In this document: piece after piece, positions 1-64,000 of the stretch
How positions within the stretch are numbered: position 1 is the first letter of the stretch
How the letters are laid out: each line of letters starts with the position of its first letter
IMG/VR virus record: IMGVR_UViG_3300023278_002893
Span: 1-64,000 of that record
Length of the DNA stretch: 64,000 nt
Source: a virus
Reading direction: 5' to 3' (one strand)
Made by a program: the position numbers and the translations under genes
Notes under the pieces: model-generated
Databases searched by the model: none
Seen by the model: the letters and a program-made list of their open reading frames with translations, nothing else
What the model was told of the DNA's origin: nothing

Positions 1-170
1 GAGACCTGAAGATCAACGGCAACATCGCGCTGATGAATCTCGACGGGCTGAGCGGCATCACTTCTTCGCTCGGAGGAGACCTGCAGATCACGAACAACGC
101 CGTGCTGACGAATGTCGACGGGTTGGGCGGCATCACTTCGGTCGGAGGAGACCTGCGCATCAGGGATAAT
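1..170 (+). repeat. In-frame tandem repeats of the LRR-like gene
   Basis: Two to three copies of a roughly 75-bp unit. Copies share the words GGCGGCATCACTTC or close variants and GGAGGAGACCTG, and begin with GACGGG near 42 and 117. The period is a multiple of three, matching the protein repeat. Confidence 0.7.
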
Positions 171-224
171 GGTGTCGATAAGATGGCGAAACTAAAGAAA
201 CTTATTCGAGAGGGGAAAAGATAG
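3..224 (+). CDS. C-terminal end of a leucine-rich/receptor-L-like repeat protein (partial)
   Basis: The reading frame is open from the window edge, so the start lies upstream. The protein consists of short repeats with the pattern GDLxIxxNxxLxxxDGLxGI, typical of receptor-L/leucine-rich solenoids, and ends with a basic tail (KLKKLIREGKR). Such solenoids usually bind proteins or glycans. In a phage it could be a surface, adhesin or decoy protein, but this is inference from about 73 residues. The repeats are nearly identical at DNA level, suggesting recent tandem duplication. Confidence 0.6.
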   Translation, partial: DLKINGNIALMNLDGLSGITSSLGGDLQITNNAVLTNVDGLGGITSVGGDLRIRDNGVDKMAKLKKLIREGKR

Positions 225-227
225 ACG

Positions 228-473
228 ATGAATAAGAAAGAACCTTGGTGCTCGAAGCACGGCGCAACCCTTTGTGATTGTCCGGAACCGTCTCTAATCC
301 TGGGACAGCGGTGGAGCCAAGAAGAGTTGCGCAAGCACTGTAAAGAAGCTTTCGGTATGACCGATGAACAGATAGGTGACGATGAAATCCCACAAGGTGT
401 AATCAATCTCACTTTAGGAGAGGTGACGGAAGAGGACATGGAATGGGCGTGGGAACTTACTCCGACCATTTAG
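228..473 (+). CDS. Hypothetical protein, 81 aa
   Basis: Unrecognised small acidic protein with three cysteines near the N-terminus (CSKHGATLCDC), which could be a partial metal site. It starts 3 bp after the LRR gene with a purine-rich stretch (GAGGGGAAAAG) upstream and ends just before the RNA ligase gene, so it is probably co-transcribed. No function assigned. Confidence 0.7.
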   Translation: MNKKEPWCSKHGATLCDCPEPSLILGQRWSQEELRKHCKEAFGMTDEQIGDDEIPQGVINLTLGEVTEEDMEWAWELTPTI

Positions 474-489
474 GATGAGGAGAACCATC

Positions 490-1125
490 ATGAGTGACAG
501 AATCAAGTATCCTCGCACTCCTCATCTCCCTTGGAGCGAAAGCGTCACTGACGACGATCGAACTCTCAAGAATGTTGATCATCTGTTGGGAAAGAAAATA
601 GTCATCACCGAGAAGATGGATGGGGAAAATACCACCCTCTATCCAGATCATATCCATGCTCGTTCTTTGGATAGTAAAGATCATTGGAGTAGGCATTGGG
701 TGAAGGGTGCTTGGTCTTCTATCCGGCGGGATATTCCAGATGGATGGAGAATCTGCGGCGAGAACATGTACGCTACTCATTCCATTTCCTACGAAGATCT
801 CCCCTCCTATTTTCTCGCATTCTCTATTTGGAATAGTGAGGACGTGTGCCTTAGCTGGAGTGAGACAGAAGACAGCTGTGAAATGCTGGGTATCCCTACC
901 GTACCGGTTCTCTGGAAAGGAGAGTTCCAGGAGAGTATGTTCCCTGAGTTTTGGAACGACTTTGATCCTGAGACGACGGAAGGTTACGTAGTCAGGGTGG
1001 AAGATTCTTTTCGGCGCGAAGATTTTTCACAAAACATAGCCAAGTTTGTAAGAGAAGGTCATGTACAGACCAATGACCACTGGATGCACAGCGGTGCCAG
1101 AAAGAAGAATAGTTTGGGCGTGTAG
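490..1125 (+). CDS. RNA ligase family protein (Rnl2-like nucleotidyltransferase)
   Basis: Covalent nucleotidyltransferase fold. Motif I is EKMDGEN with lysine 42 as the predicted AMP-accepting residue; a motif III-like stretch RICGENMY, motif IV EGYVVR and motif V-like AKFVREG follow in order. At 211 aa it is a minimal ligase core without a clear C-terminal domain. These enzymes seal nicks in RNA, and phage members repair tRNAs cut by host anticodon nucleases. The gene abuts tRNA-Glu and sits in a tRNA cluster, supporting a tRNA-repair role (inference). The start at 490 is preferred over the in-frame ATG at 475 because AGGAG lies between them. Its UAG stop is formed by nucleotides 8-10 of the downstream tRNA. 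Confidence 0.85.
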   Translation: MSDRIKYPRTPHLPWSESVTDDDRTLKNVDHLLGKKIVITEKMDGENTTLYPDHIHARSLDSKDHWSRHWVKGAWSSIRRDIPDGWRICGENMYATHSISYEDLPSYFLAFSIWNSEDVCLSWSETEDSCEMLGIPTVPVLWKGEFQESMFPEFWNDFDPETTEGYVVRVEDSFRREDFSQNIAKFVREGHVQTNDHWMHSGARKKNSLGV

Positions 1126-1192
1126 CTCAACGGTAGAGCAGCGGGCTTTCAATCCCGACCGGTTCGGGGTTCAAATCCCCGTACGCCCTCCA
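1116..1192 (+). tRNA. tRNA-Glu (anticodon UUC), with an expanded anticodon loop
   Basis: The acceptor GGGCGTG/TACGCCC, D-arm GCTC/GAGC and T-arm CGGGG-TTCAAAT-CCCCG all pair. CCA is encoded and the discriminator is U. The anticodon stem pairs only as CGGG/CCCG, leaving an 8-nt loop, CTTTCAAT. Read normally the anticodon is UUC (Glu). The first 10 nt overlap the RNA ligase gene. Confidence 0.8.
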
Positions 1193-1204
1193 ATAGAAAG
1201 GAGA

Positions 1205-1293
1205 CCAACCATGAAGTACGGAGGATTCGTCTGAATGTGGTTCTCGTAGTCCTCCTTAGTTAGTTTGAGAAGACAGACTCAACTTAAACTAAC
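1205..1293 (+). promoter_or_regulatory. Leader mini-ORF plus stem-loop before the 125-aa gene
   Basis: A Shine-Dalgarno (AAAGGAG) precedes a 7-codon ORF at 1211-1234 (MKYGGFV). A stem-loop follows at 1259-1293, with GTTAGTTT pairing AAACTAAC and an inner GAG/CTC. Leader ORF plus hairpin ahead of a gene resembles an attenuation or translational-coupling leader; no regulation is demonstrated. Confidence 0.35.
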
Positions 1294-1311
1294 CTAAAAG
1301 GAGAACATATC

Positions 1312-1689
1312 ATGCGAGATCATAGAGTCTATTTGAAGGTGAAGATAAAATCTTTGGCCGCCGAATCAAAAATCATTCGGGCCGAGGAAAGAAAGAACAA
1401 GAGAGCAAGATCTGGACTAGCCGAACATCGGCGAGGAATCGTCCGAGCTGCGGCGAGACATACTCTTTTGGCCTATGGATTTATCCGCGGTCGAAAATAC
1501 AGCGACATGGAATCCAAATGCGGGCACGGCCCCAATTGGAATAACATCTGGCGCATGGTAGAGAAGTATGGAGTTCAGTGGGACGACGGAGAAGATCATT
1601 CGTCCTACAAAGAACGAAAATCGGAACAAGAAACTAAATTCCAGTATTGGAAAGATGAGGGACATCTCATCGTCGCGCAGAATGGGTAG
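1312..1689 (+). CDS. Hypothetical basic protein, 125 aa
   Basis: Unrecognised. The N-terminal half is very rich in lysine and arginine and predicted helical; the C-terminal half is mixed and Trp-containing. Nucleic-acid binding is possible but not shown. A strong Shine-Dalgarno (AAAGGAG) sits 7 nt before the ATG. Preceded by a leader mini-ORF and stem-loop. Confidence 0.7.
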   Translation: MRDHRVYLKVKIKSLAAESKIIRAEERKNKRARSGLAEHRRGIVRAAARHTLLAYGFIRGRKYSDMESKCGHGPNWNNIWRMVEKYGVQWDDGEDHSSYKERKSEQETKFQYWKDEGHLIVAQNG

Positions 1690-1783
1690 GCTAGCACGAG
1701 CCTAGGTACCAGCCTGTCTGCTCCCTCGGCCTCCCGGGGACTTACCAGCGCCGTCTGATTAAGGAAAAACGGGGGAGGCGCAA
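1687..1783 (+). other. Structured intergenic stretch with two stem-loops
   Basis: TAGGCT at 1687-1692 pairs with AGCCTA at 1699-1704, overlapping the upstream stop codon. GCCTCCC at 1729-1735 pairs with GGGAGGC at 1773-1779. No U-tract follows either, so they may be mRNA-stabilising or regulatory rather than terminators. Confidence 0.45.
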
Positions 1784-1794
1784 GGAGAAGAACC

Positions 1795-2109
1795 ATGAAT
1801 TTCGAACTCGAAACAATGCGGAAGCACATGTGGTGTAGTTGGTGGCACGCAAGGGTTGAAATCATCCCCGATTGGATGCCAAATTTTCCCCGGGATAATA
1901 CCAAACCAAAACTCGTCGTTCGTTACGGTGAATCCTATCTCCGGCACAGCGCGGGCCCCAAACAAGGATTCTTTTGGGATATCTATCCCGATGCCCTGCA
2001 CTCAGAAGAGCTGGCGATTATCGCCGTCTCTGAATGTCCCACCCCATCACTCCGCAACCTCATGCTGGTTGAGGGAGTCAATCCAAAGGATCCAAAACAT
2101 GGACGTTGA
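1795..2109 (+). CDS. Hypothetical protein, 104 aa
   Basis: Unrecognised; rich in Trp, Pro and aromatic residues, no signal peptide or membrane segment. AAGGAG lies just upstream of the ATG. The stop overlaps the start of the next gene by 11 nt, indicating translational coupling. Confidence 0.75.
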   Translation: MNFELETMRKHMWCSWWHARVEIIPDWMPNFPRDNTKPKLVVRYGESYLRHSAGPKQGFFWDIYPDALHSEELAIIAVSECPTPSLRNLMLVEGVNPKDPKHGR

Positions 2110-2410
2110 ACAAGCCAGGAAGGTGATAGACCAATATCGCACCCATCTAATTGATGAGTGCCCTGCGAACGGGCCCACAGACTGGTCCCCTTCGGAACAA
2201 GAACAACGCAATCACCTCTCCTATATGTTGGATAAAATGGGAGAGATGCTAGACGAAGTGGATGATTTGGACGCGCGAGCACAGGACTTCTTCGAGCCCT
2301 GGGAGAAATTCAATCGTTGGTTGGGCTTCATGCAAGGCGTCTTCTGGTCTGCGGGCGATTTTACCCTCGGTGCGATGAAAGATCACAACAGACCTGAAGA
2401 AACGGCTTGA
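2099..2410 (+). CDS. Hypothetical protein, 103 aa
   Basis: Start at ATG 2099, with AAAGGA upstream inside the preceding gene; an earlier in-frame ATG at 1856 would overlap that gene almost entirely and is rejected. Mostly helical and acidic, with a central heptad-like stretch (MLDKMGEMLDEVDDLD) that could dimerise. Function unknown. The stop codon lies within the -35 box of the promoter that follows. Confidence 0.7.
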   Translation: MDVEQARKVIDQYRTHLIDECPANGPTDWSPSEQEQRNHLSYMLDKMGEMLDEVDDLDARAQDFFEPWEKFNRWLGFMQGVFWSAGDFTLGAMKDHNRPEETA

Positions 2411-2435
2411 CAAAGGGGAAAGTATCCCGTATCAT
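2407..2435 (+). promoter_or_regulatory. Sigma-70-like promoter TTGACA-17-TATCAT
   Basis: TTGACA at 2407-2412, a 17-nt spacer ending in CG, and TATCAT at 2430-2435, followed by TGTATT. It belongs to a set with near-matching promoters at 42962 and 50368. It would drive the small ORF at 2476 and the HNH gene at 2656. A GAGTCC/GGACTC stem-loop follows at about 2444-2461. Confidence 0.7.
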
Positions 2436-2475
2436 TGTATTCAGGAGTCCAGAGAAGGACTCATAGGAGTTAGTT

Positions 2476-2559
2476 ATGAGTAAATCAGCAGTTATACATG
2501 TAGTCTCTTCATTCCATGCATGCTATAATTGGGCCCCGATTCCAGGTCCCATCGGCTGA
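2476..2559 (+). CDS. Possible 27-aa peptide
   Basis: Short ORF with TAGGAG 10 nt upstream, directly downstream of a strong promoter and a stem-loop. The peptide resembles nothing known. It could be a leader ORF; the remaining about 100 nt before the HNH gene hold no other gene. Confidence 0.35.
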   Translation: MSKSAVIHVVSSFHACYNWAPIPGPIG

Positions 2560-2655
2560 TTCTCTAACTCACGAAAAACATTGAAGTTTTCAGAGTAGCG
2601 GAGGATCCTGAAGAGGGTCGCTCCGTTTTCGTGTTTCTGGGGAGGGATACAATTT

Positions 2656-3111
2656 TTGCGTAAACTGACTCGCAGTTGGACTAGAAAAGATGGGACTCTA
2701 GTCACCAAGACGTATACATATCGTCGAGGCACAGCTAAGCCTGCGAACAAGGATTACAAAGCTCGCTTCTTCAGGAACATAGACAGGGACGAAACCACAG
2801 GATGTTGGAACTGGAACAAGGGAACCAACGAGAGGGGGTACGGAAGGTTCAAAGTCGGTGGCAAGGACGAATTGGCACACAAATGGGGATATCAGTTCCT
2901 CGTGGGGGAAATAGAAGAGAGCGTACATCTCCACCATTCATGTCTTAACCATCGATGCGTAAATCCTTCCCACTTGGTACCTCTCGAACCCACCCGACAT
3001 GTGGCCCAACATTTAGGACACAATGTAAAACTGGATTTTTGGTCCCGAGAAGAACTAAGGAAATTCTCTCCTCCTGACCTAAAGGACGTGTTGGTCAAGC
3101 GGGAGCTGTAA
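2656..3111 (+). CDS. HNH homing-type endonuclease
   Basis: 151 aa. It has the fold pattern of phage HNH homing nucleases: a conserved CWNWNKGTNERGYGRF segment, then a histidine-rich active region (HLHHSC), then NHRCVNPSHL. The cysteines and histidines probably hold zinc. Such enzymes cut DNA and spread their own genes; no group I intron was seen here, so it looks free-standing. The start is TTG at 2656 with GGGGAGGG upstream; no ATG fits. Confidence 0.8.
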   Translation: MRKLTRSWTRKDGTLVTKTYTYRRGTAKPANKDYKARFFRNIDRDETTGCWNWNKGTNERGYGRFKVGGKDELAHKWGYQFLVGEIEESVHLHHSCLNHRCVNPSHLVPLEPTRHVAQHLGHNVKLDFWSREELRKFSPPDLKDVLVKREL

Positions 3112-3275
3112 TGCCATACATCACCAAAAACTGCACTCGATGCGGAAACTGGATCAAGAGAAGCCGGAGGAAAAGAAACAGTCTCTGCCTCCGCTGCATT
3201 GAGAAGCTAAATGATGCCTGGTACAAGGTACGGACTGTGAAAGAAAAAGGAAACCGCGATGGCAAAGCAGAATAA
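3111..3275 (+). CDS. Small zinc-ribbon protein, 54 aa
   Basis: Overlaps the HNH stop by 1 nt (TAATG). Two CxxC knuckles (CTRC and CLRC) separated by a strongly basic linker predict a four-cysteine zinc ribbon, often nucleic-acid binding. Specific role unknown. It overlaps the next gene by 17 nt. Confidence 0.65.
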   Translation: MPYITKNCTRCGNWIKRSRRKRNSLCLRCIEKLNDAWYKVRTVKEKGNRDGKAE

Positions 3276-3396
3276 GCTCAGAGAAAAGCTGTGGAAAGTG
3301 AATGTCATCCGGGGTAACAACGGGCAGCTCAAGAAGATCACCAGCAGACGTAGACGCGCGTTAGACAAGAAGAAATGCACGGAGGGAACTTCATGA
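3259..3396 (+). CDS. Small basic protein, 45 aa
   Basis: ATG at 3259, with AAAGGAAA upstream inside the preceding gene. About a third of residues are Lys or Arg, suggesting nucleic-acid or ribosome binding (inference). It overlaps the next gene by 4 nt (ATGA). Confidence 0.6.
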   Translation: MAKQNKLREKLWKVNVIRGNNGQLKKITSRRRRALDKKKCTEGTS

Positions 3397-3566
3397 GAAC
3401 AACTCACGTAAATGGATTCGAAGTGGCCGGGAATAAATTTCTGGCCATCGCGCTCAATGACGCAGATCCTACAGACGCCCATTGGTTCCTTCCAGGCGAC
3501 CCGGATCAGGACGAGATCGAAGACGCATTCTTGAAGGCAGTGACCTGGACGTCACCAGGAGATTAA
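3393..3566 (+). CDS. Hypothetical protein, 57 aa
   Basis: Start chosen at ATG 3393, with GGAGGG 6 nt upstream; the in-frame ATG at 3375 lies before that site. Acidic, unrecognised, ending 3 bp before tRNA-Ile. Confidence 0.65.
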   Translation: MRTTHVNGFEVAGNKFLAIALNDADPTDAHWFLPGDPDQDEIEDAFLKAVTWTSPGD

Positions 3567-3569
3567 TAT

Positions 3570-3646
3570 ACACCTGTAGCTCAGCCGGTTAGAGCGTTTG
3601 CCTGATACGTAGAAGGTCGCTGGTTCAAATCCAGCCAGGTGTACCA
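3570..3646 (+). tRNA. tRNA-Ile (anticodon GAU)
   Basis: The acceptor ACACCTG/CAGGTGT is perfect, the T-arm is GCTGG-TTCAAAT-CCAGC, the anticodon loop is CTGATAC, discriminator A, CCA encoded. Confidence 0.93.
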
Positions 3647-3661
3647 CAGAGGAGAGGAATT

Positions 3662-3928
3662 ATGCCAGGACATCAGATCGTAATAGAAGACACCTCTGAC
3701 CTGGGCAAGATGAAGATGTGGTTGCGGAACGAATACAGAATGAAGGACGGGACAGACTACGCAATAGTTAGGAGATTCGGTGAGACCCATGTGCTAACTA
3801 GGGAAATGTGGGTCGATTATATCAGAGGCGCTGCTGACAGATTTGATATAGACATCACCTCCGTAAGTCTCTACATCGCGAAGATGAAACCCACTACGTA
3901 TCCCACAGAGGAGAATGAGTGTGGCTAA
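3662..3928 (+). CDS. Hypothetical protein, 88 aa
   Basis: GAGGAGAGGA precedes the ATG. Unrecognised alpha/beta-type small protein; it overlaps the next gene by 14 nt, suggesting coupled translation. No motif found. Confidence 0.7.
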   Translation: MPGHQIVIEDTSDLGKMKMWLRNEYRMKDGTDYAIVRRFGETHVLTREMWVDYIRGAADRFDIDITSVSLYIAKMKPTTYPTEENECG

Positions 3929-4121
3929 GAAGACCAGACCTTTCCAAGTGAATGATCACGTTCGCACCCTGGCCAATCCAGAGGACAGTCCCGACGGCTA
4001 TGGTAGGATCAACTTTATCATCGAGAACGGTGAAAAGAGATTCCACGTGGTCAACATGAACATGCCCTATTCAGGCACCGTCAGCGCGTGGTTCAGTGCC
4101 AGTGAGCTGGCCCGAGGCTGA
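3915..4121 (+). CDS. Hypothetical protein with SH3-like pattern, 68 aa
   Basis: A start such as KTRPFQVNDHVRTL, followed by a glycine turn and a beta-rich stretch, resembles small SH3-like or KOW-like barrels that bind nucleic acid or protein. The pattern match is weak, so the fold is only a suggestion. GAGGAG lies upstream of the ATG. Confidence 0.6.
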   Translation: MSVAKKTRPFQVNDHVRTLANPEDSPDGYGRINFIIENGEKRFHVVNMNMPYSGTVSAWFSASELARG

Positions 4122-4129
4122 CCAGGTGT

Positions 4130-4318
4130 ATGAAAACCAGAAAGCATCACAATAATAAAGGCAATCGACAGATAAGCAGGGGACGTACTGAGTCTCAGGT
4201 CAGAGCGATTGCTAGAAAGATTGGCATCCCCTACAGAGTAGAGAGGACGCCAATTGATAAAGAATTCGACCCAGGAGAGTTTCCCGGGAAGATAGAAAAA
4301 GAAAGAATAAAGGAGTAA
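4130..4318 (+). CDS. Hypothetical basic protein, 62 aa
   Basis: Highly basic, with a His-rich start (MKTRKHHNNKGNRQ). Unrecognised. It lies 8 bp after the preceding gene and ends 6 bp before the cold-shock gene, so it is probably co-transcribed. Confidence 0.6.
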   Translation: MKTRKHHNNKGNRQISRGRTESQVRAIARKIGIPYRVERTPIDKEFDPGEFPGKIEKERIKE

Positions 4319-4324
4319 GTGAAC

Positions 4325-4528
4325 ATGGCAAGTGGTACAGTAAAGTGGTTCAGTGAGCAGAAGGGGTATGGATTTATTACCCCGGAAGACGGCAGCAAGG
4401 ATCTTTTCGTACATTTCTCCAGCATCGAAGGTGAGGGGTTCAAGAACCTCTCCGACGGCCAGTCCGTCGAGTTCGTCGCGGGCGAAGGTCAGAAGGGCCC
4501 CGAAGCGCAACAGGTAAAGGGTCTCTAG
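4325..4528 (+). CDS. Cold-shock domain protein (CspA family)
   Basis: 67 aa, the full usual length. A five-stranded OB fold with RNP1 (KGYGFI) and RNP2 (LFVHFSSI) motifs and the classic opening [14 protein letters not shown]. These proteins bind single-stranded RNA or DNA and melt RNA structure. The start is ATG 4325, with AAGGAG upstream; the GTG six bases earlier is less likely. In this tRNA- and RNA-rich genome it may act as an RNA chaperone (inference). Confidence 0.93.
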
Positions 4529-4562
4529 ACCTAGCAGCTGTTCGGTGAGTTGAATGAGCCCC

Positions 4563-4592
4563 TTGTCCTCCGTAAGGAGGGCGAGGCGGCAC
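4563..4592 (+). other. GNRA-capped stem-loop after the cold-shock gene
   Basis: CCTCC at the core pairs with GGAGG around a GTAA tetraloop, extended by further GC pairs. No U-tract follows, so it is more likely an mRNA-end or regulatory structure than an intrinsic terminator. Confidence 0.45.
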
Positions 4593-4609
4593 AAGGTAAA
4601 GGAGACCCC

Positions 4610-4864
4610 GTGTCCGATAGGGTCTATAAAGGGCGGCTCCAGGTACAGAAATCTGAAGCGTTTGATGAGTCTGCGACTGATTTTGACGTCCAGCATAAGG
4701 GAGGATTGAATCCTTTCGATTTGCTTCGGGACGTACTTTATGCTCTTGCATACAGAGAGGTGTCGGGGGCTCGAATCGGCTCGACGGACGATAGTGTGCA
4801 GGTGAGCGACAACGGAGTATCTATCATCATCTCGCGAGACGGCGTGATTGAGATAGTAACCTAG
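4610..4864 (+). CDS. Hypothetical protein, 84 aa
   Basis: Start chosen at GTG 4610, which has AAAGGAG 6 nt upstream; the in-frame ATG at 4550 has no such site and lies within the stem-loop region. Unrecognised, mixed alpha then beta, with no membrane segment. Confidence 0.6.
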   Translation: MSDRVYKGRLQVQKSEAFDESATDFDVQHKGGLNPFDLLRDVLYALAYREVSGARIGSTDDSVQVSDNGVSIIISRDGVIEIVT

Positions 4865-4877
4865 CAGGAGTATTGTC

Positions 4878-5291
4878 ATGGCAGGACCATGTGAAGAGTA
4901 TGGATTCGAAGAGGTAGGTGAGGGGTGGCATTTTCTTCTCAAGTCCCTCGATATAATGATGGGGTTCGCCGTAGAAAGGGCTGTTCAACACGCCACTGTC
5001 GTCAAAGAACAGTATCGTGATAAGGAGTGTAAAGCAGATGCGAAGGTCATTATTCTTCAGATCAAGGAGAAGTTCGGAGGTCTTCGTGTATATTGGAGCA
5101 GTGAGGGTCTAGGAACCCGTCGCGAGTCCGAACTGATAGGCGCGACGGAGATTACAGAGCTGATGTCCCTCAAGACCTGCGAGACTTGCGGTTCCACAAA
5201 GGAAGTCGAGAGCAGAGCGCGGCAGAACCAACGCATGGGGTGGATCAAAACCTTTTGCGCCGAGTGTCACTCGAAAAATGACGAAAAATAA
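4878..5291 (+). CDS. Hypothetical protein with C-terminal zinc ribbon, 137 aa
   Basis: The N-terminal part holds the sequence IKEKFGGLRVYW, which I associate with unknown phage proteins. The C-terminal CETC and CAEC knuckles predict a zinc ribbon. Function not known. Its TAA stop is directly adjacent to tRNA-Ala. Confidence 0.75.
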   Translation: MAGPCEEYGFEEVGEGWHFLLKSLDIMMGFAVERAVQHATVVKEQYRDKECKADAKVIILQIKEKFGGLRVYWSSEGLGTRRESELIGATEITELMSLKTCETCGSTKEVESRARQNQRMGWIKTFCAECHSKNDEK

Positions 5292-5364
5292 GGGGCCATA
5301 GCTCAGCTGGGAGAGCACCGCGTTTGCAACGCGAAGGTCCGGGGTTCGATCCCCCGTGGCTCCA
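5292..5364 (+). tRNA. tRNA-Ala (anticodon UGC)
   Basis: Acceptor GGGGCCA/TGGCTCC includes a G3-U70 wobble, the alanine identity element. Anticodon loop TTTGCAA, T-arm CGGGG-TTCGATC-CCCCG, discriminator A. The 3' end continues CA rather than CCA, so CCA must be added enzymatically. Confidence 0.93.
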
Positions 5365-5377
5365 CAAAGGAGTGCCT

Positions 5378-5599
5378 ATGAAACTAACTTACAAAGCACT
5401 GTTGGAACAATTTCCGGATGATGCTGATTGTAGTTTTTGCGGCGAGAAAAATGACTGGGATCAGGACGGTTTCTTCTACCTCTGTCCCGAGGAGTGGATG
5501 GAGTTAGCTGATTCTGAGCCCGCATGTAAGAGCTGCCGAGAGGGGGCTCCAGGCAAAGCCCATGAGGAATTACACGGTAAAGGAAATGAGGGGAGGTAA
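5378..5599 (+). CDS. Zinc-finger protein, paralogue A (73 aa)
   Basis: Shares the pattern CxFCGxKND...GFFY...CxxC...PGxAH with the gene at 6003, so the two are paralogues. The cysteine pairs (CSFC and CKSC) predict one zinc site. AAAGGAG precedes the ATG at 5378. Function unknown. The stop overlaps the next start (TAATG). Confidence 0.75.
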   Translation: MKLTYKALLEQFPDDADCSFCGEKNDWDQDGFFYLCPEEWMELADSEPACKSCREGAPGKAHEELHGKGNEGR

Positions 5600-5859
5600 T
5601 GAATCTAATGGATTCTGATGTCCTAACCGCACGGATGACCTTAGCCCCTTGGGGAGTCATGCCGGAAGACGTAGAGATTGGGCGGCACAAAGGGGAGATG
5701 TCTCTCCTGGTCACTGTTGATGCCGCTGAATACTCCGACGAGGACGATTGGGATGCAGTAGAACAGATGCTCATCCACGCAATCATGACACAGACTACCA
5801 TCTGCCTTCCAATGGTGGTCAAGAAAGATTTTCATTTCAACTTCAAAGGGGTCTCTTAA
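5599..5859 (+). CDS. Hypothetical protein, 86 aa
   Basis: Acidic, unrecognised. Coupled to the upstream gene by a 1-nt overlap, with GGGGAGG just upstream. The C-terminal codons and the TAA stop lie in the first 10 nt of tRNA-Phe. Confidence 0.7.
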   Translation: MNLMDSDVLTARMTLAPWGVMPEDVEIGRHKGEMSLLVTVDAAEYSDEDDWDAVEQMLIHAIMTQTTICLPMVVKKDFHFNFKGVS

Positions 5860-5922
5860 CTCAATTGGTAGAGTGTCTGCTTGAAGCGCAGAAAGTTCCT
5901 GGTTCAAGTCCAGGGGAGACCG
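5850..5922 (+). tRNA. tRNA-Phe (anticodon GAA)
   Basis: Acceptor GGTCTCT/GGAGACC, anticodon arm TCTGC-TTGAAGC-GCAGA, T-arm CCTGG-TTCAAGT-CCAGG. CCA is not encoded (GCA follows). The first 10 nt overlap the upstream CDS, whose UAA stop is nt 8-10 of the tRNA. Confidence 0.93.
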
Positions 5923-6002
5923 CAAGGAAGATCCTACGCCTGCCTGTTGGCCCGAGGGTTGGGGAAGAAGGATGAAATAATCGGGCCCCTTGGAGATGAG
6001 GT

Positions 6003-6224
6003 ATGAGTACAGCGCTGGAACACAAACTTCCACGTCCTACCGACGAACCTGATGGTGAAACATGCAGATTTTGCGGAAAGAAAAATGATTTCTGGGACGA
6101 TTGTGGGTTCTTCTATATCAATCCTGACCCGAAAATAAAAGAACAACGAGCAGTGTGTGAGGAGTGTTACTTCGGGAGACCCGGTAGGGCACACGTAGCC
6201 CGCTTCGGCCTCGGCGAAAGATAA
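6003..6224 (+). CDS. Zinc-finger protein, paralogue B (73 aa)
   Basis: Same length and cysteine spacing as the 5378 protein (CRFCGKKND, GFFYINP, CEEC, PGRAH). The pair is separated by an unrelated gene and tRNA-Phe, suggesting duplication of a gene block. Function unknown. The stop is directly adjacent to tRNA-Tyr. Confidence 0.75.
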   Translation: MSTALEHKLPRPTDEPDGETCRFCGKKNDFWDDCGFFYINPDPKIKEQRAVCEECYFGRPGRAHVARFGLGER

Positions 6225-6312
6225 GGAGGTGAGGTAACTGTCGGTTAGTTGCAGCAGACTGTAAATCTGCCGTCTTAGGGCTTCGCAGGTTCGACTCCTG
6301 CCACCTCCACCA
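6225..6312 (+). tRNA. tRNA-Tyr (anticodon GUA)
   Basis: Class II tRNA: acceptor GGAGGTG/CACCTCC, anticodon arm GCAGA-CTGTAAA-TCTGC, a long variable arm as bacterial tRNA-Tyr has, T-arm GCAGG-TTCGACT-CCTGC, CCA encoded. Confidence 0.92.
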
Positions 6313-6339
6313 TGTTTATATTTATCACTGGAGAAGCAA

Positions 6340-6540
6340 ATGAAGGTAGAAATTCTTGTCGCACGTGAAGATGGGATGTGGGATACGAAGATCGAAGACG
6401 TCCCGGAGTACATTCTTATGTCCCCGGGGATTGATTTCAGCGCGTGGTGCTCGGTAAATCTACCACACGAGCAGTACGGTGACGCGATATTATTCTCTAT
6501 CTACAACGACGCCCCCGAAGACGAGGGCGAGGGGAGATAG
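6340..6540 (+). CDS. Hypothetical acidic protein, 66 aa
   Basis: Preceded by GGAGAAGC. Mixed alpha/beta, acidic C-terminus (DAPEDEGEG). Unrecognised. Confidence 0.65.
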   Translation: MKVEILVAREDGMWDTKIEDVPEYILMSPGIDFSAWCSVNLPHEQYGDAILFSIYNDAPEDEGEGR

Positions 6541-6573
6541 TAGAAAAATAAACTATATAGGAGAATTATCTTT

Positions 6574-7077
6574 ATGAAGAACACACTACGTGTACTGATG
6601 TTCGTCTTTACTATCATGGGCGTAATTACATCACCCGCCTTCGCGGAAGCACCCCTATGTAATGCTGAAACGGAGAGGATCCGTATAAAGCCTGAAAAGA
6701 ACAACGAACCGATCAGTCTGAGTGTTTTCATTCGGCGATCCGTAGACGACGTGGCCAATGAAAAGAACTATGAGGCGTGCATAACTTATTACTTGCCAGT
6801 CGAAGGTAGAATAACCGAAGAGTCGCAACTCCCAGCACCCCTCTGCATGACCTTAGTAGGAGGAGCTGATAAGTCTGTGGAGTTTGAAGGCGTAACTCCA
6901 GGTCTATACTTCGATATGTTCACAAAGTATGAAGCTCAAACCGAACCGCCCGTTCGATCCAAGTGCCATATAATCACTGGCGCCGACGACATAGACGGTA
7001 ATGGTGTTGTATCTACGAACGACATCATCGAACTCTTCTTCAACACTGGGTGGGTGTATTATAAACCAATAAACTGA
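6574..7077 (+). CDS. Secreted protein with dockerin-like C-terminus, 167 aa
   Basis: The N-terminal signal peptide is a basic start, a hydrophobic core and a likely AFA/EA cleavage near residue 24. The mature part has several cysteines that could form disulfides. The C-terminal segment DIDGNGVVSTNDIIELF has the Asp/Asn calcium-loop spacing of one dockerin/EF-hand-like repeat. Dockerin-type repeats mediate extracellular protein assembly. Unusual cargo for a phage; it could act on the host surface (inference). AGGAG lies upstream. Confidence 0.7.
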   Translation: MKNTLRVLMFVFTIMGVITSPAFAEAPLCNAETERIRIKPEKNNEPISLSVFIRRSVDDVANEKNYEACITYYLPVEGRITEESQLPAPLCMTLVGGADKSVEFEGVTPGLYFDMFTKYEAQTEPPVRSKCHIITGADDIDGNGVVSTNDIIELFFNTGWVYYKPIN

Positions 7078-7095
7078 GGGTGATTGGAGATAATT

Positions 7096-7344
7096 ATGAA
7101 TTTACTAGATGCTCTGGCAATAGTCAGGGACCTTGCTAACGAAAATATATTGGAAGATTTCTATTGTGACGACGAAGGTATGCGGGAGATAAGACGTAAG
7201 CACCTGAAAGCCGTCAAGGTTGTCGATGCTCATCTAGAATCCCTTAGAGGGGAAGGTCTCGAATATCCTTGCGGCCATCTTCGAGTGCCCGGTGATGATA
7301 TCTGTGGGAGTATGAACTGCAACGATGATTTGTTGTACTCATGA
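7096..7344 (+). CDS. Hypothetical protein, 82 aa
   Basis: Start at ATG 7096, with GGAG 8 nt upstream; an in-frame TTG at 7084 precedes that site. Helical N-terminus, Cys-rich C-terminus (CGH...CGSMNC). Overlaps the metallopeptidase-like gene by 4 nt. Confidence 0.65.
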   Translation: MNLLDALAIVRDLANENILEDFYCDDEGMREIRRKHLKAVKVVDAHLESLRGEGLEYPCGHLRVPGDDICGSMNCNDDLLYS

Positions 7345-7988
7345 TCTTCAAAAAGATTCTACCCCATATCTATCACCTCCATATGGAAGATTGCTACGAC
7401 CTGTGCATGCACTTCGTAAGATACCAAGAACATTGCGAGGGTCTTCAATGGAAGGATCAAATCTTCACCCTGTTGGAGTTGATGGAGTGCTACGCTAAGA
7501 CCTACGGTGATGGGGCATTCACTTACCCCAACGATTGGGCAGGGTTTAATGTTCCAAGCTCCACCCTCATCACCTTAGCAGAAGCAAATCTTCCAGACCT
7601 CAACAAGTATGACATCGCAATGAGGGCCCTCATAAAGACGGCCCGAGAAGAAGAAAAAGATGACAAGTTCTACTTCATTGGTACTTGCGATGGCGACGAC
7701 TTTCTAGAAGAAACCCTTGACCACGAGGTAGCTCACGGCCTTTACTTCACCACCCCAGAGTATCGTTCAGCAATGGATGAACTTCTGGATGCAATGCCGC
7801 ACAAGAATTACGACAAGGCTTGGTCAGCATTACAAGCCATGAAATATCACCCTGCAGTGTGTAGAGATGAGATACATGCCTACGCCTGCACGGGACCAGA
7901 CGTCGCGCTCAAAGCCGCTCTGTCCCCTGCAATATGTAAGCCTTTCATCAAGGCATACAAGGAACAACGAAAGATCCATAAGATTTAG
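7341..7988 (+). CDS. Putative zinc metallopeptidase-like protein, 215 aa
   Basis: Contains DHEVAHGLYF with an HExxH zinc/catalytic motif at residues 128-132, followed 8 residues later by a glutamate that could be a third ligand. No signal peptide or membrane helix, so it would act in the cytoplasm. Apart from HExxH I do not recognise the family, and HExxH alone can occur by chance; the surrounding His-Glu context makes it plausible. Start overlaps the previous stop (ATGA). Confidence 0.6.
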   Translation: MIFKKILPHIYHLHMEDCYDLCMHFVRYQEHCEGLQWKDQIFTLLELMECYAKTYGDGAFTYPNDWAGFNVPSSTLITLAEANLPDLNKYDIAMRALIKTAREEEKDDKFYFIGTCDGDDFLEETLDHEVAHGLYFTTPEYRSAMDELLDAMPHKNYDKAWSALQAMKYHPAVCRDEIHAYACTGPDVALKAALSPAICKPFIKAYKEQRKIHKI

Positions 7989-7999
7989 CGGAGAAGAAC

Positions 8000-8242
8000 A
8001 TGAGCATTACAAGAGTCGTCACCACACGCGTAACCACAGGCATTGTCCCAGAAGTTGGAGACCGTGTTGAGTGTGACCTGGGACAACAGGGACCTTCGCA
8101 CTTGAAGATCACCCTCATGGGAAGAAAAAAGGTCAAGCTTAGGTATTCCACCGGCAAAGAGATAGAGATGCCTCGCGCATGGCTCGACGATCAAAGAGAT
8201 AAAAGCGACTGGCGCAAAAGGCAAGACAAAAGACGAGGGTAG
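8000..8242 (+). CDS. Hypothetical basic protein, 80 aa
   Basis: Beta-rich middle (VGDRVECDL...KVKLRYSTG), which could be a small barrel, then a very basic tail. Unrecognised. GGAGAAG precedes the ATG. The stop TAG lies within the acceptor strand of tRNA-Ser (6-nt overlap). Confidence 0.65.
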   Translation: MSITRVVTTRVTTGIVPEVGDRVECDLGQQGPSHLKITLMGRKKVKLRYSTGKEIEMPRAWLDDQRDKSDWRKRQDKRRG

Positions 8243-8321
8243 GTGGCTGAGCGGCTTAAAGCACTCGCTTGGAAAGCGAACGTACTGAGAGGTACCGCAG
8301 GTTCAAATCCTGCCCTATCCG
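8237..8321 (+). tRNA. tRNA-Ser (anticodon GGA)
   Basis: Class II: acceptor GGGTAGG/CCTATCC, anticodon loop TTGGAAA, long variable arm, T-arm GCAGG-TTCAAAT-CCTGC, discriminator G. CCA is not encoded. Confidence 0.92.
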
Positions 8322-8336
8322 CAAAAGAAGAGGACG

Positions 8337-8513
8337 ATGAAGAAGAACCCCTGCGTGAGGAGATGTGCTGATGTCGATCGCGCAAGGAATATCTGTAAGG
8401 GTTGTGGATTATATCTCAGCGAGCGCGGCCGTTGGTCTCTATTTTCTGAAGAAGATAGGCGGAGAATTCTGGGCCGCATTGTCCTAGAGAAAAGAGCAAG
8501 AAGATCAGAGTAG
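8337..8513 (+). CDS. DUF1289-like cysteine protein, 58 aa
   Basis: Matches the DUF1289 pattern: PCVxxC near the start, CKGCG, then a Trp and basic helix (RGRWSLFSEEDRRRIL). Family members are small proteins of unknown function with probable metal-binding cysteines, common in proteobacteria. A host origin for this gene is possible. It ends 1 bp before tRNA-Ser(UGA). Confidence 0.75.
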   Translation: MKKNPCVRRCADVDRARNICKGCGLYLSERGRWSLFSEEDRRRILGRIVLEKRARRSE

Positions 8514-8514
8514 A

Positions 8515-8600
8515 GGAGGGGATCCGGCTGGATGAGGAGACAGTCTTGAAAACTGTTGCTCGGTAACGGGTTGGGAGTTCGAGTCTCCCTCCCTCCGCCA
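8515..8600 (+). tRNA. tRNA-Ser (anticodon UGA)
   Basis: Class II: acceptor GGAGGGG/TCCCTCC, anticodon arm ACAGT-CTTGAAA-ACTGT, long variable arm, T-arm GGGAG-TTCGAGT-CTCCC, discriminator G, CCA encoded. Confidence 0.92.
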
Positions 8601-8613
8601 AGGAGAACGAGAA

Positions 8614-8796
8614 ATGAAGTGGGTTTGTTACCACTGTAGATCAGAAGTGTTCAGGTTCGAAACGGATTTCAAAGATAAAGTAACCACCAACACCCCTTGT
8701 GGGTGTGTGGGGGCTCCGCGGGAAACCATGGTCGGGCCGCCGGAAGCGTGCCCCGATCTAAAAGACCTTGATGAGCCTCTTGTCAGGGAAGAGTAG
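8614..8796 (+). CDS. Small zinc-ribbon-like protein, 60 aa
   Basis: MKWVCYHCRSEV, then CGCV further on: two cysteine pairs that could bind zinc. AAGGAG lies upstream. Function unknown. Confidence 0.65.
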   Translation: MKWVCYHCRSEVFRFETDFKDKVTTNTPCGCVGAPRETMVGPPEACPDLKDLDEPLVREE

Positions 8797-8835
8797 AAAT
8801 ATTTTGTTACTAACGAGTCAAGAAGGAGCAGCACT

Positions 8836-9117
8836 ATGTACCAACGACAACCCGACGATAGAATCCACGTGAAGAATCTCGGATCCTTTACTCCAGATGG
8901 AAAAGGTAAGAGGTTCGTCATCAATTTGAAGCAGGGTGTTCCGAGGAACGCTTGCATCGAAAAGGATCGCGATGGGGTTCTTCGATGCTGGGCAAGCCAC
9001 TCCTGGTTAGACGAAGAAGCGGCCGCCTACGTAAGGGAGAACGCCACATTCAATCCAGAGGGCAACTCCTTCTGCTGGAACGAAGGTGTTCGAGTACAAG
9101 AAACCAGAAAGGGCTAA
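8836..9117 (+). CDS. Hypothetical protein, 93 aa
   Basis: AGAAGGAG precedes the ATG. Unrecognised, with conserved-looking aromatic and glycine positions and no membrane segment. Followed within 3 bp by a membrane protein gene. Confidence 0.65.
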   Translation: MYQRQPDDRIHVKNLGSFTPDGKGKRFVINLKQGVPRNACIEKDRDGVLRCWASHSWLDEEAAAYVRENATFNPEGNSFCWNEGVRVQETRKG

Positions 9118-9120
9118 ACC

Positions 9121-9699
9121 GTGGATATGGCGAGTCAGCATTCAGTGATTCATAGGAAGTCGCTCGCCTATACTATGTTCGTTCGAGCGGCAAAGGCACG
9201 TGATGACTTCTTTGGATACAGCAAGGTGGGGGATTTCTCAGCAACGCAGCAGAGATACTTCACAGGTATATCCCATAAGAGATACCTCGGTCTTCTCCTG
9301 ATAGAATACCCGATCATTTGTTTGATCACTCTCGTCAGCTACGCATCGATACCTTTGTCTTTCTTTTACATGGTGCTTCGTGTAGCTCAGGCAAAGGTCG
9401 CCGGGACAATGGGGGGTTGGGAATCGCTTGGATTCATGGCGGAGTTCTTCGGGCTCACTCTATTACTCACCATGCTGGTCATGGCACTCTGGATGGCGGT
9501 TTTATCCTGGGCAAGGAGTGGTCCTAATAGAATCACAAAGATCTTGAAGAGGCATTTCACTCAGTATCATGTGGATCTCATTGAGTCGCCGGAGAAATTT
9601 CCTGGCCCGATCCAGCTGTTCAAGAAGTGGCTCCTGTCGTCTGCGGAAGCCGGACCTGCCCAGATCACATGGGACTCCGGAAGAAAGGACAGGAGTTGA
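9121..9699 (+). CDS. Membrane protein, 192 aa
   Basis: GTG start at 9121, with AAAGGG upstream. Two strongly hydrophobic regions (about residues 58-90 and 100-130) predict two to three transmembrane helices; both ends are polar. Family not recognised. The stop overlaps the start of the next membrane gene by 1 nt, so the two may work together at the inner membrane. Confidence 0.7.
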   Translation: MDMASQHSVIHRKSLAYTMFVRAAKARDDFFGYSKVGDFSATQQRYFTGISHKRYLGLLLIEYPIICLITLVSYASIPLSFFYMVLRVAQAKVAGTMGGWESLGFMAEFFGLTLLLTMLVMALWMAVLSWARSGPNRITKILKRHFTQYHVDLIESPEKFPGPIQLFKKWLLSSAEAGPAQITWDSGRKDRS

Positions 9700-10004
9700 T
9701 GAGGATCTTGGAACTAAAGTCATCTGCGGTACTACTGATGGGAATCTTCCTGTACGTCAGCGCATTCAATTACTACTTGGGGAGTGAGGTCGCGGACATC
9801 AAGCGCGACCGAGAGATTGCCCACGAAACTGATCAACGAGAACGTGAAGCGTACATGCAACAGCAGTTGGGATACGCCCGGGAGATGGCTGAGATCCGAG
9901 CGCGCCAATATTCGACCTTGGGGTTTGCATTTCAAGCGGAAGAAACCAGCAGTCGTATGGACATGGTAGAGACCATCGTCCCCCAAGAGGTCGAGAGCCC
10001 CTAG
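9699..10004 (+). CDS. Single-pass membrane protein with coiled coil, 101 aa
   Basis: TGATG junction with the upstream gene and AGGAG before the ATG. One N-terminal transmembrane helix (residues about 9-27), then a charged coiled-coil-like helix (REREAYMQQQLGYAREMAEI). The layout resembles an inner-membrane spanin or phage membrane anchor, but no outer partner is seen, so function stays open. Confidence 0.65.
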   Translation: MRILELKSSAVLLMGIFLYVSAFNYYLGSEVADIKRDREIAHETDQREREAYMQQQLGYAREMAEIRARQYSTLGFAFQAEETSSRMDMVETIVPQEVESP

Positions 10005-10033
10005 AAAAAAAGTTAGGGTGTAGTATTTATTGA

Positions 10034-10117
10034 TGCCCGGTAGCATAATTGGCAATGCACCGCCCTGTTAAGGCGAGGGGAAACCCCATGTAGGTTCAAG
10101 TCCTACCCGGGCAGCCA
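10034..10117 (+). tRNA. tRNA-Asn (anticodon GUU), with a long variable arm
   Basis: Acceptor TGCCCGG/CCGGGCA perfect, anticodon loop CTGTTAA, T-arm GTAGG-TTCAAGT-CCTAC, discriminator G, CCA encoded. The variable region contains GGGG-AAA-CCCC, a stem not expected in tRNA-Asn. Confidence 0.85.
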
Positions 10118-10138
10118 GATAATTATAGGAGGTACGAC

Positions 10139-10534
10139 ATGACAGACGTACAGTCGGCTCTACTGTTATTCTTTCTCTTCAACCTCAAGCATCTTGTCGT
10201 AGATTTCTTCGTCCAGAATAGATTCCCTTACATGTGGATGAACAAGCACAACATATTTCATCCCGGAGGTTGGCTACACGCAGGAGGACATGGATTGGCA
10301 TCCTTCCTTTTCTTCAGCCACTTTATGAGTTGGCAAGTAGCGATGCTAGGCTGCACTGCTGAGACCATCATTCATTTCTTCATTGACTGCATCAAGATGA
10401 ACTTCGGGAAGTGGAGGGGGTGGAAATGTAACACCAGTCCCTACTTCTGGGATCTGCTGGGAGTAGATCAGTTTCTTCATCAGGCAACATATATCTGGAT
10501 GATCTATGTCTGGAGTAACGGGATAGGAGTGTAG
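10139..10534 (+). CDS. DUF3307-like membrane protein
   Basis: 131 aa with three to four hydrophobic helices. The pattern HLVVDFFVQN, a His-Gly pair in the second helix (LHAGGHG), HFFIDCIK and DQFLHQ matches DUF3307, a small family of integral membrane proteins with conserved His and Asp residues and unknown function. AGGAGGT precedes the ATG. Confidence 0.7.
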   Translation: MTDVQSALLLFFLFNLKHLVVDFFVQNRFPYMWMNKHNIFHPGGWLHAGGHGLASFLFFSHFMSWQVAMLGCTAETIIHFFIDCIKMNFGKWRGWKCNTSPYFWDLLGVDQFLHQATYIWMIYVWSNGIGV

Positions 10535-10536
10535 TA

Positions 10537-10845
10537 GTGGTGTCGTTATTCGATCCTGCTAAAATGGCAGCGATGGTATTGGAACATATCAATGTCGAAG
10601 ATATCGCCAAGGAAGTGATGCGTAAGTTAGTCATGGAAAACCTTAGAATTTTCCTCATCGTGAGAAACTTTCCGGATAGCGAGTGCTACGACTTCGAAGG
10701 AATGGCTTACGACAGGGCCGCAGCCAAAAAACTCGCGGCGGAAATCAGTAAAGTTTCCAACTTCGAATGCAAAGTCTTAGAACTGGACATGGGCAAACTC
10801 GCATTTCTCGCCGAGCGCATCCGCGCAGCAGAAGAGGTAACCTAA
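10537..10845 (+). CDS. Hypothetical protein, 102 aa
   Basis: GTG start 2 bp after the previous stop. Helical, no motif recognised. The stop overlaps the next start (TAATG). Probably one operon with its neighbours. Confidence 0.65.
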   Translation: MVSLFDPAKMAAMVLEHINVEDIAKEVMRKLVMENLRIFLIVRNFPDSECYDFEGMAYDRAAAKKLAAEISKVSNFECKVLELDMGKLAFLAERIRAAEEVT

Positions 10846-11330
10846 TGGCTAAAGTCACTCTATCCATCATGCCCACAAGTAATGCCATATTTAGCGGGGG
10901 TCAGATAGGACTCGACGTCGTGTCCGGAAAAGTGTTCAATTCTGATCATGGGAACATACCTAAATCCAAGATTATCGGGACGGCAGTATTTTCCGTCTCC
11001 GATACACAAATAGCCAAAGGTGCTACCGTAACTGTAGATCTCCTACCGAAGCACGACGAGGTTATATCACTCCCCGTTAGTGACGTTTCTCAGGGTGTGC
11101 ACCCACCATTCCCTGAGCATGACGTAAGACAACCTCCACTGGCGCTGGAATACAGGGAAGCCGGGAAGTACCACAACCACCCGAACATAACGGAAAGCGA
11201 AGAGGTCGTAGAACTTACCCCCCAAGAAATAAGTCTCATCTGTTCCTGTATAAAGACATCGATCAGCAGAAACGACATGGTCTCTCCTGCGAAGGAAATT
11301 CTTTTAGAGGTAATCGAAAAGCTTAGTTGA
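10845..11330 (+). CDS. Hypothetical protein, 161 aa
   Basis: Start at ATG 10845 (coupled by a 1-nt overlap); earlier in-frame starts would lie inside the previous gene. Beta-rich first two thirds, then a helical C-terminal part. Not recognised. Confidence 0.7.
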   Translation: MAKVTLSIMPTSNAIFSGGQIGLDVVSGKVFNSDHGNIPKSKIIGTAVFSVSDTQIAKGATVTVDLLPKHDEVISLPVSDVSQGVHPPFPEHDVRQPPLALEYREAGKYHNHPNITESEEVVELTPQEISLICSCIKTSISRNDMVSPAKEILLEVIEKLS

Positions 11331-11357
11331 ACAACGAGGTGTGATAATGCCATTCAG

Positions 11358-11465
11358 GTGAGTCAGATCTTACCGGGCTGTAGGGTAGCGGTCACCCACT
11401 TCGTTTGGACCGAACAAGAAGATCTTGATACTTTTGATAGTCTGATAGAGAAACTGATTAACTGA
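11358..11465 (+). CDS. Possible 35-aa peptide
   Basis: GTG start overlapping the stop of a four-codon ORF that follows GAGGTG (MPFR at 11347). Acidic C-terminal helix. Low confidence: short and without a clear ribosome-binding site of its own. An AGGGGA/TCCCCT stem-loop follows at 11465-11480. Confidence 0.3.
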   Translation: MSQILPGCRVAVTHFVWTEQEDLDTFDSLIEKLIN

Positions 11466-11505
11466 GGGGATGATTCCCCTTATGATTGAACTGAGGAGAA
11501 GTATT

Positions 11506-11742
11506 ATGTCGAAAGAAAGAAACAACTATTTTGGTATGAAAGATGTACAGCCCAGCCCCCTGCCCAAGAACGTTCCCCTGGAGGTTTGCGCAACAGTCGG
11601 TCTCAAGATGAGCTTGGCACAGTTTGAGGAGTTCCTCGATGAAGCAGAGCCGTTCCTGGAGAAAGCGAAGGCGTCGGGGCACAGTGAGGTGTCGTTAACC
11701 AGCTTCCGGAAATATGGGAACCTGAACGTCACCAGTAGGTAA
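11506..11742 (+). CDS. Hypothetical protein, 78 aa
   Basis: Start at ATG 11506 with GAGGAG upstream; in-frame ATGs at 11470 and 11482 precede that site and fall in the stem-loop. Helical, unrecognised. Confidence 0.65.
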   Translation: MSKERNNYFGMKDVQPSPLPKNVPLEVCATVGLKMSLAQFEEFLDEAEPFLEKAKASGHSEVSLTSFRKYGNLNVTSR

Positions 11743-11765
11743 CCCTTTTATTAAAGGAGAGAAAG

Positions 11766-12164
11766 ATGGACGTTACATTTGAGTCAGGAAATCTAGGAGA
11801 CATAGTCCAAGCGAAGGAGCACGAAGTTTGGCAGAATGGCACACGGAAAGGTAAAAAGCACAATGCACTTGATGTAAATGTAGGCGACTTGGTATACATC
11901 TTCCCGACCGCGAGTGCTGCAACTCTAGCAGGTCGGGAAATAGAAGATCTTTTCATCTTGACCGCCAGGCTCAAGAGAATAGATCCCCCCGGTACCCACG
12001 ACATAAAATGGGTCGGCGAAGTAGAGTACCCTGAATCCGACACCTACATCTTGGAAAATTGTGTTCTGTCTCTAATTGGAGAGGTGGATCCCGAAGCAGT
12101 GAGTGCAAAAGCCCAAGGTCGGGGATTAAAATACGTCAAGAGGGGAGCTGCGGCGGCTGAATGA
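11766..12164 (+). CDS. Hypothetical protein, 132 aa
   Basis: AAAGGAGAG precedes the ATG. Beta-rich with a VGDLVYIFPT-type turn, suggesting a small barrel; Ala-rich C-terminus. Unrecognised. Confidence 0.7.
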   Translation: MDVTFESGNLGDIVQAKEHEVWQNGTRKGKKHNALDVNVGDLVYIFPTASAATLAGREIEDLFILTARLKRIDPPGTHDIKWVGEVEYPESDTYILENCVLSLIGEVDPEAVSAKAQGRGLKYVKRGAAAAE

Positions 12165-12189
12165 TCCTGAAAAGGGAGCACAGATTACA

Positions 12190-12405
12190 ATGAAAGAATT
12201 CGAACAACGGTACATGGAGCAGACGGACAAGAGATTAAAGGGTGAGGGGAACCGGACGCACAGAAGCGATAACAGTAGCATAAGGAGCGATCTTGCCCTA
12301 CTCGCCATCGATCAGCCTGAGTTGGCATCCCTTCTCGAAAGAATTTTCGAGCGAGCAAACGAAGCGGACTACAGAAGCTACTTGGGAAAGGAACTGTTCG
12401 AGTAG
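12190..12405 (+). CDS. Hypothetical protein, 71 aa
   Basis: Helical, charged, no recognised motif. GGGAG lies upstream. Ends 11 bp before the HNH gene. Confidence 0.6.
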   Translation: MKEFEQRYMEQTDKRLKGEGNRTHRSDNSSIRSDLALLAIDQPELASLLERIFERANEADYRSYLGKELFE

Positions 12406-12416
12406 GATTAGCAAAA

Positions 12417-13058
12417 ATGGTAGGAAGATACAGCAACAACCTAAAAGAAAGATTTTGGAAGAAGGTAAGGAAAACCAGAGGTTGTTGGTACTGGGAGGGC
12501 TCCGGTACTGTACGCGTATCTAGAAACCAAAAGAACAGTAGGATTACTCCAAAAAGATTGGCATATAGATTGACCAAGGGGTATGTTTCAAACAACACAT
12601 ACCTAATTGCCACCTGCAAGAATACCGATTGTGTCAATCCCGACCACCAGGTACTACAAGCTAAAAGAAGCAGGCTCAGAAAGTGTGCCCATTGTGGGAG
12701 GCCTGTAACCAAGGGACTCTCTCAGATAAGCAGAAGCGAATCCGGCAGAGTCTTCTGCAACAGATCCTGCTCCACCAGTTACAACAACAAAGGTAAGCAA
12801 CGATTTAGGATAAGGGGCTGGGAAGAAATACGAAGCCGGGGAAGCACAAAAAGAAAATGGATAAGTGAGGGTCGTTCTCTTAGGTGTGAAGAATGCGGAT
12901 TCAACGGAACGGAAAAGCCTTGGTGTGTAGAGATAGACCACATAATACCCATGCACTTAGGCGGGCAAACACTTCCAGAAAATCTACAGCCCTTGTGTTT
13001 GAATTGTCATATGGATAAGACAGTCCAAGAACACAAAACAAGGGCGAGCGGCGTGTAG
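12417..13058 (+). CDS. Composite HNH endonuclease, 213 aa
   Basis: The C-terminal part has a full HNH signature: CEECG, then EIDHIIPMHLGG with the catalytic His region, then NLQPLCLNCH, with cysteines holding structural zinc. The N-terminal part resembles the other HNH subtype (CWYWEG...CVNPDH) and a central part has two further zinc knuckles (CAHC and CNRSC). The protein may be a fusion of two nuclease or DNA-binding modules. It probably acts as a homing endonuclease. Its stop is nt 8-10 of tRNA-Pro. Confidence 0.8.
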   Translation: MVGRYSNNLKERFWKKVRKTRGCWYWEGSGTVRVSRNQKNSRITPKRLAYRLTKGYVSNNTYLIATCKNTDCVNPDHQVLQAKRSRLRKCAHCGRPVTKGLSQISRSESGRVFCNRSCSTSYNNKGKQRFRIRGWEEIRSRGSTKRKWISEGRSLRCEECGFNGTEKPWCVEIDHIIPMHLGGQTLPENLQPLCLNCHMDKTVQEHKTRASGV

Positions 13059-13125
13059 CGCAGTTTGGCAGCGCACCTGGCCTGGGCCCAGGGGGTCGTA
13101 GGTTCGAATCCTACCACGCCGACCA
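13049..13125 (+). tRNA. tRNA-Pro (anticodon UGG)
   Basis: Acceptor CGGCGTG/CACGCCG perfect, anticodon arm CCTGG-CCTGGGC-CCAGG, T-arm GTAGG-TTCGAAT-CCTAC, CCA encoded. Position 33 is C instead of the near-universal U. Ten nt overlap the HNH gene. Confidence 0.88.
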
Positions 13126-13135
13126 GGAGATTATT

Positions 13136-13390
13136 ATGTATGAAGCAGATGAGTCACTTATTCTACAAGTAAAAGCCAAAATCAAGGGCGCGAATGAAAT
13201 TCACGGTATGAATGGTAAGATAGGTTTGTATCGCAATTACTTATTCGCAGCCAACCGATTCGGAATGAACGAGAATCGGGCAGAAGGGATTGATCTCTCG
13301 CACAGGCTCCTGCAAATCTTTGTAAGCACGGGGGAGATTGTGAATCTGGAAGAGGTTCGCAGAAGGAAAGCCGAAGTAGAGAACTTGTAG
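13136..13390 (+). CDS. Hypothetical protein, 84 aa
   Basis: AGGAG precedes the ATG. Helical, basic C-terminus. Unrecognised. Confidence 0.65.
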   Translation: MYEADESLILQVKAKIKGANEIHGMNGKIGLYRNYLFAANRFGMNENRAEGIDLSHRLLQIFVSTGEIVNLEEVRRRKAEVENL

Positions 13391-13400
13391 AGGAGGCCCC

Positions 13401-13691
13401 ATGTTAATTCTAAAACATTGGTTCTTATTTCTGCTTCTGCTTTGGTGCGCAGCTGCTGTGCTCGGGCCTCGGTTAGACATTATGTGTATAGAGGGTAGGT
13501 TCTCGGCGGAACAAGCAGAGGAGATGAACTCCAGCGAGTGGGGTAAGTGCCCCAAGTATCGCAACGGTAACTGTAATGCTGATGAGGGAGATCGTATCTG
13601 GGCTCGGGAGTGTAGTGAGTTCGGAAAGGCTCTGTTCCTACAAGAATACATTCCAGACATCAAGAAATGGTGGAGAGACCGACAGCAGTAG
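13401..13691 (+). CDS. Small exported or membrane-anchored Cys protein, 96 aa
   Basis: N-terminal hydrophobic segment (residues about 6-22) acts as signal peptide or anchor; the rest has four cysteines that could form disulfides in the periplasm. Unrecognised. GAGGAGG precedes the ATG. Confidence 0.65.
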   Translation: MLILKHWFLFLLLLWCAAAVLGPRLDIMCIEGRFSAEQAEEMNSSEWGKCPKYRNGNCNADEGDRIWARECSEFGKALFLQEYIPDIKKWWRDRQQ

Positions 13692-13698
13692 ATAATAT

Positions 13699-13776
13699 GT
13701 TGGCCGTAGCTTAATTGGTTAAAGTACCTGGTTGTGATCCAGGGGATTGCGAGTTCAAATCTCGTCGGCCAACCCA
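13699..13776 (+). tRNA. tRNA-His (anticodon GUG)
   Basis: Encodes the histidine identity nucleotide G-1 opposite C73. Acceptor TTGGCCG/CGGCCAA, anticodon loop TTGTGAT, T-arm GCGAG-TTCAAAT-CTCGT, CCA encoded. Confidence 0.92.
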
Positions 13777-13789
13777 AGAAGTGGGGAGC

Positions 13790-13861
13790 GTTTCGGTAGC
13801 CAAGTTGGTAAGGCTGTTGCCTGCAAAGCAATGAGCGTGAGTTCGAGTCTCACCCGGACCT
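13790..13861 (+). tRNA. tRNA-Cys (anticodon GCA)
   Basis: Anticodon arm GTTGC-CTGCAAA-GCAAT, T-arm GTGAG-TTCGAGT-CTCAC, discriminator U as in bacterial tRNA-Cys. The acceptor pairs with one mismatch (2-71). CCA is not encoded. Confidence 0.78.
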
Positions 13862-13876
13862 CAAGGAGAACGTCAC

Positions 13877-14320
13877 ATGAACGTTTATAACCTGGTCGTT
13901 ACGAACACCGACGTAAATGAAATATTATTTAGCGAGGTGTGGAGCACCAGAGCGAACGCGATTCATTCACTGGGGAATTGGGTCAAAGACGAGTGGGATT
14001 CCGAAATACTAGGCGACATTAATGATTTCGATGGGCGTGTGGAGGAGATTGTAGAATACTTCTTCGATCACGAAGAGGATTTTCTCTTCTACTTAGAAGC
14101 GGTCAAGGCGCCGAAAGAAGCAGAACACGTCAGTGATGAAGTCCTCCTTACTCCAGGTATGTGTGGAATTATTGAAACTGCCCTGAATTACGTAGGTTAC
14201 GTTGATGCGGCGGCGATCTTAGTGGAATGTAAAGAACTCCCGAGTGCGGTGCCGGCCGTCGAGTGTGTGGCCGCCGGGCGTGCTATGATTGAAAAGCTCA
14301 TAGAAGAGTTTCGGCAGTAA
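13877..14320 (+). CDS. Hypothetical protein, 147 aa
   Basis: AAGGAG precedes the ATG. Acidic, helical, unrecognised. No signal peptide. Confidence 0.7.
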   Translation: MNVYNLVVTNTDVNEILFSEVWSTRANAIHSLGNWVKDEWDSEILGDINDFDGRVEEIVEYFFDHEEDFLFYLEAVKAPKEAEHVSDEVLLTPGMCGIIETALNYVGYVDAAAILVECKELPSAVPAVECVAAGRAMIEKLIEEFRQ

Positions 14321-14334
14321 AAAGGAAAAGACAT

Positions 14335-14802
14335 ATGACATTTATGGGGCCGGGAATTCTTCAGTATCTACAAATGATGGGTGGGGTGCCGGCGGGAACG
14401 AATGTTCCCTCCAGCGGAACAGGTGAGTCTGCCAGCGGTTCCGGATACTTGGCCGGATGGCTTCCAGGTTCGAATCCGTATTACTCTCCCAATCCGTGCT
14501 CTCCCGAAGAGTTAGGATTACCCCCCACTCATTTTTACTTGGTACTATCTTTTCCCGCAGGAGATTATGCGGATAAGATGGATGTTCATCCTAAATATCC
14601 AATGTTAGTTCCTGCATCAGATACTACTCCTGATATACTTGGAGTCTTTTCTGGAGAAAAGGCAGCCAATAAAGAGATGGCGGCGGATAAAGATAATGTT
14701 CATCTTATGTATAATCTTAGGCTAAGAGGCTATGATAAAGTAAATAGCTTCTTAGAGTTTTGTGCGGAAAATGATATAATAGTACCTATAACAGGTAGGT
14801 GA
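14335..14802 (+). CDS. Hypothetical protein, 155 aa
   Basis: Gly/Ser/Pro-rich N-terminal linker (about residues 15-50), then a compact mixed domain. The second half uses AT-rich codons unlike its neighbours, visible as a drop in GC from about 14570. Unrecognised. Coupled to the next gene (TGATG). Confidence 0.65.
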   Translation: MTFMGPGILQYLQMMGGVPAGTNVPSSGTGESASGSGYLAGWLPGSNPYYSPNPCSPEELGLPPTHFYLVLSFPAGDYADKMDVHPKYPMLVPASDTTPDILGVFSGEKAANKEMAADKDNVHLMYNLRLRGYDKVNSFLEFCAENDIIVPITGR

Positions 14803-14996
14803 TGGAAGATTTTGTTTCCGCCGCGAAAAAAAATAACAACCAACTCTTTGTAATGGGATTGGATCAAGAAGAATTAGGTCACCAGCAATGGATCCGGGAG
14901 ATAGAAGGATCAGGCCCCGTAGAAGTCATGCTGCTGACGTACGACCCGAACTTTGAGAACAAGAAAGGGACAAGGATTTACGTTCTGAAGGAGTAG
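14802..14996 (+). CDS. Hypothetical protein, 64 aa
   Basis: ATG at 14802 overlaps the upstream stop by 1 nt. Mixed alpha/beta, unrecognised. Confidence 0.6.
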   Translation: MEDFVSAAKKNNNQLFVMGLDQEELGHQQWIREIEGSGPVEVMLLTYDPNFENKKGTRIYVLKE

Positions 14997-14998
14997 AG

Positions 14999-15160
14999 AT
15001 GCTAGAATCTCTCACCGACGAAGAGTTAATCATCTTCCTGAAGGTAAGAATGGGACAAGAAATAACGGACGCAGAGACACGTGTGTCTCTAGCGGCCATA
15101 GAAAGGGAGTGTCCAATGTTCTTCTACGACCAAATGATGTCGGAAGGACTTATAGATTAG
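14999..15160 (+). CDS. Hypothetical protein, 53 aa
   Basis: Starts 2 bp after the previous stop, with AAGGAG upstream. Helical, acidic. Its TAG stop shares its last base with the first base of tRNA-Lys. Confidence 0.6.
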   Translation: MLESLTDEELIIFLKVRMGQEITDAETRVSLAAIERECPMFFYDQMMSEGLID

Positions 15161-15236
15161 GGCCGTTAGCACAACCAGGCAGTGCAAGAGACTTTTAATC
15201 TCTAGGTTCCGGGTTCGAATCCCGGGCGGCTCACCA
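15160..15236 (+). tRNA. tRNA-Lys (anticodon UUU)
   Basis: Acceptor GGGCCGT/GCGGCTC, anticodon arm AGAGA-CTTTTAA-TCTCT, T-arm CCGGG-TTCGAAT-CCCGG, CCA encoded. Confidence 0.93.
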
Positions 15237-15251
15237 ATAGGAGAACTACAC

Positions 15252-15617
15252 ATGTGGGATCCAAATCCAACTAACTGGAAGCTGATTACTGGCTGGCTGC
15301 TCGTCGCATTAGTGATATCCGTATGTGTGTCGGCGTGCGACGGATCTACCAAGGAAGAGCGTAGAGCGGCCCGTTATGCCATTTGTAAATTCCAAGAAGG
15401 CGAGCTGGTAAGATCCAAACTTAGCGGGGATCGGGGTCAGATAACCGATAGGATCAGATTTAGCAGCGATAATTATTGCTACTACCACGTACGTTTCGTG
15501 GGGAGACAAGAAACTACAGACTCTCGAATTCTGAGCAATGATGGGCCGATTGCAGTGACTCCCCTAACGGTGATCAAGTATATGCGTTCGTATGAACTGG
15601 AACCCTGGGGAGAGTAG
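15252..15617 (+). CDS. Putative lipoprotein or membrane-anchored protein, 121 aa
   Basis: Hydrophobic segment at residues about 11-28 ending in VSAC, a lipobox-like sequence, so Cys-anchoring to a membrane is likely. The mature part is beta-rich with a KFQEGELVRSK start that suggests a small SH3-like domain. Unrecognised family. Confidence 0.6.
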   Translation: MWDPNPTNWKLITGWLLVALVISVCVSACDGSTKEERRAARYAICKFQEGELVRSKLSGDRGQITDRIRFSSDNYCYYHVRFVGRQETTDSRILSNDGPIAVTPLTVIKYMRSYELEPWGE

Positions 15618-15621
15618 AGAG

Positions 15622-15702
15622 ATGAAACCTATTACTTTCATACTATGTGTCGGTGTTCTGGCGTTGGTAATCTCCTCACCAATCATCTTCTCGGGGTGGT
15701 AA
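15622..15702 (+). CDS. Single-helix membrane peptide, 26 aa
   Basis: AGAGAG precedes the ATG, 4 bp after the previous stop. Nearly the whole peptide is one hydrophobic helix (ITFILCVGVLALVISS). Such peptides often modulate membrane proteins or lysis; role unknown. Confidence 0.45.
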   Translation: MKPITFILCVGVLALVISSPIIFSGW

Positions 15703-15707
15703 ATTTC

Positions 15708-15962
15708 ATGAGGCGGATCAAATTTTATCTCGGCAAAATAAATCTCCTAGCCCACTTCATCTGGTGGAGGAAATGGAAACTCGTTCGAGACGAGTGGAAC
15801 ATGACCTATGAAGAACTGGAAGATGCCAAGAAGCGCCTTCCTGAAATAGAGCAGGAAGCAATCGAACGCCTCCTAAATCTCTTAGAGGAAACAGAATGTG
15901 ACGAAGGAGCAACGACCAAAACGGATACGTCAATTTTCCCACCGACAGCGAAGAATTTATAA
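15708..15962 (+). CDS. Hypothetical protein, 84 aa
   Basis: ATG at 15708, 5 bp after the membrane peptide; an earlier in-frame ATG lies inside that peptide's gene. Basic N-terminus, long acidic amphipathic helix (MTYEELEDAKKRLPEIEQEA). Unrecognised. Confidence 0.6.
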   Translation: MRRIKFYLGKINLLAHFIWWRKWKLVRDEWNMTYEELEDAKKRLPEIEQEAIERLLNLLEETECDEGATTKTDTSIFPPTAKNL

Positions 15963-15979
15963 GCTCCAGAGAGGGAGGA

Positions 15980-16288
15980 GTGTTCGTCTGCTTGGTAGTA
16001 GTGGAACCTGACGGTGAGTTCGACGACAGGTGGCCTGTCTGCTGTATCAATCCCATATTCGTTTCTTTGAGCGACGGGATAGTTGGTGACGATGTCATTC
16101 CTACTCCCCCCATGCCTGACTTTGATTCAGTGGAAAATATAACACAGATGGCCGATATGATGGCCGCGGAAAAGGCAGCCCATCCAGAAACGTTCCACTA
16201 TCCCAACGAAGGGGATGGTTGTATTCGATACCCTCAAGGTGTATCAAGTTGCTTAGGAGACTTAAATGTCACACATCAACAGACGTGA
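15980..16288 (+). CDS. Hypothetical protein, 102 aa
   Basis: GTG start near GGGAGG, though the spacing is short. The frame is open further upstream without a start codon, so the N-terminus is uncertain. Acidic, with cysteines near each end. The end overlaps the Tat-signal gene by 23 nt. Confidence 0.55.
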   Translation: MFVCLVVVEPDGEFDDRWPVCCINPIFVSLSDGIVGDDVIPTPPMPDFDSVENITQMADMMAAEKAAHPETFHYPNEGDGCIRYPQGVSSCLGDLNVTHQQT

Positions 16289-16481
16289 GTTCATAAAGAA
16301 TTCTGCTACCCTCGTGGGTGCTGTGGTATTAGCTCTAATAGTTCGGGTCTTTCCTGTACCCGTAACAACACCACCGCTAGAGTCTGGGACCTACGAAGCT
16401 ATTGCCGAGAGTCTCGTAACCCCAATACTACAGGAAATCGGAGAAGCATCCGTCATGCGTAAAATCGTGGCGGTAAGATAG
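16266..16481 (+). CDS. Short protein with twin-arginine (Tat) signal, 71 aa
   Basis: NRREFIKNSATLVG is a clear Tat motif, followed by a hydrophobic helix. Only about 35 residues remain after it, too short for a usual folded Tat cargo. It could be an anchored accessory peptide or a remnant of a longer enzyme. AGGAG precedes the ATG. Implies a host with a Tat translocase. Confidence 0.65.
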   Translation: MSHINRREFIKNSATLVGAVVLALIVRVFPVPVTTPPLESGTYEAIAESLVTPILQEIGEASVMRKIVAVR

Positions 16482-16527
16482 GCAAAAAGGGAAATCAATC
16501 CCCAACCAGTACAGAAGGAAGAAGAAA

Positions 16528-17280
16528 TTGCAATATTGCAATTACGTAAGTCGAATCAATACCCTGTTCGTAGTTCTTTGCGTCATTTTCACTCTCAGCA
16601 TCGCAAGTTCCGTATCTGCTATCACGATTCTCGACGATTTCGAAGACGGGGACACCGTTGGATGGGAAACATCCTCCTATTTTTCGAGCCCGGGCGCAGT
16701 ATCTTTCGGTGTCACAGATGGAAGATATCACCTCACAACGAACGGCGTTTCTGGTGACGGCCCCTACAACTATATGGCGTCCATGTACACCGACTCCTTG
16801 GTACCGGGGCGTTATATTGATAGCTCCTTGTCCCTAGACGTGAATGTTTCGGCTCTCGGCGGGGTAGCGGGAGTGTTCGTGCGTAGCGCGAACGCGACTT
16901 CAGGCTACGGAATGATGTTCGATACCGAATCCAACGCCATGTTCATCAGCAGGAGCGACGGAGTTAGTACCGTTCGTCTCGAAACACTGAATCGGAGTTT
17001 TGACCAAGATACCAACTACTCACTCCGAGCAATGGCGACCGGTGACCGATTGGACTTCAGGATCTGGGAATCGAGTATGGCCGAACCTGGCGCGTGGGAC
17101 ATCACTGTCTTTGACTCTACATACGGCTCCGGTGGCTTCGGCGTGTTGGCATCCCCCGGATATGTCGCCGGCTCGATCGGCGCGTCTTTTGACAATGCGG
17201 TATTCTCTCCGGAACCTGGAACTCTTGTACTTTTGGCTGGAGGTCTTGTCGGACTCGCAGTGTTGGGTAGGCGTAGGTAA
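16528..17280 (+). CDS. PEP-CTERM exosortase-substrate protein, 250 aa
   Basis: The N-terminal signal peptide ends near VSA. A beta-rich jelly-roll-like middle follows (opening LDDFEDGDTVGW). The C-terminus is a complete PEP-CTERM signal: PEP at residues 228-230, a hydrophobic helix, and RRR at the end. In exosortase bacteria this tail is cut by the exosortase and the protein is sorted to the surface or matrix. The start is TTG at 16528, with AAGGAAG upstream. A phage-borne example points to an exosortase host and a role on the infected cell's surface (inference). Confidence 0.85.
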   Translation: MQYCNYVSRINTLFVVLCVIFTLSIASSVSAITILDDFEDGDTVGWETSSYFSSPGAVSFGVTDGRYHLTTNGVSGDGPYNYMASMYTDSLVPGRYIDSSLSLDVNVSALGGVAGVFVRSANATSGYGMMFDTESNAMFISRSDGVSTVRLETLNRSFDQDTNYSLRAMATGDRLDFRIWESSMAEPGAWDITVFDSTYGSGGFGVLASPGYVAGSIGASFDNAVFSPEPGTLVLLAGGLVGLAVLGRRR

Positions 17281-17291
17281 CCTACTGAGAA

Positions 17292-17319
17292 GGGGGACTA
17301 TCGTCCCCCAGGAGTTTTT
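17292..17319 (+). terminator. Probable intrinsic terminator
   Basis: GGGGGAC/GTCCCCC stem with a TATC loop, 12 bp after the PEP-CTERM stop, followed by a short delayed T-run (GTTTTTA). Confidence 0.5.
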
Positions 17320-17348
17320 ATTCCGGCCGAAAAAAAAAGGAGAGACTG

Positions 17349-17498
17349 ATGACCCGTCAGACTAAGAGAACGACAGAATGGCTTACTTGTCTATGGTGTT
17401 ACGCCGTGTTCAAGGCACGCCCCGGGTTCGTCACACCAATCCATAAGAGAGACGGACAGCGGTGTCCTGGGAGCCATAAAGAAGGAGACGGCTGTTAA
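17349..17498 (+). CDS. Small Cys protein, 49 aa
   Basis: AAGGAG precedes the ATG. CLWC, then two later cysteines, predict a zinc site. Abuts the next gene directly. Function unknown. Confidence 0.6.
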   Translation: MTRQTKRTTEWLTCLWCYAVFKARPGFVTPIHKRDGQRCPGSHKEGDGC

Positions 17499-17807
17499 AT
17501 GATCAAGAAATGGTTTATCTGCTCATGGAAACACAGAGAACATCGATGTTACCCTAGAGATCCGAATGGGTGGTGGCACTGTATGAAATGTCACCCCTGC
17601 GATGAATGGCTGAATAAGTGGTTGGAAAAAATGAGGAAAAAAGAGGAGAAAACTATGGCTGAGAAAGAAACGAAAAAACCTAAACCCGATGTCACCGTGA
17701 GACCAATCGAAGGTTTGATGCTCGCCGAGGCACAGATCAGAAAGAAGAGTGATCTTCAGAAAAACATCGTCAAGGATACGGCGAATCAAGAGAACGAAGA
17801 GATATAA
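17499..17807 (+). CDS. Hypothetical Cys/Trp-rich protein, 102 aa
   Basis: The N-terminal 38 residues carry CxxxxxxxxC and CMKCHPC clusters (possible zinc site); the rest is a long charged helix rich in Lys and Glu. Starts one base after the previous stop. Unrecognised. Confidence 0.65.
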   Translation: MIKKWFICSWKHREHRCYPRDPNGWWHCMKCHPCDEWLNKWLEKMRKKEEKTMAEKETKKPKPDVTVRPIEGLMLAEAQIRKKSDLQKNIVKDTANQENEEI

Positions 17808-17833
17808 ACCTACAGAGAATCCGAGGGTATTAC

Positions 17834-17910
17834 ACCCCGGTAGCTCAGTGGGTTAGAGCATCAGGCTTATATCCTGACGGTCGTAGGTTCAAGTCCTACC
17901 CGGGGTACCA
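17834..17910 (+). tRNA. tRNA-Ile (anticodon UAU)
   Basis: Acceptor ACCCCGG/CCGGGGT perfect, anticodon arm TCAGG-CTTATAT-CCTGA, T-arm GTAGG-TTCAAGT-CCTAC, CCA encoded. UAU reads AUA directly, whereas most bacteria use a lysidine-modified CAU tRNA. Confidence 0.92.
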
Positions 17911-17942
17911 GTGTATTTTTCAGAGTAGAGGAGTTTTGTTGT

Positions 17943-17990
17943 ATGTATATGATTTTGTGGGCGCTGACAACTTACGCCCGCGCTGAGTAA
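17943..17990 (+). CDS. Possible 15-aa membrane peptide
   Basis: GAGGAG 9 nt before an ATG; the peptide is mostly hydrophobic. Very short, so it could be chance. Confidence 0.25.
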   Translation: MYMILWALTTYARAE

Positions 17991-18026
17991 ATATGATACG
18001 CAAGAAGTGCGGTAGGAGGTAAGACA

Positions 18027-18302
18027 ATGCCTGAAATACCCGAAAGAGACTTTAGGATAGGCCCCCCTATATGGTGGATTATCCATTTTGATAAATTCGG
18101 AAACATATCGAACATAGAAGAACACGAAAAAGAAAAGAAAATAAGCGTAACTAAGTCTCCTGACAAAACCTGGCGGGAGTTCCTCACTACGCGAGTAAGT
18201 AACGGACATTCGGGCACCGCAGTACAGAAAACTGCCCGCGCACAGGCGTTCCTGCGCAGAATGGGGATACTAGAAGAAGAGAGAGGCGTAAGAGCAAACT
18301 AA
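18027..18302 (+). CDS. Hypothetical protein, 91 aa
   Basis: GTAGGAGGT precedes the ATG. Aromatic N-terminus (PPIWWIIHF), charged middle, basic C-terminus. Unrecognised. Last gene before the NAD pair. Confidence 0.7.
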   Translation: MPEIPERDFRIGPPIWWIIHFDKFGNISNIEEHEKEKKISVTKSPDKTWREFLTTRVSNGHSGTAVQKTARAQAFLRRMGILEEERGVRAN

Positions 18303-18385
18303 GGGGCACACAGCGTGCCCCAAAACAAAAGGCGAGGTACGTGAAAGCGTATACTCACATCCAGTGAAAGCTGTGATGACGTCAT
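18303..18385 (+). promoter_or_regulatory. Stem-loop and palindrome ahead of the NAD genes
   Basis: GGGGCAC at 18303-18309 pairs with GTGCCCC at 18315-18321. A perfect 10-bp palindrome, ATGACGTCAT, sits at 18376-18385, 19 bp before the prs-like start, and could be an operator. No clear promoter boxes were found. Confidence 0.4.
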
Positions 18386-18403
18386 AAAGGACGGTGAATA
18401 AAA

Positions 18404-19264
18404 ATGAGTAACATAAGGATCCTAAAGCAGGTGAGGGATGGTGGTATCATCCTTCAAGAACAATTCAAAGGGATGTTCTTCTCCGGAGGAGAACCCCACG
18501 TGGTAATCGAAGCTCCCGACAAGTTGGCGGGGGCTTCTGTCATTTTGGATGCTCGGGTAGGTTCCCCGGCAGATATGATGATGCTTCTCGCGGTAACCAA
18601 TGCCGTGAAGGAGTGTGATGCTAAAGAGATTTCTCTTCTTCTGCCCTACTTCCCGGGAGCGCGGCAAGACAGATCCGAATCTGGATTTGCTGTCACCTCC
18701 AAAATGTTCGCAGCAATTATCAATCTCCAAGGATACAAGGTTGTGGGGGTAGTAGATCCCCATTCTGTTGCAGCGATCGAAGACCTGGAACGATGTGTTC
18801 CGTTGTCTCCGATCCCACTGATCAAACAGTTCCTCCCCGAGGGGCTGGTTGGTTTGATTTGCCCCGACGAGGGGGCCATTCCGAGGACTGAGGCGCTTGC
18901 CAAAGAACTCGGAGGTGTGCATGTGGTGTATGCCCATAAGAAACGAGATCCAAGGACGGGTAAGCTTACCGGTTTCACCTTGGATCCTCTCCCCGAAGAA
19001 GGTAACTGGCTTCTCGCAGATGATATCTGTGATGCAGGCGGAACCTTCATGGGAACGGCAGGTCAGTACCTGGAAGATCCCAAAGGTACCGGGCCTCTCC
19101 ATCTATGGACAACGCACGGCATCTATTCCAGAGGACTGGAAGAACTCGCCGGTTATTTCGCAACGATAGGGTGCTCTGATTCTTTCCCGAGCGCCGTCAA
19201 TCCCCACCCACAACTCCAGGTGGTTTCCATTCTGGACAACCTTGATCTCCTAGGAGGTATCTAA
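18404..19264 (+). CDS. Ribose-phosphate pyrophosphokinase family (Prs-like, or ADPR-PP synthetase)
   Basis: 286 aa, slightly shorter than cellular Prs. Shows the Prs active-site words PYFPGARQDR and the PRPP-binding loop LLADDICDAGGTF (Asp206-Asp207). Prs makes PRPP from ribose-5-phosphate and ATP. It abuts a NadV/NAMPT-like gene, the classic phage NAD-salvage pair. In the NARP1 anti-defence pathway homologous enzymes act instead on ADP-ribose, making ADPR-pyrophosphate; sequence alone does not separate the two substrates here. Cytoplasmic. GGACGG is a weak ribosome-binding site. Confidence 0.9.
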   Translation: MSNIRILKQVRDGGIILQEQFKGMFFSGGEPHVVIEAPDKLAGASVILDARVGSPADMMMLLAVTNAVKECDAKEISLLLPYFPGARQDRSESGFAVTSKMFAAIINLQGYKVVGVVDPHSVAAIEDLERCVPLSPIPLIKQFLPEGLVGLICPDEGAIPRTEALAKELGGVHVVYAHKKRDPRTGKLTGFTLDPLPEEGNWLLADDICDAGGTFMGTAGQYLEDPKGTGPLHLWTTHGIYSRGLEELAGYFATIGCSDSFPSAVNPHPQLQVVSILDNLDLLGGI

Positions 19265-19266
19265 TC

Positions 19267-20754
19267 ATGTTCCAATACGCACCCGAATCGGCGTTCGACG
19301 GATACAAAGGCGACCATCGTCGTCAATACCCCGACATGACACAATATGTCAATTCCAACTGGACTGCCCGCGGGTCCAGAGTCCAAGGGCAAAGGGAGGT
19401 TGTTTCGTTCTCCCTTCAAGCATTCCTTCAGGAACGTATGATGGACGACTTTCAACGGCTGTTCTTCGATGTACCGCTGGAAAAGGTACTGAAGAGGCAC
19501 GCTCGTCGGATGAACGGTTATCTCGGTCCCAACGACATGGGGGTTCAGCACATCGCCGACCTCCACGATCTGGGCTACGTACCTCTCCAGTTTTCTGGAT
19601 TGGAGGAGGGCACCCTGTGTCCGCTGCGCGTACCCCAATTCACTGTGCAGAACACACTTCCAGAGTTCTTCTGGATGACCAATGCATATGAAACCTTGAC
19701 CTCTACCTCGGTTTGGCAGCCCTCGACCTCGGCAACCACTGCCTATCGGTTTCGGAAGCTGCTGAATCAGTATGGGGCATTCACGGGGACAGCCCCCGAA
19801 GGTATTGGCTACCAAGGCCACGACTTCAGTTTCCGGGGACTACCCGGCCTGGAGGCGGCGGCCGCATCTGCTGCTGGTCACCTCCTGTCCTTCATCGGAA
19901 CGGATACTGTCCCGGCACTGGATTGGATCGAGCAGTACTACTGGGGCGACGAGCCGGACGATTATGTCATCGGCCAGTCAGTTTTCGCGACGGAGCACTC
20001 TGTCATGTGCGCCGGCGGAAAAGTTGGAGAACTTCAGACTTTCGAACGTCTGCTGGGTCTCTACCCCACCGGCATCTTCTCGGTAGTGTCCGACACCTGG
20101 AACCTGTGGCACGTCCTCACGGACATCCTTCCCAAACTCAAAGACCAGATCATGGAGCGCGAGGGCAAGATGGTCATTCGCCCCGACTCGGGTAACCCTG
20201 CAGACATTCTCTGCGGTGATCCCGAGGCAGTACGAGGAACTCCCGAGAGCAAGGGCGTTGTTCAACTGCTGTGGGAGGTCTTTGGCGGAACGAAGAACAA
20301 GTACGGTTACAAGGAGCTGGATTCCCACATCGGTTGCATCTACGGGGACGCCATCACCTTCGAGCGTGCTACAGAGATCATGCAGAGGCTGGCAGCATCG
20401 GGATTTGCTTCCGGCAACGTGGTCTTCGGGGTCGGTTCCTACAGCTATCAGCACGTCACCCGGGACACCTATGGACATGCCATGAAGGCTACTTGGGCGC
20501 AGGTTGATGGTGAAGGTCGAGACCTGTTCAAGAAACCGATCACCGATGGTGGTGAGAAGTTCTCCGCGACCGGACGGCTGGCAGTTCATGCCTACGACGA
20601 CGGTGAGCTGTATGTAATCGAGAAGGCCACTCCGGAGGAAGAAGCGGCATCGCTTCTGGTGCCTCGGTGGAAAGACGGTGAGTTCCTGAGCCGTACCTCC
20701 ATCTCTCAGGTACGAGCCAAGCTCTGGAGCGGTCAGCACGAGACCTCACTGTAG
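19267..20754 (+). CDS. nadV: Nicotinamide phosphoribosyltransferase family (NadV/NAMPT-like, or Namat)
   Basis: 495 aa, full family length. Hallmarks: DGYKGDHRRQYP near the start, IRPDSGNPADI in the phosphoribosyl-binding region, and conserved VGSYSYQ. NadV joins nicotinamide and PRPP to NMN. In NARP1 the homologue joins nicotinamide to ADPR-pyrophosphate, giving NAD directly. Located 2 bp after the Prs-like gene, so both are made from one message. Codon use is somewhat more GC-rich than in the first 18 kb, consistent with a separately acquired cassette. Confidence 0.92.
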   Translation: MFQYAPESAFDGYKGDHRRQYPDMTQYVNSNWTARGSRVQGQREVVSFSLQAFLQERMMDDFQRLFFDVPLEKVLKRHARRMNGYLGPNDMGVQHIADLHDLGYVPLQFSGLEEGTLCPLRVPQFTVQNTLPEFFWMTNAYETLTSTSVWQPSTSATTAYRFRKLLNQYGAFTGTAPEGIGYQGHDFSFRGLPGLEAAAASAAGHLLSFIGTDTVPALDWIEQYYWGDEPDDYVIGQSVFATEHSVMCAGGKVGELQTFERLLGLYPTGIFSVVSDTWNLWHVLTDILPKLKDQIMEREGKMVIRPDSGNPADILCGDPEAVRGTPESKGVVQLLWEVFGGTKNKYGYKELDSHIGCIYGDAITFERATEIMQRLAASGFASGNVVFGVGSYSYQHVTRDTYGHAMKATWAQVDGEGRDLFKKPITDGGEKFSATGRLAVHAYDDGELYVIEKATPEEEAASLLVPRWKDGEFLSRTSISQVRAKLWSGQHETSL

Positions 20755-20787
20755 GGGAAAACAGGGATCGTAACACTCTGTCGAAGC

Positions 20788-20831
20788 GTGCATTTGAGGC
20801 GGCCTTTCCTAGAAGGGTCGCCTCTTTGCAC
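20788..20831 (+). terminator. Long stem-loop after nadV
   Basis: GTGCA pairs TGCAC and GAGGCG pairs CGCCTC across a small TTT/TT internal loop, with CCTT/AAGG inside. It lies 33 bp after the nadV stop and probably ends or protects the NAD transcript; there is no trailing U-tract. Confidence 0.45.
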
Positions 20832-20881
20832 TTACTGCCATCGGGCGTGCGAGGTGAGAGAACTCTTGGAGGTACCTGACT

Positions 20882-21076
20882 GTGGATGAAGACAGTGTAG
20901 TGGATCATGCCAAGCAACAAGATCTCCTGACCATGTACCAGAGCGTTGAACGGATGAATGGGCATATCTTGTCTGGCAACAACGACGGTGTGATATTTGA
21001 GCAACATCTACAGATGAATCTGCGCAGTAACTTTCGAGAACTACAAAGAAGGCAAGGCGTAGACTCTGAACTCTAA
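20882..21076 (+). CDS. Hypothetical protein, 64 aa
   Basis: GTG start, with GGAGGT 8 nt upstream. Helical, acidic, unrecognised. Leads into the paralogue pair. Confidence 0.6.
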   Translation: MDEDSVVDHAKQQDLLTMYQSVERMNGHILSGNNDGVIFEQHLQMNLRSNFRELQRRQGVDSEL

Positions 21077-21094
21077 GAGTGAAGGAGTTAGAAC

Positions 21095-22165
21095 ATGGGT
21101 CGTCACCCATTGGAACAAGAACCGGAGTGGTTTTTCGAGCAAAGGACTGTACAAGTCCACGCTCCTATCTATCGAGTAGTGAACGATTTCAACAAGGGTC
21201 CCCTTAAGAACCGGAAGATGGTGATCGCCGGTCAAGATGTGTGTCGTGAGGGTGTAATCCACGGCGTCCGTCGTAAGTTGGGAGAAGCTCTTGGGTTCGT
21301 GAGAAACGATGAGCACTGCTTCTGGAGGAAGTCATTTGTCCTTCATTCCTCCCCCGACATGAACCATGAGTCTCTTAAGCAACCTGGTTTGTCTTGGGTA
21401 GCAGTGAAGGGGACTCACATTTCCGGATATAGGATGGGACCAAACCCACACTATGGCAAAAGGCCGAAGTGGGAATACGGAAGCGACTCACATCATGTCC
21501 GTAAGCCCTTTGTTCGTAGCGAGGGGGCGACGGTTCTGTCCGATGAGGATGTCGATAACTACCTTCGGTTGTGTGACGCAGTGGTGGGGCCGATTACCGT
21601 GCTGTTAAATCCTGATCGCTACACAGGCAATTGGTGGCGAACAGAGGTTGGGGACTCAATGCAGAGAGATGGGTTCCTCAGATGGTATGGAATAGACAAC
21701 ACGGCCTTATGGCACCCCGCACTGGTCTCCCTGTACACAGGGCTGGTGAGACAGTGCGCATTCATGGCCCGGACTGGGGTGGTAGATCAGGTCCTATCAG
21801 ATGTAGAGGGGTTGGGCCTGGAAGAGTGCCTCACGGAGTCAGATGAGTCATTGGCCTTAGAGATCATGAAGAAGATGGAGAAGTGGATCGCAGTGCCCCG
21901 ACCAAAGAGCGGAGGTGTTGAGAACATTCCTATTCCCCGAGGGACTTTGAACAAGATCACATCTCTACACAAGGCGCTCTACAATCATGGCTTCTCCAAA
22001 ACTTTCGGGAGGAGCATGCTGGCCGGATGGAATGTGGCAAACCCCTATGGGAACGAAGGACAACGTAAGAATCCAAACTACAGAGGTATCCACTCCTTTA
22101 TGGGCAGATCAGGGACCTCAGGGAGGGGTAAGGCTATCAAGAAACTATCTTTGGTATCAGGGTAG
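21095..22165 (+). CDS. Unknown protein, paralogue 1 of a local pair (356 aa)
   Basis: Shares an extended region with the 22302 protein: DAVVGP/DAVVGI, a GxWWR segment, WHPAL/RHPAL followed by a TGL-x-RQ helix, DQVL/DQIL, and W-I-x-VP near the end. No known fold recognised. The conserved Trp, Arg and His residues suggest an active site or ligand pocket. Pairing with tRNA-Leu between the copies suggests duplication. GAAGGAG precedes the ATG. Confidence 0.75.
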   Translation: MGRHPLEQEPEWFFEQRTVQVHAPIYRVVNDFNKGPLKNRKMVIAGQDVCREGVIHGVRRKLGEALGFVRNDEHCFWRKSFVLHSSPDMNHESLKQPGLSWVAVKGTHISGYRMGPNPHYGKRPKWEYGSDSHHVRKPFVRSEGATVLSDEDVDNYLRLCDAVVGPITVLLNPDRYTGNWWRTEVGDSMQRDGFLRWYGIDNTALWHPALVSLYTGLVRQCAFMARTGVVDQVLSDVEGLGLEECLTESDESLALEIMKKMEKWIAVPRPKSGGVENIPIPRGTLNKITSLHKALYNHGFSKTFGRSMLAGWNVANPYGNEGQRKNPNYRGIHSFMGRSGTSGRGKAIKKLSLVSG

Positions 22166-22181
22166 TGGGTATGAGTAATGC

Positions 22182-22268
22182 GGGCGTGTGGCGGAACTGG
22201 TAGACGCAGAGGACTTAAAATCCTCGGGTCGCAAGACCGTGTGGGTTCGATTCCCATCTCGCCTACCA
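22182..22268 (+). tRNA. tRNA-Leu (anticodon UAA)
   Basis: Class II: D-arm GCGG...CGC, anticodon arm GAGGA-CTTAAAA-TCCTC, long variable arm, T-arm GTGGG-TTCGATT-CCCAT, CCA encoded. The acceptor pairs with a wobble and one mismatch, so the exact 5' end may shift by 1-2 nt. Confidence 0.88.
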
Positions 22269-22301
22269 GAAGATGGACAACCTTAAAAGATCGAGGAAAG
22301 T

Positions 22302-23276
22302 ATGACGCACCCTCTTACGGGTAACGTGCAGTGGAAGTTTTGGCAGCCCTATCTACAAGCGAAGGTTACATTCCTGGTGATGGGGATGAAGGGAGACAAG
22401 GCGACCACAAGCTCCGCGGTGCCAGAAAGTACTTGCCGAGAGGGTATCCTGGAAAACATGAGGACCCATCTACACGACAAGGTGCTGGAGCACCGGAGTT
22501 CGTGGAGAGACGACGGTACTCACCGCCGTATAGCACGGATTCGCCTGTTCGATGAGCGCCTTCAGGAAACTATGGCTGGAGGGAACCAGCTACGAGTTTC
22601 CGAGAACGGTCTCAAAAGACTGGGCGAACACGACGCTAAGCTCTCGAAGGATTCGATTGCCAAATTCCTTATGGTGGCCGATGCGGTCGTGGGTATCCCC
22701 AGTATTCTGCTGTCCCACATGCGTCCAGAAGGGGAGTGGTGGAGATCAGATCCCGACAAATGCATCCGAGCCAACTACGTCTGTTGGAACGGTACCGATA
22801 ACTGGTTCCTAAGGCACCCCGCCCTGCTCTCAGTGGCGACGGGGCTATACCGACAAGCGGGGATGCTCCACGGGCATGGGTTCAGTGATCAGATACTGGA
22901 GTGTGTGTCCAGGGAGGACGTAGAGGAGGCTTTGACCACAGGTGACACGGATCTCGCAGAAAGGCTCGCCAAGAAGTTGCGACCGTGGATCGAAGTACCC
23001 GTTGGTATAGAGGGGAGCCCGTGTAATTATCCATTCCCGATCGGGCAATGGAAGAGATTTGATTATCTCCAGCGTGCCCAAAGACGCCACAACTACAAGA
23101 AGGTATTCGGTGGGAGCTTTTACGACAGTTGGGGACTGGAGGAGATCGGCAACGGTGAGGAGTGGTTAGGAACATTGGATTATTGGGGACGTCCTGGGAA
23201 GGAGAACCCCCCGTACGACACCCCCGTAAGACTGGGGACTGTGAAAAGGAGGACACGGAGTGCCTCTAAGTCTTAA
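22302..23276 (+). CDS. Unknown protein, paralogue 2 of a local pair (324 aa)
   Basis: See the 21095 entry: homologous over roughly residues 120-240, with conserved WWRSD, RHPALLS, TGLYRQ and DQILE. The N-terminal third differs, so the copies may bind different partners. Function unknown. The end overlaps the next gene by 17 nt. Confidence 0.75.
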   Translation: MTHPLTGNVQWKFWQPYLQAKVTFLVMGMKGDKATTSSAVPESTCREGILENMRTHLHDKVLEHRSSWRDDGTHRRIARIRLFDERLQETMAGGNQLRVSENGLKRLGEHDAKLSKDSIAKFLMVADAVVGIPSILLSHMRPEGEWWRSDPDKCIRANYVCWNGTDNWFLRHPALLSVATGLYRQAGMLHGHGFSDQILECVSREDVEEALTTGDTDLAERLAKKLRPWIEVPVGIEGSPCNYPFPIGQWKRFDYLQRAQRRHNYKKVFGGSFYDSWGLEEIGNGEEWLGTLDYWGRPGKENPPYDTPVRLGTVKRRTRSASKS

Positions 23277-23745
23277 GAGGAAACTCGAACGATCTGCAAC
23301 GGTTGATACCGTGAAATTCATAGTACCTTATATATTTCTACCCCCTCGCTTCAAGGATATTTCTAAAAACCGTAACATGATTCTATTCGTTGATCTTGAT
23401 CTCGTAACACACGTTCAATGGGAAGGATCTTTGCTGGACGGTGATCTCCCTCTGAAAACAAAAGCGGTGAAGAGATTGGTCAAGGAATGCTTCAGAAACA
23501 TGAAGAAGTATCAGATCGATCTAAAAACCTTCTCAAAATTCGTCGGGGAGTGGGGTGAGAATCCTTTTTGGGGTCGACGGACAGAAAATTTAGGTACAGA
23601 CCATAAACCAAAGTCTGCAGAAAAAAGAGATGAAACTGAAGTACCTGCTGTCGTAGGGGGAAAACTGGAGACAGTACAAATATCGGATTTTTTGGAGGGG
23701 ATGGGAGGTGAGAGTCCAATGCCCTCAGGTCCCCTAGATTGGTGA
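23260..23745 (+). CDS. Hypothetical protein, 161 aa
   Basis: GTG start, with GGAGGACACGGA upstream, within the end of the previous gene. Basic first half, acidic Gly/Pro-rich tail. Unrecognised. Confidence 0.65.
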   Translation: MPLSLKRKLERSATVDTVKFIVPYIFLPPRFKDISKNRNMILFVDLDLVTHVQWEGSLLDGDLPLKTKAVKRLVKECFRNMKKYQIDLKTFSKFVGEWGENPFWGRRTENLGTDHKPKSAEKRDETEVPAVVGGKLETVQISDFLEGMGGESPMPSGPLDW

Positions 23746-23751
23746 GGTACT

Positions 23752-24420
23752 ATGAGCAAAGGTTTAATCTACGTCATGGACATGGAGTCCTCTCTGAGTG
23801 ACGCGCTTGCACGGAGAGTGGTTGATATGGATCAGCACATGATTTACCGTAAATGGGACATGGCGATCGATCCCACACAGGAGGTGAGCGCTTACAAAGA
23901 TGTGCTCAAAGGAATTATCATCTCCGGGTCTGTAAAGAACATCAACAGTAAGAAAGTAGACCCACCACAACTTCCCGCTATCTTCTTCGAGTTGGGAGTT
24001 CCCATTCTGGGGATCTGCTACGGTCATCAGCTGCTGGGACATTTAGCCGGGCAAAAGATAATACGTTGCTGGGACGAATCCGATCTCGAGAAAAGGACTC
24101 CCGCCAATCGCAAGAAGGACAAGGGGGAACAGGGCCCGACCATGCTCACACTTACGGAAGATGGTCAGAAATCCAAGTTATTCGAAGGTTTGGCTAAATC
24201 TTTTCCCGTCTGGATGAAGCATAACTGGATGGTAGAGGCTCTTCCCACCCCCAACTGGAAACTAACTGCGTCTACAGGGAAGTGTGGAGTTGCTGCTATG
24301 GAAGTGGGTAACATCTATTCCGTTCAGTTCCATCCAGAACCTTTTAACTCCCTGTTTGGAAAGATTATTTTACATAACTTCATGCAGAACATTTGTGGAG
24401 TAGAGACTCCTTACTTCTAA
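23752..24420 (+). CDS. Class I glutamine amidotransferase (GATase1, GMP-synthase-like domain)
   Basis: 222 aa, single GATase1 domain. Nucleophile Cys89 in LGICYGHQLL, catalytic His194 and Glu196 in FHPEP. These domains hydrolyse glutamine and pass ammonia to a partner enzyme. No GMP-synthase ATP-binding domain is attached, so the partner is elsewhere, possibly one of the amidoligases or ATP-grasp proteins downstream (inference). Confidence 0.88.
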   Translation: MSKGLIYVMDMESSLSDALARRVVDMDQHMIYRKWDMAIDPTQEVSAYKDVLKGIIISGSVKNINSKKVDPPQLPAIFFELGVPILGICYGHQLLGHLAGQKIIRCWDESDLEKRTPANRKKDKGEQGPTMLTLTEDGQKSKLFEGLAKSFPVWMKHNWMVEALPTPNWKLTASTGKCGVAAMEVGNIYSVQFHPEPFNSLFGKIILHNFMQNICGVETPYF

Positions 24421-24436
24421 GGAATAAGGAACTATT

Positions 24437-25873
24437 ATGAAGCGCTATGTCAGTGTAGAGGGACAGCTACATGAGATTCCCCGCTACTCGAAGTCGTCGA
24501 TAGTTACAGCGGTGACGGCCTACGGCGCAGAGCGCGGCGTTCAGTTCAAGAAATACACCTTCCACCCCGAACCCAACAGTTATGTCAACTGCAAGACACG
24601 CCGCTACGATGAAATGGAATGGTCAGAAATGGCCACGGAGCCTCTGAGTAAATTCACTCCGAAGAAAATTGATCTCAAGAAAAAACAAAAAGAGATGGGT
24701 AATAAGGAGGAATGGAAAAATGCATGGAAAGCGGGGTGGGATCAGGGCCCCGCACAACAAAAATCTACTATTGAGGGGGGTACAAAAGACATGGGAATCC
24801 TGATGCCTAAAATGAAAAAACAACCCCGAAGCGGGAGTATTACCGGATCGCGGGTAATAATAAACCCCTCATCAACTAACGGCGGGTACACCGGCACAGT
24901 AGTCGGGTATGTTCCTGAGATGGAAGAAGACAGATATAACTCACAAACCGACGTCTTAGTGTGCCTGGATGAATACAACCGTCACCACACCTCATACCCC
25001 CAATACACCGGAGCAGGACACGGGTGTGCGATCGGTCGAAGTAATCTTACCAAACTCAGAAACCCCAAATGGGGGCAAGTGCCGGAGGGAGTTGGGGTGT
25101 ATGTTCCTTCTTCCTTTGAACATGATGGGGTAACATTCCGAGCGGGTGAGAAGGGGCGCATAGTTGAGTTCAACGATACACCTAAGAAGAAGATCGGTAT
25201 TAACTGGAATAAATCCAGGGGGTGTTTCGGCATAAGGAAAGACAGCCAAGGCGTAAGGTGGACGAATATATGGTTTGTGCCGCGGTCGGCGGTAAAGATA
25301 GGATTCTGTGAGTCTGGAGATCTCACTCAGAATATGGTGATCTGGCCCGAGGACGCTGGAGGGATCCACGAACACAAGTTCAACATCGGTGACCTTGTCA
25401 CAGTCCCAGCAAATAGTGTAAGGAAGCAGCGGCGGTCAGCTTTTACCAGTGTGAGGGATTCAAATGACGATGAACGTTCCGTGCTGCCCGGCGGCACGGT
25501 ATTGGAAATCATATCACCTTCGGATGCGTCAGGAGTTTGGAGGTGCCAAATACTTGGAGCATGTGACACCAGACTTATCGAAACGAACACCGACGTCTAT
25601 CAATCAGAACTCACACCCCTAAGCCACCCCGAAAGATTCTTCCGGGTCGGGCAAACGGTAGAGATTACCGCAGAGATAGACTTTCGAGTTACCGCCACGT
25701 CCAAAATAATAACGCTACAAGGGAAGAAAGGCACCGTAGTACTCCCTACCGACGGGGACGGGGATGTAGGGATAGAGTTTCCGGAAGAAATAGGAGCGGG
25801 ATCTCTGGATGGAGCAGGGGCAGAGGGGAGATGTCTTTACGTGGGGGCATCAGGAGTTAAGTTTTCAGAATAG
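24437..25873 (+). CDS. Large hypothetical protein with repeated small beta domains, 478 aa
   Basis: Unrecognised. After a charged linker (about residues 70-135) there are at least three beta-rich segments beginning with FxxGxxV-type turns (for example HKFNIGDLVTVP and RFFRVGQTVEIT), consistent with SH3-like or KOW-like repeats. Located upstream of the RNA polymerase, so a role in nucleic-acid binding is possible but unproven. Confidence 0.65.
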   Translation: MKRYVSVEGQLHEIPRYSKSSIVTAVTAYGAERGVQFKKYTFHPEPNSYVNCKTRRYDEMEWSEMATEPLSKFTPKKIDLKKKQKEMGNKEEWKNAWKAGWDQGPAQQKSTIEGGTKDMGILMPKMKKQPRSGSITGSRVIINPSSTNGGYTGTVVGYVPEMEEDRYNSQTDVLVCLDEYNRHHTSYPQYTGAGHGCAIGRSNLTKLRNPKWGQVPEGVGVYVPSSFEHDGVTFRAGEKGRIVEFNDTPKKKIGINWNKSRGCFGIRKDSQGVRWTNIWFVPRSAVKIGFCESGDLTQNMVIWPEDAGGIHEHKFNIGDLVTVPANSVRKQRRSAFTSVRDSNDDERSVLPGGTVLEIISPSDASGVWRCQILGACDTRLIETNTDVYQSELTPLSHPERFFRVGQTVEITAEIDFRVTATSKIITLQGKKGTVVLPTDGDGDVGIEFPEEIGAGSLDGAGAEGRCLYVGASGVKFSE

Positions 25874-25919
25874 AGGGGTGTAGTTTCTGCGTCTTTTGAG
25901 TGTGAGGAGAAGTGATAAA

Positions 25920-26642
25920 TTGAAGCCTGTAATTCAGAGAGTCCGTGTGGGCGACGTCCTTCGGGGAACACGGAATTTACGAAACTATCTGAGAGTTTGC
26001 TCCCATCTACGTTGCGTCAAGGCTATGAGCGTCAATTATCCACCATCTGAAGCTAAATCTTTCTTGTACACTCCAAGCAAATTAGACGAGTTTATTGTCG
26101 CAGCAAACACCCACGAGAGGTTTGCTGTCTGGAGTAGGAACAAGAATGTATGCCTAGTTTTCGTCAAGGGGGCGGGGGGTTCTTCCCATTCAACACAGAT
26201 GTCGCCTGAGATCTTCGCACGCTGGTTCATACGAACTGAAAATAGGCGGCCGGATATCTCAAGTTGGCCCAATTATGCATACTGCCTGTGGGCAACGCTT
26301 CAGATGAACACATGGAGGAATCCCCACACCCCGATTAGCTTCTACGGCGGAACGGGTAGTAGGGAAAACCGTCCCTTCGCTGCAGACACGGCTATATCTT
26401 CAGTCACCGTCCGGGAAGCTGTTACGGAATCAGTTCATCAGGGCGTGTTCAGGAACCTCACTCGTACAAAGAACAACAAAACTCCACAGCCAAAGTACTT
26501 CACGTCAATGGGAGCGCCCGGGCCTGATTTGAAAGACATACCTATTCTACGTAAAGAACTGGAAATATTCTATAGAGACCCTCGAATAGTGTCCAAAGCT
26601 AAGACTGCTGGCCTCGTATTCGAACCTAACGAATACTTTTGA
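25920..26642 (+). CDS. Hypothetical protein, 240 aa
   Basis: Start chosen as TTG 25920, with GAGGAG 9 nt upstream; an in-frame TTG at 25896 would add eight residues. Mixed alpha/beta and basic. No domain recognised. Directly upstream of the RNA polymerase gene with a 91-bp gap that holds no further gene or clear promoter. Confidence 0.65.
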   Translation: MKPVIQRVRVGDVLRGTRNLRNYLRVCSHLRCVKAMSVNYPPSEAKSFLYTPSKLDEFIVAANTHERFAVWSRNKNVCLVFVKGAGGSSHSTQMSPEIFARWFIRTENRRPDISSWPNYAYCLWATLQMNTWRNPHTPISFYGGTGSRENRPFAADTAISSVTVREAVTESVHQGVFRNLTRTKNNKTPQPKYFTSMGAPGPDLKDIPILRKELEIFYRDPRIVSKAKTAGLVFEPNEYF

Positions 26643-26733
26643 AAGTAGTTCACAGACAATAACACCAAGAACTAACTAAAACCACCATCAGCTGATTCAA
26701 ACCGCAAAAACAATCATCCACTAGGAGAAAACG

Positions 26734-29700
26734 TTGAAGAATTTCGCTACGATCTTGAAGGCCATTACTCAAGATCAACTTCACCGGTTCAACAACCGCA
26801 TGCGCGCAAGTGGAAATACTCTTAATTTGAACGTAGAAATACGCGAAGAGAGTTTGAACATCTGTGTGGATTTCCGCACGCAAGACGAAGTAGGTACTCT
26901 GATCATTCCGCAACTTCGAAAGAACGAGTTTGGCAATTATGTCATAGGAGATCGAGTCGATCGAGCGATGTGCCCTTTCATGGTGGTCATGGACGGCAAC
27001 CCGCAACACATCAGCTACGAGAAGATGATTCTCGCAATGCTGAGCATGAACATGGAGGATCTCTTCCCCGAGCAGGGAAAGAGGAACCAAATTGGCAAGA
27101 TCCTTTGGGCGTTCTATCAAAAGAGAGGACGTCTCACGCTGGGTCAGTGCCAGAAGTTCCTCAACCAACGACTGTTCAATGCTCTGCCCCTGAGTGGAAC
27201 CTCCATGCAGGACTGGGCGATGAACCACCGCGTAATGATCTTCGATCCAATCTTCGACACTCTGAATCCCCCGGAGAAATTGGCATACCAGAGGCGCAAG
27301 AATGAATTGCTCCACCCCTGGTCCTCCATCGGAATATCCGAGGGTGCCGCCGCTACGCGGAACTACATACTCCAGAAGGATCTGAGAAACATCACTGCGT
27401 TTGGTAACAGGCACCATAACCCAATCCGAAATCTGTATTCTACCCTAGGAATGAAGGGCCCAGAAGCACCCTTGGTGATCTCCGAGGCTGCCGCGCGGTT
27501 GGAAGATCAAGGAATCGTGCGGGGTGGTTGGAACTGGATGACCGTGTTCCTGGATCTTCCCGAGACCTTCGAGGATCAAATCCTTGTTTCTGGTCGGCAT
27601 GCAGGTAAGACGGTGACCTACGAGAGAACCTTCACCGTGTTCGGTGAAGAGTCAGTAAATGTTGGAGATAACATCCTCAAGGGGAGAGTAATCGGAACCA
27701 ACGAGGACGAGAGCTCCATATATTTCGACATTGATTGCGAGCGTGCGGAAGTAATCGAGTGTAAGAACGGTAATGTGCCCTTCGACGGCCAGGATCAGCC
27801 AGTACGTATTGTTGTTCTCCGAGTCGTGTATACTTTCAAAGAGGGTTTCAAGATTACAAATCAGCACGGGAACAAGGGTATCGTAAAGGTCCTGCCTGAC
27901 CTCGGCACCGTTCAAGATCCAGTTCGTGGTGAAGTACCGATCGACGTGATCGTATCTGCCAAGTCCGTACAGAAGCGCAAGAACTTCGGTCAGATTCTCG
28001 AAGCGCTTGCCACTCGGGTCACCGGGCCGAAGAAGCGAATGGCTGTTCCCGACGATCTTCGTATCGAAGTAGCGCAGATCGAAAAGAAACTGGTCTCTGC
28101 TGGGTACCAAAAAGAAGGTACCTGCAAGGTCATCACGCCTTGGGGAGAATTCGATTCAATCTGTGGTTGGGTTCACTGGGGAGTCACCAAGACTCCTGAG
28201 GAACAACTCTGGCAGGGAAGGGATGTAAAGGCGACCAACCAACGGGGTCTTCGCATCCGAGGCAACAAGGTATCTCCCATCGAATTGAAAGCAATGACCA
28301 CCCTCTTCGGGCCCCGCTCGCAAGTGGTAAAGGAAGTGCTCTCACATCGACAAGGCCAGGACGAGGTCAGGGAGCTTCTGGACATCGTACGGGGAATGTC
28401 AGGTCTTTACCGAGACAACCTTCCCACGATCGATCCGGCCACTTTCGTATACAAACCGTCGGGTATGGGAACCTTCCATGACCAGGAAGCTCTCGTAGGA
28501 ACGGTGGCGGACGAAGAAATGTTCCCGGTCGGATGCTATATCCAACTCCCCTTCCGACTTCTGGTATCCATTCCGGATGACAGGAGTAAGGGGATACAAG
28601 AAGGTATCGCAGGTGAGAATGCCTACGAGCGATTGGGTACGGGGACTCGATACTTTGAGTTCGATCGCCTGATGGTTCCTTCTGCTGCTCTGCGACAACC
28701 GTGGAGGCACGCAACGGGAAAGCTCGGTCTGGCAGACATCGCCACACAGTTGAATCAGATACTGGAAGGTATTGATCGACTGGCACTTGGTGAGATTAAG
28801 GAGGCACAGCTCTCCACTCTAATCTTCCGCTACCTGCACCACATCGGACGTTCCCTCTCCACGAAGAACGGTAAGATCAGCACCTATGCAATGTCAACTC
28901 GCTACCCCTGGTCTTCTAAAGCCACTGCAATTCTCGGCTGCGGCCTGGAGACAAACTGGGTGGAGATCCACAAGGACATGGCACGAGACCTCAAGGTCGA
29001 GACCGGTGATTATGTCATGGTAGAACGTTTCCCGTGTTTGGGATTCATGTCAACGCGTATCCAGCGAGTGAAGGTGACCGACGATCCAGAGGCAAAGTAT
29101 GTCATCCGGGTCAGCGGCAATAGCCTGGGTTCAATGAACCTGGACTTCGATGGCGATGTTATTTATCTGATGAGCTTCCACACAGAGGGTGCCAAAGCGG
29201 AGTTGGAGCACAACTTCCACAACCCACACCCGAAGGTCAAGGAAGTCATCGACCGTCTGAACAACAAGAAGCAGCCAATGACCCGGACCATGACCCTCCA
29301 GGAAATGGAGATCATGTCCTTCGATCCAATGAGCCCAGAAGAGCACGCCGAGTTGAACGCCACATCCCTTGCTGTAAAACTCTGGACAGGGCCGACGATC
29401 GCACTTTGCTACAGCATGATGCGAATCGTGGAGGGAAATATCCCCTACGAAGACCGTGAAGCGCACATCAACATCGAGGTCTTCCTTGATAAGGTGGGTA
29501 ACTCTGTCTTCTCCCAGAAGCACGGAACGAAGAGCCTCAGAGAAGAGTGTGTGGAAGCGGTGTGTCTTGCCAAGCCGGAGGCACTGGTAGAATTGGGCTT
29601 CCCTGTAAGGGAGAGCGCCCAGCTCTGCAACATCATCCGTTCCTATGCCTCGAAGTTGGGTGTTCGAACCGACGAGGAACTTCTGGCACATTATAAACGC

Positions 29701-29898
29701 CACGTGGAAGAAGGAAAAGCAACCATCGTTAGTGCTATTGTGCGGCGCTTCCACAAGACCTACTTTGCAACCCGATCCAATCTCCACCCGCTTGATCTTT
29801 TGGAGCACCTGGAGCAAGAACCACGAGATCTCGTATCCTACCTGGTACAACAAACACTGGAGGGAGGAGATCGCGATAAGGAACTTAAGGTCGTATAG
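26734..29898 (+). CDS. Single-chain multisubunit-type RNA polymerase (fused beta and beta' catalytic cores)
   Basis: 1054 aa. Beta-type motifs come first: FEDQILVS (279-286; compare FEDSILVS of cellular beta), then Lys373 and Lys381 in a GFKI...HGNKG segment, with the same 8-residue spacing as E. coli beta Lys1065/Lys1073, then NFGQILEALA (compare NIGQILE). The beta' motif follows: VERFP...(compare LNRAPTL) and NLDFDGD with Asp804/806/808, the Mg-binding triad. So both double-psi barrels sit in one chain about 40% the length of beta plus beta'. It should transcribe DNA in the host cytoplasm. Alternatives are a YonO-like or RNA-silencing-type polymerase, but the motifs are closer to cellular beta/beta'. 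AGGAG precedes the start, which is TTG at 26734. Confidence 0.9.
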   Translation: MKNFATILKAITQDQLHRFNNRMRASGNTLNLNVEIREESLNICVDFRTQDEVGTLIIPQLRKNEFGNYVIGDRVDRAMCPFMVVMDGNPQHISYEKMILAMLSMNMEDLFPEQGKRNQIGKILWAFYQKRGRLTLGQCQKFLNQRLFNALPLSGTSMQDWAMNHRVMIFDPIFDTLNPPEKLAYQRRKNELLHPWSSIGISEGAAATRNYILQKDLRNITAFGNRHHNPIRNLYSTLGMKGPEAPLVISEAAARLEDQGIVRGGWNWMTVFLDLPETFEDQILVSGRHAGKTVTYERTFTVFGEESVNVGDNILKGRVIGTNEDESSIYFDIDCERAEVIECKNGNVPFDGQDQPVRIVVLRVVYTFKEGFKITNQHGNKGIVKVLPDLGTVQDPVRGEVPIDVIVSAKSVQKRKNFGQILEALATRVTGPKKRMAVPDDLRIEVAQIEKKLVSAGYQKEGTCKVITPWGEFDSICGWVHWGVTKTPEEQLWQGRDVKATNQRGLRIRGNKVSPIELKAMTTLFGPRSQVVKEVLSHRQGQDEVRELLDIVRGMSGLYRDNLPTIDPATFVYKPSGMGTFHDQEALVGTVADEEMFPVGCYIQLPFRLLVSIPDDRSKGIQEGIAGENAYERLGTGTRYFEFDRLMVPSAALRQPWRHATGKLGLADIATQLNQILEGIDRLALGEIKEAQLSTLIFRYLHHIGRSLSTKNGKISTYAMSTRYPWSSKATAILGCGLETNWVEIHKDMARDLKVETGDYVMVERFPCLGFMSTRIQRVKVTDDPEAKYVIRVSGNSLGSMNLDFDGDVIYLMSFHTEGAKAELEHNFHNPHPKVKEVIDRLNNKKQPMTRTMTLQEMEIMSFDPMSPEEHAELNATSLAVKLWTGPTIALCYSMMRIVEGNIPYEDREAHINIEVFLDKVGNSVFSQKHGTKSLREECVEAVCLAKPEALVELGFPVRESAQLCNIIRSYASKLGVRTDEELLAHYKRHVEEGKATIVSAIVRRFHKTYFATRSNLHPLDLLEHLEQEPRDLVSYLVQQTLEGGDRDKELKVV

Positions 29899-29919
29899 AT
29901 AACGGCCTGTATTTGAGAA

Positions 29920-29945
29920 GGGGGAGGGGCAATACCTCTCCCCCC
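29920..29945 (+). other. GC-rich stem-loop after the RNA polymerase gene
   Basis: GGGGGAG/CTCCCCC stem, 22 bp after the stop, no U-tract. Possible mRNA-end structure or pause site. Confidence 0.5.
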
Positions 29946-29964
29946 TCCTCTTGGAGTAATCATA

Positions 29965-30510
29965 ATGATCCCGGGAAATATCCTAGCGAACAGAAGCACG
30001 TGCGAAGATGCGATCGCGCGCACAGCGAAAGTTGGCGGAGAAACAATGAAGGCTCTTTTGAAAACCTTCTCCCTCAAGGAACTGAAGGTAATCAAAAAGT
30101 ATCCGGAGCTGGTAAGTAGGATCGCAGAAATTGCTAAATACACTAAAATTCAGTTGAAAACCCACCTTGCGGAAAAATATAATATCAATTCCGTCCAGTC
30201 AACGGGGGATGTCTGGATAGAAGCAGAGGGACTGGAAGACTTGGAACCGGAATGGTTAGTAGGCGGTAAGGATTGTAGATACAAAGGTATACTCCCCATG
30301 AGTGGGTGGTATCTTTCTTACTCCGAACCCGAAAATGCATTCGAACCGTGGGCTCGGAACCTTTTGCTGCAAGAAGTTCGTGAGAATCTGTGGTTCAGGT
30401 GGATGGAACACAAAACGAAATCCACGTCGAGCAGTAAGAAATCCAAATCGAGCGAGGAACTGGCAGAAGACTGGGAATATTATGTTGGGTCTGGTGGCCA
30501 ATTCCTCTAA
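29965..30510 (+). CDS. Hypothetical protein, 181 aa
   Basis: TTGGAG precedes the ATG. Basic helical N-terminus, Ser/Lys-rich linker near residue 155, acidic end. Lies between the RNA polymerase and SSB, so perhaps an accessory factor; no motif supports this directly. Confidence 0.7.
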   Translation: MIPGNILANRSTCEDAIARTAKVGGETMKALLKTFSLKELKVIKKYPELVSRIAEIAKYTKIQLKTHLAEKYNINSVQSTGDVWIEAEGLEDLEPEWLVGGKDCRYKGILPMSGWYLSYSEPENAFEPWARNLLLQEVRENLWFRWMEHKTKSTSSSKKSKSSEELAEDWEYYVGSGGQFL

Positions 30511-30519
30511 GAGGTAACA

Positions 30520-30894
30520 ATGCATTACCTAAACAGTGTAAACATTGCGGGGTATCTGACGCGAGATCCAACGGGTAATTCTACCAACAAAGGTATTCCA
30601 AGAGTTAAATTCAGTGTGACTTTGAATCATCCCGTGAAGAAAATCCCATACCATATGAAATGCGTGGCTTGGGGAGAAAGAGCAGCGCAGATCCTAAGAT
30701 ACGCAGCGAGGGGTCAAGAAATTATTGTCTCCGGCGAGTTTGAAAACTCCACATGGAAAGATAAACACGGAACGAGTCACACTACTACAGAAATCGTGGT
30801 AGATACCTTCAACCTGGGTACAAAATCCAAGCGGGAAGAGGGAGTAGGTGATGCCAATCTCCGTAGGCCATCACCAATTGTTATACCAGAGTAG
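30520..30894 (+). CDS. ssb: Single-stranded DNA-binding protein (SSB)
   Basis: 124 aa with an SSB OB fold: NIAGYLTRDP start, VKFSVTLN strand, MKCVAWGERAAQIL and ARGQEIIVSGEFE. Coats single-stranded DNA during replication and recombination. The tail is short and Pro-rich and lacks the acidic DDDIPF tip of bacterial SSBs, so it may not recruit host SSB partners. AGAGG precedes the ATG. Confidence 0.88.
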   Translation: MHYLNSVNIAGYLTRDPTGNSTNKGIPRVKFSVTLNHPVKKIPYHMKCVAWGERAAQILRYAARGQEIIVSGEFENSTWKDKHGTSHTTTEIVVDTFNLGTKSKREEGVGDANLRRPSPIVIPE

Positions 30895-30979
30895 TGAAAA
30901 TTTAATCCACATTATTATAAAGAGATCCAATGAAGTAGTATTTTAATAAGACTTTATGTCTAATAAGGAAACCTATATT

Positions 30980-31510
30980 ATGCCATATACCAATCGTGAT
31001 TTTCCAGGTCGGAAATTCTCAAATACCAAAGAGCAAGAAGATGCGCAAGAAAAAAGAAACTCGATAGAACAAGAAATCTCCGAAAGACAAACCAGAGATA
31101 ACACGATCACTTGTGTCACAGCGACTATAATTCCTGCCCCACAAAGCGTATTAGAGCGTCGGTTATTAGAAGCAGAACGTCGAATCGATGAACTAAATCG
31201 TATAATTGAGAAGGGGCCCCCAAAAACATCCACCCTGAACAAGGATAATCTACCAATAGGAATGATTCTCCAAGGACAAAGTAAGGGTAAAGATTACACC
31301 CTAGAAATATTGGAAGAGGATTACCTATGCAGTACGGGTGATATCGTACCTTCGCTATCGGCCGCGGCTGGTCGCGTATCTGGAGTCAGAAGAAGCGGTT
31401 GGGAATTCTGGACAGATAGGAAAGGTACCCCTATAGGGACAATAACTGGAAGGTTCAATAAAGATGAGTGTTCAGACCCATTCGGAGCCATTGCAATGCC
31501 CGGAGTGTGA
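30980..31510 (+). CDS. Coiled-coil protein with a RAMA/DUF2924-like C-terminus, 176 aa
   Basis: Start at ATG 30980, with AAGGAA upstream; an in-frame ATG at 30956 has no site. Residues about 20-85 form a charged coiled coil. The C-terminal part (YTLEILEEDY...SLSAAAGRVSG...GWEFW) matches the pattern of the small RAMA or DUF2924 domains, often linked to DNA modification systems. Role here unknown. The 80 bp upstream are AT-rich with no gene. Overlaps the next gene by 47 nt. Confidence 0.6.
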   Translation: MPYTNRDFPGRKFSNTKEQEDAQEKRNSIEQEISERQTRDNTITCVTATIIPAPQSVLERRLLEAERRIDELNRIIEKGPPKTSTLNKDNLPIGMILQGQSKGKDYTLEILEEDYLCSTGDIVPSLSAAAGRVSGVRRSGWEFWTDRKGTPIGTITGRFNKDECSDPFGAIAMPGV

Positions 31511-32168
31511 TTCCATCAATGCCTCCAAAGACGCTGCTGTAGGCGACGGACTTGTAGTGTGTTATGATTGCGGTGTCGTGTTTCCAGACGGTTCAGATAA
31601 AGTTTATCCGGAAATAACAGCATCCATTCTACGGTGCCCCCACTGCAAAGAAGTGGGTGTTATCAAAATATTCGAGGGTCGTGAAGAATGTCAGGAGTGT
31701 AGGTTAGATCCTAACGATCCGGACATACCTACCCACCATTTAGCGCATCTCTGGAAGTCCAGAACCAATGACACACCAGAGGATGATAAAACAATACGGG
31801 AGATAATGGAGATACCGAAGGAAGACGGCACTCCAAAACTACCCGCAGGCACATCGGTAGGTGAGTTTCTCCGAACAGAATGCGGGCCTCATTGCGCGCG
31901 CGGCATCAAATGTAACCAAACCACTGGAGATTTTACCCAGTGCTATAGAATGTACCGCGAAGCCAGGGGCACGGATATGTCAAAAAAGCGGAATAAAAAA
32001 GGAAAGCAGCGACGCTCTCCTGAAGAAAAAGCTGCTAAGCGAAACAAAAGAGCCAAATATATTAGATTACATTCCAGGGCGTGGCTCTTCTCACCCCCTA
32101 AGGGATGGTTTGTGAGTGAGAAAAACTATGAATCCGAAACTATTTATAAGGAACAGTCTGAGTCTTGA
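31464..32168 (+). CDS. Double zinc-ribbon protein, 234 aa
   Basis: Two zinc ribbons: Cys12/15 with Cys33/36, in a spacing and sequence (CYDCGVVF) like the TFIIB N-terminal ribbon, then Cys58/61 with Cys76/79. A second cysteine cluster at about 140-160 and a long basic stretch (KKRNKKGKQRR) follow. Located between the RNA polymerase and helicase; a transcription-factor role for the phage polymerase is an attractive inference but unproven. Confidence 0.65.
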   Translation: MSVQTHSEPLQCPECDSINASKDAAVGDGLVVCYDCGVVFPDGSDKVYPEITASILRCPHCKEVGVIKIFEGREECQECRLDPNDPDIPTHHLAHLWKSRTNDTPEDDKTIREIMEIPKEDGTPKLPAGTSVGEFLRTECGPHCARGIKCNQTTGDFTQCYRMYREARGTDMSKKRNKKGKQRRSPEEKAAKRNKRAKYIRLHSRAWLFSPPKGWFVSEKNYESETIYKEQSES

Positions 32169-33576
32169 AGGAATCAATAGCGAAATAAAGGATCACCTCA
32201 AAGAATTGCTCACCATTCCAAATCCAGAATGGATAACCGCTAAGAATTTCGGGCGCTATACTGGAGATATTCCTAAGACCATAGAACAATTCTCGGAAGA
32301 ATTTGAAAGGCTAGTCGTCCCCAGAGGCATTCTAGAGTATGTCACTGAGAATCTGGGGCAGGAGTGGGACGTTGTAGATGAGCGAGTCGCTCCCGAATCC
32401 GAAAAAATTTGGCCGGAAGGTAAAGTAGTCCTCCGATACAACGACCAAGAACCTGCAGTGAGAGAGGTTCTCAATTCCGATAATGGTTTTCTGGTAGCTC
32501 CGGCGGGCTCTGGTAAAACTGTTATGGGGATAGAGATATGCCGACGATTGGGCTTGAAGGCACTCTTCCTCGTACATCGGAATGAGCTAAAAGACCAGGC
32601 AATAGAAACAGCAGAAGATCTGTTCGAGATTCCACGTAAGAAAATAGGTATACTTCACGGACCTAAGTGGAAGATGGGAGAACAGCTCACAGTCGGAATG
32701 ATCCCCACGCTTCGTAAGAGGAACTTAGAAGACATCAAGAACGAATTCGGCGTGGTGATGGTAGATGAGGCTCACCACACTCCAAGCTCTACCTTCCTAA
32801 ACGTGGTCAATAGGTTCAACGCCAAACATGTTTATGGCCTGACTGCCACTGCGTATAGAAGAGACGAACTTGATCCTGTGATGTTCAATGCTATTGGCCC
32901 CAAGCTATCAGAGATAGAGCATTTCGAACTGATCAAAGACGAACACCTGATTATCCCCACCATCCACAGAATCAATACCGGATGGAATCCACGTGATGCG
33001 GACGACTTAGACTACCACGGCTTCATGGACGCGATGGTGACGGACGAACACCGGAACCAACTGATAGTAGATAAGATCGTTCAGGAATGCCAAGACCCCA
33101 AGAACACAGCGGCAGTTCTGGTAAATAGAACTAAGCACTGTGAAAACTTGACCAAGATGTTGAAAGATCGGGGTATAAAGTGTGAGTTTATAGCATCCTC
33201 CGTGGATGTAGAACCAGATAGGGGGTCGGGGAAGAAGAAACAAAAGAAAAAGAAGAAGATGATCCCCAAGAAAATCAGGGAGGGGATCGTAAGTGACTTC
33301 AAGGAAGGCAAGATCCAAGTTCTTATTGCCACATACGACCTGTTAGCCGAAGGATTCAACTACCGACCCCTAAACTTGCTGTTCTTAGCCACTCCTATTC
33401 GTTGGAAAGGGCTGGTAGTCCAGTCAGTGGGACGTGTTCAAAGAACTTTCGAAGGCAAGACCGGATCTACTGTATTTGATTATGTCGATGGCGACATAGC
33501 TATGTTTTCTATTCAAGCGGACTCACGATTATCCGAAGTTTACAGAGTAATGGGGATGCCTGTAATAGATCATTAG
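32128..33576 (+). CDS. SF2 DNA/RNA helicase (UvsW/XPB-like)
   Basis: 482 aa. Walker A APAGSGKT (124-131), DEAH box VDEAHH (213-216), motif III TATAY, motif V LLAEGFNY and motif VI QSVGRVQR, all in order. A very basic insert (KKKQKKKKKM) lies between the domains. Probably unwinds branched replication or recombination intermediates as T4 UvsW does, or serves transcription. Start at ATG 32128 within the previous gene; a GTG at 32116 is possible. Confidence 0.9.
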   Translation: MNPKLFIRNSLSLEGINSEIKDHLKELLTIPNPEWITAKNFGRYTGDIPKTIEQFSEEFERLVVPRGILEYVTENLGQEWDVVDERVAPESEKIWPEGKVVLRYNDQEPAVREVLNSDNGFLVAPAGSGKTVMGIEICRRLGLKALFLVHRNELKDQAIETAEDLFEIPRKKIGILHGPKWKMGEQLTVGMIPTLRKRNLEDIKNEFGVVMVDEAHHTPSSTFLNVVNRFNAKHVYGLTATAYRRDELDPVMFNAIGPKLSEIEHFELIKDEHLIIPTIHRINTGWNPRDADDLDYHGFMDAMVTDEHRNQLIVDKIVQECQDPKNTAAVLVNRTKHCENLTKMLKDRGIKCEFIASSVDVEPDRGSGKKKQKKKKKMIPKKIREGIVSDFKEGKIQVLIATYDLLAEGFNYRPLNLLFLATPIRWKGLVVQSVGRVQRTFEGKTGSTVFDYVDGDIAMFSIQADSRLSEVYRVMGMPVIDH

Positions 33577-33584
33577 GAGAAGGT

Positions 33585-34697
33585 ATGAACTTTGATATCA
33601 ATCCCCACCCCAAGCTGATCAACGACCACCAGACGATCCGACTCCCTAGAAAGTTGAGAAAAGAAATAGGAGTGTTGGTGGGTCAGTTCATGCAGATCAG
33701 CGGTAAGGAAACCTTAGTCTTGGAAATCGGGAAGGACCTCGATGATTTCGAGACCAGTGCTTATGTCAGTGAGTCTAACTTTAGGAAGATTGAGGGACAA
33801 CAGTTAGAGTTCAAGATACTTGACGTAACATTAGGCTGTGATCCGGAGTTTTTCATTATGTGGGGGAAGCGTCTGATATCTGCGACTACTTATCTCCCAT
33901 TCAATGGTGCAATCGGTGCTGATGGTAATTTAGGAGAGCTTAGGCCTATGTATGCCCGTCACGAAAATGACGTGGTAGCTAACCTCCAAACGCTAATCAC
34001 CCAAGTACCAACTCGTATGAAAAGAGGCTACGGTGTGTCCGAAGGGTATCCCAAAGACGGTTCCCTCTTCGACCTTCAAGCCCACTCCTATTACTATGGA
34101 CTCGCAGCTGGGTTCCATGTGCATATGGGAATACCTCCCGAAATTCTAAACACCCGTAAATCTTTCAACCGGATAGCAATGAACCATCTGGTGAAATGCT
34201 TCGATTGGTTCGTATCTGTACCTTTAGTTCCTCTCGACGAAACTCCAGGCAGAAGACTGGGAGAGACTACCTACGGACAAGCGGGAGATTACCGCACAAC
34301 CAATTCGACCCTAGAATATAGAACTCCGGGAGGATTCTATCTCAGAACACCCACACTAGCTCGGGGTATGATGGGGTTATGTCTCATGGTAGCGGAGAAT
34401 GTAGTTAGTAGGATGAAGATCGCCAGTAGGAACTTCACAAGTCTGGACAAACTAACTCCTAATGACATGCAAGAGATCATGCCTGTTCCAAAAGTAAGTA
34501 AGGTTAAAGGAACCCTGGGAGCGCGAAGCCCGCTCGCAGCGGAGGGTTGCCTGGATGAAATACAGGAAAGCTTGAAGAAATTCCCCAACTACGATAAACA
34601 TCGGCGTTCAGTAGATGATTTTTTCAGCGTAGTGAGGTCAGGTCAAATACCAGTTTCCGACTTAATCCCTAATTGGAAGGTTAATGATGCCCAATAG
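33585..34697 (+). CDS. Phage amidoligase A (COOH-NH2 ligase, glutamine-synthetase fold)
   Basis: 370 aa. Active-site words of the phage amidoligase family: GCDPEFF (residues 84-90), GADG...GELRP, GFHVHMG (His178, His180) and LEYRTPGG. The family uses ATP to join a carboxyl to an amine, making amide or isopeptide bonds. It opens a module with two glutamine amidotransferases, ATP-grasp and GNAT genes, the combination predicted by comparative genomics to make modified peptides. Substrate unknown. AGGAG precedes the ATG. Confidence 0.85.
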   Translation: MNFDINPHPKLINDHQTIRLPRKLRKEIGVLVGQFMQISGKETLVLEIGKDLDDFETSAYVSESNFRKIEGQQLEFKILDVTLGCDPEFFIMWGKRLISATTYLPFNGAIGADGNLGELRPMYARHENDVVANLQTLITQVPTRMKRGYGVSEGYPKDGSLFDLQAHSYYYGLAAGFHVHMGIPPEILNTRKSFNRIAMNHLVKCFDWFVSVPLVPLDETPGRRLGETTYGQAGDYRTTNSTLEYRTPGGFYLRTPTLARGMMGLCLMVAENVVSRMKIASRNFTSLDKLTPNDMQEIMPVPKVSKVKGTLGARSPLAAEGCLDEIQESLKKFPNYDKHRRSVDDFFSVVRSGQIPVSDLIPNWKVNDAQ

Positions 34698-36384
34698 CAC
34701 CGGACAGCGCTCGATCAGCTTTCAACAGAGGTCGAATAGACCTCCGCTGACAAGCGAAGAGTGCAGCTATCTTCTCGAACTTCTGCCGAAGATTTTGAAA
34801 GTCGGGACAGAATTCGAAACTAATCTTCCAGAAGCAGGCGCCGCGCTCGAGGTGAAAAGTGGCATAAGGTGCGTACATTCAGTTTCGCCAAGAAACTGCG
34901 TGGAGGATTGTACCAACGTAGAAAGCTGTTTGGTGGAAAGGCACCCTACATTTTGTAAGACCCGCAGTTCGGGACAATTCCTAGGTGAAAAAACCACGTG
35001 TCCGGCAGGAAACGCCGATGACATCGACGCTTGTAGAGCATGCGACAAGTGGTTACTGGATTGTCGTAAACAGAAGTGTGCCTCTTACACCCCCTTCTGC
35101 TCAGTCTGCCCGAACTTTTCAGTAGCAGGAGCTTCCGTCGTCGACGCAGACATTCGACAAGATGCGGAAAGTATTCGTCAAGAAGTAAAGAAATTACTCA
35201 GGCCGACCGAACACGTAGGAATCGTTGGTAAGTCTGGAGCACTGAGTGTGATCAAGGACGGTTCCCTACTCGGTGGCGGGATCGAAGTACCCACCGTAGG
35301 TAGAAGGGTACATTGGCAGAGCTTTTACAAGATGTGTGAGGGAATTCTTGAACCCATCATAAAACGTGGTGGATTTGTCGATGAAAGAACAGGTCAGCAT
35401 TTCCATGTACTGTCCGGTTACTTCGATAAAGGCACAACCCACGCGATCAATGATTTGGAAGTGCCCCTACCAGAGATCGTTTTGGCCAACCTTCACCAGC
35501 TACATCGAAGATACGAAGCCGCGATGTTCTGGATGATGAGTTGTGGAAATAGGATGGAACACCTCACAAGGTGGTCAAGGTTCCGGCAATCCATATACCA
35601 ATACAGCGCACTGCGCAGTCGAATGAGTACCGTGCAACAGGAATTGGCAGAAAAGATAGTATGTATGGGCGGTACCAACCAAAATGGTAAGTACGCTTCT
35701 GTTGCATATCACTTCTGCCGATTTGACGTCGCGGGGGACGTTAGTACTCTGCACTTCGAGAATCGTATTGCGGATGGATGTCTTTCCCCAGCGGTAATCA
35801 CTGCGTGGGCAATGATGTGCTATGCTCTTGTCCTCAAGGCGGTTCGACTTTCCCAATACGGAATCATGGAAGTTGGAGATAGTGAATACAACGCGGCAGC
35901 GAAAGAAGCCTCCTCCCACCTAATCGATGGAGAAAGACGAAGTTGGGACGGCAGCCGACACGCCGATACTTCAGGCATTGGACCATCGATTCCCTTCCTC
36001 CAAAGATCTTCAAGAGAGCTAATCCAACTTCTCAAACCGGAGATACACAACTTAGGGCCGGCGTTCCATATCCTAATGGAGCTGGCAGAGAAGCCCTGCT
36101 CGATCCGTCTTGCCAACGGAGACTCTTGGGACGAGATTGAATCCGAACTTTACGGACCTTATAAGCATGAAGAATCTCCATTTACCGGAAACAACGTGGA
36201 TGAGGTGCGGGAACTCATCGACCTGGCAACGATCATAGAGTGTGAGGATGTTAACGCGTGGATAGGAGAGGTCGCTGGCCATCTAGGTCAAGAGACCGAA
36301 GTCACCGAAGAAACGGTACAAAGTCTACTCGCTTCTGGGCGATATAGATGGAGCCCGGCGATCGGCTCGCTCATTACTGTTTAG
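34684..36384 (+). CDS. Amidoligase B with cysteine-rich insert, 566 aa
   Basis: Diverged amidoligase: KVGTEFETN near residue 40 is the Glu-x-Glu type metal motif, TGQHFHV matches the His-x-His segment and FENRIADG the substrate strand. Between residues about 60 and 145 lies an insert with about a dozen cysteines, probably a multi-zinc or disulfide module not usual in this family. It overlaps amidoligase A by 14 nt, so both are likely made together. Confidence 0.7.
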   Translation: MMPNSTGQRSISFQQRSNRPPLTSEECSYLLELLPKILKVGTEFETNLPEAGAALEVKSGIRCVHSVSPRNCVEDCTNVESCLVERHPTFCKTRSSGQFLGEKTTCPAGNADDIDACRACDKWLLDCRKQKCASYTPFCSVCPNFSVAGASVVDADIRQDAESIRQEVKKLLRPTEHVGIVGKSGALSVIKDGSLLGGGIEVPTVGRRVHWQSFYKMCEGILEPIIKRGGFVDERTGQHFHVLSGYFDKGTTHAINDLEVPLPEIVLANLHQLHRRYEAAMFWMMSCGNRMEHLTRWSRFRQSIYQYSALRSRMSTVQQELAEKIVCMGGTNQNGKYASVAYHFCRFDVAGDVSTLHFENRIADGCLSPAVITAWAMMCYALVLKAVRLSQYGIMEVGDSEYNAAAKEASSHLIDGERRSWDGSRHADTSGIGPSIPFLQRSSRELIQLLKPEIHNLGPAFHILMELAEKPCSIRLANGDSWDEIESELYGPYKHEESPFTGNNVDEVRELIDLATIIECEDVNAWIGEVAGHLGQETEVTEETVQSLLASGRYRWSPAIGSLITV

Positions 36385-36404
36385 ATAGGAGGTCGTAGGT
36401 TAGA

Positions 36405-37229
36405 ATGTGTGGAATTGCAACAATCTCTATTGGGCGAGGCAGGCGCGGGAGAATTCCCTATAATAAGCTCCAAGGCCTTACCCAAAAGATCCTGGTTGAA
36501 CTGTCCGATCGAGGACAAGATGCATCAGGAATAGCGGTAGTCGGTGACGACCACTGCTTCGTATTCAAGAAACCGCTGAGGCCGGATAGATTGGTGGTTA
36601 GACCAAGATTTAGGGAAATCCTGGAAAAAATCGGGCCGGAAACAAATTTCATTATGTTGCACTCACGGGCAGCATCGGTAGGAGGTAACGAAGACAACTT
36701 CAACAATCACCCCATCGTAGCAGACCCGGTCATTGGTATCCACAACGGTACTCTCTACAACACTGAGAAACTACGCAAAAAGTTCAGTGATAGATTTTCG
36801 ACGGCGGGGAATGTAGATTCCGAGATCCTCTTCCGGATGTTCAACATGTATCTAGAAGAAGGACTAACTCCCAAACAAGCCCTGTGCAAGGTCACCGAAC
36901 AACTGTCGGGTGCTTTTACTGGGGCAGCGTTGGATCTTCGACACACCCATCGAATGTTGATGTTCAAGTTCCAACGTGATTTGGCGGTATTGCAGCTTAG
37001 TCACTACGACATACTCGTCGCGGTATCAAAACCGTATCACTACGATCGGGCGAGGGATACGATGGGACTGTCCGTGAAGGACAAGCTTTCGTATCCTAAG
37101 GAAGCAACTGCATTTTCGATTGATCTAAATGACGGGCCGGTCACAGAGCAATCAGACACTTTCCCCATTCCAGTAAAGAAAGAAGAATACTGGAAAGATG
37201 AATATAAACAGTGGGCATACTTCGGATAA
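36405..37229 (+). CDS. Class II glutamine amidotransferase A (Ntn hydrolase)
   Basis: 274 aa. Starts Met-Cys-Gly, so Cys2 becomes the N-terminal nucleophile after Met removal. Also DRGQDASG, HSRAAS and GIHNGTLYN, all active-site loops. Releases ammonia from glutamine for a partner synthetase; no synthetase domain is fused, so one of the neighbouring ligases is the likely acceptor. AGGAGGT precedes the ATG. Confidence 0.9.
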   Translation: MCGIATISIGRGRRGRIPYNKLQGLTQKILVELSDRGQDASGIAVVGDDHCFVFKKPLRPDRLVVRPRFREILEKIGPETNFIMLHSRAASVGGNEDNFNNHPIVADPVIGIHNGTLYNTEKLRKKFSDRFSTAGNVDSEILFRMFNMYLEEGLTPKQALCKVTEQLSGAFTGAALDLRHTHRMLMFKFQRDLAVLQLSHYDILVAVSKPYHYDRARDTMGLSVKDKLSYPKEATAFSIDLNDGPVTEQSDTFPIPVKKEEYWKDEYKQWAYFG

Positions 37230-37248
37230 GACAGGAGAGAAGTAAAAA

Positions 37249-38919
37249 ATGTGCGGAATAGTTGGTGTAATTCAGTATGAAAGTGCGGTAGATCGAGCCC
37301 TTCGCCAGAAGGTGCTGAAAATTCTTTTCTCCGAAACAATGATGCAGACTGAATCCCGAGGTAAAGACGCCACAGGTGTGTACCAAGTCCACAAAAACGG
37401 TGACTGGCTCATGACTAAAAAGGGAGTCAGAGTCACCGATTGGATACCTGCAATGCGGTCGGACTCCGGAAACGAAGATCCAATCGACTTCGAAGATATC
37501 GTGGGGAGCTGGCTCGAACATCCCAAAGATTTAGCCGCTGTCGTAGGACACTGCCGCGCGGCTACTGTGGGATCCAGAGGAAAAGACAACAACGACAATC
37601 ACCCCTTCGCGGTTCAGTTGGACGAGGATAACGCCATTTTAGGTATCCATAACGGTACCTTGACCAACCACGAGATCATCTTCGATCGCCTACCTGATCT
37701 TCTTCCTCGACATGGGAAGGTGGATAGCGAGTCTCTATTCCATTTCCTATACCATCTAACTAATGGGGGAACCGAACCGATCGACGGTGACATGTTGAAA
37801 TACATGGGAGAACGTGTAGAGGGCGCCTATGCGGTTATTACGATGAACACCCGATTTCCAGAACAGGTGGTAACGTTCCGTAAAGATCGGCCGATGGAAT
37901 TCTTCATGGTCGCGCCGCTTAATTGCCTCGTCATTACTTCTGAGAAAAAGTTCTTCGAAGCGGCATTGGAAAAGTACAACTTCATCCGCCAAATGCTGCC
38001 AGAGTATAAAGAACTTCCCGCCCTGAGAAGTTGCCACAGGGGACTCATGGACCGAGAGTTTCGAATCTTCGATACAAGTCTTCCTTGGCCCGAAGGACAT
38101 CACCCCACTCATGGAGATTTCGATAAGATCTCAGACGGAAAGGGGGATATGACAAAAATCAGCTCTCCCATTATAGACGACTGGAAGAGCCCGGGAAAAA
38201 CTTCCAAGATAACCCCATCCAACACGCGGAAAATAACGCCCGCGTCCAACACTTCCGTGAAAACTACTAAAGCGAATCCAGTAGTCACTTCCGCAACTAA
38301 CGCCCGGCAGGCCTCGGAGCAAGTGGACACGGTTATAGTAGAGGCGATAATTAAAGTGCCCATCGGTATGGATGACGCCGCTGCGAAGGGGATCGAGCAC
38401 GTAAAAGGACTGGGGCTCCTAGTTCAGTACGATACCATGAACGAACTGGCGAAGTCAATTGGTATAAAGGAAAAGGAACTTGAGCAGCTGAGCGGGCTGG
38501 AACTGGCCAACAAACTGGCATCCATTCACTTTAGCATCGGGCACGCAGCCGCACGACTGTCTGCTCAAAAAGAAGTTAGTGACATACGTTCCAAAGCAAG
38601 TGATAACACCAAACTTCTGGGAAGAGTTGCGGAAAAGCAAAGGAAGGCGGAAATCCATATCTGGGAACATCGCCAGCTGGTGACCATCCTTCTTGCGTTG
38701 GCGCAGGGTAATTTCAAGCTGGACGCCAGTAATGTAAAGATTTCGTTAGCCGCGTTTCCCCAACTGGCGGACGAAAAGAAACAATCCATCCTGAAATCAG
38801 CAAAGAATATATTGGAATGTCAGGAAACCAAACTACTTATCAAAAAGCTTCTGCAGCGCTTCAATGATGTCGCACAGGCTAATGCTAAGAAAATCCAGGA
38901 GTCTAAGGGGACTCCCTAG
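37249..38919 (+). CDS. Class II glutamine amidotransferase B with long C-terminal extension
   Basis: 556 aa. Residues 1-275 repeat the Ntn amidotransferase pattern (MCGIVG start, ESRGKDATG, GHCRAATVGS, GIHNGTLTNHE). A Ser/Thr/Lys-rich linker (about 295-350) leads to a mostly helical domain of unknown fold (about 360-556) that could bind a partner ligase. Paralogue of A. AGGAGAG precedes the ATG. Confidence 0.88.
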   Translation: MCGIVGVIQYESAVDRALRQKVLKILFSETMMQTESRGKDATGVYQVHKNGDWLMTKKGVRVTDWIPAMRSDSGNEDPIDFEDIVGSWLEHPKDLAAVVGHCRAATVGSRGKDNNDNHPFAVQLDEDNAILGIHNGTLTNHEIIFDRLPDLLPRHGKVDSESLFHFLYHLTNGGTEPIDGDMLKYMGERVEGAYAVITMNTRFPEQVVTFRKDRPMEFFMVAPLNCLVITSEKKFFEAALEKYNFIRQMLPEYKELPALRSCHRGLMDREFRIFDTSLPWPEGHHPTHGDFDKISDGKGDMTKISSPIIDDWKSPGKTSKITPSNTRKITPASNTSVKTTKANPVVTSATNARQASEQVDTVIVEAIIKVPIGMDDAAAKGIEHVKGLGLLVQYDTMNELAKSIGIKEKELEQLSGLELANKLASIHFSIGHAAARLSAQKEVSDIRSKASDNTKLLGRVAEKQRKAEIHIWEHRQLVTILLALAQGNFKLDASNVKISLAAFPQLADEKKQSILKSAKNILECQETKLLIKKLLQRFNDVAQANAKKIQESKGTP

Positions 38920-38937
38920 GGTCGAGGAAACCAAGCA

Positions 38938-40206
38938 ATGTCCAATAAAGTGCAGCTTCGACTCATGTCCTCCTCGAAGATGTCAAATGCGGGAGAAGGG
39001 GACATTATCAGATTCCCCAAGGCGGCGAGGCAGAATTTTGGCTTCTCCAACAGCAGGGTAATGATAGGTAAAGGCCCCTACGAGATAGCTCTCAAAGTAA
39101 AGAAAGCCTACTCGGAAGATGTACGCCGGCTCGCTGTCATGATCAAAAATGTGAAGATCTCCGAAGTGGATGCCCAGTGTGTAGGGTTCGTGCACAGCAA
39201 CGTACGGAAGAGAATCGTCGCGAAGCGGGGCGGTCAAGAGGATATCTGGATTACTGAGGGGATCGGCGACATTACCGTCGGCGCAGATCCCGAGTTTGGA
39301 TTGATTGACAGCGGTGGAATGTTGGTGCGCGGTAACAATATCGTATCAAAGGTAGGTAAATTCGGAAGTGATGGTCCGAGCGTAGAAGTTCGGCCCACTC
39401 CCAGTACTAACCACCTGGAAGTGGTGGGAAGCATCTCGGACATCATGGAAAATCCGCCTGGGCGAGCCGATGATTACAAATGGACGGGGGGTGCTACTTT
39501 CAGAGACACCGATAGGGTCTATTGGTTCGGCGGACATGTTCATCTCGGGAGACCCACTCAAATTGATGCGAATGAGGCGTATCCTATCTACAAAAGAATC
39601 GCAACCGCACTTGATGGGTTATTAGCCCTGCCAATGGTGCGCTTCGATACCCCCAATCCCTGGGAACGACGAAACGGATGCAAATACGATTACGGTAAAG
39701 CCGGGGACATACGGGCAGACTATCCAGAACAAAATCGATTCGAGTACCGGGTACTTAGCGGACTGTGGGTAGTACATCCCACATTAGCTACTATAGCAAT
39801 CGGTGCCGCCAAGTGTATTGTGGAAACCGCATACGGAAGGATTGCGGAAAAAGGATTTGATCCAATATGGGCGTCACAACCTATCTCTCGGGGAGGTATG
39901 TTGAAAAGCTTTGGACTGAAGGGAGTTCGGGAGATTCAAGCGGTAGTAAATCATGCGGATCCAAGGAGAATCACCCAAGACCATTTAGACACTTGGGAAA
40001 GAAACATTCGTAATTTGGACCGGTTCAATAAGTACAGGGCGGAGATCGAGGCGATGGTTGAACTGTCAAAGGAAAACCCAGAAAACATCGTCAGCGGGAT
40101 GGACCTAAACGTTAAAAGAAATTGGCAAGAGAGACGCACGTTGCTCCCTCGGGCCAGCAAGAAACTCAGAAAGGCGCTTGACGTCGTCGAGGAGAAAAGA
40201 AAATGA
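38938..40206 (+). CDS. Phage amidoligase C (COOH-NH2 ligase)
   Basis: 422 aa, same family as amidoligase A: GADPEFG (115-121), GSDGPSVEVRP, GGHVHLG (His200, His202), YDYGKAGDIR and FEYRVLSG. An extra N-terminal region of about 100 residues is not recognised. Two type-alike ligases plus a diverged one suggest consecutive couplings. Overlaps the ATP-grasp gene by 4 nt. Confidence 0.85.
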   Translation: MSNKVQLRLMSSSKMSNAGEGDIIRFPKAARQNFGFSNSRVMIGKGPYEIALKVKKAYSEDVRRLAVMIKNVKISEVDAQCVGFVHSNVRKRIVAKRGGQEDIWITEGIGDITVGADPEFGLIDSGGMLVRGNNIVSKVGKFGSDGPSVEVRPTPSTNHLEVVGSISDIMENPPGRADDYKWTGGATFRDTDRVYWFGGHVHLGRPTQIDANEAYPIYKRIATALDGLLALPMVRFDTPNPWERRNGCKYDYGKAGDIRADYPEQNRFEYRVLSGLWVVHPTLATIAIGAAKCIVETAYGRIAEKGFDPIWASQPISRGGMLKSFGLKGVREIQAVVNHADPRRITQDHLDTWERNIRNLDRFNKYRAEIEAMVELSKENPENIVSGMDLNVKRNWQERRTLLPRASKKLRKALDVVEEKRK

Positions 40207-41327
40207 ACAAGGGCTACGTGTGGTACTCCACAGGATCCTCCGAAACCGGAGAGAAGTTAGCAGCAGCGTTGGGATTCGACCACGGAAAGAAGACTCCCAA
40301 CCTACCCAAGTTCCCCATACTTTTTGGGTGGGGCTGCAAAGCAGAATCCCGTGAAAAGTACGATCCCGCCAAGGTCGATGCTGCGATCGAGAACGGAAGC
40401 CTTCGAGTCCTCAACCATCCCAAGGCGCTCTCCAGCGCCCGGAACAAGTTGGGACTTCTCACACGTCTCCGGGAAGCTGGACACCACGTTCCCGGCTTCG
40501 TGAGTATCAAGGGGGTCTCAGCAATGAAGCTAGTCGCGGAGATGAAATCCGCCGTTGACGATGGTGTCATTACATTTCCATGTGTGGGCTTCAACGAAAC
40601 CCACCGAGGGAAACCGATGTTCTGCTGGACAATGGAAGATCTGAATCAAATTTTGACGGCCAACAAGAACAGAGCACGCAGTGCTATCAAGATCGACTAC
40701 GTCCGAAGCCTCGTCCAAGGTACCGAGTATCGAATTCACGTGTTCCGTGACGAAGGACTCTGCGCGGAAGTAAAGGTTCTGGCCAACGATCCAACCGCTG
40801 CAACGGCAGCAAGTCTACTCACCAAACTCAAGAAGCGCCAGGAAAAGACGGAAGTGCCGCTAAACGCCACCCAGGACGAACTTCAATTCGTGGTAAGCCA
40901 GTTGGCGTCGGACCTCGTCCGAGGACCCAGCCACATGCTGCGAAGTGTCCAACACGGTTGGGAGATGAAGCCTATTGCCGTTGGGGAAGTTCCAGCAGAG
41001 GTAGTCGTAGCAGCAATCAACGCTCTCGATACCGCAGGACTCGATGTGGGCGCAGTCAGTGTCGAGTTTATTGAGGGGAGTGCTGTGATCAGCAATGTGG
41101 TCTCCGCCCCCGGCCTCAGTGAGGAACAAGTCGGTCTGTATGTAGCAGCCATCAAATCGTTCTCCAAGGCAGGTGGATCCAAGAAAGTAAAGCCCGGAGC
41201 AAATAAGGCAGTCAATGCGGGGGAGGGAAAAGCAACGCGCGAGATCATCGGCAAAATTACCCGCAAAGTGCGGCTAGGAGATGTTTCTCAGAAGCAGGCG
41301 GAGGCTATTCTGGAAAGCTTGGGGTAA
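40203..41327 (+). CDS. ATP-grasp-like protein A, possibly degenerate
   Basis: 374 aa. Overall layout (KALSSARNKLGLLTRLREAG, then VQGTEYRIHVF) matches ATP-grasp peptide ligases and its relative at 48602. The C-terminal metal-binding strand, usually LEVN-type, reads VISNVVSAPG here, so a key acidic residue may be missing. It could be an inactive partner or use a variant site. A Lys-rich tail and small helical C-terminus follow. Part of the amidoligase module. Confidence 0.75.
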   Translation: MNKGYVWYSTGSSETGEKLAAALGFDHGKKTPNLPKFPILFGWGCKAESREKYDPAKVDAAIENGSLRVLNHPKALSSARNKLGLLTRLREAGHHVPGFVSIKGVSAMKLVAEMKSAVDDGVITFPCVGFNETHRGKPMFCWTMEDLNQILTANKNRARSAIKIDYVRSLVQGTEYRIHVFRDEGLCAEVKVLANDPTAATAASLLTKLKKRQEKTEVPLNATQDELQFVVSQLASDLVRGPSHMLRSVQHGWEMKPIAVGEVPAEVVVAAINALDTAGLDVGAVSVEFIEGSAVISNVVSAPGLSEEQVGLYVAAIKSFSKAGGSKKVKPGANKAVNAGEGKATREIIGKITRKVRLGDVSQKQAEAILESLG

Positions 41328-41332
41328 AGAAC

Positions 41333-41803
41333 ATGCTCTATTTTCCCATATCGCACCTTGAAATCGCCGGGCAGATCGCGGAGCTAATCAATAACTTAAG
41401 CGACCTGTCTAAGCAAAGAACAGCTGACGATATCCTTAAAGGAAAAACCCACTATGTCGTGGAGACTCACGGTAAGTTCGTGATCGGGGCGGTGGGTATC
41501 CACAAGGTCAGCTATGAACTTTCGGAACTAAAGCACCTAGTGGTTCATCCCGATTGGAGAGGCAGAAGTTTGGGCCACTTCATAAGTAAGAGAGCATTGT
41601 CAGTGTGTGGTACCCCGTCAATCTATGCCACTGTAAGAACCTCGAATCTTGCCAGCCTCAAATCTCTAACCAGATCGGGATTCGTAAAATCCCACGAAAG
41701 AATCGCAGGCGAGCATAGACTTGCTGTACTGATAAGGGCGGCTCCTAAATGCCAAGTTATAACATCTGCGTCGAGGCAGACCTTGTCCTCAGAACAAGGT
41801 TAG
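41333..41803 (+). CDS. GNAT-family N-acetyltransferase
   Basis: 156 aa. The acetyl-CoA loop motif A is VVHPDWRGRSLGHFI, followed by SLKSLTRSGF, the typical end of the fold. GNAT enzymes acetylate amines; in the amidoligase module it probably caps an amino group of the product (inference). Its last 55 nt overlap the next gene. Confidence 0.85.
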   Translation: MLYFPISHLEIAGQIAELINNLSDLSKQRTADDILKGKTHYVVETHGKFVIGAVGIHKVSYELSELKHLVVHPDWRGRSLGHFISKRALSVCGTPSIYATVRTSNLASLKSLTRSGFVKSHERIAGEHRLAVLIRAAPKCQVITSASRQTLSSEQG

Positions 41804-42957
41804 AGTGCCTCGAAGCGAAGTTCTCTGGTCAAATACACAGGGCTGAAAATTCCAGCGGGAATAAGCGTGTTACTGTCGAAACCAGGGGACTTACCGAACT
41901 AGGGAACTCCGGTACGATATCATCTTTGAATCTGAAAAACTACTACATAACGAACATCTGGTGGAGGTACGACGGGGAGGCCACCACCGACACGATGGTA
42001 TTCTCCCACGGAGAAGAAGAACAGAACGAGGCATTCGAAACTATCCTGGAACTTCTAGGAGACGAATTCGAGGAAGAAGAAATTGGGAGCGGAGAGGAAA
42101 TGATAGCAATAAATGGGCAGCCTCGACGAATCGAAGTACTGCTCACAATGATTAGTTCTCCCACAGTAGGGCGAAAGGTACTCGTTCTGGATGTTATGAA
42201 CACATTCGGTCCCCGAAACCTAAAAACATTGTCAGGAAGAACTTGGAAACCAGACGGAACGCTGGAGAAGTTCAAGTCCAGCGGCATGAACGATGCTGTA
42301 TGGTGTATTAAAGAGCTCAGACGATTTAAGGCGGAACAAAGTAGACCAGTAATCACCCATATAGGCTTCGCAGATACTAGCAGACAGATTAAAGCATGGG
42401 AAGACCTCGTCGCATTCACAAGATCACTCAACTCCTTCGAAAGGTCCGTTCTGGAAAACTGGATGCCGGCGGATGACGATGATGGCGACGAAGGTTCTCT
42501 CTACGGCCAAGGAACACATTGGACAAAAAGGTATCCCCAGCATGACGAGAACCCAAACATCACCACCACAAAGCCCCAACCTGCGATGTTCAGGGTAAGT
42601 GGAGATAATCTGGGGAAAATAATTCACCTAAGCACCGCCGAAAAAGAGGTGAGCAGGCCTACCGATGAGAGACAGCTCCCATTAAAGGAGTACCTGGAAA
42701 AAAAGGCCGAAGCCGGATCGGCAACCTCCGAAGTGGGTGTTGAAGTTTCGGCTACAGTTGGGGTGGGTGTGGTGGAGAATGGGGTGGATAAAGTGGATAC
42801 CCCCGGCACTGATACTGGCACTTCTGATGCCGGTGATAATAATGTTAGCCCTCTCTCTCGTTGTGATTGCGGGTCTCCTATATGCACCGTATGCTTTGCT
42901 GAATCTAGTGCCGTGGACGCGCTACTTCCGGGGCACAAACCGCCAACGCTTCCCTGA
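41749..42957 (+). CDS. Hypothetical protein of the amidoligase module, 402 aa
   Basis: The N-terminal 290 residues are mixed alpha/beta and acidic; a linker then leads to a C-terminal cysteine cluster (CDCGSPICTVCF) that may bind zinc. Unrecognised. The last 140 nt also encode a hydrophobic frame (see 42842), so either the C-terminus or that ORF may be the functional one. Confidence 0.65.
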   Translation: MPSYNICVEADLVLRTRLECLEAKFSGQIHRAENSSGNKRVTVETRGLTELGNSGTISSLNLKNYYITNIWWRYDGEATTDTMVFSHGEEEQNEAFETILELLGDEFEEEEIGSGEEMIAINGQPRRIEVLLTMISSPTVGRKVLVLDVMNTFGPRNLKTLSGRTWKPDGTLEKFKSSGMNDAVWCIKELRRFKAEQSRPVITHIGFADTSRQIKAWEDLVAFTRSLNSFERSVLENWMPADDDDGDEGSLYGQGTHWTKRYPQHDENPNITTTKPQPAMFRVSGDNLGKIIHLSTAEKEVSRPTDERQLPLKEYLEKKAEAGSATSEVGVEVSATVGVGVVENGVDKVDTPGTDTGTSDAGDNNVSPLSRCDCGSPICTVCFAESSAVDALLPGHKPPTLP

Positions 42958-42982
42958 CCTCTTGACTTGGAGGTACAGGTGA
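42842..42982 (+). CDS. Possible overlapping small membrane protein, 46 aa
   Basis: In a different frame over the end of the 402-aa gene: a 22-residue hydrophobic helix (MLALSLVVIAGLLYAPY...) then a basic tail. The same frame is open and hydrophobic back to an ATG at 42779. GGTGAT lies upstream. A real overlapping gene or an accident of composition. Confidence 0.35.
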   Translation: MLALSLVVIAGLLYAPYALLNLVPWTRYFRGTNRQRFPDLLTWRYR

Positions 42983-42990
42983 CGTATTAT
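42962..42990 (+). promoter_or_regulatory. Sigma-70-like promoter TTGACT-17-TATTAT
   Basis: TTGACT at 42962-42967, 17-nt spacer ending CG, TATTAT at 42985-42990, then TATACT. It would start transcription near 42997 for ruvB, the sigma factor and following genes. Confidence 0.75.
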
Positions 42991-43044
42991 TATACTTGAA
43001 TATCCATGAGAACTTATTATCTTATTTTAATCTGAGGTATTTTT

Positions 43045-44076
43045 ATGATTACGCTCGACACTTTTATCGGGAACACCGAACTAATTCAGCTCCTGAAAAT
43101 AGAAGTAATGGCAGCAAGAATGCGCAACAAAGAAATGCCCCACGTTTTACTAAAAGGCCCGGCTGGGTGCGGAAAGACTACCCTCGGAGAGGTACTCGCA
43201 CGCGAATTTGGAGGGGAGCTGACAACGCTCACCCCCAATACCGCAAAGAACGCGGACGACTTAAGAAAGTTCTTCCTGGAGATGCCGGATCAGGGGTACG
43301 ATGAGGAAGGCAAAATAGTTGGTAAAATAGATCCTCAAATCGTATTCATCGACGAGGTTCACCAACTGTCTCTGCTAGCCCAGGAGCTGTTGGGAATCGC
43401 AATGCATGACTGGAGACTTCCTGTCAGGGTAGGGGGCAAGGATGAGTTCGAATGGGTACCTAGATTTACATTAGTGGGTGCAACTACCGTACCTGGAAAA
43501 CTATCTAAACCCTTCCGAGACAGATTCAAGGTACAAGCCCTGTTCGAAACCTATTCCCACAGAGAATCTCTAGAGATAGTAGATGTTCACGCCAGGAATG
43601 AAGGTCTCCAGCTGGGTGAGGGTGTCTCAGATTCGATAGCAAAGAGATCCAGAGGAGTGGGACGTCTCTTGGTAAGGTATTTAGACAGACTTGCATCAGC
43701 GGCAGTGGTGGCATCTCAGGTCAGACCGGAGGGAAGTAATGTTATTACTTTACCTCTTGCAAATAAAATGTTTGCAGATTTCCTAAAAGTGGACGATCGG
43801 GGGCTGACGAAAACGGACATAAAGATCTTAAAGCAGCTCCACCTTCTGGAAGATCCAGTAGGATTAGATACCCTAGCTGCGATAACCAACGAAGAAAAAT
43901 CTACCATAGAACAAGAAATTGAACCATATTTAGTGCAGGAGGGGCTACTAGCCCGAACTAAACGTGGTCGAGTTATAACAGACGAAGGCAGACGATATTT
44001 ACACACCGCCGGCTACATCAAACTGGCGCCTACCTCGGCGAGAGGGGGCCGCATTATGGGAGCATCGGAGAAATGA
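43045..44076 (+). CDS. ruvB: RuvB-like Holliday junction branch-migration ATPase
   Basis: 343 aa, the usual RuvB length. Walker A GPAGCGKT (38-45), Walker B IVFIDEVH, the RuvB sensor segment FTLVGATTVPGKLSKPFRDRF with arginine finger, and the C-terminal winged helix (GLDTLAAITNEE...DEGRRYL). Drives branch migration of recombination junctions. No ruvA is seen, so it may use host RuvA or act alone. GAGGT precedes the ATG; overlaps the sigma gene by 4 nt. Confidence 0.93.
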   Translation: MITLDTFIGNTELIQLLKIEVMAARMRNKEMPHVLLKGPAGCGKTTLGEVLAREFGGELTTLTPNTAKNADDLRKFFLEMPDQGYDEEGKIVGKIDPQIVFIDEVHQLSLLAQELLGIAMHDWRLPVRVGGKDEFEWVPRFTLVGATTVPGKLSKPFRDRFKVQALFETYSHRESLEIVDVHARNEGLQLGEGVSDSIAKRSRGVGRLLVRYLDRLASAAVVASQVRPEGSNVITLPLANKMFADFLKVDDRGLTKTDIKILKQLHLLEDPVGLDTLAAITNEEKSTIEQEIEPYLVQEGLLARTKRGRVITDEGRRYLHTAGYIKLAPTSARGGRIMGASEK

Positions 44077-44909
44077 GTCGAGGAAGCGTAGAGTATCTGA
44101 AGAAAAAACTTAAGGGTCCCATCCTAGAAGAAATCATCGACCCCGCGGACTACTCGCGCGACGACATCATGAAGTCATACTTCCGAGAAATCTTATTCCT
44201 AGCGTCTCGTTTTACTCGCCCCTACGTAGATTACGAAGACCTGGTAGATGAGGGAATCATAGGATTGCTTGACGCGATCAAAAGATTCGACATCAAAAAG
44301 GCCAATAACAATCCCAAGGCATTCCACAACCTCGCTATCGTCCGTATAAAGAGCCATATGTTCGAATTCTTCCTAGCGAACAATACTCAATATACGATTC
44401 CGAACTACATGGCACGGGCAATGGAATTGCTCGGACAAATTCGAGCCACTATCAGCAACTCCAACTACCGAGGGAACAAACAGGAAGCTCTTCGACACCT
44501 CGTATGTGAAGACTTCGAGAACACCGCGGCTCCCGAGGCTGTCAAGAAACTAGGGGTAGTGAAAGGCAAGATGCAACGACTTGCTATCAGCTCCGCTAAG
44601 AGCTATGAAGATATGGTACTTACAGTATTGAAGGTCGAAAGGGACATCGAAAGCTACGAAACGCCCGGCAGTGAGGTAGAACCCACACCAGAAGAAATCA
44701 CTGCGGACAGGGAATATATAGAGAAATTCCTGGACAACCTAAATCCCGACGCAAAGGCTGTCATCACCATGGTCTTAGAGGGCAAGTCCCTGAAGGAAGC
44801 TGGTAGAGAGCGTGGATTCTCTCGTGAACGGGCGCGGCAAATCAAAGAGGCTACGATGAAATACTTCAGGGCCACGCCTATGTACAAAGAATCCGTAGAA
44901 AAAGAATAA
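44073..44909 (+). CDS. Sigma-70 family RNA polymerase sigma factor
   Basis: 278 aa. Region 2: YEDLVDEGIIGLLDAIKRFD (core binding) followed by an aromatic stretch for -10 melting. Region 4 helix-turn-helix: LKEAGRERGFSRERARQIKE near the C-terminus, for -35 reading. Region 1.1 is absent. It could redirect host RNA polymerase or serve the phage's own polymerase; neither is shown. It is driven by the 42962 promoter, one of the recurring set it might itself recognise. Confidence 0.9.
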   Translation: MSRGSVEYLKKKLKGPILEEIIDPADYSRDDIMKSYFREILFLASRFTRPYVDYEDLVDEGIIGLLDAIKRFDIKKANNNPKAFHNLAIVRIKSHMFEFFLANNTQYTIPNYMARAMELLGQIRATISNSNYRGNKQEALRHLVCEDFENTAAPEAVKKLGVVKGKMQRLAISSAKSYEDMVLTVLKVERDIESYETPGSEVEPTPEEITADREYIEKFLDNLNPDAKAVITMVLEGKSLKEAGRERGFSRERARQIKEATMKYFRATPMYKESVEKE

Positions 44910-44911
44910 TA

Positions 44912-44932
44912 GCGTTCCCTGAGGGGGAACGT
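44912..44932 (+). other. Stem-loop between sigma and cca genes
   Basis: CGTTCCC (44913-44919) pairs with GGGAACG (44925-44931). No U-tract; possible partial terminator or processing site. Confidence 0.45.
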
Positions 44933-44944
44933 TAGGAGGTCCTA

Positions 44945-46426
44945 ATGAAGCGACTAAGAGCACTGCGGGAGCTTCGAAAAGAGTTAGGGGCAGAAGTTTT
45001 CTTGGTTGGAGGAACGGTCAGAGACCTGATCCGACGAAGAGAACCCAACGACCTGGACGTTATGGTACGAGGAATCGCCCCCGCTGAATTCGAAACTTTC
45101 CTACGTAAAAGGGGTGCCCTAGAACTTGTAGGTGCATCCTTCGGAGTATATCTTTTCAGACCCACCGAAGAGGGAGGGCAGATCGAGATCGCATTCCCCA
45201 GAACTGAAATTAGCACGGGCGACAAGCACGGTGAGAGTGGTTGGAATGCCGTTCCGGACACCGATCTATCCGTGGAAGAAGATTCAAAAAGACGAGATTT
45301 CACTATCAATGCGATGTATCTCAGCATTGATGATGTGACAGAGAGCGGAGAGTTTAAGCGCGAGCGCGTGATTGATTTTCATAACGGGTTGGATCACATA
45401 AAGAAACGCCTTATCGTAGCAGTGGGAGATCCCGAAGAGAGGATTGAAGAAGATCCACTACGTATGATGAGGGCAATGGTTCTAATAGCCCGAACCGGTT
45501 ATCGTTTGGAGGGCAACACCTTCGGCGCGATCAAAAGAAACGTTGGAAAGGTACAATCAGTGTCCGCTGAACGTATCCGAGATGAGTTCATAAAGATCAT
45601 GGAGGCGGAGAAACCTTCTCGCGGATTCAAAGCCATGTCCAGAACTGAACTTCTAGGAATAATCTTTCCAGAACTACACGCATGTACAGGCTGCGGTCAA
45701 AACCCCAAGTACCACTCGTACCCAGTCTTCGAACACAGCATCACAGCGGCAGACGCAGCTTGCTCCCTGACTGACAGGTTAGATGTTAGGTTCGCAGCAC
45801 TTTGCCACGATTTGGGAAAGGTTCCTACGCGGGAAGTGCGCCCGGGAGGTGATGGCCCAAACGACGTCTCGTTCCATAACCACGAGATGGCATCCTGTAA
45901 GCTGACTTACGCTTTCATGTGCCGATTGAAGTTCCCAAAGAAGTTCACCGACGCGGTGATTGCGTTAGTACGAATGCATCAATATAAATACGATCGAGAG
46001 TGGACCGATAAGGCTGTGCGAAGGTTCATTCGGAACATCGGACTCACCCGGGCAGACCTGGACGATCTCGAAAACCACCCCCAGTTCCTACTCAGGATGG
46101 CGGATCGAATGGGAAACCAACTGAAAGTACACCTCCCCGTAACCATCAAACAGAGAGACTTTCAGGGGCGACTTCGAGAAGTGTATGAAAGCTCAGGAGC
46201 CCACAGCCTTCGGGACTTGAAGATCAATGGTCGAGATCTCATAGAACGATTCGTGATCGCTACGGGTCCTGTAGTGGGTAAGGTAATTGCCCACCTGTTT
46301 GACGCGGTGGAGGAAGCTCCGGAACTAAACAACAGGGACGACCTTTTCCGTCTTGCCGGATTGTTCCTAGAGGAGGAAGAAAATGGAAGTGATCAAACTA
46401 ACCGAGTCAGCTCAAGTACAAGCTAA
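44945..46426 (+). CDS. cca: tRNA CCA-adding enzyme / nucleotidyltransferase with HD domain
   Basis: 493 aa. Class II nucleotidyltransferase head: GGTVRD (22-27), DLD metal pair (Asp36, Asp38), RRDFTINAM and EERIEEDPLRMMRA. A C-terminal HD domain has His288-Asp289 in CHDLGK. Adds CCA to tRNA 3' ends; the HD part may remove phosphates. Four phage tRNAs here (Ala, Phe, Ser-GGA, Cys) lack encoded CCA, so the phage supplies the enzyme they need. AGGAGGT precedes the ATG. Confidence 0.93.
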   Translation: MKRLRALRELRKELGAEVFLVGGTVRDLIRRREPNDLDVMVRGIAPAEFETFLRKRGALELVGASFGVYLFRPTEEGGQIEIAFPRTEISTGDKHGESGWNAVPDTDLSVEEDSKRRDFTINAMYLSIDDVTESGEFKRERVIDFHNGLDHIKKRLIVAVGDPEERIEEDPLRMMRAMVLIARTGYRLEGNTFGAIKRNVGKVQSVSAERIRDEFIKIMEAEKPSRGFKAMSRTELLGIIFPELHACTGCGQNPKYHSYPVFEHSITAADAACSLTDRLDVRFAALCHDLGKVPTREVRPGGDGPNDVSFHNHEMASCKLTYAFMCRLKFPKKFTDAVIALVRMHQYKYDREWTDKAVRRFIRNIGLTRADLDDLENHPQFLLRMADRMGNQLKVHLPVTIKQRDFQGRLREVYESSGAHSLRDLKINGRDLIERFVIATGPVVGKVIAHLFDAVEEAPELNNRDDLFRLAGLFLEEEENGSDQTNRVSSSTS

Positions 46427-46718
46427 GGAACTGCTGGCAAGAGAATCAGAAGCACCTGCGGGTCTGAGAGTGGAGGCAGTAGCGGGGAGCTGTAATAACT
46501 TGCAGTATAGAATAGGATGGGACAATCCCAAGGAAGGGGATGAGGTTTTTACTTATCCAAATGGAATGGTTGTCATGGTAGACCAGAAATCCTCTGCGAT
46601 GCTGAAGGGCAGCGTCCTAGAATTTCACAACACAAGCGAAGGATCTGGCTTCGAGGTCATCAATCCTCGTTCCACAGGATGTTCCGGTTGTGAGTGCGGT
46701 AATGGTTCTAATGTCTAA
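46383..46718 (+). CDS. A-type iron-sulfur carrier (IscA/HesB-like)
   Basis: 111 aa. Pattern of A-type carriers: start VIKLTESAQVQAKELL, a GSCNNLQY strand (compare GGCSGFQY) and a C-terminal cysteine pair region (CSGCECGNG; compare CGCG). Three conserved Cys positions are present, so it could carry a cluster. Such carriers are rare in phages; the radical SAM enzyme far downstream needs Fe-S clusters (possible link). Overlaps the end of cca by 44 nt. Confidence 0.85.
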   Translation: MEVIKLTESAQVQAKELLARESEAPAGLRVEAVAGSCNNLQYRIGWDNPKEGDEVFTYPNGMVVMVDQKSSAMLKGSVLEFHNTSEGSGFEVINPRSTGCSGCECGNGSNV

Positions 46719-46774
46719 ACGGTGTTAAGTAGCACGTAAGTGGCGGGGCACTGACCTAAACCCGCGCCGTTTAG
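46715..46774 (+). ncRNA. Structured 3' UTR element
   Basis: CTAAACGG (46715-46722) pairs with CCGTTTAG (46767-46774), enclosing GCGGG (46743-46747) paired with CCCGC (46761-46765). The 5' strand contains the stop codon of the Fe-S carrier. It directly precedes the terminator. Confidence 0.5.
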
Positions 46775-46778
46775 TAGA

Positions 46779-46812
46779 AAAGCCCACACTAATAGCACAG
46801 TGTGGGCTTTTT
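46779..46812 (+). terminator. Strong intrinsic terminator
   Basis: A perfect 12-bp stem AAAGCCCACACT/AGTGTGGGCTTT with an 8-nt loop, ending in T5. It closes the ruvB-sigma-cca operon and isolates the following non-coding locus. Confidence 0.93.
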
Positions 46813-47263
46813 GCGTTCGGCTCCCGTCCTGACGGAGGCGAACGTCGGGGTCAAATTCGATCCTGGTTGTCACATAGGAGATCCTCTCTCTGTGAGTAAA
46901 ATAGGGCTGAGTTTAGATACCAAAAGATGGGAAAGGCAGCAGGCAAGTAGCCACATAACCTGCCCTACTGGTGCTTTTGGAATTCATCTATTCTCTTGCT
47001 CCGACTTTTGATGTCAAGATTCCTCGACAACCTTACTCCCCAGGCCCAATATCCAAAGTAGGGGCGCCAACGCCTCGAAAGCGGTGCGGGCCTCCCCGAC
47101 CTGTCTCGCAGTAGTTACCCTGAAGGGAAGCTGGATGGGAAGAACGCTGCGAACTCAGAACCCGGGCTCAATCGTATTTGACCTTAAGTCGGAAGACATC
47201 GTTGGATCACGGTTCGGAGATCTTTTCTGAACTATCTAACGGCTCCTGTCTTTCTATAGTACT

Positions 47264-47582
47264 GTGGGGTAGTTTATACCTGGATTAAAACGGTACGTGT
47301 GTTGACCTTGGATCTTGGGAAAAAGTGAAAGTTTTCCCCCGGGGTTCAGATAAGAGTTCATGTGGCCAGATCACATTTCCTCCCCGAATCTGAATTCATT
47401 ATCCAATACTTCATCACTTCTTACAGACATACAAGAACGAACCCGGTGTTCCTCGGCCAGAAACATTTCGCCAAGGTGACCTACGGCCGTTCTCTATGCA
47501 TTAAGCCCTGATGTATGGGGCTGAAGCGCGCGTGTCTGTAAGAAGCGTATTTAGCAACGTTCGAATCGTTGCCCCCACTCCA
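47264..47582 (+). ncRNA. tRNA-like (tmRNA-like) RNA with about 246-nt insertion
   Basis: GTGGGG at 47264-47269 pairs with CCCCAC at 47573-47578. A D-arm follows (GTTT/AAAC, loop with GG), then GTACGT (47293-47298) pairing GCGTAT (47545-47550) in the anticodon-stem position, and a canonical T-arm CAACG-TTCGAAT-CGTTG (47555-47571), then U and CCA. The 246-nt insert between the half-stems is itself folded. This is the overall plan of a tmRNA, but no tag-peptide frame is evident and the alanine identity pair G3-U70 and A73 are absent. Alternatives: a tRNA mimic inside a giant RNA, or an interrupted tRNA. A terminator follows 10 nt later. Confidence 0.6.
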
Positions 47583-47592
47583 GTATCTTTTG

Positions 47593-47618
47593 CGGAGGAG
47601 TGTTACCTCTTCCGTTTT
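47593..47618 (+). terminator. Intrinsic terminator after the tRNA-like RNA
   Basis: CGGAGGAG pairs with CTCTTCCG (one G-U) around TGTTAC, followed by TTTT. It sits 10 nt after the tRNA-like CCA end. Confidence 0.6.
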
Positions 47619-48179
47619 AGCACCTACACTAACTCCAGTAGGTGCCCGTTAATCTAAATAACAATTCCAGACAGCGTGCTACCCTATATTAGAGTGGGTA
47701 CGTTCAATCGGATCTGTTTATAAGATTACGGTGAGCCACTGAGAACTACTAATTCCCAGTAGGAGTGTAATTCTATTGATGTACTAGTTAAAGTAAAAAA
47801 CCTGGTTGACGGGGGAATCGGTCTGAAGGAAAGTCTTGGAAACACTTGCGGAACTATTGAACTGAAGCCGGATTAGTGAGTATAGCAACCACCAACCCAA
47901 AGCGAATGCTTGACTTGCGTTCAAGAGGGTGTGGTGTGGGAGCTGAAAGCGGAGGTGGATGTGACCTAGCAACAAAAGTACGGAAGAGACTGGAATGATG
48001 ACGGATTTCTGGTTTTCTACTTCTGCGAAGAATGGCTAATGTGCGACCTTGTGGGGATCAATGTAACCCAGTCTTGAACTGGGAAGCTTCCTGCCGGGAC
48101 TTCAGAACCATACTTCTTTCCTACCACGCAAATTTGGTTCGCCAACATCACTGCCTGGCGGGGAAGAGGGTACTCTCGG

Positions 48180-48215
48180 GTCGGGGGAGTAGTGTCCTCC
48201 GACAATATTTTTTTT
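48180..48215 (+). terminator. Terminator-like hairpin inside the non-coding locus
   Basis: GTCGGGGGA pairs with TCCTCCGAC (one G-U) around GTAGTG, followed by AATA and T8. It may end a transcript that starts after 47620, leaving 48216-48600 as a separate leader or RNA. Confidence 0.6.
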
Positions 48216-48601
48216 ACGAGATAGAACTGGTTTAGTCCGTATACTACCCTCGGATGTGCCATAGTTAGGGAAGGTAATCTCCCATCATAGCGAAGAAGCT
48301 TAGACTGATGGGACTGAACTAACTGTGAAGCTGCCTTGTTTATGGAAAAGACGGACCTCCGTGTTAAGTGAAAACCAATTAACTCTGTCAACTTAAGAGA
48401 CAGAAAAGAGCGGTGGAAACTTAAGGCGGGTGGAGTATCTTAGCGTTGGGGTTTTCGATAAAGGCTTTGTGGCCCATACCCTTGGAAGCAATTAGTCAAA
48501 GTAAGTGCGGAAGGTAAGAGATTAGATCTCTCGGCAATCAACAAGGACCTACCCCAGAGTAGGGGATACTTGGAAATGTTCCTTAGAAACGGAGTTCAAC
48601 A

Positions 48602-49453
48602 ATGATATATGTATTATATAAGGGCTCAGGCTGTCATTCCGGACGTTCACTTCGGAAACAACTTGCAGAACTACACGACGGTCAAGTAGCGGGGGGTTAC
48701 CCCGGACGACTGAAGAAACTGGTGGCGAGGTCGGGAGAACCCGAGTTCGTAGTCAATTTAGGAACCACAGACGAGTTTACTTTAAGTTCTACTTTTTTGA
48801 ACAATAGGGATATGGTCAAAGCTGCGTCTAATAAGAAAGCCGCACGGAAGATATTTGAAGAACAGGGCGTAGCTGCCCCCAAACTTTACCTCAAGGCCGC
48901 CGACATTCCAGAATCAGGATTCCCGGTGGTAGGAAGGACAAGCTACCACTCCAAGGGTAATGGATTTTGGTATTGCAAGAACATGCGGGACGTAAACCAG
49001 GCTGTCAGGAACGGGGCAACCCACTTCATGCAATTCATTCCAAGGACTCGGGAGTATCGTGTTCATACATTCGTCAAAGCGAAGCACATGGGGAAAGAGG
49101 GTCGCGAGGTTGCTGACTTCGTGTCGGTAAAGATCTCCGAAAAGGTATGGACAGGAGAGGGTAAGCCAAACCCCAATGAGCCGCAGAAAAATCACAACTT
49201 TGGTTGGACTTTTCTCGGCCCCCAAAACCGGCGGGAAGAAGAACTAAACGTGGTAAGAAGAGCAGCCAAGGAGTCTATCGCAGCATTGAAAATGGATTTC
49301 GGTGCCGTGGATGTGATGTACCACGTTAGGAGTAAGAGTCCCCACGTATTAGAAGTGAACTCCACTCCCAGCCTGGCAGACGATAACTCAGACACATGTA
49401 GGCGTTATGCCGACCGGATCCTCAGGACTTTGGGGAAACTAAAGGAAAACTAG
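48602..49453 (+). CDS. ATP-grasp ligase B
   Basis: 283 aa. ATP-grasp layout: NKKAARKIFEEQGVAAP, then FPVVGRTSYHSKGNGF, then EYRVHTF, and the intact metal strand HVLEVNSTPSL near the C-terminus, as in RimK/D-Ala ligase-type enzymes. Forms peptide or amide bonds through acyl phosphates. Likely the active partner to the degenerate copy at 40203. GGAG 7 nt before the ATG lies in the end of the non-coding locus. Confidence 0.85.
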   Translation: MIYVLYKGSGCHSGRSLRKQLAELHDGQVAGGYPGRLKKLVARSGEPEFVVNLGTTDEFTLSSTFLNNRDMVKAASNKKAARKIFEEQGVAAPKLYLKAADIPESGFPVVGRTSYHSKGNGFWYCKNMRDVNQAVRNGATHFMQFIPRTREYRVHTFVKAKHMGKEGREVADFVSVKISEKVWTGEGKPNPNEPQKNHNFGWTFLGPQNRREEELNVVRRAAKESIAALKMDFGAVDVMYHVRSKSPHVLEVNSTPSLADDNSDTCRRYADRILRTLGKLKEN

Positions 49454-49454
49454 T

Positions 49455-50339
49455 ATGCCCTTTAGCCCCATAGACGCTAATTGGAGTGGATTCCCCGCGG
49501 AGATCATAGAACCAACAAAACTAAAAACGACGGGCGAATGGTTACGTGTACTTCGAAAGATAAAACTGGTATATTACCCCCGCAAACACAACATGATGGG
49601 TGATTACAATAGTGAAGAGATAGGCGACATAGGTGGCTGCACTTTCCACAACGTAAAAGAACTACTGGCAAGATTCTTCGTAACCATCCACGCCAAGAGG
49701 GGTAAGATTACCAATTGGCGAAACTTCTGCATCGGCATCACCAGTCAAATTCAGCGGGGCGGTGAAACAGTCCATCTCCCAATGTTCGACTTCGACGGTC
49801 AGCACATAAAGACCCGGGTAAAAAAGGATATCAAACTCCTACAAAAAAAGTTCAGACTAAGCGACGCCACCATCTACGAAACAAAAGGAGGTCTCCACGT
49901 CTACTTCTTCACAGACGCCGTCAGTAAAAATGACTACATGTCCATGCTGAATACTGTACAAGTCTGTAAGGGATTTCGTTCCGCGGCAAAAAGAAGAGGA
50001 TACGCAGTCCTCCGGCTGAGTGCTAAATATACAACCTTCGACATCATTCCCTACAAAGTGATGACCTCTCCTAATCGCGGGGGAAAACGAGAAGGGGTAA
50101 AAGCAGCGATCATCAAAGAACTGCTTAGACAAGGACAAGAATGTGGCACCCACTTCGCATCTATGTACCCACAATGGGCATGCTACACGGAAGACGAAGT
50201 TCCCTGGAAACCTCCGACCAGGACTAAGAAGGGCAAGCTTATTCGGAAAATGAAGAAGATGCCGGTGGCAGAACCAGGGTATGTGTTAGCCGAAACCGCC
50301 GGGGCAGCGCTGCTCGAGGAACACCTCTACGAATTATAA
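49455..50339 (+). CDS. Candidate archaeo-eukaryotic-primase-fold protein, 294 aa
   Basis: Three AEP-type motifs appear in order: PMFDFDG (Asp112, Asp114), TKGGLHVYFF (His148) and TFDIIP (Asp196), matching the hDhD, sxH and hD catalytic motifs of the primase/PrimPol fold. Length fits a minimal catalytic core. If correct it could make primers or repair DNA; without a structural comparison it remains a candidate. Starts 1 bp after the ATP-grasp stop. Confidence 0.55.
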   Translation: MPFSPIDANWSGFPAEIIEPTKLKTTGEWLRVLRKIKLVYYPRKHNMMGDYNSEEIGDIGGCTFHNVKELLARFFVTIHAKRGKITNWRNFCIGITSQIQRGGETVHLPMFDFDGQHIKTRVKKDIKLLQKKFRLSDATIYETKGGLHVYFFTDAVSKNDYMSMLNTVQVCKGFRSAAKRRGYAVLRLSAKYTTFDIIPYKVMTSPNRGGKREGVKAAIIKELLRQGQECGTHFASMYPQWACYTEDEVPWKPPTRTKKGKLIRKMKKMPVAEPGYVLAETAGAALLEEHLYEL

Positions 50340-50367
50340 TGAGGAAACATACTACATAAAAGAAATT

Positions 50368-50396
50368 TTGACAACTAGGGGATAATAACGTATATT
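50368..50396 (+). promoter_or_regulatory. Sigma-70-like promoter TTGACA-17-TATATT
   Basis: TTGACA at 50368-50373, 17-nt spacer ending CG, TATATT at 50391-50396, then TATACT. Drives the HARE-HTH-like and MgtC genes. Confidence 0.78.
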
Positions 50397-50444
50397 TATA
50401 CTGAGCCTAAAATGTAGGCACAGCCATTGAAAAGGAGCAACAAA

Positions 50445-50795
50445 ATGAATGAAAGAAATTCTGTGAGTAATTATCTTAAGGTAGCCAAAGCAATTCTTGG
50501 TGAGCTTGGAAGTCCCCTCGCATCCCGAATCCTATACGAGGCCGCAATAGAACGCGACCTCCTCGTAGCGGGAAAGTGGACGTACAATCATTTTCTCCGG
50601 GCAGTTAGAGATGCCGACCAGTTCGACACTTCCAAGCGGGGCTATGTAGGGCTCGCAGATGATGACGTCTCTGGGGTGGTGGAAGAAGACCCGACTAATC
50701 CTGGTCCAATCTTGGAAGAAGTTCCCGCAGCAGGTGCGGAGAGCTTGGAGATGGAAGAGGGCGAAGAGCTTCCTCTTACATCTTCGGTATCCTAA
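50445..50795 (+). CDS. HARE-HTH (RpoE-delta-like) winged-helix protein, 116 aa
   Basis: Residues about 10-70 match the HARE-HTH plan: KAILGELGSPLASRILYEAAI, a T-x-x-x-F/L recognition segment, then F-x-x-x-x-RGYVGL. The domain occurs in the RNA polymerase delta subunit and in chromatin proteins. A long acidic tail follows, as in delta. It may modulate transcription (inference). Start at ATG 50445 with AAGGAG upstream; the TTG at 50427 precedes that site. Confidence 0.7.
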   Translation: MNERNSVSNYLKVAKAILGELGSPLASRILYEAAIERDLLVAGKWTYNHFLRAVRDADQFDTSKRGYVGLADDDVSGVVEEDPTNPGPILEEVPAAGAESLEMEEGEELPLTSSVS

Positions 50796-50801
50796 AAGAT
50801 A

Positions 50802-50840
50802 GGAGCCCCTGGGGGGAGAAACTACTTCCCCCGAGGCTCC
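50802..50840 (+). other. Two-part stem-loop between HARE-HTH and MgtC genes
   Basis: GGAGCC (50802-50807) pairs GGCTCC (50835-50840); inside, GGGGGA (50812-50817) pairs TCCCCC (50827-50832). No U-tract; could attenuate transcription into mgtC. Confidence 0.5.
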
Positions 50841-50850
50841 GGGATGAACT

Positions 50851-51372
50851 ATGTATGAACTACTTGTAGGGGCATTCTCTCAAGAGATGGACCTATTACT
50901 ACAACACAATGCTTTCATCCGACTCTCAGTATCTCTCTTCTGCGGAGCACTCATCGGATTAGAAAGAGAACATGCGTCGAAGCCAGCGGGATTGAGGACT
51001 AACATCTTCATCTGCTCAGGCTCCGCACTATTCACCCTCGCATCAATCCTGTCCTGGCATTTAGCCGGGGCACCCGCCACAATGGACCCCAGTAGAATAG
51101 CAGCCCAGGTAGTCAATGGGGTGGGATTTCTAGGAGGTGGGGTCATCCTCAAATCAGGACTAAATGTAGTAGGCAGCACCACCGCCGCCACAATATGGTT
51201 CGTGGCCGCAATCGGAATGATTATAGGCTTAGGCTTCCCCCTATTCGGGTTAGTCATAGCCATAGGGGCAACCCTTACGCTCTTCATCTTAGGTCGTATC
51301 GAGAGGTTCTTCTTTCAGGGAACTTTCAGTAAGCACAAAAAAAGCGTATCTTCAGAGAAGATACGCCCATGA
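50851..51372 (+). CDS. mgtC: MgtC/SapB-family inner-membrane protein
   Basis: 173 aa with four to five transmembrane helices. Family hallmarks: GALIGLEREHASKPAGLRT after helix 1, a VNGVGFLGGGVI segment and STTAATIWFVAAIGM. MgtC proteins help intracellular pathogens survive low magnesium and restrain the F1Fo ATP synthase. A phage copy could alter host energetics during infection (inference). It lacks the soluble C-terminal domain, as expected for the short subfamily. Confidence 0.92.
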   Translation: MYELLVGAFSQEMDLLLQHNAFIRLSVSLFCGALIGLEREHASKPAGLRTNIFICSGSALFTLASILSWHLAGAPATMDPSRIAAQVVNGVGFLGGGVILKSGLNVVGSTTAATIWFVAAIGMIIGLGFPLFGLVIAIGATLTLFILGRIERFFFQGTFSKHKKSVSSEKIRP

Positions 51373-51416
51373 GACGATCTTAGATCTTAGATCCTGGAAC
51401 TTCTTATTCTTCCAAG

Positions 51417-51429
51417 ATATATATATATA
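51417..51429. repeat. Short AT dinucleotide repeat
   Basis: ATATATATATATA lies directly beside the bidirectional terminator; a (GC)n run follows at about 51472-51482. Both lie in the only convergent junction of the window. Confidence 0.6.
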
Positions 51430-51432
51430 GAT

Positions 51433-51467
51433 AAAAAAAAGGAGCCCTTGGGGGCTCCTTTTTTTTT
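51433..51467. terminator. Bidirectional intrinsic terminator
   Basis: A8 then GGAGCCC, loop TTGG, GGGCTCC then T9. Symmetric, so it can stop transcripts from both directions; it separates the + and - strand gene blocks. Confidence 0.95.
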
Positions 51468-51516
51468 GGGGTGCGCGCGCGCTATTGCCGCGATTTCAAT
51501 TCGTTAGTGACTTTTT

Positions 51517-51828
51517 TTATTCCTGACGCGCTACCTCTATCTTACGAAACAACTCATTGACAGTGGTGCATGTCTTACATGCATTTTCTGGATCATTCAG
51601 AGCTACAATCCAATATTCTTTCCAAGACTCTGCGTGTAATTCATTAGGGAAATCTGGAACTATGGCAACCGGACGGTCATCGAAAACAGATTCCTCTATG
51701 AAATGTGCGCCATAAACATCCGAGAACGCCCTAAGAACTTCAACATCAGCCATAATCACCACGTCCCAGACAGACTCGTCTACTTTTACCAGTACAAAAC
51801 TGGCCTTAACTGGTTCCGTTATCGCCAT
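51517..51828 (-). CDS. Hypothetical protein, 103 aa
   Basis: Start at 51828, with AAAGGA upstream; in-frame codons further upstream lie before that site. Mixed alpha/beta with a CKTC pair near the C-terminus. Last gene of the - strand block. Overlaps the nuclease gene by 23 nt. Confidence 0.65.
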   Translation of the reverse strand: MAITEPVKASFVLVKVDESVWDVVIMADVEVLRAFSDVYGAHFIEESVFDDRPVAIVPDFPNELHAESWKEYWIVALNDPENACKTCTTVNELFRKIEVARQE

Positions 51829-52423
51829 TATCGTCATCCTTTTTGGGAGGCGCATCCCCCTTGATTCTGTAGAGTGTGAAAGCTACCTTACCGGCTTGTA
51901 TTAGGTCTCGAATCTGTCTCTGCTTTTTACTAAGCTGGGACTTACCAGATTTGACCTCAACAAAGGTTATTAGGTCCCCATCGAAATGAACAAAATCAAT
52001 AGGGGCACCAATGAATCGTGCGGTTGCGGGGTCACATGGGTAACCCGACAGAAAAGGAGCCATCTGCTCCGCCACCAATCCCGTACGCACCTCTGAGGAT
52101 ATCTTTTGCCCTAGCAATTTATTATATTGATCTTCGGCGAAGCGTAACTTCTCATCCAATGCAGTAATAGTACCATTACGGTCGATAAGCTGCTCACCTG
52201 CTGCTGTTAGTGCGTGTGTCGCACGATCAACAGTTAGATCTTTTTCGCTGGCGGACCGGAGGAGCTCCTGAATCTTATCCTGAGACTTCTTGTACTCCGA
52301 GTCGCCCATCTCAAACAACACTTTGAACTCACGCCTCTGTGCGCGGGTAATCTGCAGCTCGCGTATTGCCCAGAGAAAACCCGCGAGCAATACCACAGCC
52401 AATATACTTAGTGCGATATCCAC
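51806..52423 (-). CDS. Membrane-anchored Holliday-junction-resolvase-like nuclease
   Basis: 205 aa. N-terminal helix (residues 3-21) anchors it, then a long charged helix to about 105, then a PD-(D/E)xK-type core: GAPIDFVHFDG (Asp143) and FVEVKSG (Glu156, Lys158), then SKKQRQIRDLI. This matches the archaeal-Holliday-resolvase-related Endonuc_Holl family. Likely cuts branched DNA at the membrane. GGAG precedes the start. Confidence 0.8.
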   Translation of the reverse strand: MDIALSILAVVLLAGFLWAIRELQITRAQRREFKVLFEMGDSEYKKSQDKIQELLRSASEKDLTVDRATHALTAAGEQLIDRNGTITALDEKLRFAEDQYNKLLGQKISSEVRTGLVAEQMAPFLSGYPCDPATARFIGAPIDFVHFDGDLITFVEVKSGKSQLSKKQRQIRDLIQAGKVAFTLYRIKGDAPPKKDDDNGDNGTS

Positions 52424-52425
52424 AA

Positions 52426-52680
52426 TTACTCCCCTCGAATATTCTTATTGACTCGTCCGTAATAAGCCTTCCTGCGGGTGTCTTCATCTCTTTTGCCTAC
52501 CTTGCCTGTCTCCCTCAGACGCTCGACTCGACGGGCAAGACTCTTGACTGAACGCTGGCACCACATCATGTCCTCGCGCAAGTCCTCGTGAATCTCAAAG
52601 AGCTCACGGGCAGTCTTATTTTCAGCATTGCTGGCGATAAAATCATCTTCGGAAGGTGTAAATGTTACGCCTCTTACCAT
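52426..52680 (-). CDS. Hypothetical helical protein, 84 aa
   Basis: Start at 52680 with TAGGAG upstream; a longer in-frame start lies before that site. FTPSEDDFI at the N-terminus recalls a Myb/SANT- or HTH-like start, then a basic helix. DNA binding possible. Ends 2 bp before the nuclease gene starts. Confidence 0.6.
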   Translation of the reverse strand: MVRGVTFTPSEDDFIASNAENKTARELFEIHEDLREDMMWCQRSVKSLARRVERLRETGKVGKRDEDTRRKAYYGRVNKNIRGE

Positions 52681-52690
52681 ATAATAACTC

Positions 52691-52945
52691 CTAGGGTCGG
52701 AACAATTCAAGTGCTGCTGAAGATACCTTGACATTCTCAACGGTTTTACCATCGTCTAATCTAATATCTACGGTACTCGCTGTAGGATCAACAGATCCCT
52801 GATTGAGGTCTGTTACTACGCCGAACTTACCTTGATATAGAATCTTGGTACCTACGACATAGACTCGTCCCTGAGCTACTGCTTGAAGTCGCTCCGACGC
52901 ACGCTCTAGGCGTGCATCAAATTCGTCTAGTTCTTTTTCTTTCAT
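52691..52945 (-). CDS. Hypothetical protein, 84 aa
   Basis: Charged N-terminal helix, then a beta-rich part (YVVGTKILYQGKFGVV...) suggesting a small barrel. GGAGG lies upstream. Unrecognised. Confidence 0.65.
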   Translation of the reverse strand: MKEKELDEFDARLERASERLQAVAQGRVYVVGTKILYQGKFGVVTDLNQGSVDPTASTVDIRLDDGKTVENVKVSSAALELFRP

Positions 52946-53004
52946 TGAATAGTACCTCCGGAATGCCAGCTAATCTTCTGGTATCTAGCCGACATAAATC
53001 CTTT

Positions 53005-53553
53005 CTAGGTAATCCATAAATCTCTAATTGATTTCTGATCTTCTTCTGGTGCATTCTCGTCGATCCAAAAAACCATCTTCCCTTCAGACTTCAGAAGCAA
53101 CTTCAATCTAACCGCAAGTTCTTCCAAGTCAAGGATGGTCTCCTCGTCCTCCAGGGTGTAGTGATCTACAAAAATGAAGTCATAGATACCCCCAACATCT
53201 ACTAGATGCTCGACCCATTTATAAATATCCATATGAAGAATGGTATGGCCACGAAGAGGGCGTCCGAATGCCTCAATCACCGCATCATTGGCTTCAATGG
53301 TAAGAAGGTGAGAGGCTTCTTTACGCGCCAGGATGGCCTTAGACGCGACACCCAGTCCCAGGCCAATTTCTAAACACCTGCCAATGGCGTACGGCATTAC
53401 ATGCTTGACGTACCAAGAACGCTCGGTGGTACTTGCGTACATAGTCTGATCAATGAATAGATATTTCTGGCCATCCATATCATAAATACGTACGTCGTCA
53501 TTCTGATATTCCAGGAACGCGTTCTCGTCCCAAAAGTCAAAAGCCCCTTTCAT
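53005..53553 (-). CDS. SAM-dependent methyltransferase fold (spermidine-synthase-like)
   Basis: 182 aa. SAM-binding loop CLEIGLGLGVAS, then an acidic strand end (TIEAND) and DFIFVDHYT. Rossmann-type class I fold. Without a catalytic motif the substrate, or a polyamine-synthase role, cannot be told. Coupled to the upstream small gene by 4 nt. Confidence 0.75.
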   Translation of the reverse strand: MKGAFDFWDENAFLEYQNDDVRIYDMDGQKYLFIDQTMYASTTERSWYVKHVMPYAIGRCLEIGLGLGVASKAILARKEASHLLTIEANDAVIEAFGRPLRGHTILHMDIYKWVEHLVDVGGIYDFIFVDHYTLEDEETILDLEELAVRLKLLLKSEGKMVFWIDENAPEEDQKSIRDLWIT

Positions 53554-53720
53554 TTACACATATCCTTAGGATAAAAATAAGATCTCAGGTCAAATTTATC
53601 AACCTCATCACAGTGCTGTCCCCAATGTTTATCACAAACTTCCACGACCCTGCTGCGGTTGGGGCCAAATGCTGCGTACTGGATCACTGGAGGTTGTTTG
53701 CAGCGTCCGATATCACACAT
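53550..53720 (-). CDS. Small Cys/His protein, 56 aa
   Basis: MCDIGRC, then CDKHWGQHC: a likely zinc site. Overlaps both neighbours (ATGA with the methyltransferase, 8 nt with the upstream gene). Function unknown. Confidence 0.6.
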   Translation of the reverse strand: MCDIGRCKQPPVIQYAAFGPNRSRVVEVCDKHWGQHCDEVDKFDLRSYFYPKDMCK

Positions 53721-53955
53721 TATCTAACCACTCCTGACATTCGTCTGAAACAAAGCAATGGCAGTAGGCGCACCATGCTTTATCGTGACCCCGGTACGTA
53801 TAGATGATGGGATTGAATCCGATAATAAGCTTGTCCCCATAAGGACTCTTACATCCCCGGTGCATAGGGCCAAAAGGACCCACCTGATGTTCCTCTGGGG
53901 TCAGGACATAAATCTCATCCTGCTCGATCAGGTGCGTACTCCCCCTCTCAAACAT
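53713..53955 (-). CDS. Hypothetical Cys/His protein, 80 aa
   Basis: Start at ATG 53955, with GGGAGG upstream. C-terminal CAYCHCF...C cluster predicts zinc binding. Overlaps the upstream zinc-ribbon gene by 8 nt. Confidence 0.6.
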   Translation of the reverse strand: MFERGSTHLIEQDEIYVLTPEEHQVGPFGPMHRGCKSPYGDKLIIGFNPIIYTYRGHDKAWCAYCHCFVSDECQEWLDNV

Positions 53956-54187
53956 CATACACCTCCCCGCACTCTGGACACGGTTGATACCACTTATACC
54001 CACAACCATAGCACCACCTTTGGTTAGGATTATGATCGTGAGGAGGATCCATCTTGAAATAACCCCTTGTTTGCTCCTCGATCACATTACTACCGCACTC
54101 AGGACAAATAGGAAATTCGGATTCTTTCTGCTTCGCACGTTCCCCATCACTCATGTGGATTACTCCATTTCTGTCTCGCCATATCAT
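53948..54187 (-). CDS. Zinc-ribbon protein, 79 aa
   Basis: Three CxxC knuckles (CPEC, CYGC, CPEC), with AAGGAAGG upstream of the start. Probably one or two zinc ribbons; partner unknown. Confidence 0.65.
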   Translation of the reverse strand: MIWRDRNGVIHMSDGERAKQKESEFPICPECGSNVIEEQTRGYFKMDPPHDHNPNQRWCYGCGYKWYQPCPECGEVYDV

Positions 54188-54201
54188 AGGCTACCTTCCT
54201 T

Positions 54202-54696
54202 TTAGAAAGACATTTTTTCGAAATCCTTTATAAGATCCACGACCATGCCACATTCCTGAAACATAAGCAAAGTTCTATCTGTGGATTCCTTCCAACGTGC
54301 CGCTCTTTCCGGATCAACTTCGAACATATTACCCTGATCCCAAACACATCTGATAATGCCAGACTGGATGAGCGATCGAGCACAATCACAACAGGGGCAC
54401 CCCGTGATGTACGCTGTGGCACCCTTCAACGCAGTGCCAACTCGGGCTGCATTGTATATTGCATTTCTCTCCCCGTGCTCATACCAGGAGTACTTCTCAG
54501 GACGCTCATTTCGCTCTGGGAGGTCATCATTTACACCTCTAGGTAGTCCGTTATACCCTGTGGTTAAAATCTCCTTGTCAGCTCCTACAATGACCGTACC
54601 GCACTGGGTGCTGGGGTCTTTAGATTTCTGCGCCACAAAATAGGCCATGGTCAAAAAGTAAGTGTCCCATCTAGCCTGGCTCTCCGTAATACTCAT
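54202..54696 (-). CDS. Deoxycytidylate (dCMP) deaminase
   Basis: 164 aa. Zinc and catalytic motifs: EHGERNA (His74, Glu76) and PCCDC (Cys102, Cys105). Converts dCMP to dUMP for dTTP synthesis. N-terminal pattern (WDTYFLTMAYFVAQKSKDPS) is typical of the phage dCMP deaminase family. AGGAG precedes the ATG. Confidence 0.9.
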   Translation of the reverse strand: MSITESQARWDTYFLTMAYFVAQKSKDPSTQCGTVIVGADKEILTTGYNGLPRGVNDDLPERNERPEKYSWYEHGERNAIYNAARVGTALKGATAYITGCPCCDCARSLIQSGIIRCVWDQGNMFEVDPERAARWKESTDRTLLMFQECGMVVDLIKDFEKMSF

Positions 54697-54709
54697 GTCT
54701 TTCTCCTAT

Positions 54710-55486
54710 TTATGGTACAATGCTGGTCCCGGAAAAGGTAATTCCAAGTCCGGGGAATGGAAATGTAGAACCCACCGCCTGATCTATCAGAGATCCGTTA
54801 GGAGCTGTGTCCGACGGATCATCCATACTAAACCAAAGCTGTAGTTTATGGGCGTCGGGAAGGTTCTTGAAATCCACACCGCCGCGAACACCCCCATTGT
54901 ATATGCCTGAAATTGTTGTAGGGGTAATCACAGTACGCCAAATAGCAATGTCATCCAGATCTCCTTCGAAGAAATCTGTAAGGGTACCGGAGAGAAGAGG
55001 ACGTGCGCCAATAACCACATCGTGCTCTGCGGGGGTAAAGACATCAGTGATTCCATCTTCCCACTGAACGCCTGAGTTATCCTCACCGTCCAGGTAGATC
55101 TTAGCATCAGCAAAATTACGAACCCGATCTCTGCCCTCATCCTGCCTTAGATACCGCGCACCTCCCTCATAAGTAAATACAAGGTGGTGCCATTCCCCAT
55201 CAAGAATGCCGGACGACGTCTCGCGATAGGAAGACTTACTGAAGAGCTGAACCTTACCTCCGCGACTCAATCTAATACGATTCTGATAGCCGTCCTCTGC
55301 TTCTGGGGTAAAACCATCACCCCAATACATAATAGAACTGGCGATACCACTCTGAGTAGAACGAACCCAGAAAGCCATGGAGCGGGGTTCGTACCCGTCA
55401 GCACTTCTACCCACACCTGAGACGCCTTTGTAGCCAGAAGCCACCACGTACGCACCTGCGTCCCCATCAAGATGTAGGTAGCTCAT
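54710..55486 (-). CDS. LamG/concanavalin-like lectin-fold protein
   Basis: 258 aa forming one LamG-type beta sandwich: MAFWVRS strand, W-H-H-L-V-F-T-Y strand (residues about 100-107), KIYLDGE, GDLDDIAIWR. Such domains bind glycans; in phages they decorate virions or bind cells. No signal peptide, consistent with a virion or adhesin-type component rather than secretion. Confidence 0.75.
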   Translation of the reverse strand: MSYLHLDGDAGAYVVASGYKGVSGVGRSADGYEPRSMAFWVRSTQSGIASSIMYWGDGFTPEAEDGYQNRIRLSRGGKVQLFSKSSYRETSSGILDGEWHHLVFTYEGGARYLRQDEGRDRVRNFADAKIYLDGEDNSGVQWEDGITDVFTPAEHDVVIGARPLLSGTLTDFFEGDLDDIAIWRTVITPTTISGIYNGGVRGGVDFKNLPDAHKLQLWFSMDDPSDTAPNGSLIDQAVGSTFPFPGLGITFSGTSIVP

Positions 55487-55496
55487 TGATTATAAC

Positions 55497-55757
55497 CTAT
55501 TCGAAAAGTTTATTTTGTGCGTCGAGCATTTCTTTCCACTCAGCCGCCACATATAGGGACTTGCCTGGTTTATTAGTGGTGATGGATATCTTATCCGCGC
55601 CCTCGATCACCATCTCCCTATCTACCAACTCCTTGATAGCCGGCCCTGATACATTGTTCTGAAGCTTCAGTGCATCCCTCACCTCAGTTCGACACGAACC
55701 GGGGTTACTTTGGATGTAGAAAAATATCTGATCGCGCAACGAAGTATTCAATGACAT
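55497..55757 (-). CDS. Winged helix-turn-helix protein, 86 aa
   Basis: LRDQIFFYIQSNPGSCRTEVRDAL followed by an IKELVDREMVIEGADK helix-wing looks like a MarR/ArsR-type winged helix without ligand domain. Possible regulator of the adjacent - strand island. Overlaps the radical SAM gene by 10 nt. Confidence 0.65.
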   Translation of the reverse strand: MSLNTSLRDQIFFYIQSNPGSCRTEVRDALKLQNNVSGPAIKELVDREMVIEGADKISITTNKPGKSLYVAAEWKEMLDAQNKLFE

Positions 55758-57268
55758 ATAGTTTGGCTTTCCTTCCCGTGTTTGAGAATAAAATCAGGCA
55801 AACCCTGACCCATTGAGTGCTCGTATCTAAGTGCGGGAGCACCTGGGTTGAAAGGAATGTTGAGTTTATTCCGGACATCGTCCTCTACCCAATCTCTTAG
55901 CTTGACGATCTCCTTAGAACTCAAGTAATCTGTAAAGACAAATGATTTATAACCTCCCTCAGGATCACCTTTGTAATAATCAGCAGTTACCGTGTAGTCT
56001 ATATCCCAAGAGTGAAGTCTATCACCTGTTTGGGGCTGCGTATATGTAAAAATTACCCCACCATCGGCCGCCTTGTCTGAGGGAACTGCCTCATCATAGT
56101 AGGGAGTGCCGGGATAGGTTGTGATGACGGTACAATCAAAATCCTCAGGCTGCACCTCCAAAAGCCAATCATGTACTGCGGTTATGGACTCCTCGCTTTC
56201 TCCAGGATGTCCCACAGACATAAGCGCCTTGACCTTCAGGTTGTTATCCTTAGCCACCTCAACACAGCGGGTGTTGTCTTCCAACGTGGCCCTCTTCTTG
56301 ATGTTCTTCAAGATCCTAGGAGATGCACCCTCATACCCACACAGGAGCCATCTAAATCCCGCTCTATACAGAGCTACCGCTTGCTCCGCATTGAAAAGTT
56401 CTGATTTTACAAAACCTCTGAGTCTGAAATCTACACCCCGTCGATCCTGAAGATCTGAGATACTATTCATCAACTCAATCATGTTCGGATTAACATTCAA
56501 CTCGTCATCATAGAACATGAAACCGGTGTATCCGTAAGTGTCGTGTAGGAATTCTATCTCCTTGACAACAGACTCTGTGGTTCTTGTTCTAATCACACGA
56601 AGGGCCTTGCTGTTTCTTCCTCCACAGAATCCGCAGGTGAAAGGACACCCCAACTGGGCGATCAGACTGGTAGCGCTGTGGTCTTCGATAGTATAATTGT
56701 AAGAAGACATACTGACCAGCTCCCTCGCGGGATAAGGAGTGCTGTCGTATTGTTTATTGCTCATAAACAACCCAGTCTTAGGATCATCTCCATCCACAAT
56801 AGTAGGGGAATCATCCTCGATTGCACGGAGAACAGAAAACTCTCCATCTCCGGGACACAAAACATCAACCATGCTCTCTAATTTCTCCTTAGCGTGGAAA
56901 GCACGACCTCCTATGATCTTCTTTCTCTGTTCCAATTTGAATGCAGCTAGGGCCAGCGTCACGTGCGGCCCGCCCAGTATGATCTTCACGTCCGGGCGGA
57001 ACTTTCTAATCGTGGCAACCATGTCAATTGCTGCGGGTAGTTGTGGAGTAGTAGCAGTCACCCCCACTATAGTAGATTCACTTGTGGGTAAGTAGCCCTT
57101 CAAAGACTCAATGTAATTACTTACCCCTGAAAGATCTAGGAAACTCACAAAATGGCCTGCCTCCTTCAAGACAGCGGCCACTTTCAAAATACCCAGACTA
57201 ACAAAGACCCTCTCATCTAGAAGGAACGGGGAGGGCGGAGTTATAAGTGTTATAGATTTGCTTTGCAT
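55748..57268 (-). CDS. B12-binding-type radical SAM enzyme
   Basis: 506 aa. N-terminal cobalamin-type fold with GGPHVTL near residue 99, then the radical SAM core with CPFTCGFC (Cys208, Cys212, Cys215) holding a 4Fe-4S cluster. Class B enzymes often methylate unreactive carbons or phosphorus. Among methyltransferase and glycosyltransferase genes it may methylate a sugar or peptide carbon (inference). Confidence 0.88.
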   Translation of the reverse strand: MQSKSITLITPPSPFLLDERVFVSLGILKVAAVLKEAGHFVSFLDLSGVSNYIESLKGYLPTSESTIVGVTATTPQLPAAIDMVATIRKFRPDVKIILGGPHVTLALAAFKLEQRKKIIGGRAFHAKEKLESMVDVLCPGDGEFSVLRAIEDDSPTIVDGDDPKTGLFMSNKQYDSTPYPARELVSMSSYNYTIEDHSATSLIAQLGCPFTCGFCGGRNSKALRVIRTRTTESVVKEIEFLHDTYGYTGFMFYDDELNVNPNMIELMNSISDLQDRRGVDFRLRGFVKSELFNAEQAVALYRAGFRWLLCGYEGASPRILKNIKKRATLEDNTRCVEVAKDNNLKVKALMSVGHPGESEESITAVHDWLLEVQPEDFDCTVITTYPGTPYYDEAVPSDKAADGGVIFTYTQPQTGDRLHSWDIDYTVTADYYKGDPEGGYKSFVFTDYLSSKEIVKLRDWVEDDVRNKLNIPFNPGAPALRYEHSMGQGLPDFILKHGKESQTICH

Positions 57269-57278
57269 GCATCAAGCC

Positions 57279-57890
57279 CTATACGTAAAGTAGTCCGATG
57301 CCACGCCCGCCCTTTGGGACAGGAAGCATCTTCTTATTTCCCTCTAATTCTTCCCAGAAACGGCCTACATCATTAGGACAGAATACGACATCATCAAAAG
57401 CGATTATTCCTCCCGGACGAACCAAGGGACTGTACATCTCGTAATCTCTTTTAACAGGCAGGTAGCCGTGGTCACCGTCGATGAATAGAAAATCTATGGG
57501 CCCGCCGAATAATTCTTTGACCTTATCCAGAGTTTCCGGGTAACCGGAATTACTAAGCAATAGAGTAAGATTTGATACAGACCGGGCCAAGTAATTGCCA
57601 TAGTTCTCATCCAGCATAGAAACAGGGTGGTGGTTGGCTACCAACTCAGGTGTATCTAAAGTAACAACCTGCCCTCCGGGGCCTGCAACATTGTCCCAAA
57701 AGACAGCACTCCCACCGTGATTGGCCCCTATTTCTAGAATTTTATCAGGATCTAGAACCTGAAGCTCACTAATAAGAGTAAAAAATTCCTCTTTGTGCGT
57801 CAGTAGCCAATGACCACACCACTGCTGCCTCCTATCGTAGCTGTTACGTGCGGGAGAATTATATATAGCGTCAAACTCTTCTCGATTCAT
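57279..57890 (-). CDS. Class I SAM methyltransferase (CmcI/sugar O-methyltransferase-like) 1
   Basis: 203 aa. ILEIGANHGGSAVFWD binds SAM; DFLFIDGDHGYLPVKRDYE gives the Asp-rich metal site typical of this family. Close relative of the 59582 protein, so the island holds duplicated enzymes. Start at ATG 57890, with GGAGG upstream; an earlier in-frame ATG lies in the previous gene. Confidence 0.82.
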   Translation of the reverse strand: MNREEFDAIYNSPARNSYDRRQQWCGHWLLTHKEEFFTLISELQVLDPDKILEIGANHGGSAVFWDNVAGPGGQVVTLDTPELVANHHPVSMLDENYGNYLARSVSNLTLLLSNSGYPETLDKVKELFGGPIDFLFIDGDHGYLPVKRDYEMYSPLVRPGGIIAFDDVVFCPNDVGRFWEELEGNKKMLPVPKGGRGIGLLYV

Positions 57891-57891
57891 T

Positions 57892-58893
57892 TTATTGTAA
57901 AACCTCCATTTGTTCCAGGATCTTCTCAAAGGCCTTGATTGCCTGAGGTTCCCTGTGTCCGAAGAAACGATCTTGGTATCTATCCCACGCCTGGTTGTAA
58001 AAATCTCTGTCCAGCCAAAATCTCTCCATCAACTCTACTACCTGATCTTCTGTGGTAACTCCCGGATCCGGCAAACACATATCCGTACCCGCAACGCAGT
58101 AAGCCAACCCCATAGATGAGTGCGCGAGGGGGAGGGCTCTACAAAAAAGAGCATCAACCGTGCTAGCCACTGCGCCGGCAACGCCTAATGATAGCTTAGA
58201 GGAGGACATCACATCTAGTATTCCTGAAAATCTAGGTGCTTTGACTTCTCTGACCGAACTTATACGACTAAATATTTCCTGAGCCTGCTGGGGAGCCTTT
58301 TTTATCTGACAGCCGCGCTCCGAAGGCTGGACCAGGTTGAAAGTAAAATCAGCTTTCTTATCTAAAGCCTCTATTGCCTTCAAAAAGTACATGCCGATTC
58401 TAGGAACACGCTCACACCGGGCTCCTAGCTCAGGGCACCAGATCTCTTTAGCCGCCCAAGTTATCTCTGTTCTGTCGAAGGGCACATCAGTGAGGTCTTT
58501 GTCAATCATATCGTCACTAAAGGGAATGGACATAGGCACTCCCAAATACCCAACCTCCTCACCCATATCACGCAATCTTTCGTAATAATCATAGTACATT
58601 GAAGCAATTACACAATTATTATTCTGGTAACAAGGGAAGGGAGCTATGGTTTCCTTAGAAGGAATACCACAATACATATGTATGTGTTTTACCTCCGGAT
58701 CACACTCGTTCTGGTTGAGACCGCACAGTAGGTGCAGGTCATGGTCAGAGCGCATGTAGTGTCCGGACACATTCTCACTTTCGTATCCATTTTTTCTAAG
58801 GATGTGGTTCCAATGCAACCCCCATCTAGTTTCGCCTCGGCCTGGGGCATCCAAACCGCCCCCGTGTCCTCCCGCATGAACTGCTATTTTCAT
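57892..58893 (-). CDS. GT-B-type glycosyltransferase-like protein, paralogue 1
   Basis: 333 aa. MKIAVHAGGHGG start and C-terminal VELMERFWLDRDFYNQAWD are shared with the 61107 protein, and both carry an FxRTEI(T/S)W segment. Layout fits a GT-B glycosyltransferase, though classical nucleotide-sugar motifs are weak. Probably transfers a sugar onto a growing glycan. Overlaps the next upstream gene by 4 nt. Confidence 0.65.
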   Translation of the reverse strand: MKIAVHAGGHGGGLDAPGRGETRWGLHWNHILRKNGYESENVSGHYMRSDHDLHLLCGLNQNECDPEVKHIHMYCGIPSKETIAPFPCYQNNNCVIASMYYDYYERLRDMGEEVGYLGVPMSIPFSDDMIDKDLTDVPFDRTEITWAAKEIWCPELGARCERVPRIGMYFLKAIEALDKKADFTFNLVQPSERGCQIKKAPQQAQEIFSRISSVREVKAPRFSGILDVMSSSKLSLGVAGAVASTVDALFCRALPLAHSSMGLAYCVAGTDMCLPDPGVTTEDQVVELMERFWLDRDFYNQAWDRYQDRFFGHREPQAIKAFEKILEQMEVLQ

Positions 58894-59585
58894 ACTAAGC
58901 CCTTCCTTTTTATTATTTCTTCAGCGTCAAGTACATATCCCGCTGGTTTATTCCACAGAGCCATGCCCTGCCTGTAGGGAACACTGCACCCCATCTTAGG
59001 CTCAGGTAATTCTCGGTAAAGCTCCTGACACCCACAGTTCTCGTTGTCCATAGTATAAACATCAGCAACGCATAGAAGACCCCCGTCACGAAAATAGTGC
59101 TGGAAGTTACCGTAGTCTCTTACGGGAGTAGGCCCATAGTGTTGTCCGTCATGAAAAATGAAATCTATTTGGCGGCCATTCAAAATACCTTCCACAACAC
59201 TCTTAGTTTCTAAAGAACAACTATCCCCAAGCACTAGATAAATGTCCCTGTCACTTACCATCTTGACAACATTACCTTTCTGGAACTCCACCTCCCAATC
59301 TGAATACCATCCCTTGGAATCAGCCTGAAGCTGATGTGTTGGAATATTACCAGTCAAGCGACCAACGGTCTTAGGTGAATCATCCAAAGCAATAACCAAT
59401 CCGCCCACAGGAACTGACTTCTCCCACAACCTGAGGCTTCCTCCGAACCCAACACCTACCTCAAGAATGACATTCAAGGGACTCAAAGCATTCACATGGG
59501 ACATCAACCCCACTATCTCATCCATAAAATTACCAATGGGCATTGTATTCCAAATCTGATCCAAGTCTTCCCGGGTTACACTCAT
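58890..59585 (-). CDS. Class I SAM methyltransferase 2
   Basis: 231 aa. VILEVGVGFGGSLRLWE SAM loop and DFIFHDGQHYG metal loop. Related to the island's other CmcI-type enzymes but more diverged, so probably a different acceptor position. Overlaps both neighbours by 4 nt. Confidence 0.8.
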   Translation of the reverse strand: MSVTREDLDQIWNTMPIGNFMDEIVGLMSHVNALSPLNVILEVGVGFGGSLRLWEKSVPVGGLVIALDDSPKTVGRLTGNIPTHQLQADSKGWYSDWEVEFQKGNVVKMVSDRDIYLVLGDSCSLETKSVVEGILNGRQIDFIFHDGQHYGPTPVRDYGNFQHYFRDGGLLCVADVYTMDNENCGCQELYRELPEPKMGCSVPYRQGMALWNKPAGYVLDAEEIIKRKGLV

Positions 59586-60157
59586 TTATAAACCACCCCT
59601 ATGCCGTGAGTTAGTTCTATCGAGTCTTTTGGCTCTTCGATTTCCAAAAAGAACCTGCGAACCTGAATCTCAGTCTCATAGACTACATCATGAAACGCGA
59701 CCAGACCTCCCGGCCTTACCAGAGGGCCATATGTTTCATAATCCTGCTTGGCCCCCTCGTAGGTATGATCTCCGTCGATAAATAGAAAATCAATACTACC
59801 CTCCATTCTATCTGAGATCATTTTGAATATCTCAGGATCGTGAGAGTCTCCCTTCAACATTAAAACTTCTGACACACTATTCGAGAAGTCTAAAGTAATA
59901 CCATGGTGTTCCCACATATCAACGCTCAAGGTAGTACCCCCCTCGCCCACGACCTGATCCCAAAAGAACAAAGTTCCTCCATGGGCTGAGCCAATCTCCA
60001 CAACCTTCTTTGGCTTGATCGCTACCAGCTTCTCCAATATCCACCACAACTCTCTCTCATCTTGCTGGGCCCACCATCCATAAGTTTCCTTACCGTTACC
60101 GTCCCAGTCGTTGCGCGCTACTGTATTACACAATAAATCAAATCTTCTCTTATCCAT
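59582..60157 (-). CDS. Class I SAM methyltransferase (CmcI-like) 3
   Basis: 191 aa. VVEIGSAHGGTLFFWD SAM loop and DFLFIDGDHTYEGAKQDYE metal loop, closely like the 57279 enzyme. Stop and start signals overlap with neighbours, so all are translated together. Confidence 0.83.
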   Translation of the reverse strand: MDKRRFDLLCNTVARNDWDGNGKETYGWWAQQDERELWWILEKLVAIKPKKVVEIGSAHGGTLFFWDQVVGEGGTTLSVDMWEHHGITLDFSNSVSEVLMLKGDSHDPEIFKMISDRMEGSIDFLFIDGDHTYEGAKQDYETYGPLVRPGGLVAFHDVVYETEIQVRRFFLEIEEPKDSIELTHGIGVVYK

Positions 60158-61104
60158 TACGAATTACCCCTGTATGCATCAATGTGTTTATCCACCAGGT
60201 CTCGCCAGATGGACTGACCAAAAACTTCTAACTTAGACCAATCATACCCACCATCCCCAAGCTTAGCGGCGTCGAAATACTTATTCCAAGAACCTATGTT
60301 GTGGATACCGTGCTCTTCCAGATACTGATCGTGGGAAAGAGGGTATCTTCTATTCTTACGTTCTATAGACGCTACCTTATATGCGTCGTCGGGTACTCCG
60401 AATATATGAGGATAAGACTGGTCGTAAGGACTGGCCTGTCCTGTAGAATTGACGAAGTTCTCCTCCCTATCAATGTTTCTTATAGCATCGGGCCCGTCTT
60501 GGAAAAAAGTGGCACTAAAATAACCCCGCTGAAGAAGACTGTAAATAAATGAGATGTCCCCGCCATTATTATATACCTGGGGGAAACCATCATTCTCCAA
60601 CCACCTTTCTTTGCGGAAAGAAAAATAACCCGGGGCTTGAGGATTAGATCCCAATCCCAGGACATGGTCACCCGCCTTAACCAACAATACATTTTCCGAC
60701 AAAGCTTCGGTGCGTTGCATGCCGGCCGTAGCCGTTCCAACATAGGGGATGTCCAAAACTTCTTTAATCTGTTTAAAACACGGTCTCGTAATTAATGTAT
60801 CATTGTTTAAGAATAGAATGTAGTCACTATTGGCCAGTGAAACCGCCTTGTTAGCAGAAGCCGAGAACCCCATGTTAATACCTGTGTTAAAAATACAAGT
60901 ACTGGTCATCTCATGCATCTGATAAATCTGATTTCTCAACTCTCTCGGACTTGCGTCCTCATTAACAATAATTTCGAAGGGCATGTCTGCATATTGGTGA
61001 ATAGATTCTAATAGATTTCTAGTATGGTCGGGTCTCATGTACGACAACACAACGATACTGATGAACTGATCGGTTGCCAAAGGTTTATCAAAATCTAAAA
61101 ACAT
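60157..61104 (-). CDS. Family 2 glycosyltransferase (GT-A)
   Basis: 315 aa. SIVVLSYMRPDHTRNLLESI start, NMGFSASANKAV, then DYILFLNNDT, the usual GT2 nucleotide-sugar and metal region. Adds a sugar to a glycan. Sits in the center of the methyltransferase run, 2 bp from its neighbour. Confidence 0.88.
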   Translation of the reverse strand: MFLDFDKPLATDQFISIVVLSYMRPDHTRNLLESIHQYADMPFEIIVNEDASPRELRNQIYQMHEMTSTCIFNTGINMGFSASANKAVSLANSDYILFLNNDTLITRPCFKQIKEVLDIPYVGTATAGMQRTEALSENVLLVKAGDHVLGLGSNPQAPGYFSFRKERWLENDGFPQVYNNGGDISFIYSLLQRGYFSATFFQDGPDAIRNIDREENFVNSTGQASPYDQSYPHIFGVPDDAYKVASIERKNRRYPLSHDQYLEEHGIHNIGSWNKYFDAAKLGDGGYDWSKLEVFGQSIWRDLVDKHIDAYRGNS

Positions 61105-61106
61105 AT

Positions 61107-62111
61107 CTACTCCAGTTCTAATTGCTGAACTAAACTATTCCAGGCTTTACGGACGCCCGCCGTCCTGTGATCTCTAAAATGATCCTGAAACGCATCATAT
61201 ACCTGTACGTAAAACCCCTCATCGAACCACAACCTCTCGTAGATGTCATATATCTCTTCGGCGGTGGCTTCCTTTGCGTGGGGAATCAACCCCACCGTGT
61301 CCATATGGACAAAGTTTGTTGGGGTAACCGGCACAGAGTGAGTAAAAATCGCCTCATTTACGGAAGAAGTTAGACCCCCAGCATGGGTGTTCAGCTTACA
61401 TCGAGAAAGTAATTTTACCACCTCAGTCCAGGGTAATATTTCCAAACGATCTACATTCTTGAGCTGTCCGATCAATTCCTCTATCTGCCAGCTATGATCC
61501 TTCCTTGCGCTTCTAATCAGAGAGTCCAGTACAAAGGTTACTTTGAAGTCAGCTTTCTGATTTAGCTTTACTAAGGCCTTCAGTGTGTTAATACCATTGT
61601 ATACAAAATGAGGGTTGCAATCCACACCGAATTCGGGATTGAAGTTTCCCTTGTTAGTCCAGGAGATTTCTGTACGATTGAATCCGCTTTCCATGGGAGG
61701 GAGCCAGGAGTCTAGATAGGGTATGGGCATAAACGCCGGGATGTGCTTGTACCCCCCAGAAGAAGCCATAGTAAGACTCTTCAAGTAATCTACTCGATAA
61801 GGACTACCATAAATAAAATCACCCGCCTGGTAACAATCACTAGACTGCACAACATCCGCACCCAGTGAGGTAGTACTAAAACTGGTGTGAATATGCTTAC
61901 GCGCTTTGACATTATCACAGCGCTCCATCATACAATCGATGGCCAAGTCGAATCTCTCATCAACCCCTACACCATGAGGATCAAAGAAATAAACCTCGTG
62001 ACCCTCTCCTGCTAAAAACTGAGCCCAATTCACGGCAAAACGCACCTCCAAACCCCCATAGGCATTTATATGGTGCTGCTCAGGCCCATAACTACAAACG
62101 GCTATCTTCAT
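61107..62111 (-). CDS. GT-B-type glycosyltransferase-like protein, paralogue 2
   Basis: 334 aa, same family as the 57892 protein: MKIAVCSYG start, FNRTEISW segment and IYERLWFDEGFYVQVYDAF near the C-terminus. A GGLTSSVNE stretch near residue 245 may bind the donor sugar. Probable acceptor differs from its paralogue. Overlaps the upstream gene by 4 nt. Confidence 0.65.
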   Translation of the reverse strand: MKIAVCSYGPEQHHINAYGGLEVRFAVNWAQFLAGEGHEVYFFDPHGVGVDERFDLAIDCMMERCDNVKARKHIHTSFSTTSLGADVVQSSDCYQAGDFIYGSPYRVDYLKSLTMASSGGYKHIPAFMPIPYLDSWLPPMESGFNRTEISWTNKGNFNPEFGVDCNPHFVYNGINTLKALVKLNQKADFKVTFVLDSLIRSARKDHSWQIEELIGQLKNVDRLEILPWTEVVKLLSRCKLNTHAGGLTSSVNEAIFTHSVPVTPTNFVHMDTVGLIPHAKEATAEEIYDIYERLWFDEGFYVQVYDAFQDHFRDHRTAGVRKAWNSLVQQLELE

Positions 62112-62827
62112 ACTAATAAATCCTCATCTAATCCGGTTATCAAATTTTGCGTTTTCTTCAGTACCGTCAACCCGTGCACACTTGCCTCTGGCCCAAACCC
62201 TCTGGTGCCGTGATGAGTAGTAAATCCTTTACCTTGTCGGGTAGACACGATCTCATTCAGCAGATCGGCACCGATAGCGGCGGGGGCGGTATCTTCAATT
62301 ATGTAAAACCCACCATCTTTCACAAACGGCCAAAAATCTTCAAAACTAAACTGGCAAGCATCCGCATCGTGGTTACCATCATCTATAACGATATCGAAAG
62401 GCCCGTGCTTCTTCGCAATAGCTTTCATAGCAGGTCGATCCCTCTGATCTGCTATTTCATAGATAACTTTGGAAAGGGCTGCTGGATCAAAATCGGACTG
62501 TCCTTCATATCTATTATGATCTACACCAATAATCTTGGTGTCTGAATGGGTAAAAAAGTCTTGGAAATATTCCATGGACGCACCATAATATACCCCAAGT
62601 TCTAAAACTTTAATAGGTTCGTGTTTGAACGGATCAAACAGCACTTCGTATACATCTATAATAGAAGCATCCCATTTACTTGTCGAATATTTGAAGTAAG
62701 GTCGCGTGACATAATGGCCCTTATCAAACCTAACCCAACGCGTACTGTAAGGCACGTCTGGATTATCTTTATGTGGATGTGGTGAGTCGGGAGGCATTCG
62801 TCCCCACTCTTTAAAATCAACACTCAT
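62108..62827 (-). CDS. Class I SAM methyltransferase (macrocin/TylF-type) 4
   Basis: 239 aa. VLELGVYYGASMEYFQ SAM loop and FDIVIDDGNHDADACQ metal-binding region, the pattern of sugar O-methyltransferases such as TylF. Likely methylates a sugar hydroxyl. Confidence 0.82.
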   Translation of the reverse strand: MSVDFKEWGRMPPDSPHPHKDNPDVPYSTRWVRFDKGHYVTRPYFKYSTSKWDASIIDVYEVLFDPFKHEPIKVLELGVYYGASMEYFQDFFTHSDTKIIGVDHNRYEGQSDFDPAALSKVIYEIADQRDRPAMKAIAKKHGPFDIVIDDGNHDADACQFSFEDFWPFVKDGGFYIIEDTAPAAIGADLLNEIVSTRQGKGFTTHHGTRGFGPEASVHGLTVLKKTQNLITGLDEDLLV

Positions 62828-62846
62828 GGTGTAATAACCCCCTTCA

Positions 62847-63542
62847 TTATGATAAAATAACCTGGCCGAGCGTACCTCTAGCTCTTAGCATTTGGGAAGC
62901 ACACGCGTGAGAGTCGCACGGATAGCGCACTACCTCCACTCCAGGGCACGAGGCTATATGATTTGCATGATTCAAATCCTGCTGGCAGTCCTCCCCGATG
63001 TGAACTTTATACACTGTCTTCCCATTATAGTCCTTTATGACCTCCTTCAGATCACGAAAATCATTTTCAGGTGCTATGGTTGCGGTGTGCAGCTGTTTAC
63101 ATTTGTAAATTGTGGGATCATCGTGCTCTCTCCCCCAGTCTTCGTACAAAATAACCTGGGGACCAAAAGCATGCACGGAATCGACCTTCAACCAGTGCCC
63201 AAATAGTATTGACCCGTAGCCTCCTGCAGAAACCCCCACACAAGTTATACGCGAAGGGCGCATCGTGGTGATTAACTCTCTTAGGCACGCAAGAAGGTCG
63301 TGTGCATTAAGAATATTAGCATCTATCCCTAAATGATAATACGCCATATAGGGATCCCGTATAAAGATCTTTGAATGTGCGGACCCACTAGTAGCCTTAA
63401 CGAATTCAAAGTTTGCCAACTCATTTAACCCACGGGCATGTCCGGTAAATGCTATAACCAAAGGCGCCCCCACACTAGTCTCCCACATTATATGGGGGGT
63501 AACTAGTGCCTCTGTGTCTACCAAGGTATTACCTACCATCAT
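62847..63542 (-). CDS. Alpha/beta-hydrolase-like protein, 231 aa
   Basis: GVSAGG (103-108) has the nucleophile elbow Gly-x-Ser-x-Gly with Ser105; a DSHA near the C-terminus could supply the catalytic His. Could be an esterase trimming or transferring acyl groups on the island's glycan (inference). Confidence 0.7.
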   Translation of the reverse strand: MMVGNTLVDTEALVTPHIMWETSVGAPLVIAFTGHARGLNELANFEFVKATSGSAHSKIFIRDPYMAYYHLGIDANILNAHDLLACLRELITTMRPSRITCVGVSAGGYGSILFGHWLKVDSVHAFGPQVILYEDWGREHDDPTIYKCKQLHTATIAPENDFRDLKEVIKDYNGKTVYKVHIGEDCQQDLNHANHIASCPGVEVVRYPCDSHACASQMLRARGTLGQVILS

Positions 63543-64000
63543 ACCAATCCTTTACCGCCTGTTTTCAAAAACACCGAGGCCGCCCACTTCATCGGGAGAG
63601 ACGGATTATTGGGATCCATCATCTCCTTACCGGTGTAGGGATTTAATCCGTAACTATAAAAGTCAAGGATATCTCCACCGGCCCAAGACCCCATGGTGTT
63701 GTAAGCGTCCATATGGCCGGGGCTGTCTGTGTTATCCATAAAGATCGCATACTTAGCTTTGGCGTAACACTCCTCCATACACTCTCTACGAAAGTGTCCG
63801 TCTACGAAAACGAGATCAAATTGACCCTCATATTCATGAATCAGTTTGGAGTAGCCTGCAATGTCAAATTTTCCACCAATGTCTGCTTTCAGCACGTACT
63901 CTACGTTTTTAATGTCGTGTTCTGCCAACTCTCTAGCACATGCTTCGTAACAATGCGGCATTCTATCGACTGCCACCACTTCTCCCGCATTCTTCCCGAA
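63539..64000 (-). CDS. Methyltransferase-like protein (partial, start outside window)
   Basis: The frame is open to the window edge, so the N-terminus is missing. EVVAVDRMPHC and DLVFVDGHFR are the end of a SAM fold and the Asp metal region. 154 residues visible. Overlaps the hydrolase gene by 4 nt. Confidence 0.7.
   Translation of the reverse strand, partial: FGKNAGEVVAVDRMPHCYEACARELAEHDIKNVEYVLKADIGGKFDIAGYSKLIHEYEGQFDLVFVDGHFRRECMEECYAKAKYAIFMDNTDSPGHMDAYNTMGSWAGGDILDFYSYGLNPYTGKEMMDPNNPSLPMKWAASVFLKTGGKGLV

Follow-up and report, generated by a model that had tools for sequence, protein, structure and literature searches.

The window analysed here comprises bases 1-64000 of the 297,725-base IMG/VR virus record IMGVR_UViG_3300023278_002893 (G000), and carries on its + strand an open reading frame of 1054 codons without a stop (26734-29898). 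The features of this ORF, together with a sigma factor gene located downstream of it, are listed below with the evidence used for each assignment.

26723-26727, + strand: Shine-Dalgarno sequence AGGAG, 6 nt before the TTG start (read from the sequence)
26734-29898, + strand: putative non-virion single-chain two-barrel RNA polymerase, 1054 aa (Pfam, HHalign, AF2 model, Foldseek)
27568-27591, + strand: FEDQILVS, residues 279-286 (cellular beta equivalent, FEDSILVS in E. coli)
27592-27849, + strand: predicted flap-position insert in the beta barrel, residues 287-372 (DSSP of the model; alignment position)
27850-27876, + strand: putative catalytic lysines K373 and K381, stretch KITNQHGNK inside GFKITNQHGNKG (matched to the E. 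coli beta RHGNKG region)
27982-28002, + strand: NFGQILE, residues 417-423 (cellular beta, NxGQxLE)
28735-28857, + strand: shortened beta' clamp-helix hairpin, residues 668-708, helices 668-684 and 690-708 (HHalign; model helices)
28870-28929, + strand: GKISTYAMSTRYPWSSKATA, residues 713-732, matching E. coli beta' (HHalign alignment)
29137-29157, + strand: NLDFDGD, residues 802-808, putative metal-binding Asp804/806/808 of the beta' barrel (PF00623)
29176-29895, + strand: predicted helical C-terminal region, residues 815-1054 (model)
44073-44909, + strand: sigma70-family factor, 278 aa (Sigma70_r2 6.8e-8, Sigma70_r4 5e-6)

The original prediction, made from the sequence alone, had read the active-site motifs of both the beta and beta' subunits of RNA polymerase in this one ORF, and FEDQILVS, K373, HGNKG with K381, NFGQILE and NLDFDGD were all located at the residues that it gave. 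The presence of both halves was corroborated by Pfam, where RNA_pol_Rpb2_6 (PF00562; E 1.2e-6, residues 357-467) and RNA_pol_Rpb1_2 (PF00623; E 4.7e-6, residues 752-826) matched above their gathering scores in the order beta then beta'. Additionally, bacterial beta subunits among the PDB sequences matched the ORF at 1e-5 by phmmer and at E 3e-6 by profile search.

Searches with tblastn against 50,697 phage records did not return any full-length relative of the ORF. Scans of IMG/VR contigs with successively wider alignments identified ten more full-length relatives at 34-73% identity, including two close orthologues (69% and 67% identical to the window protein) and eight remoter, distinct ones (34-40%). 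When two further conserved regions were used for scanning, the relatives obtained were unchanged except for one more distant homologue, suggesting that the set is near saturation for IMG/VR. Most other NLDFDGD matches in the IMG/VR scan were set aside as unrelated or as separate small beta' proteins. One giant-protein stretch around NLDFDGD, from a 196,567-base record (IMG/VR 3300023278_003531; loci L064 and L088), was identical to that of the window phage, and this record is probably a near-identical strain. An RpoB labelled as belonging to 'Acinetobacter phage MD-2021a' (CAKLQH020000005) was rejected as a phage gene, as it lies within an rplA-rplJ-rplL-rpoB-rpoC operon and is probably bacterial DNA.

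Both Pfam domains matched in 11/11 family members, and the polymerase is a single ORF in all of them. The putative catalytic residues were conserved throughout: the Asp triad (D804, D806 and D808) is invariant in the 11 members, and in three of them HGNKG is replaced by SANKG or AANKG with the lysine still in place. Across an alignment of 19 rows, amongst which are seven paralogues of the tape-measure type described below, E280 and D281 of FEDQILVS as well as K373 and K381 are invariant. A split form was found only in a distant 261-kb phage contig (L106:2693-6008), where a beta' ORF of 560 aa (DFDGD) adjoins a beta ORF of 565 aa, that is, in reverse order relative to the single-chain family. 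These halves matched the family profile at E 3.4e-7 (beta') and 8.3e-17 (beta), and their separation supports the view of the single chain as two joined modules.

The conservation data bear on whether the protein could be a decayed polymerase that now serves a structural or regulatory function. Its similarity to solved polymerases is at the level of motifs only and many elements are gone, as would be expected of decay, but the lysines and aspartates persist down to 34% identity. Moreover, the comparison with the 69%-identical orthologue revealed 375 synonymous against 327 amino-acid differences, a pattern of purifying selection that fits a selected protein, and we regard decay as highly improbable.

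An AlphaFold2 model based on the 19 aligned rows had a mean pLDDT of 84.6 and a pTM of 0.80, with pLDDT falling below 50 at residues 802-807; a model built with three close homologues (pLDDT 32.5) was unusable, and an alignment extended with beta' sequence from the tape-measure paralogues was left out because that sequence was misaligned. The top Foldseek matches of the model in the PDB were beta subunits of cellular or eukaryotic-virus origin (E 2e-12), such as the ASFV beta subunit 8yqt_B, with 3.6 A over 352 columns. The highest-ranking BFVD entries were a 798-aa protein of Acinetobacter phage ME3 and a phage 'minor tail protein' (1210 columns aligned, TM 0.51). The ME3 region (L143:22115-26850, genes 307-309) is annotated throughout as hypothetical; ME3_309 stops ahead of the Asp triad and is followed by a T5orf172 homing-endonuclease gene, after which ME3_307 carries DVDGD, so that a two-barrel polymerase gene has apparently been split by a T5orf172 insertion in this phage.

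A profile covering residues 640-832 and including the split homologue was used for the beta' half; it was colinear with E. coli beta' residues 242-464 (HHalign 93.7%, E 1.9e-7) and matched a second RpoC at 95.5% (E 1.5e-8). The colinear segment starts at LRP and takes in the clamp helices, the stretch GKISTYAMSTRYPWSSKATA and the barrel as far as DFDGD, and E. coli beta' residues from about 380 to 415 have no counterpart in it. The original prediction had looked to structural modelling for two double-psi barrels in one active site. The model itself was confident and Foldseek recovered the fold of the beta half, with the beta' half being supported by Pfam and HHalign; these results bear indirectly on the geometry of the two putative barrels. 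The 86 residues between FEDQI and K373 are modelled entirely as strands at the position where cellular-type enzymes carry the flap (SBHM), and DSSP of the model gave no flap-tip helix within residues 287-372. Profile searches with the C-terminal 240 residues yielded no sequence match, which we count against the proposed reading. Attempts to assign a bridge helix and trigger loop by profile were unsuccessful; these elements presumably sit within residues 815-1054.

Comparison with known enzymes places the family closest to cellular polymerases. E. coli RpoB and RpoC share with it the Lys and Asp motifs, the beta-then-beta' order and the colinear clamp-helix and switch-2 segment, and E. coli beta matched the family at 89.8-95.3% by HHalign. 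The E. coli subunits total 2749 residues compared to the 1054 of the single chain, and the phage enzyme is without alpha, omega, the bacterial beta' barrel insert and most of the clamp and lobes. YonO of SPbeta, gp66 of the crAss-like phage phi14:2 and the QDE-1 clade likewise hold both barrels in one chain, but HHalign similarity to the family was as low as 0.2% probability for YonO and 0.3% for gp66. RNA-dependent RNA polymerases and YonO have been reported to have no flap domain (PMC7824862), whereas the model predicts an insert at the flap position in the phage enzyme. By HHalign, the family groups with the cellular-type clade and not with YonO and gp66, and derivation from that clade is the best reading of these sequence comparisons. 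The suggestion that this may be a distinct minimal fused polymerase is upheld to the extent that these proteins form a distinct, compact, fused beta/beta' family with motifs more cellular-like than those of YonO or gp66, and the profile comparison proposed alongside it gave the same contrast between bacterial beta and the YonO-type enzymes.

These comparisons are also relevant to a possible main task in the priming of replication or in RNA-templated synthesis. It has been suggested that jumbo phages without primases use their own RNA polymerases for priming (PMC7824862), and the window gene is near genes for a single-stranded DNA-binding protein and a helicase. Features of cellular transcription are nevertheless kept, the paralogue described below is placed for early transcription, and sequence comparison with YonO and gp66 revealed no similarity. 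Either role as the main task is accordingly regarded as very improbable.

Single-chain proteins with cellular-type motifs also occur in named phages. Salmonella phage Arash gp206 and its Vibrio phage D69 counterpart carry LHGNKG and ADYDGD in one chain of 1525-1527 aa, which makes them about 470 residues longer than the window enzyme. Their beta motif region matched the family with 93-96% HHalign probability, and their Asp-triad region was not significantly similar. The Arash gene (L125:3679-8256) is annotated only as RpoB and that of D69 (L124:3673-8256) as hypothetical, although both represent fused beta/beta' proteins. K2ORF6p of the yeast linear plasmids (VLE), already known as a fused enzyme of the cellular type, joins a cellular-type beta with part of beta' and has lost most of the clamp (PMC6211774); compared by description, it differs in residing on a eukaryotic cytoplasmic plasmid and in having the beta' C-terminus as a second subunit, K2ORF7p. 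The multisubunit polymerases of the phiKZ type and the mReC beta/beta' proteins are phage relatives of cellular beta and beta' (PMC7598289, PMC7481178). As proposed for the phage studied here, the phiKZ group has virion and non-virion versions, but these consist of several polypeptides, and no sigma factor has been reported for that group (PMC7824862).

A second polymerase was detected outside of the window, at 160368-174053 on the - strand of the same record (L075), where a 4562-codon frame contains another MNLDFDGD. Residues 540-966 of this giant protein match the family profile with both catalytic lysines aligned. In HHalign, seven giant proteins of this kind matched the beta half of the family at 99.5% (E 6.6e-23) and its beta' half at 65.7% (E 5.8e-5). 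The reciprocal profile, built from the giant proteins, recovered the window gene at 8.7e-23; of 13 related records it matched 12, in most cases at the gene for the non-virion polymerase. The giant protein itself is a tape measure, as indicated by matches to phrog_4211 (2.9e-79, residues 2446-2981) and PF10145 (5.4e-25, residues 2533-2731). Tape-measure proteins determine the length of the phage tail. By these sequence matches, the 4562-residue tape measure carries at its N-terminus a second, homologous two-barrel RNA polymerase. The same fusion was found in G001 and at L089, and in the distant member G011 a frame of 7488 residues (about 171000-190999, L144) contains FEDQILVS, GSKG and KLDYDGD.

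This arrangement is known from the Thermus phage P23-45, which has a non-virion RNA polymerase, gp64, and a virion RNA polymerase fused to its tape measure, gp96 (PMC10770324). In both cases a polymerase is fused to the tape measure of the same phage, beside a non-virion enzyme that is putative in the present phage. The P23-45 enzymes are far more divergent: gp64 (616 aa) was without a significant match to the family (HHalign 4.1%, E 0.01) and gp96 matched in the Asp-triad barrel only (76.9%, E 2e-5), whereas the present enzyme retains both HGNKG and NxGQxLE, and a sigma factor is encoded in the same genome. A literature search, mainly of open papers, for a tape-measure/polymerase fusion or for a single-chain jumbo-phage polymerase with a sigma factor returned only P23-45, apart from papers of a general kind or on unrelated subjects.

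The sigma factor anticipated at 44073 proved to be real, with both regions 2 and 4 recognised. Amongst the 12 polymerase-carrying records, sigma region 2 scored above the cut-off in nine, at 14-17 kb from the polymerase gene; the factor was not found in G008, G011 and the split-homologue record (G012), and was below the cut-off in G009. Ten intergenic regions contain TTGACA-N16-18-TATAAT-like promoters with at most two mismatches, several of them ahead of replication genes, compared to a mean of 2.2 and a maximum of 6 in 50 shuffles. Host-like promoters imply that the host polymerase, or a sigma factor of host-like specificity, probably serves some of the genes. The stretches ahead of late genes yielded Shine-Dalgarno sequences and no phage-specific promoter motif when searched for shared motifs. 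The sigma gene and the sigma70-type promoters point to bacteria as hosts. A polymerase fragment was also present in a 3.2-kb MAG contig binned as Altiarchaeales (L006), but a host assignment based on this contig was dropped since it is too small and probably mis-binned.

Two accounts of how the window enzyme finds its promoters need to be weighed. In bacteria, the clamp-helix hairpin is the main docking site of sigma region 2, and the phage sigma factor could dock on the retained hairpin to form a minimal holoenzyme that reads late promoters. The hairpin is kept in both the alignment and the model, the core of region 2 is the best-preserved stretch of the sigma factor, and the two genes are linked in most records. 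Linkage by itself is a weak argument because the phage genomes are syntenic, the sigma gene was not found in some records as given above, and the predicted structure is without the flap-tip helix that would hold sigma region 4. We therefore view sigma dependence as possible but less likely than not. The more specific arrangement, a one-polypeptide core that works with a same-phage sigma70 factor on a hairpin without the flap-tip helix and is paired with a tape-measure version, must be considered somewhat doubtful.

Phage sigma factors such as T4 gp55 and SPO1 gp28 steer the host RNA polymerase to phage promoters. By analogy, the sigma factor encoded in the window may redirect the host enzyme, with the phage polymerase finding its own promoters independently of sigma as gp64 of P23-45 does. 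Sigma genes are also found in other phages without an exclusive tie to this polymerase, host-type promoters are present, and the P23-45 enzymes use distinct promoters of their own (PMC10770324). Against this account stand the retained hairpin and the association of the two genes across subgroups in which the sigma factor is only 20-28% identical, and we would give it somewhat less than an even chance.

Under either account, the most probable reading (roughly 0.8) is that a jumbo tailed phage encodes in this ORF a single-chain, two-barrel RNA polymerase of the non-virion kind, and that it has in addition a virion paralogue fused to its tape measure. This reading draws on computed results, namely both halves in one chain, conservation in the family, the fold of the beta half, the paralogue with its tape-measure context and the linked sigma gene. 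The chain would join a beta core, consisting of a double-psi barrel with Lys373 and Lys381 and a minimal flap-position insert, to a beta' core with a clamp-helix hairpin, a switch-2-like segment and a second double-psi barrel bearing the DFDGD triad, and it would dispense with lineage-specific inserts. Catalysis, timing and the genes read by each enzyme are aspects that we infer. If P23-45 is taken as the model, the polymerase carried on the tape measure would come in along with the tail tube and serve the first genes to be transcribed, sigma70-type early promoters would probably be read by the host polymerase too, and the window enzyme, produced during infection, would transcribe later genes.

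Single-chain two-barrel polymerases are already known; what is new here is how compact the enzyme is, its paralogue on the tape measure and the sigma gene linked to it. The enzyme illustrates how small a part of beta and beta' is retained in a single chain still resembling a cellular polymerase, and the family may form a link from cellular polymerases to the strongly diverged single-chain enzymes of phages. Additionally, a virion polymerase fused to the tape measure, a feature known in P23-45 and phages close to it, is now seen in a lineage with hardly similar polymerases. If the linked sigma factor works with the enzyme, the minimal needs of sigma-dependent initiation could be tested with two proteins, and a sigma-dependent one-chain core would be the smallest sigma-dependent transcription machine.

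Several other genes, in the window and at other loci, are also of note. ARAGORN identified fourteen tRNA genes at 1116-22268 of the window, one of them (1116-1192) with a four-base anticodon call, ttca, and a CCA-adding enzyme-like protein (44945-46426; PolyA_pol head, RNA-binding and HD domains) adjoins the sigma gene. A nicotinate/nicotinamide phosphoribosyltransferase of NAD salvage is encoded at 19267-20754. At 33585-40206, genes for two phiEco32-like COOH-NH2 ligases and for one or more class II glutamine amidotransferase-like proteins form a cluster similar to the amidoligase genes of the crAss-like phage phi14:2. A ribonucleotide reductase large subunit with intein and LAGLIDADG domains was found at L015:1614-5387 (- strand), and a volactin (actin-like) protein at L022:2994-4310 (- strand, E 2e-65).
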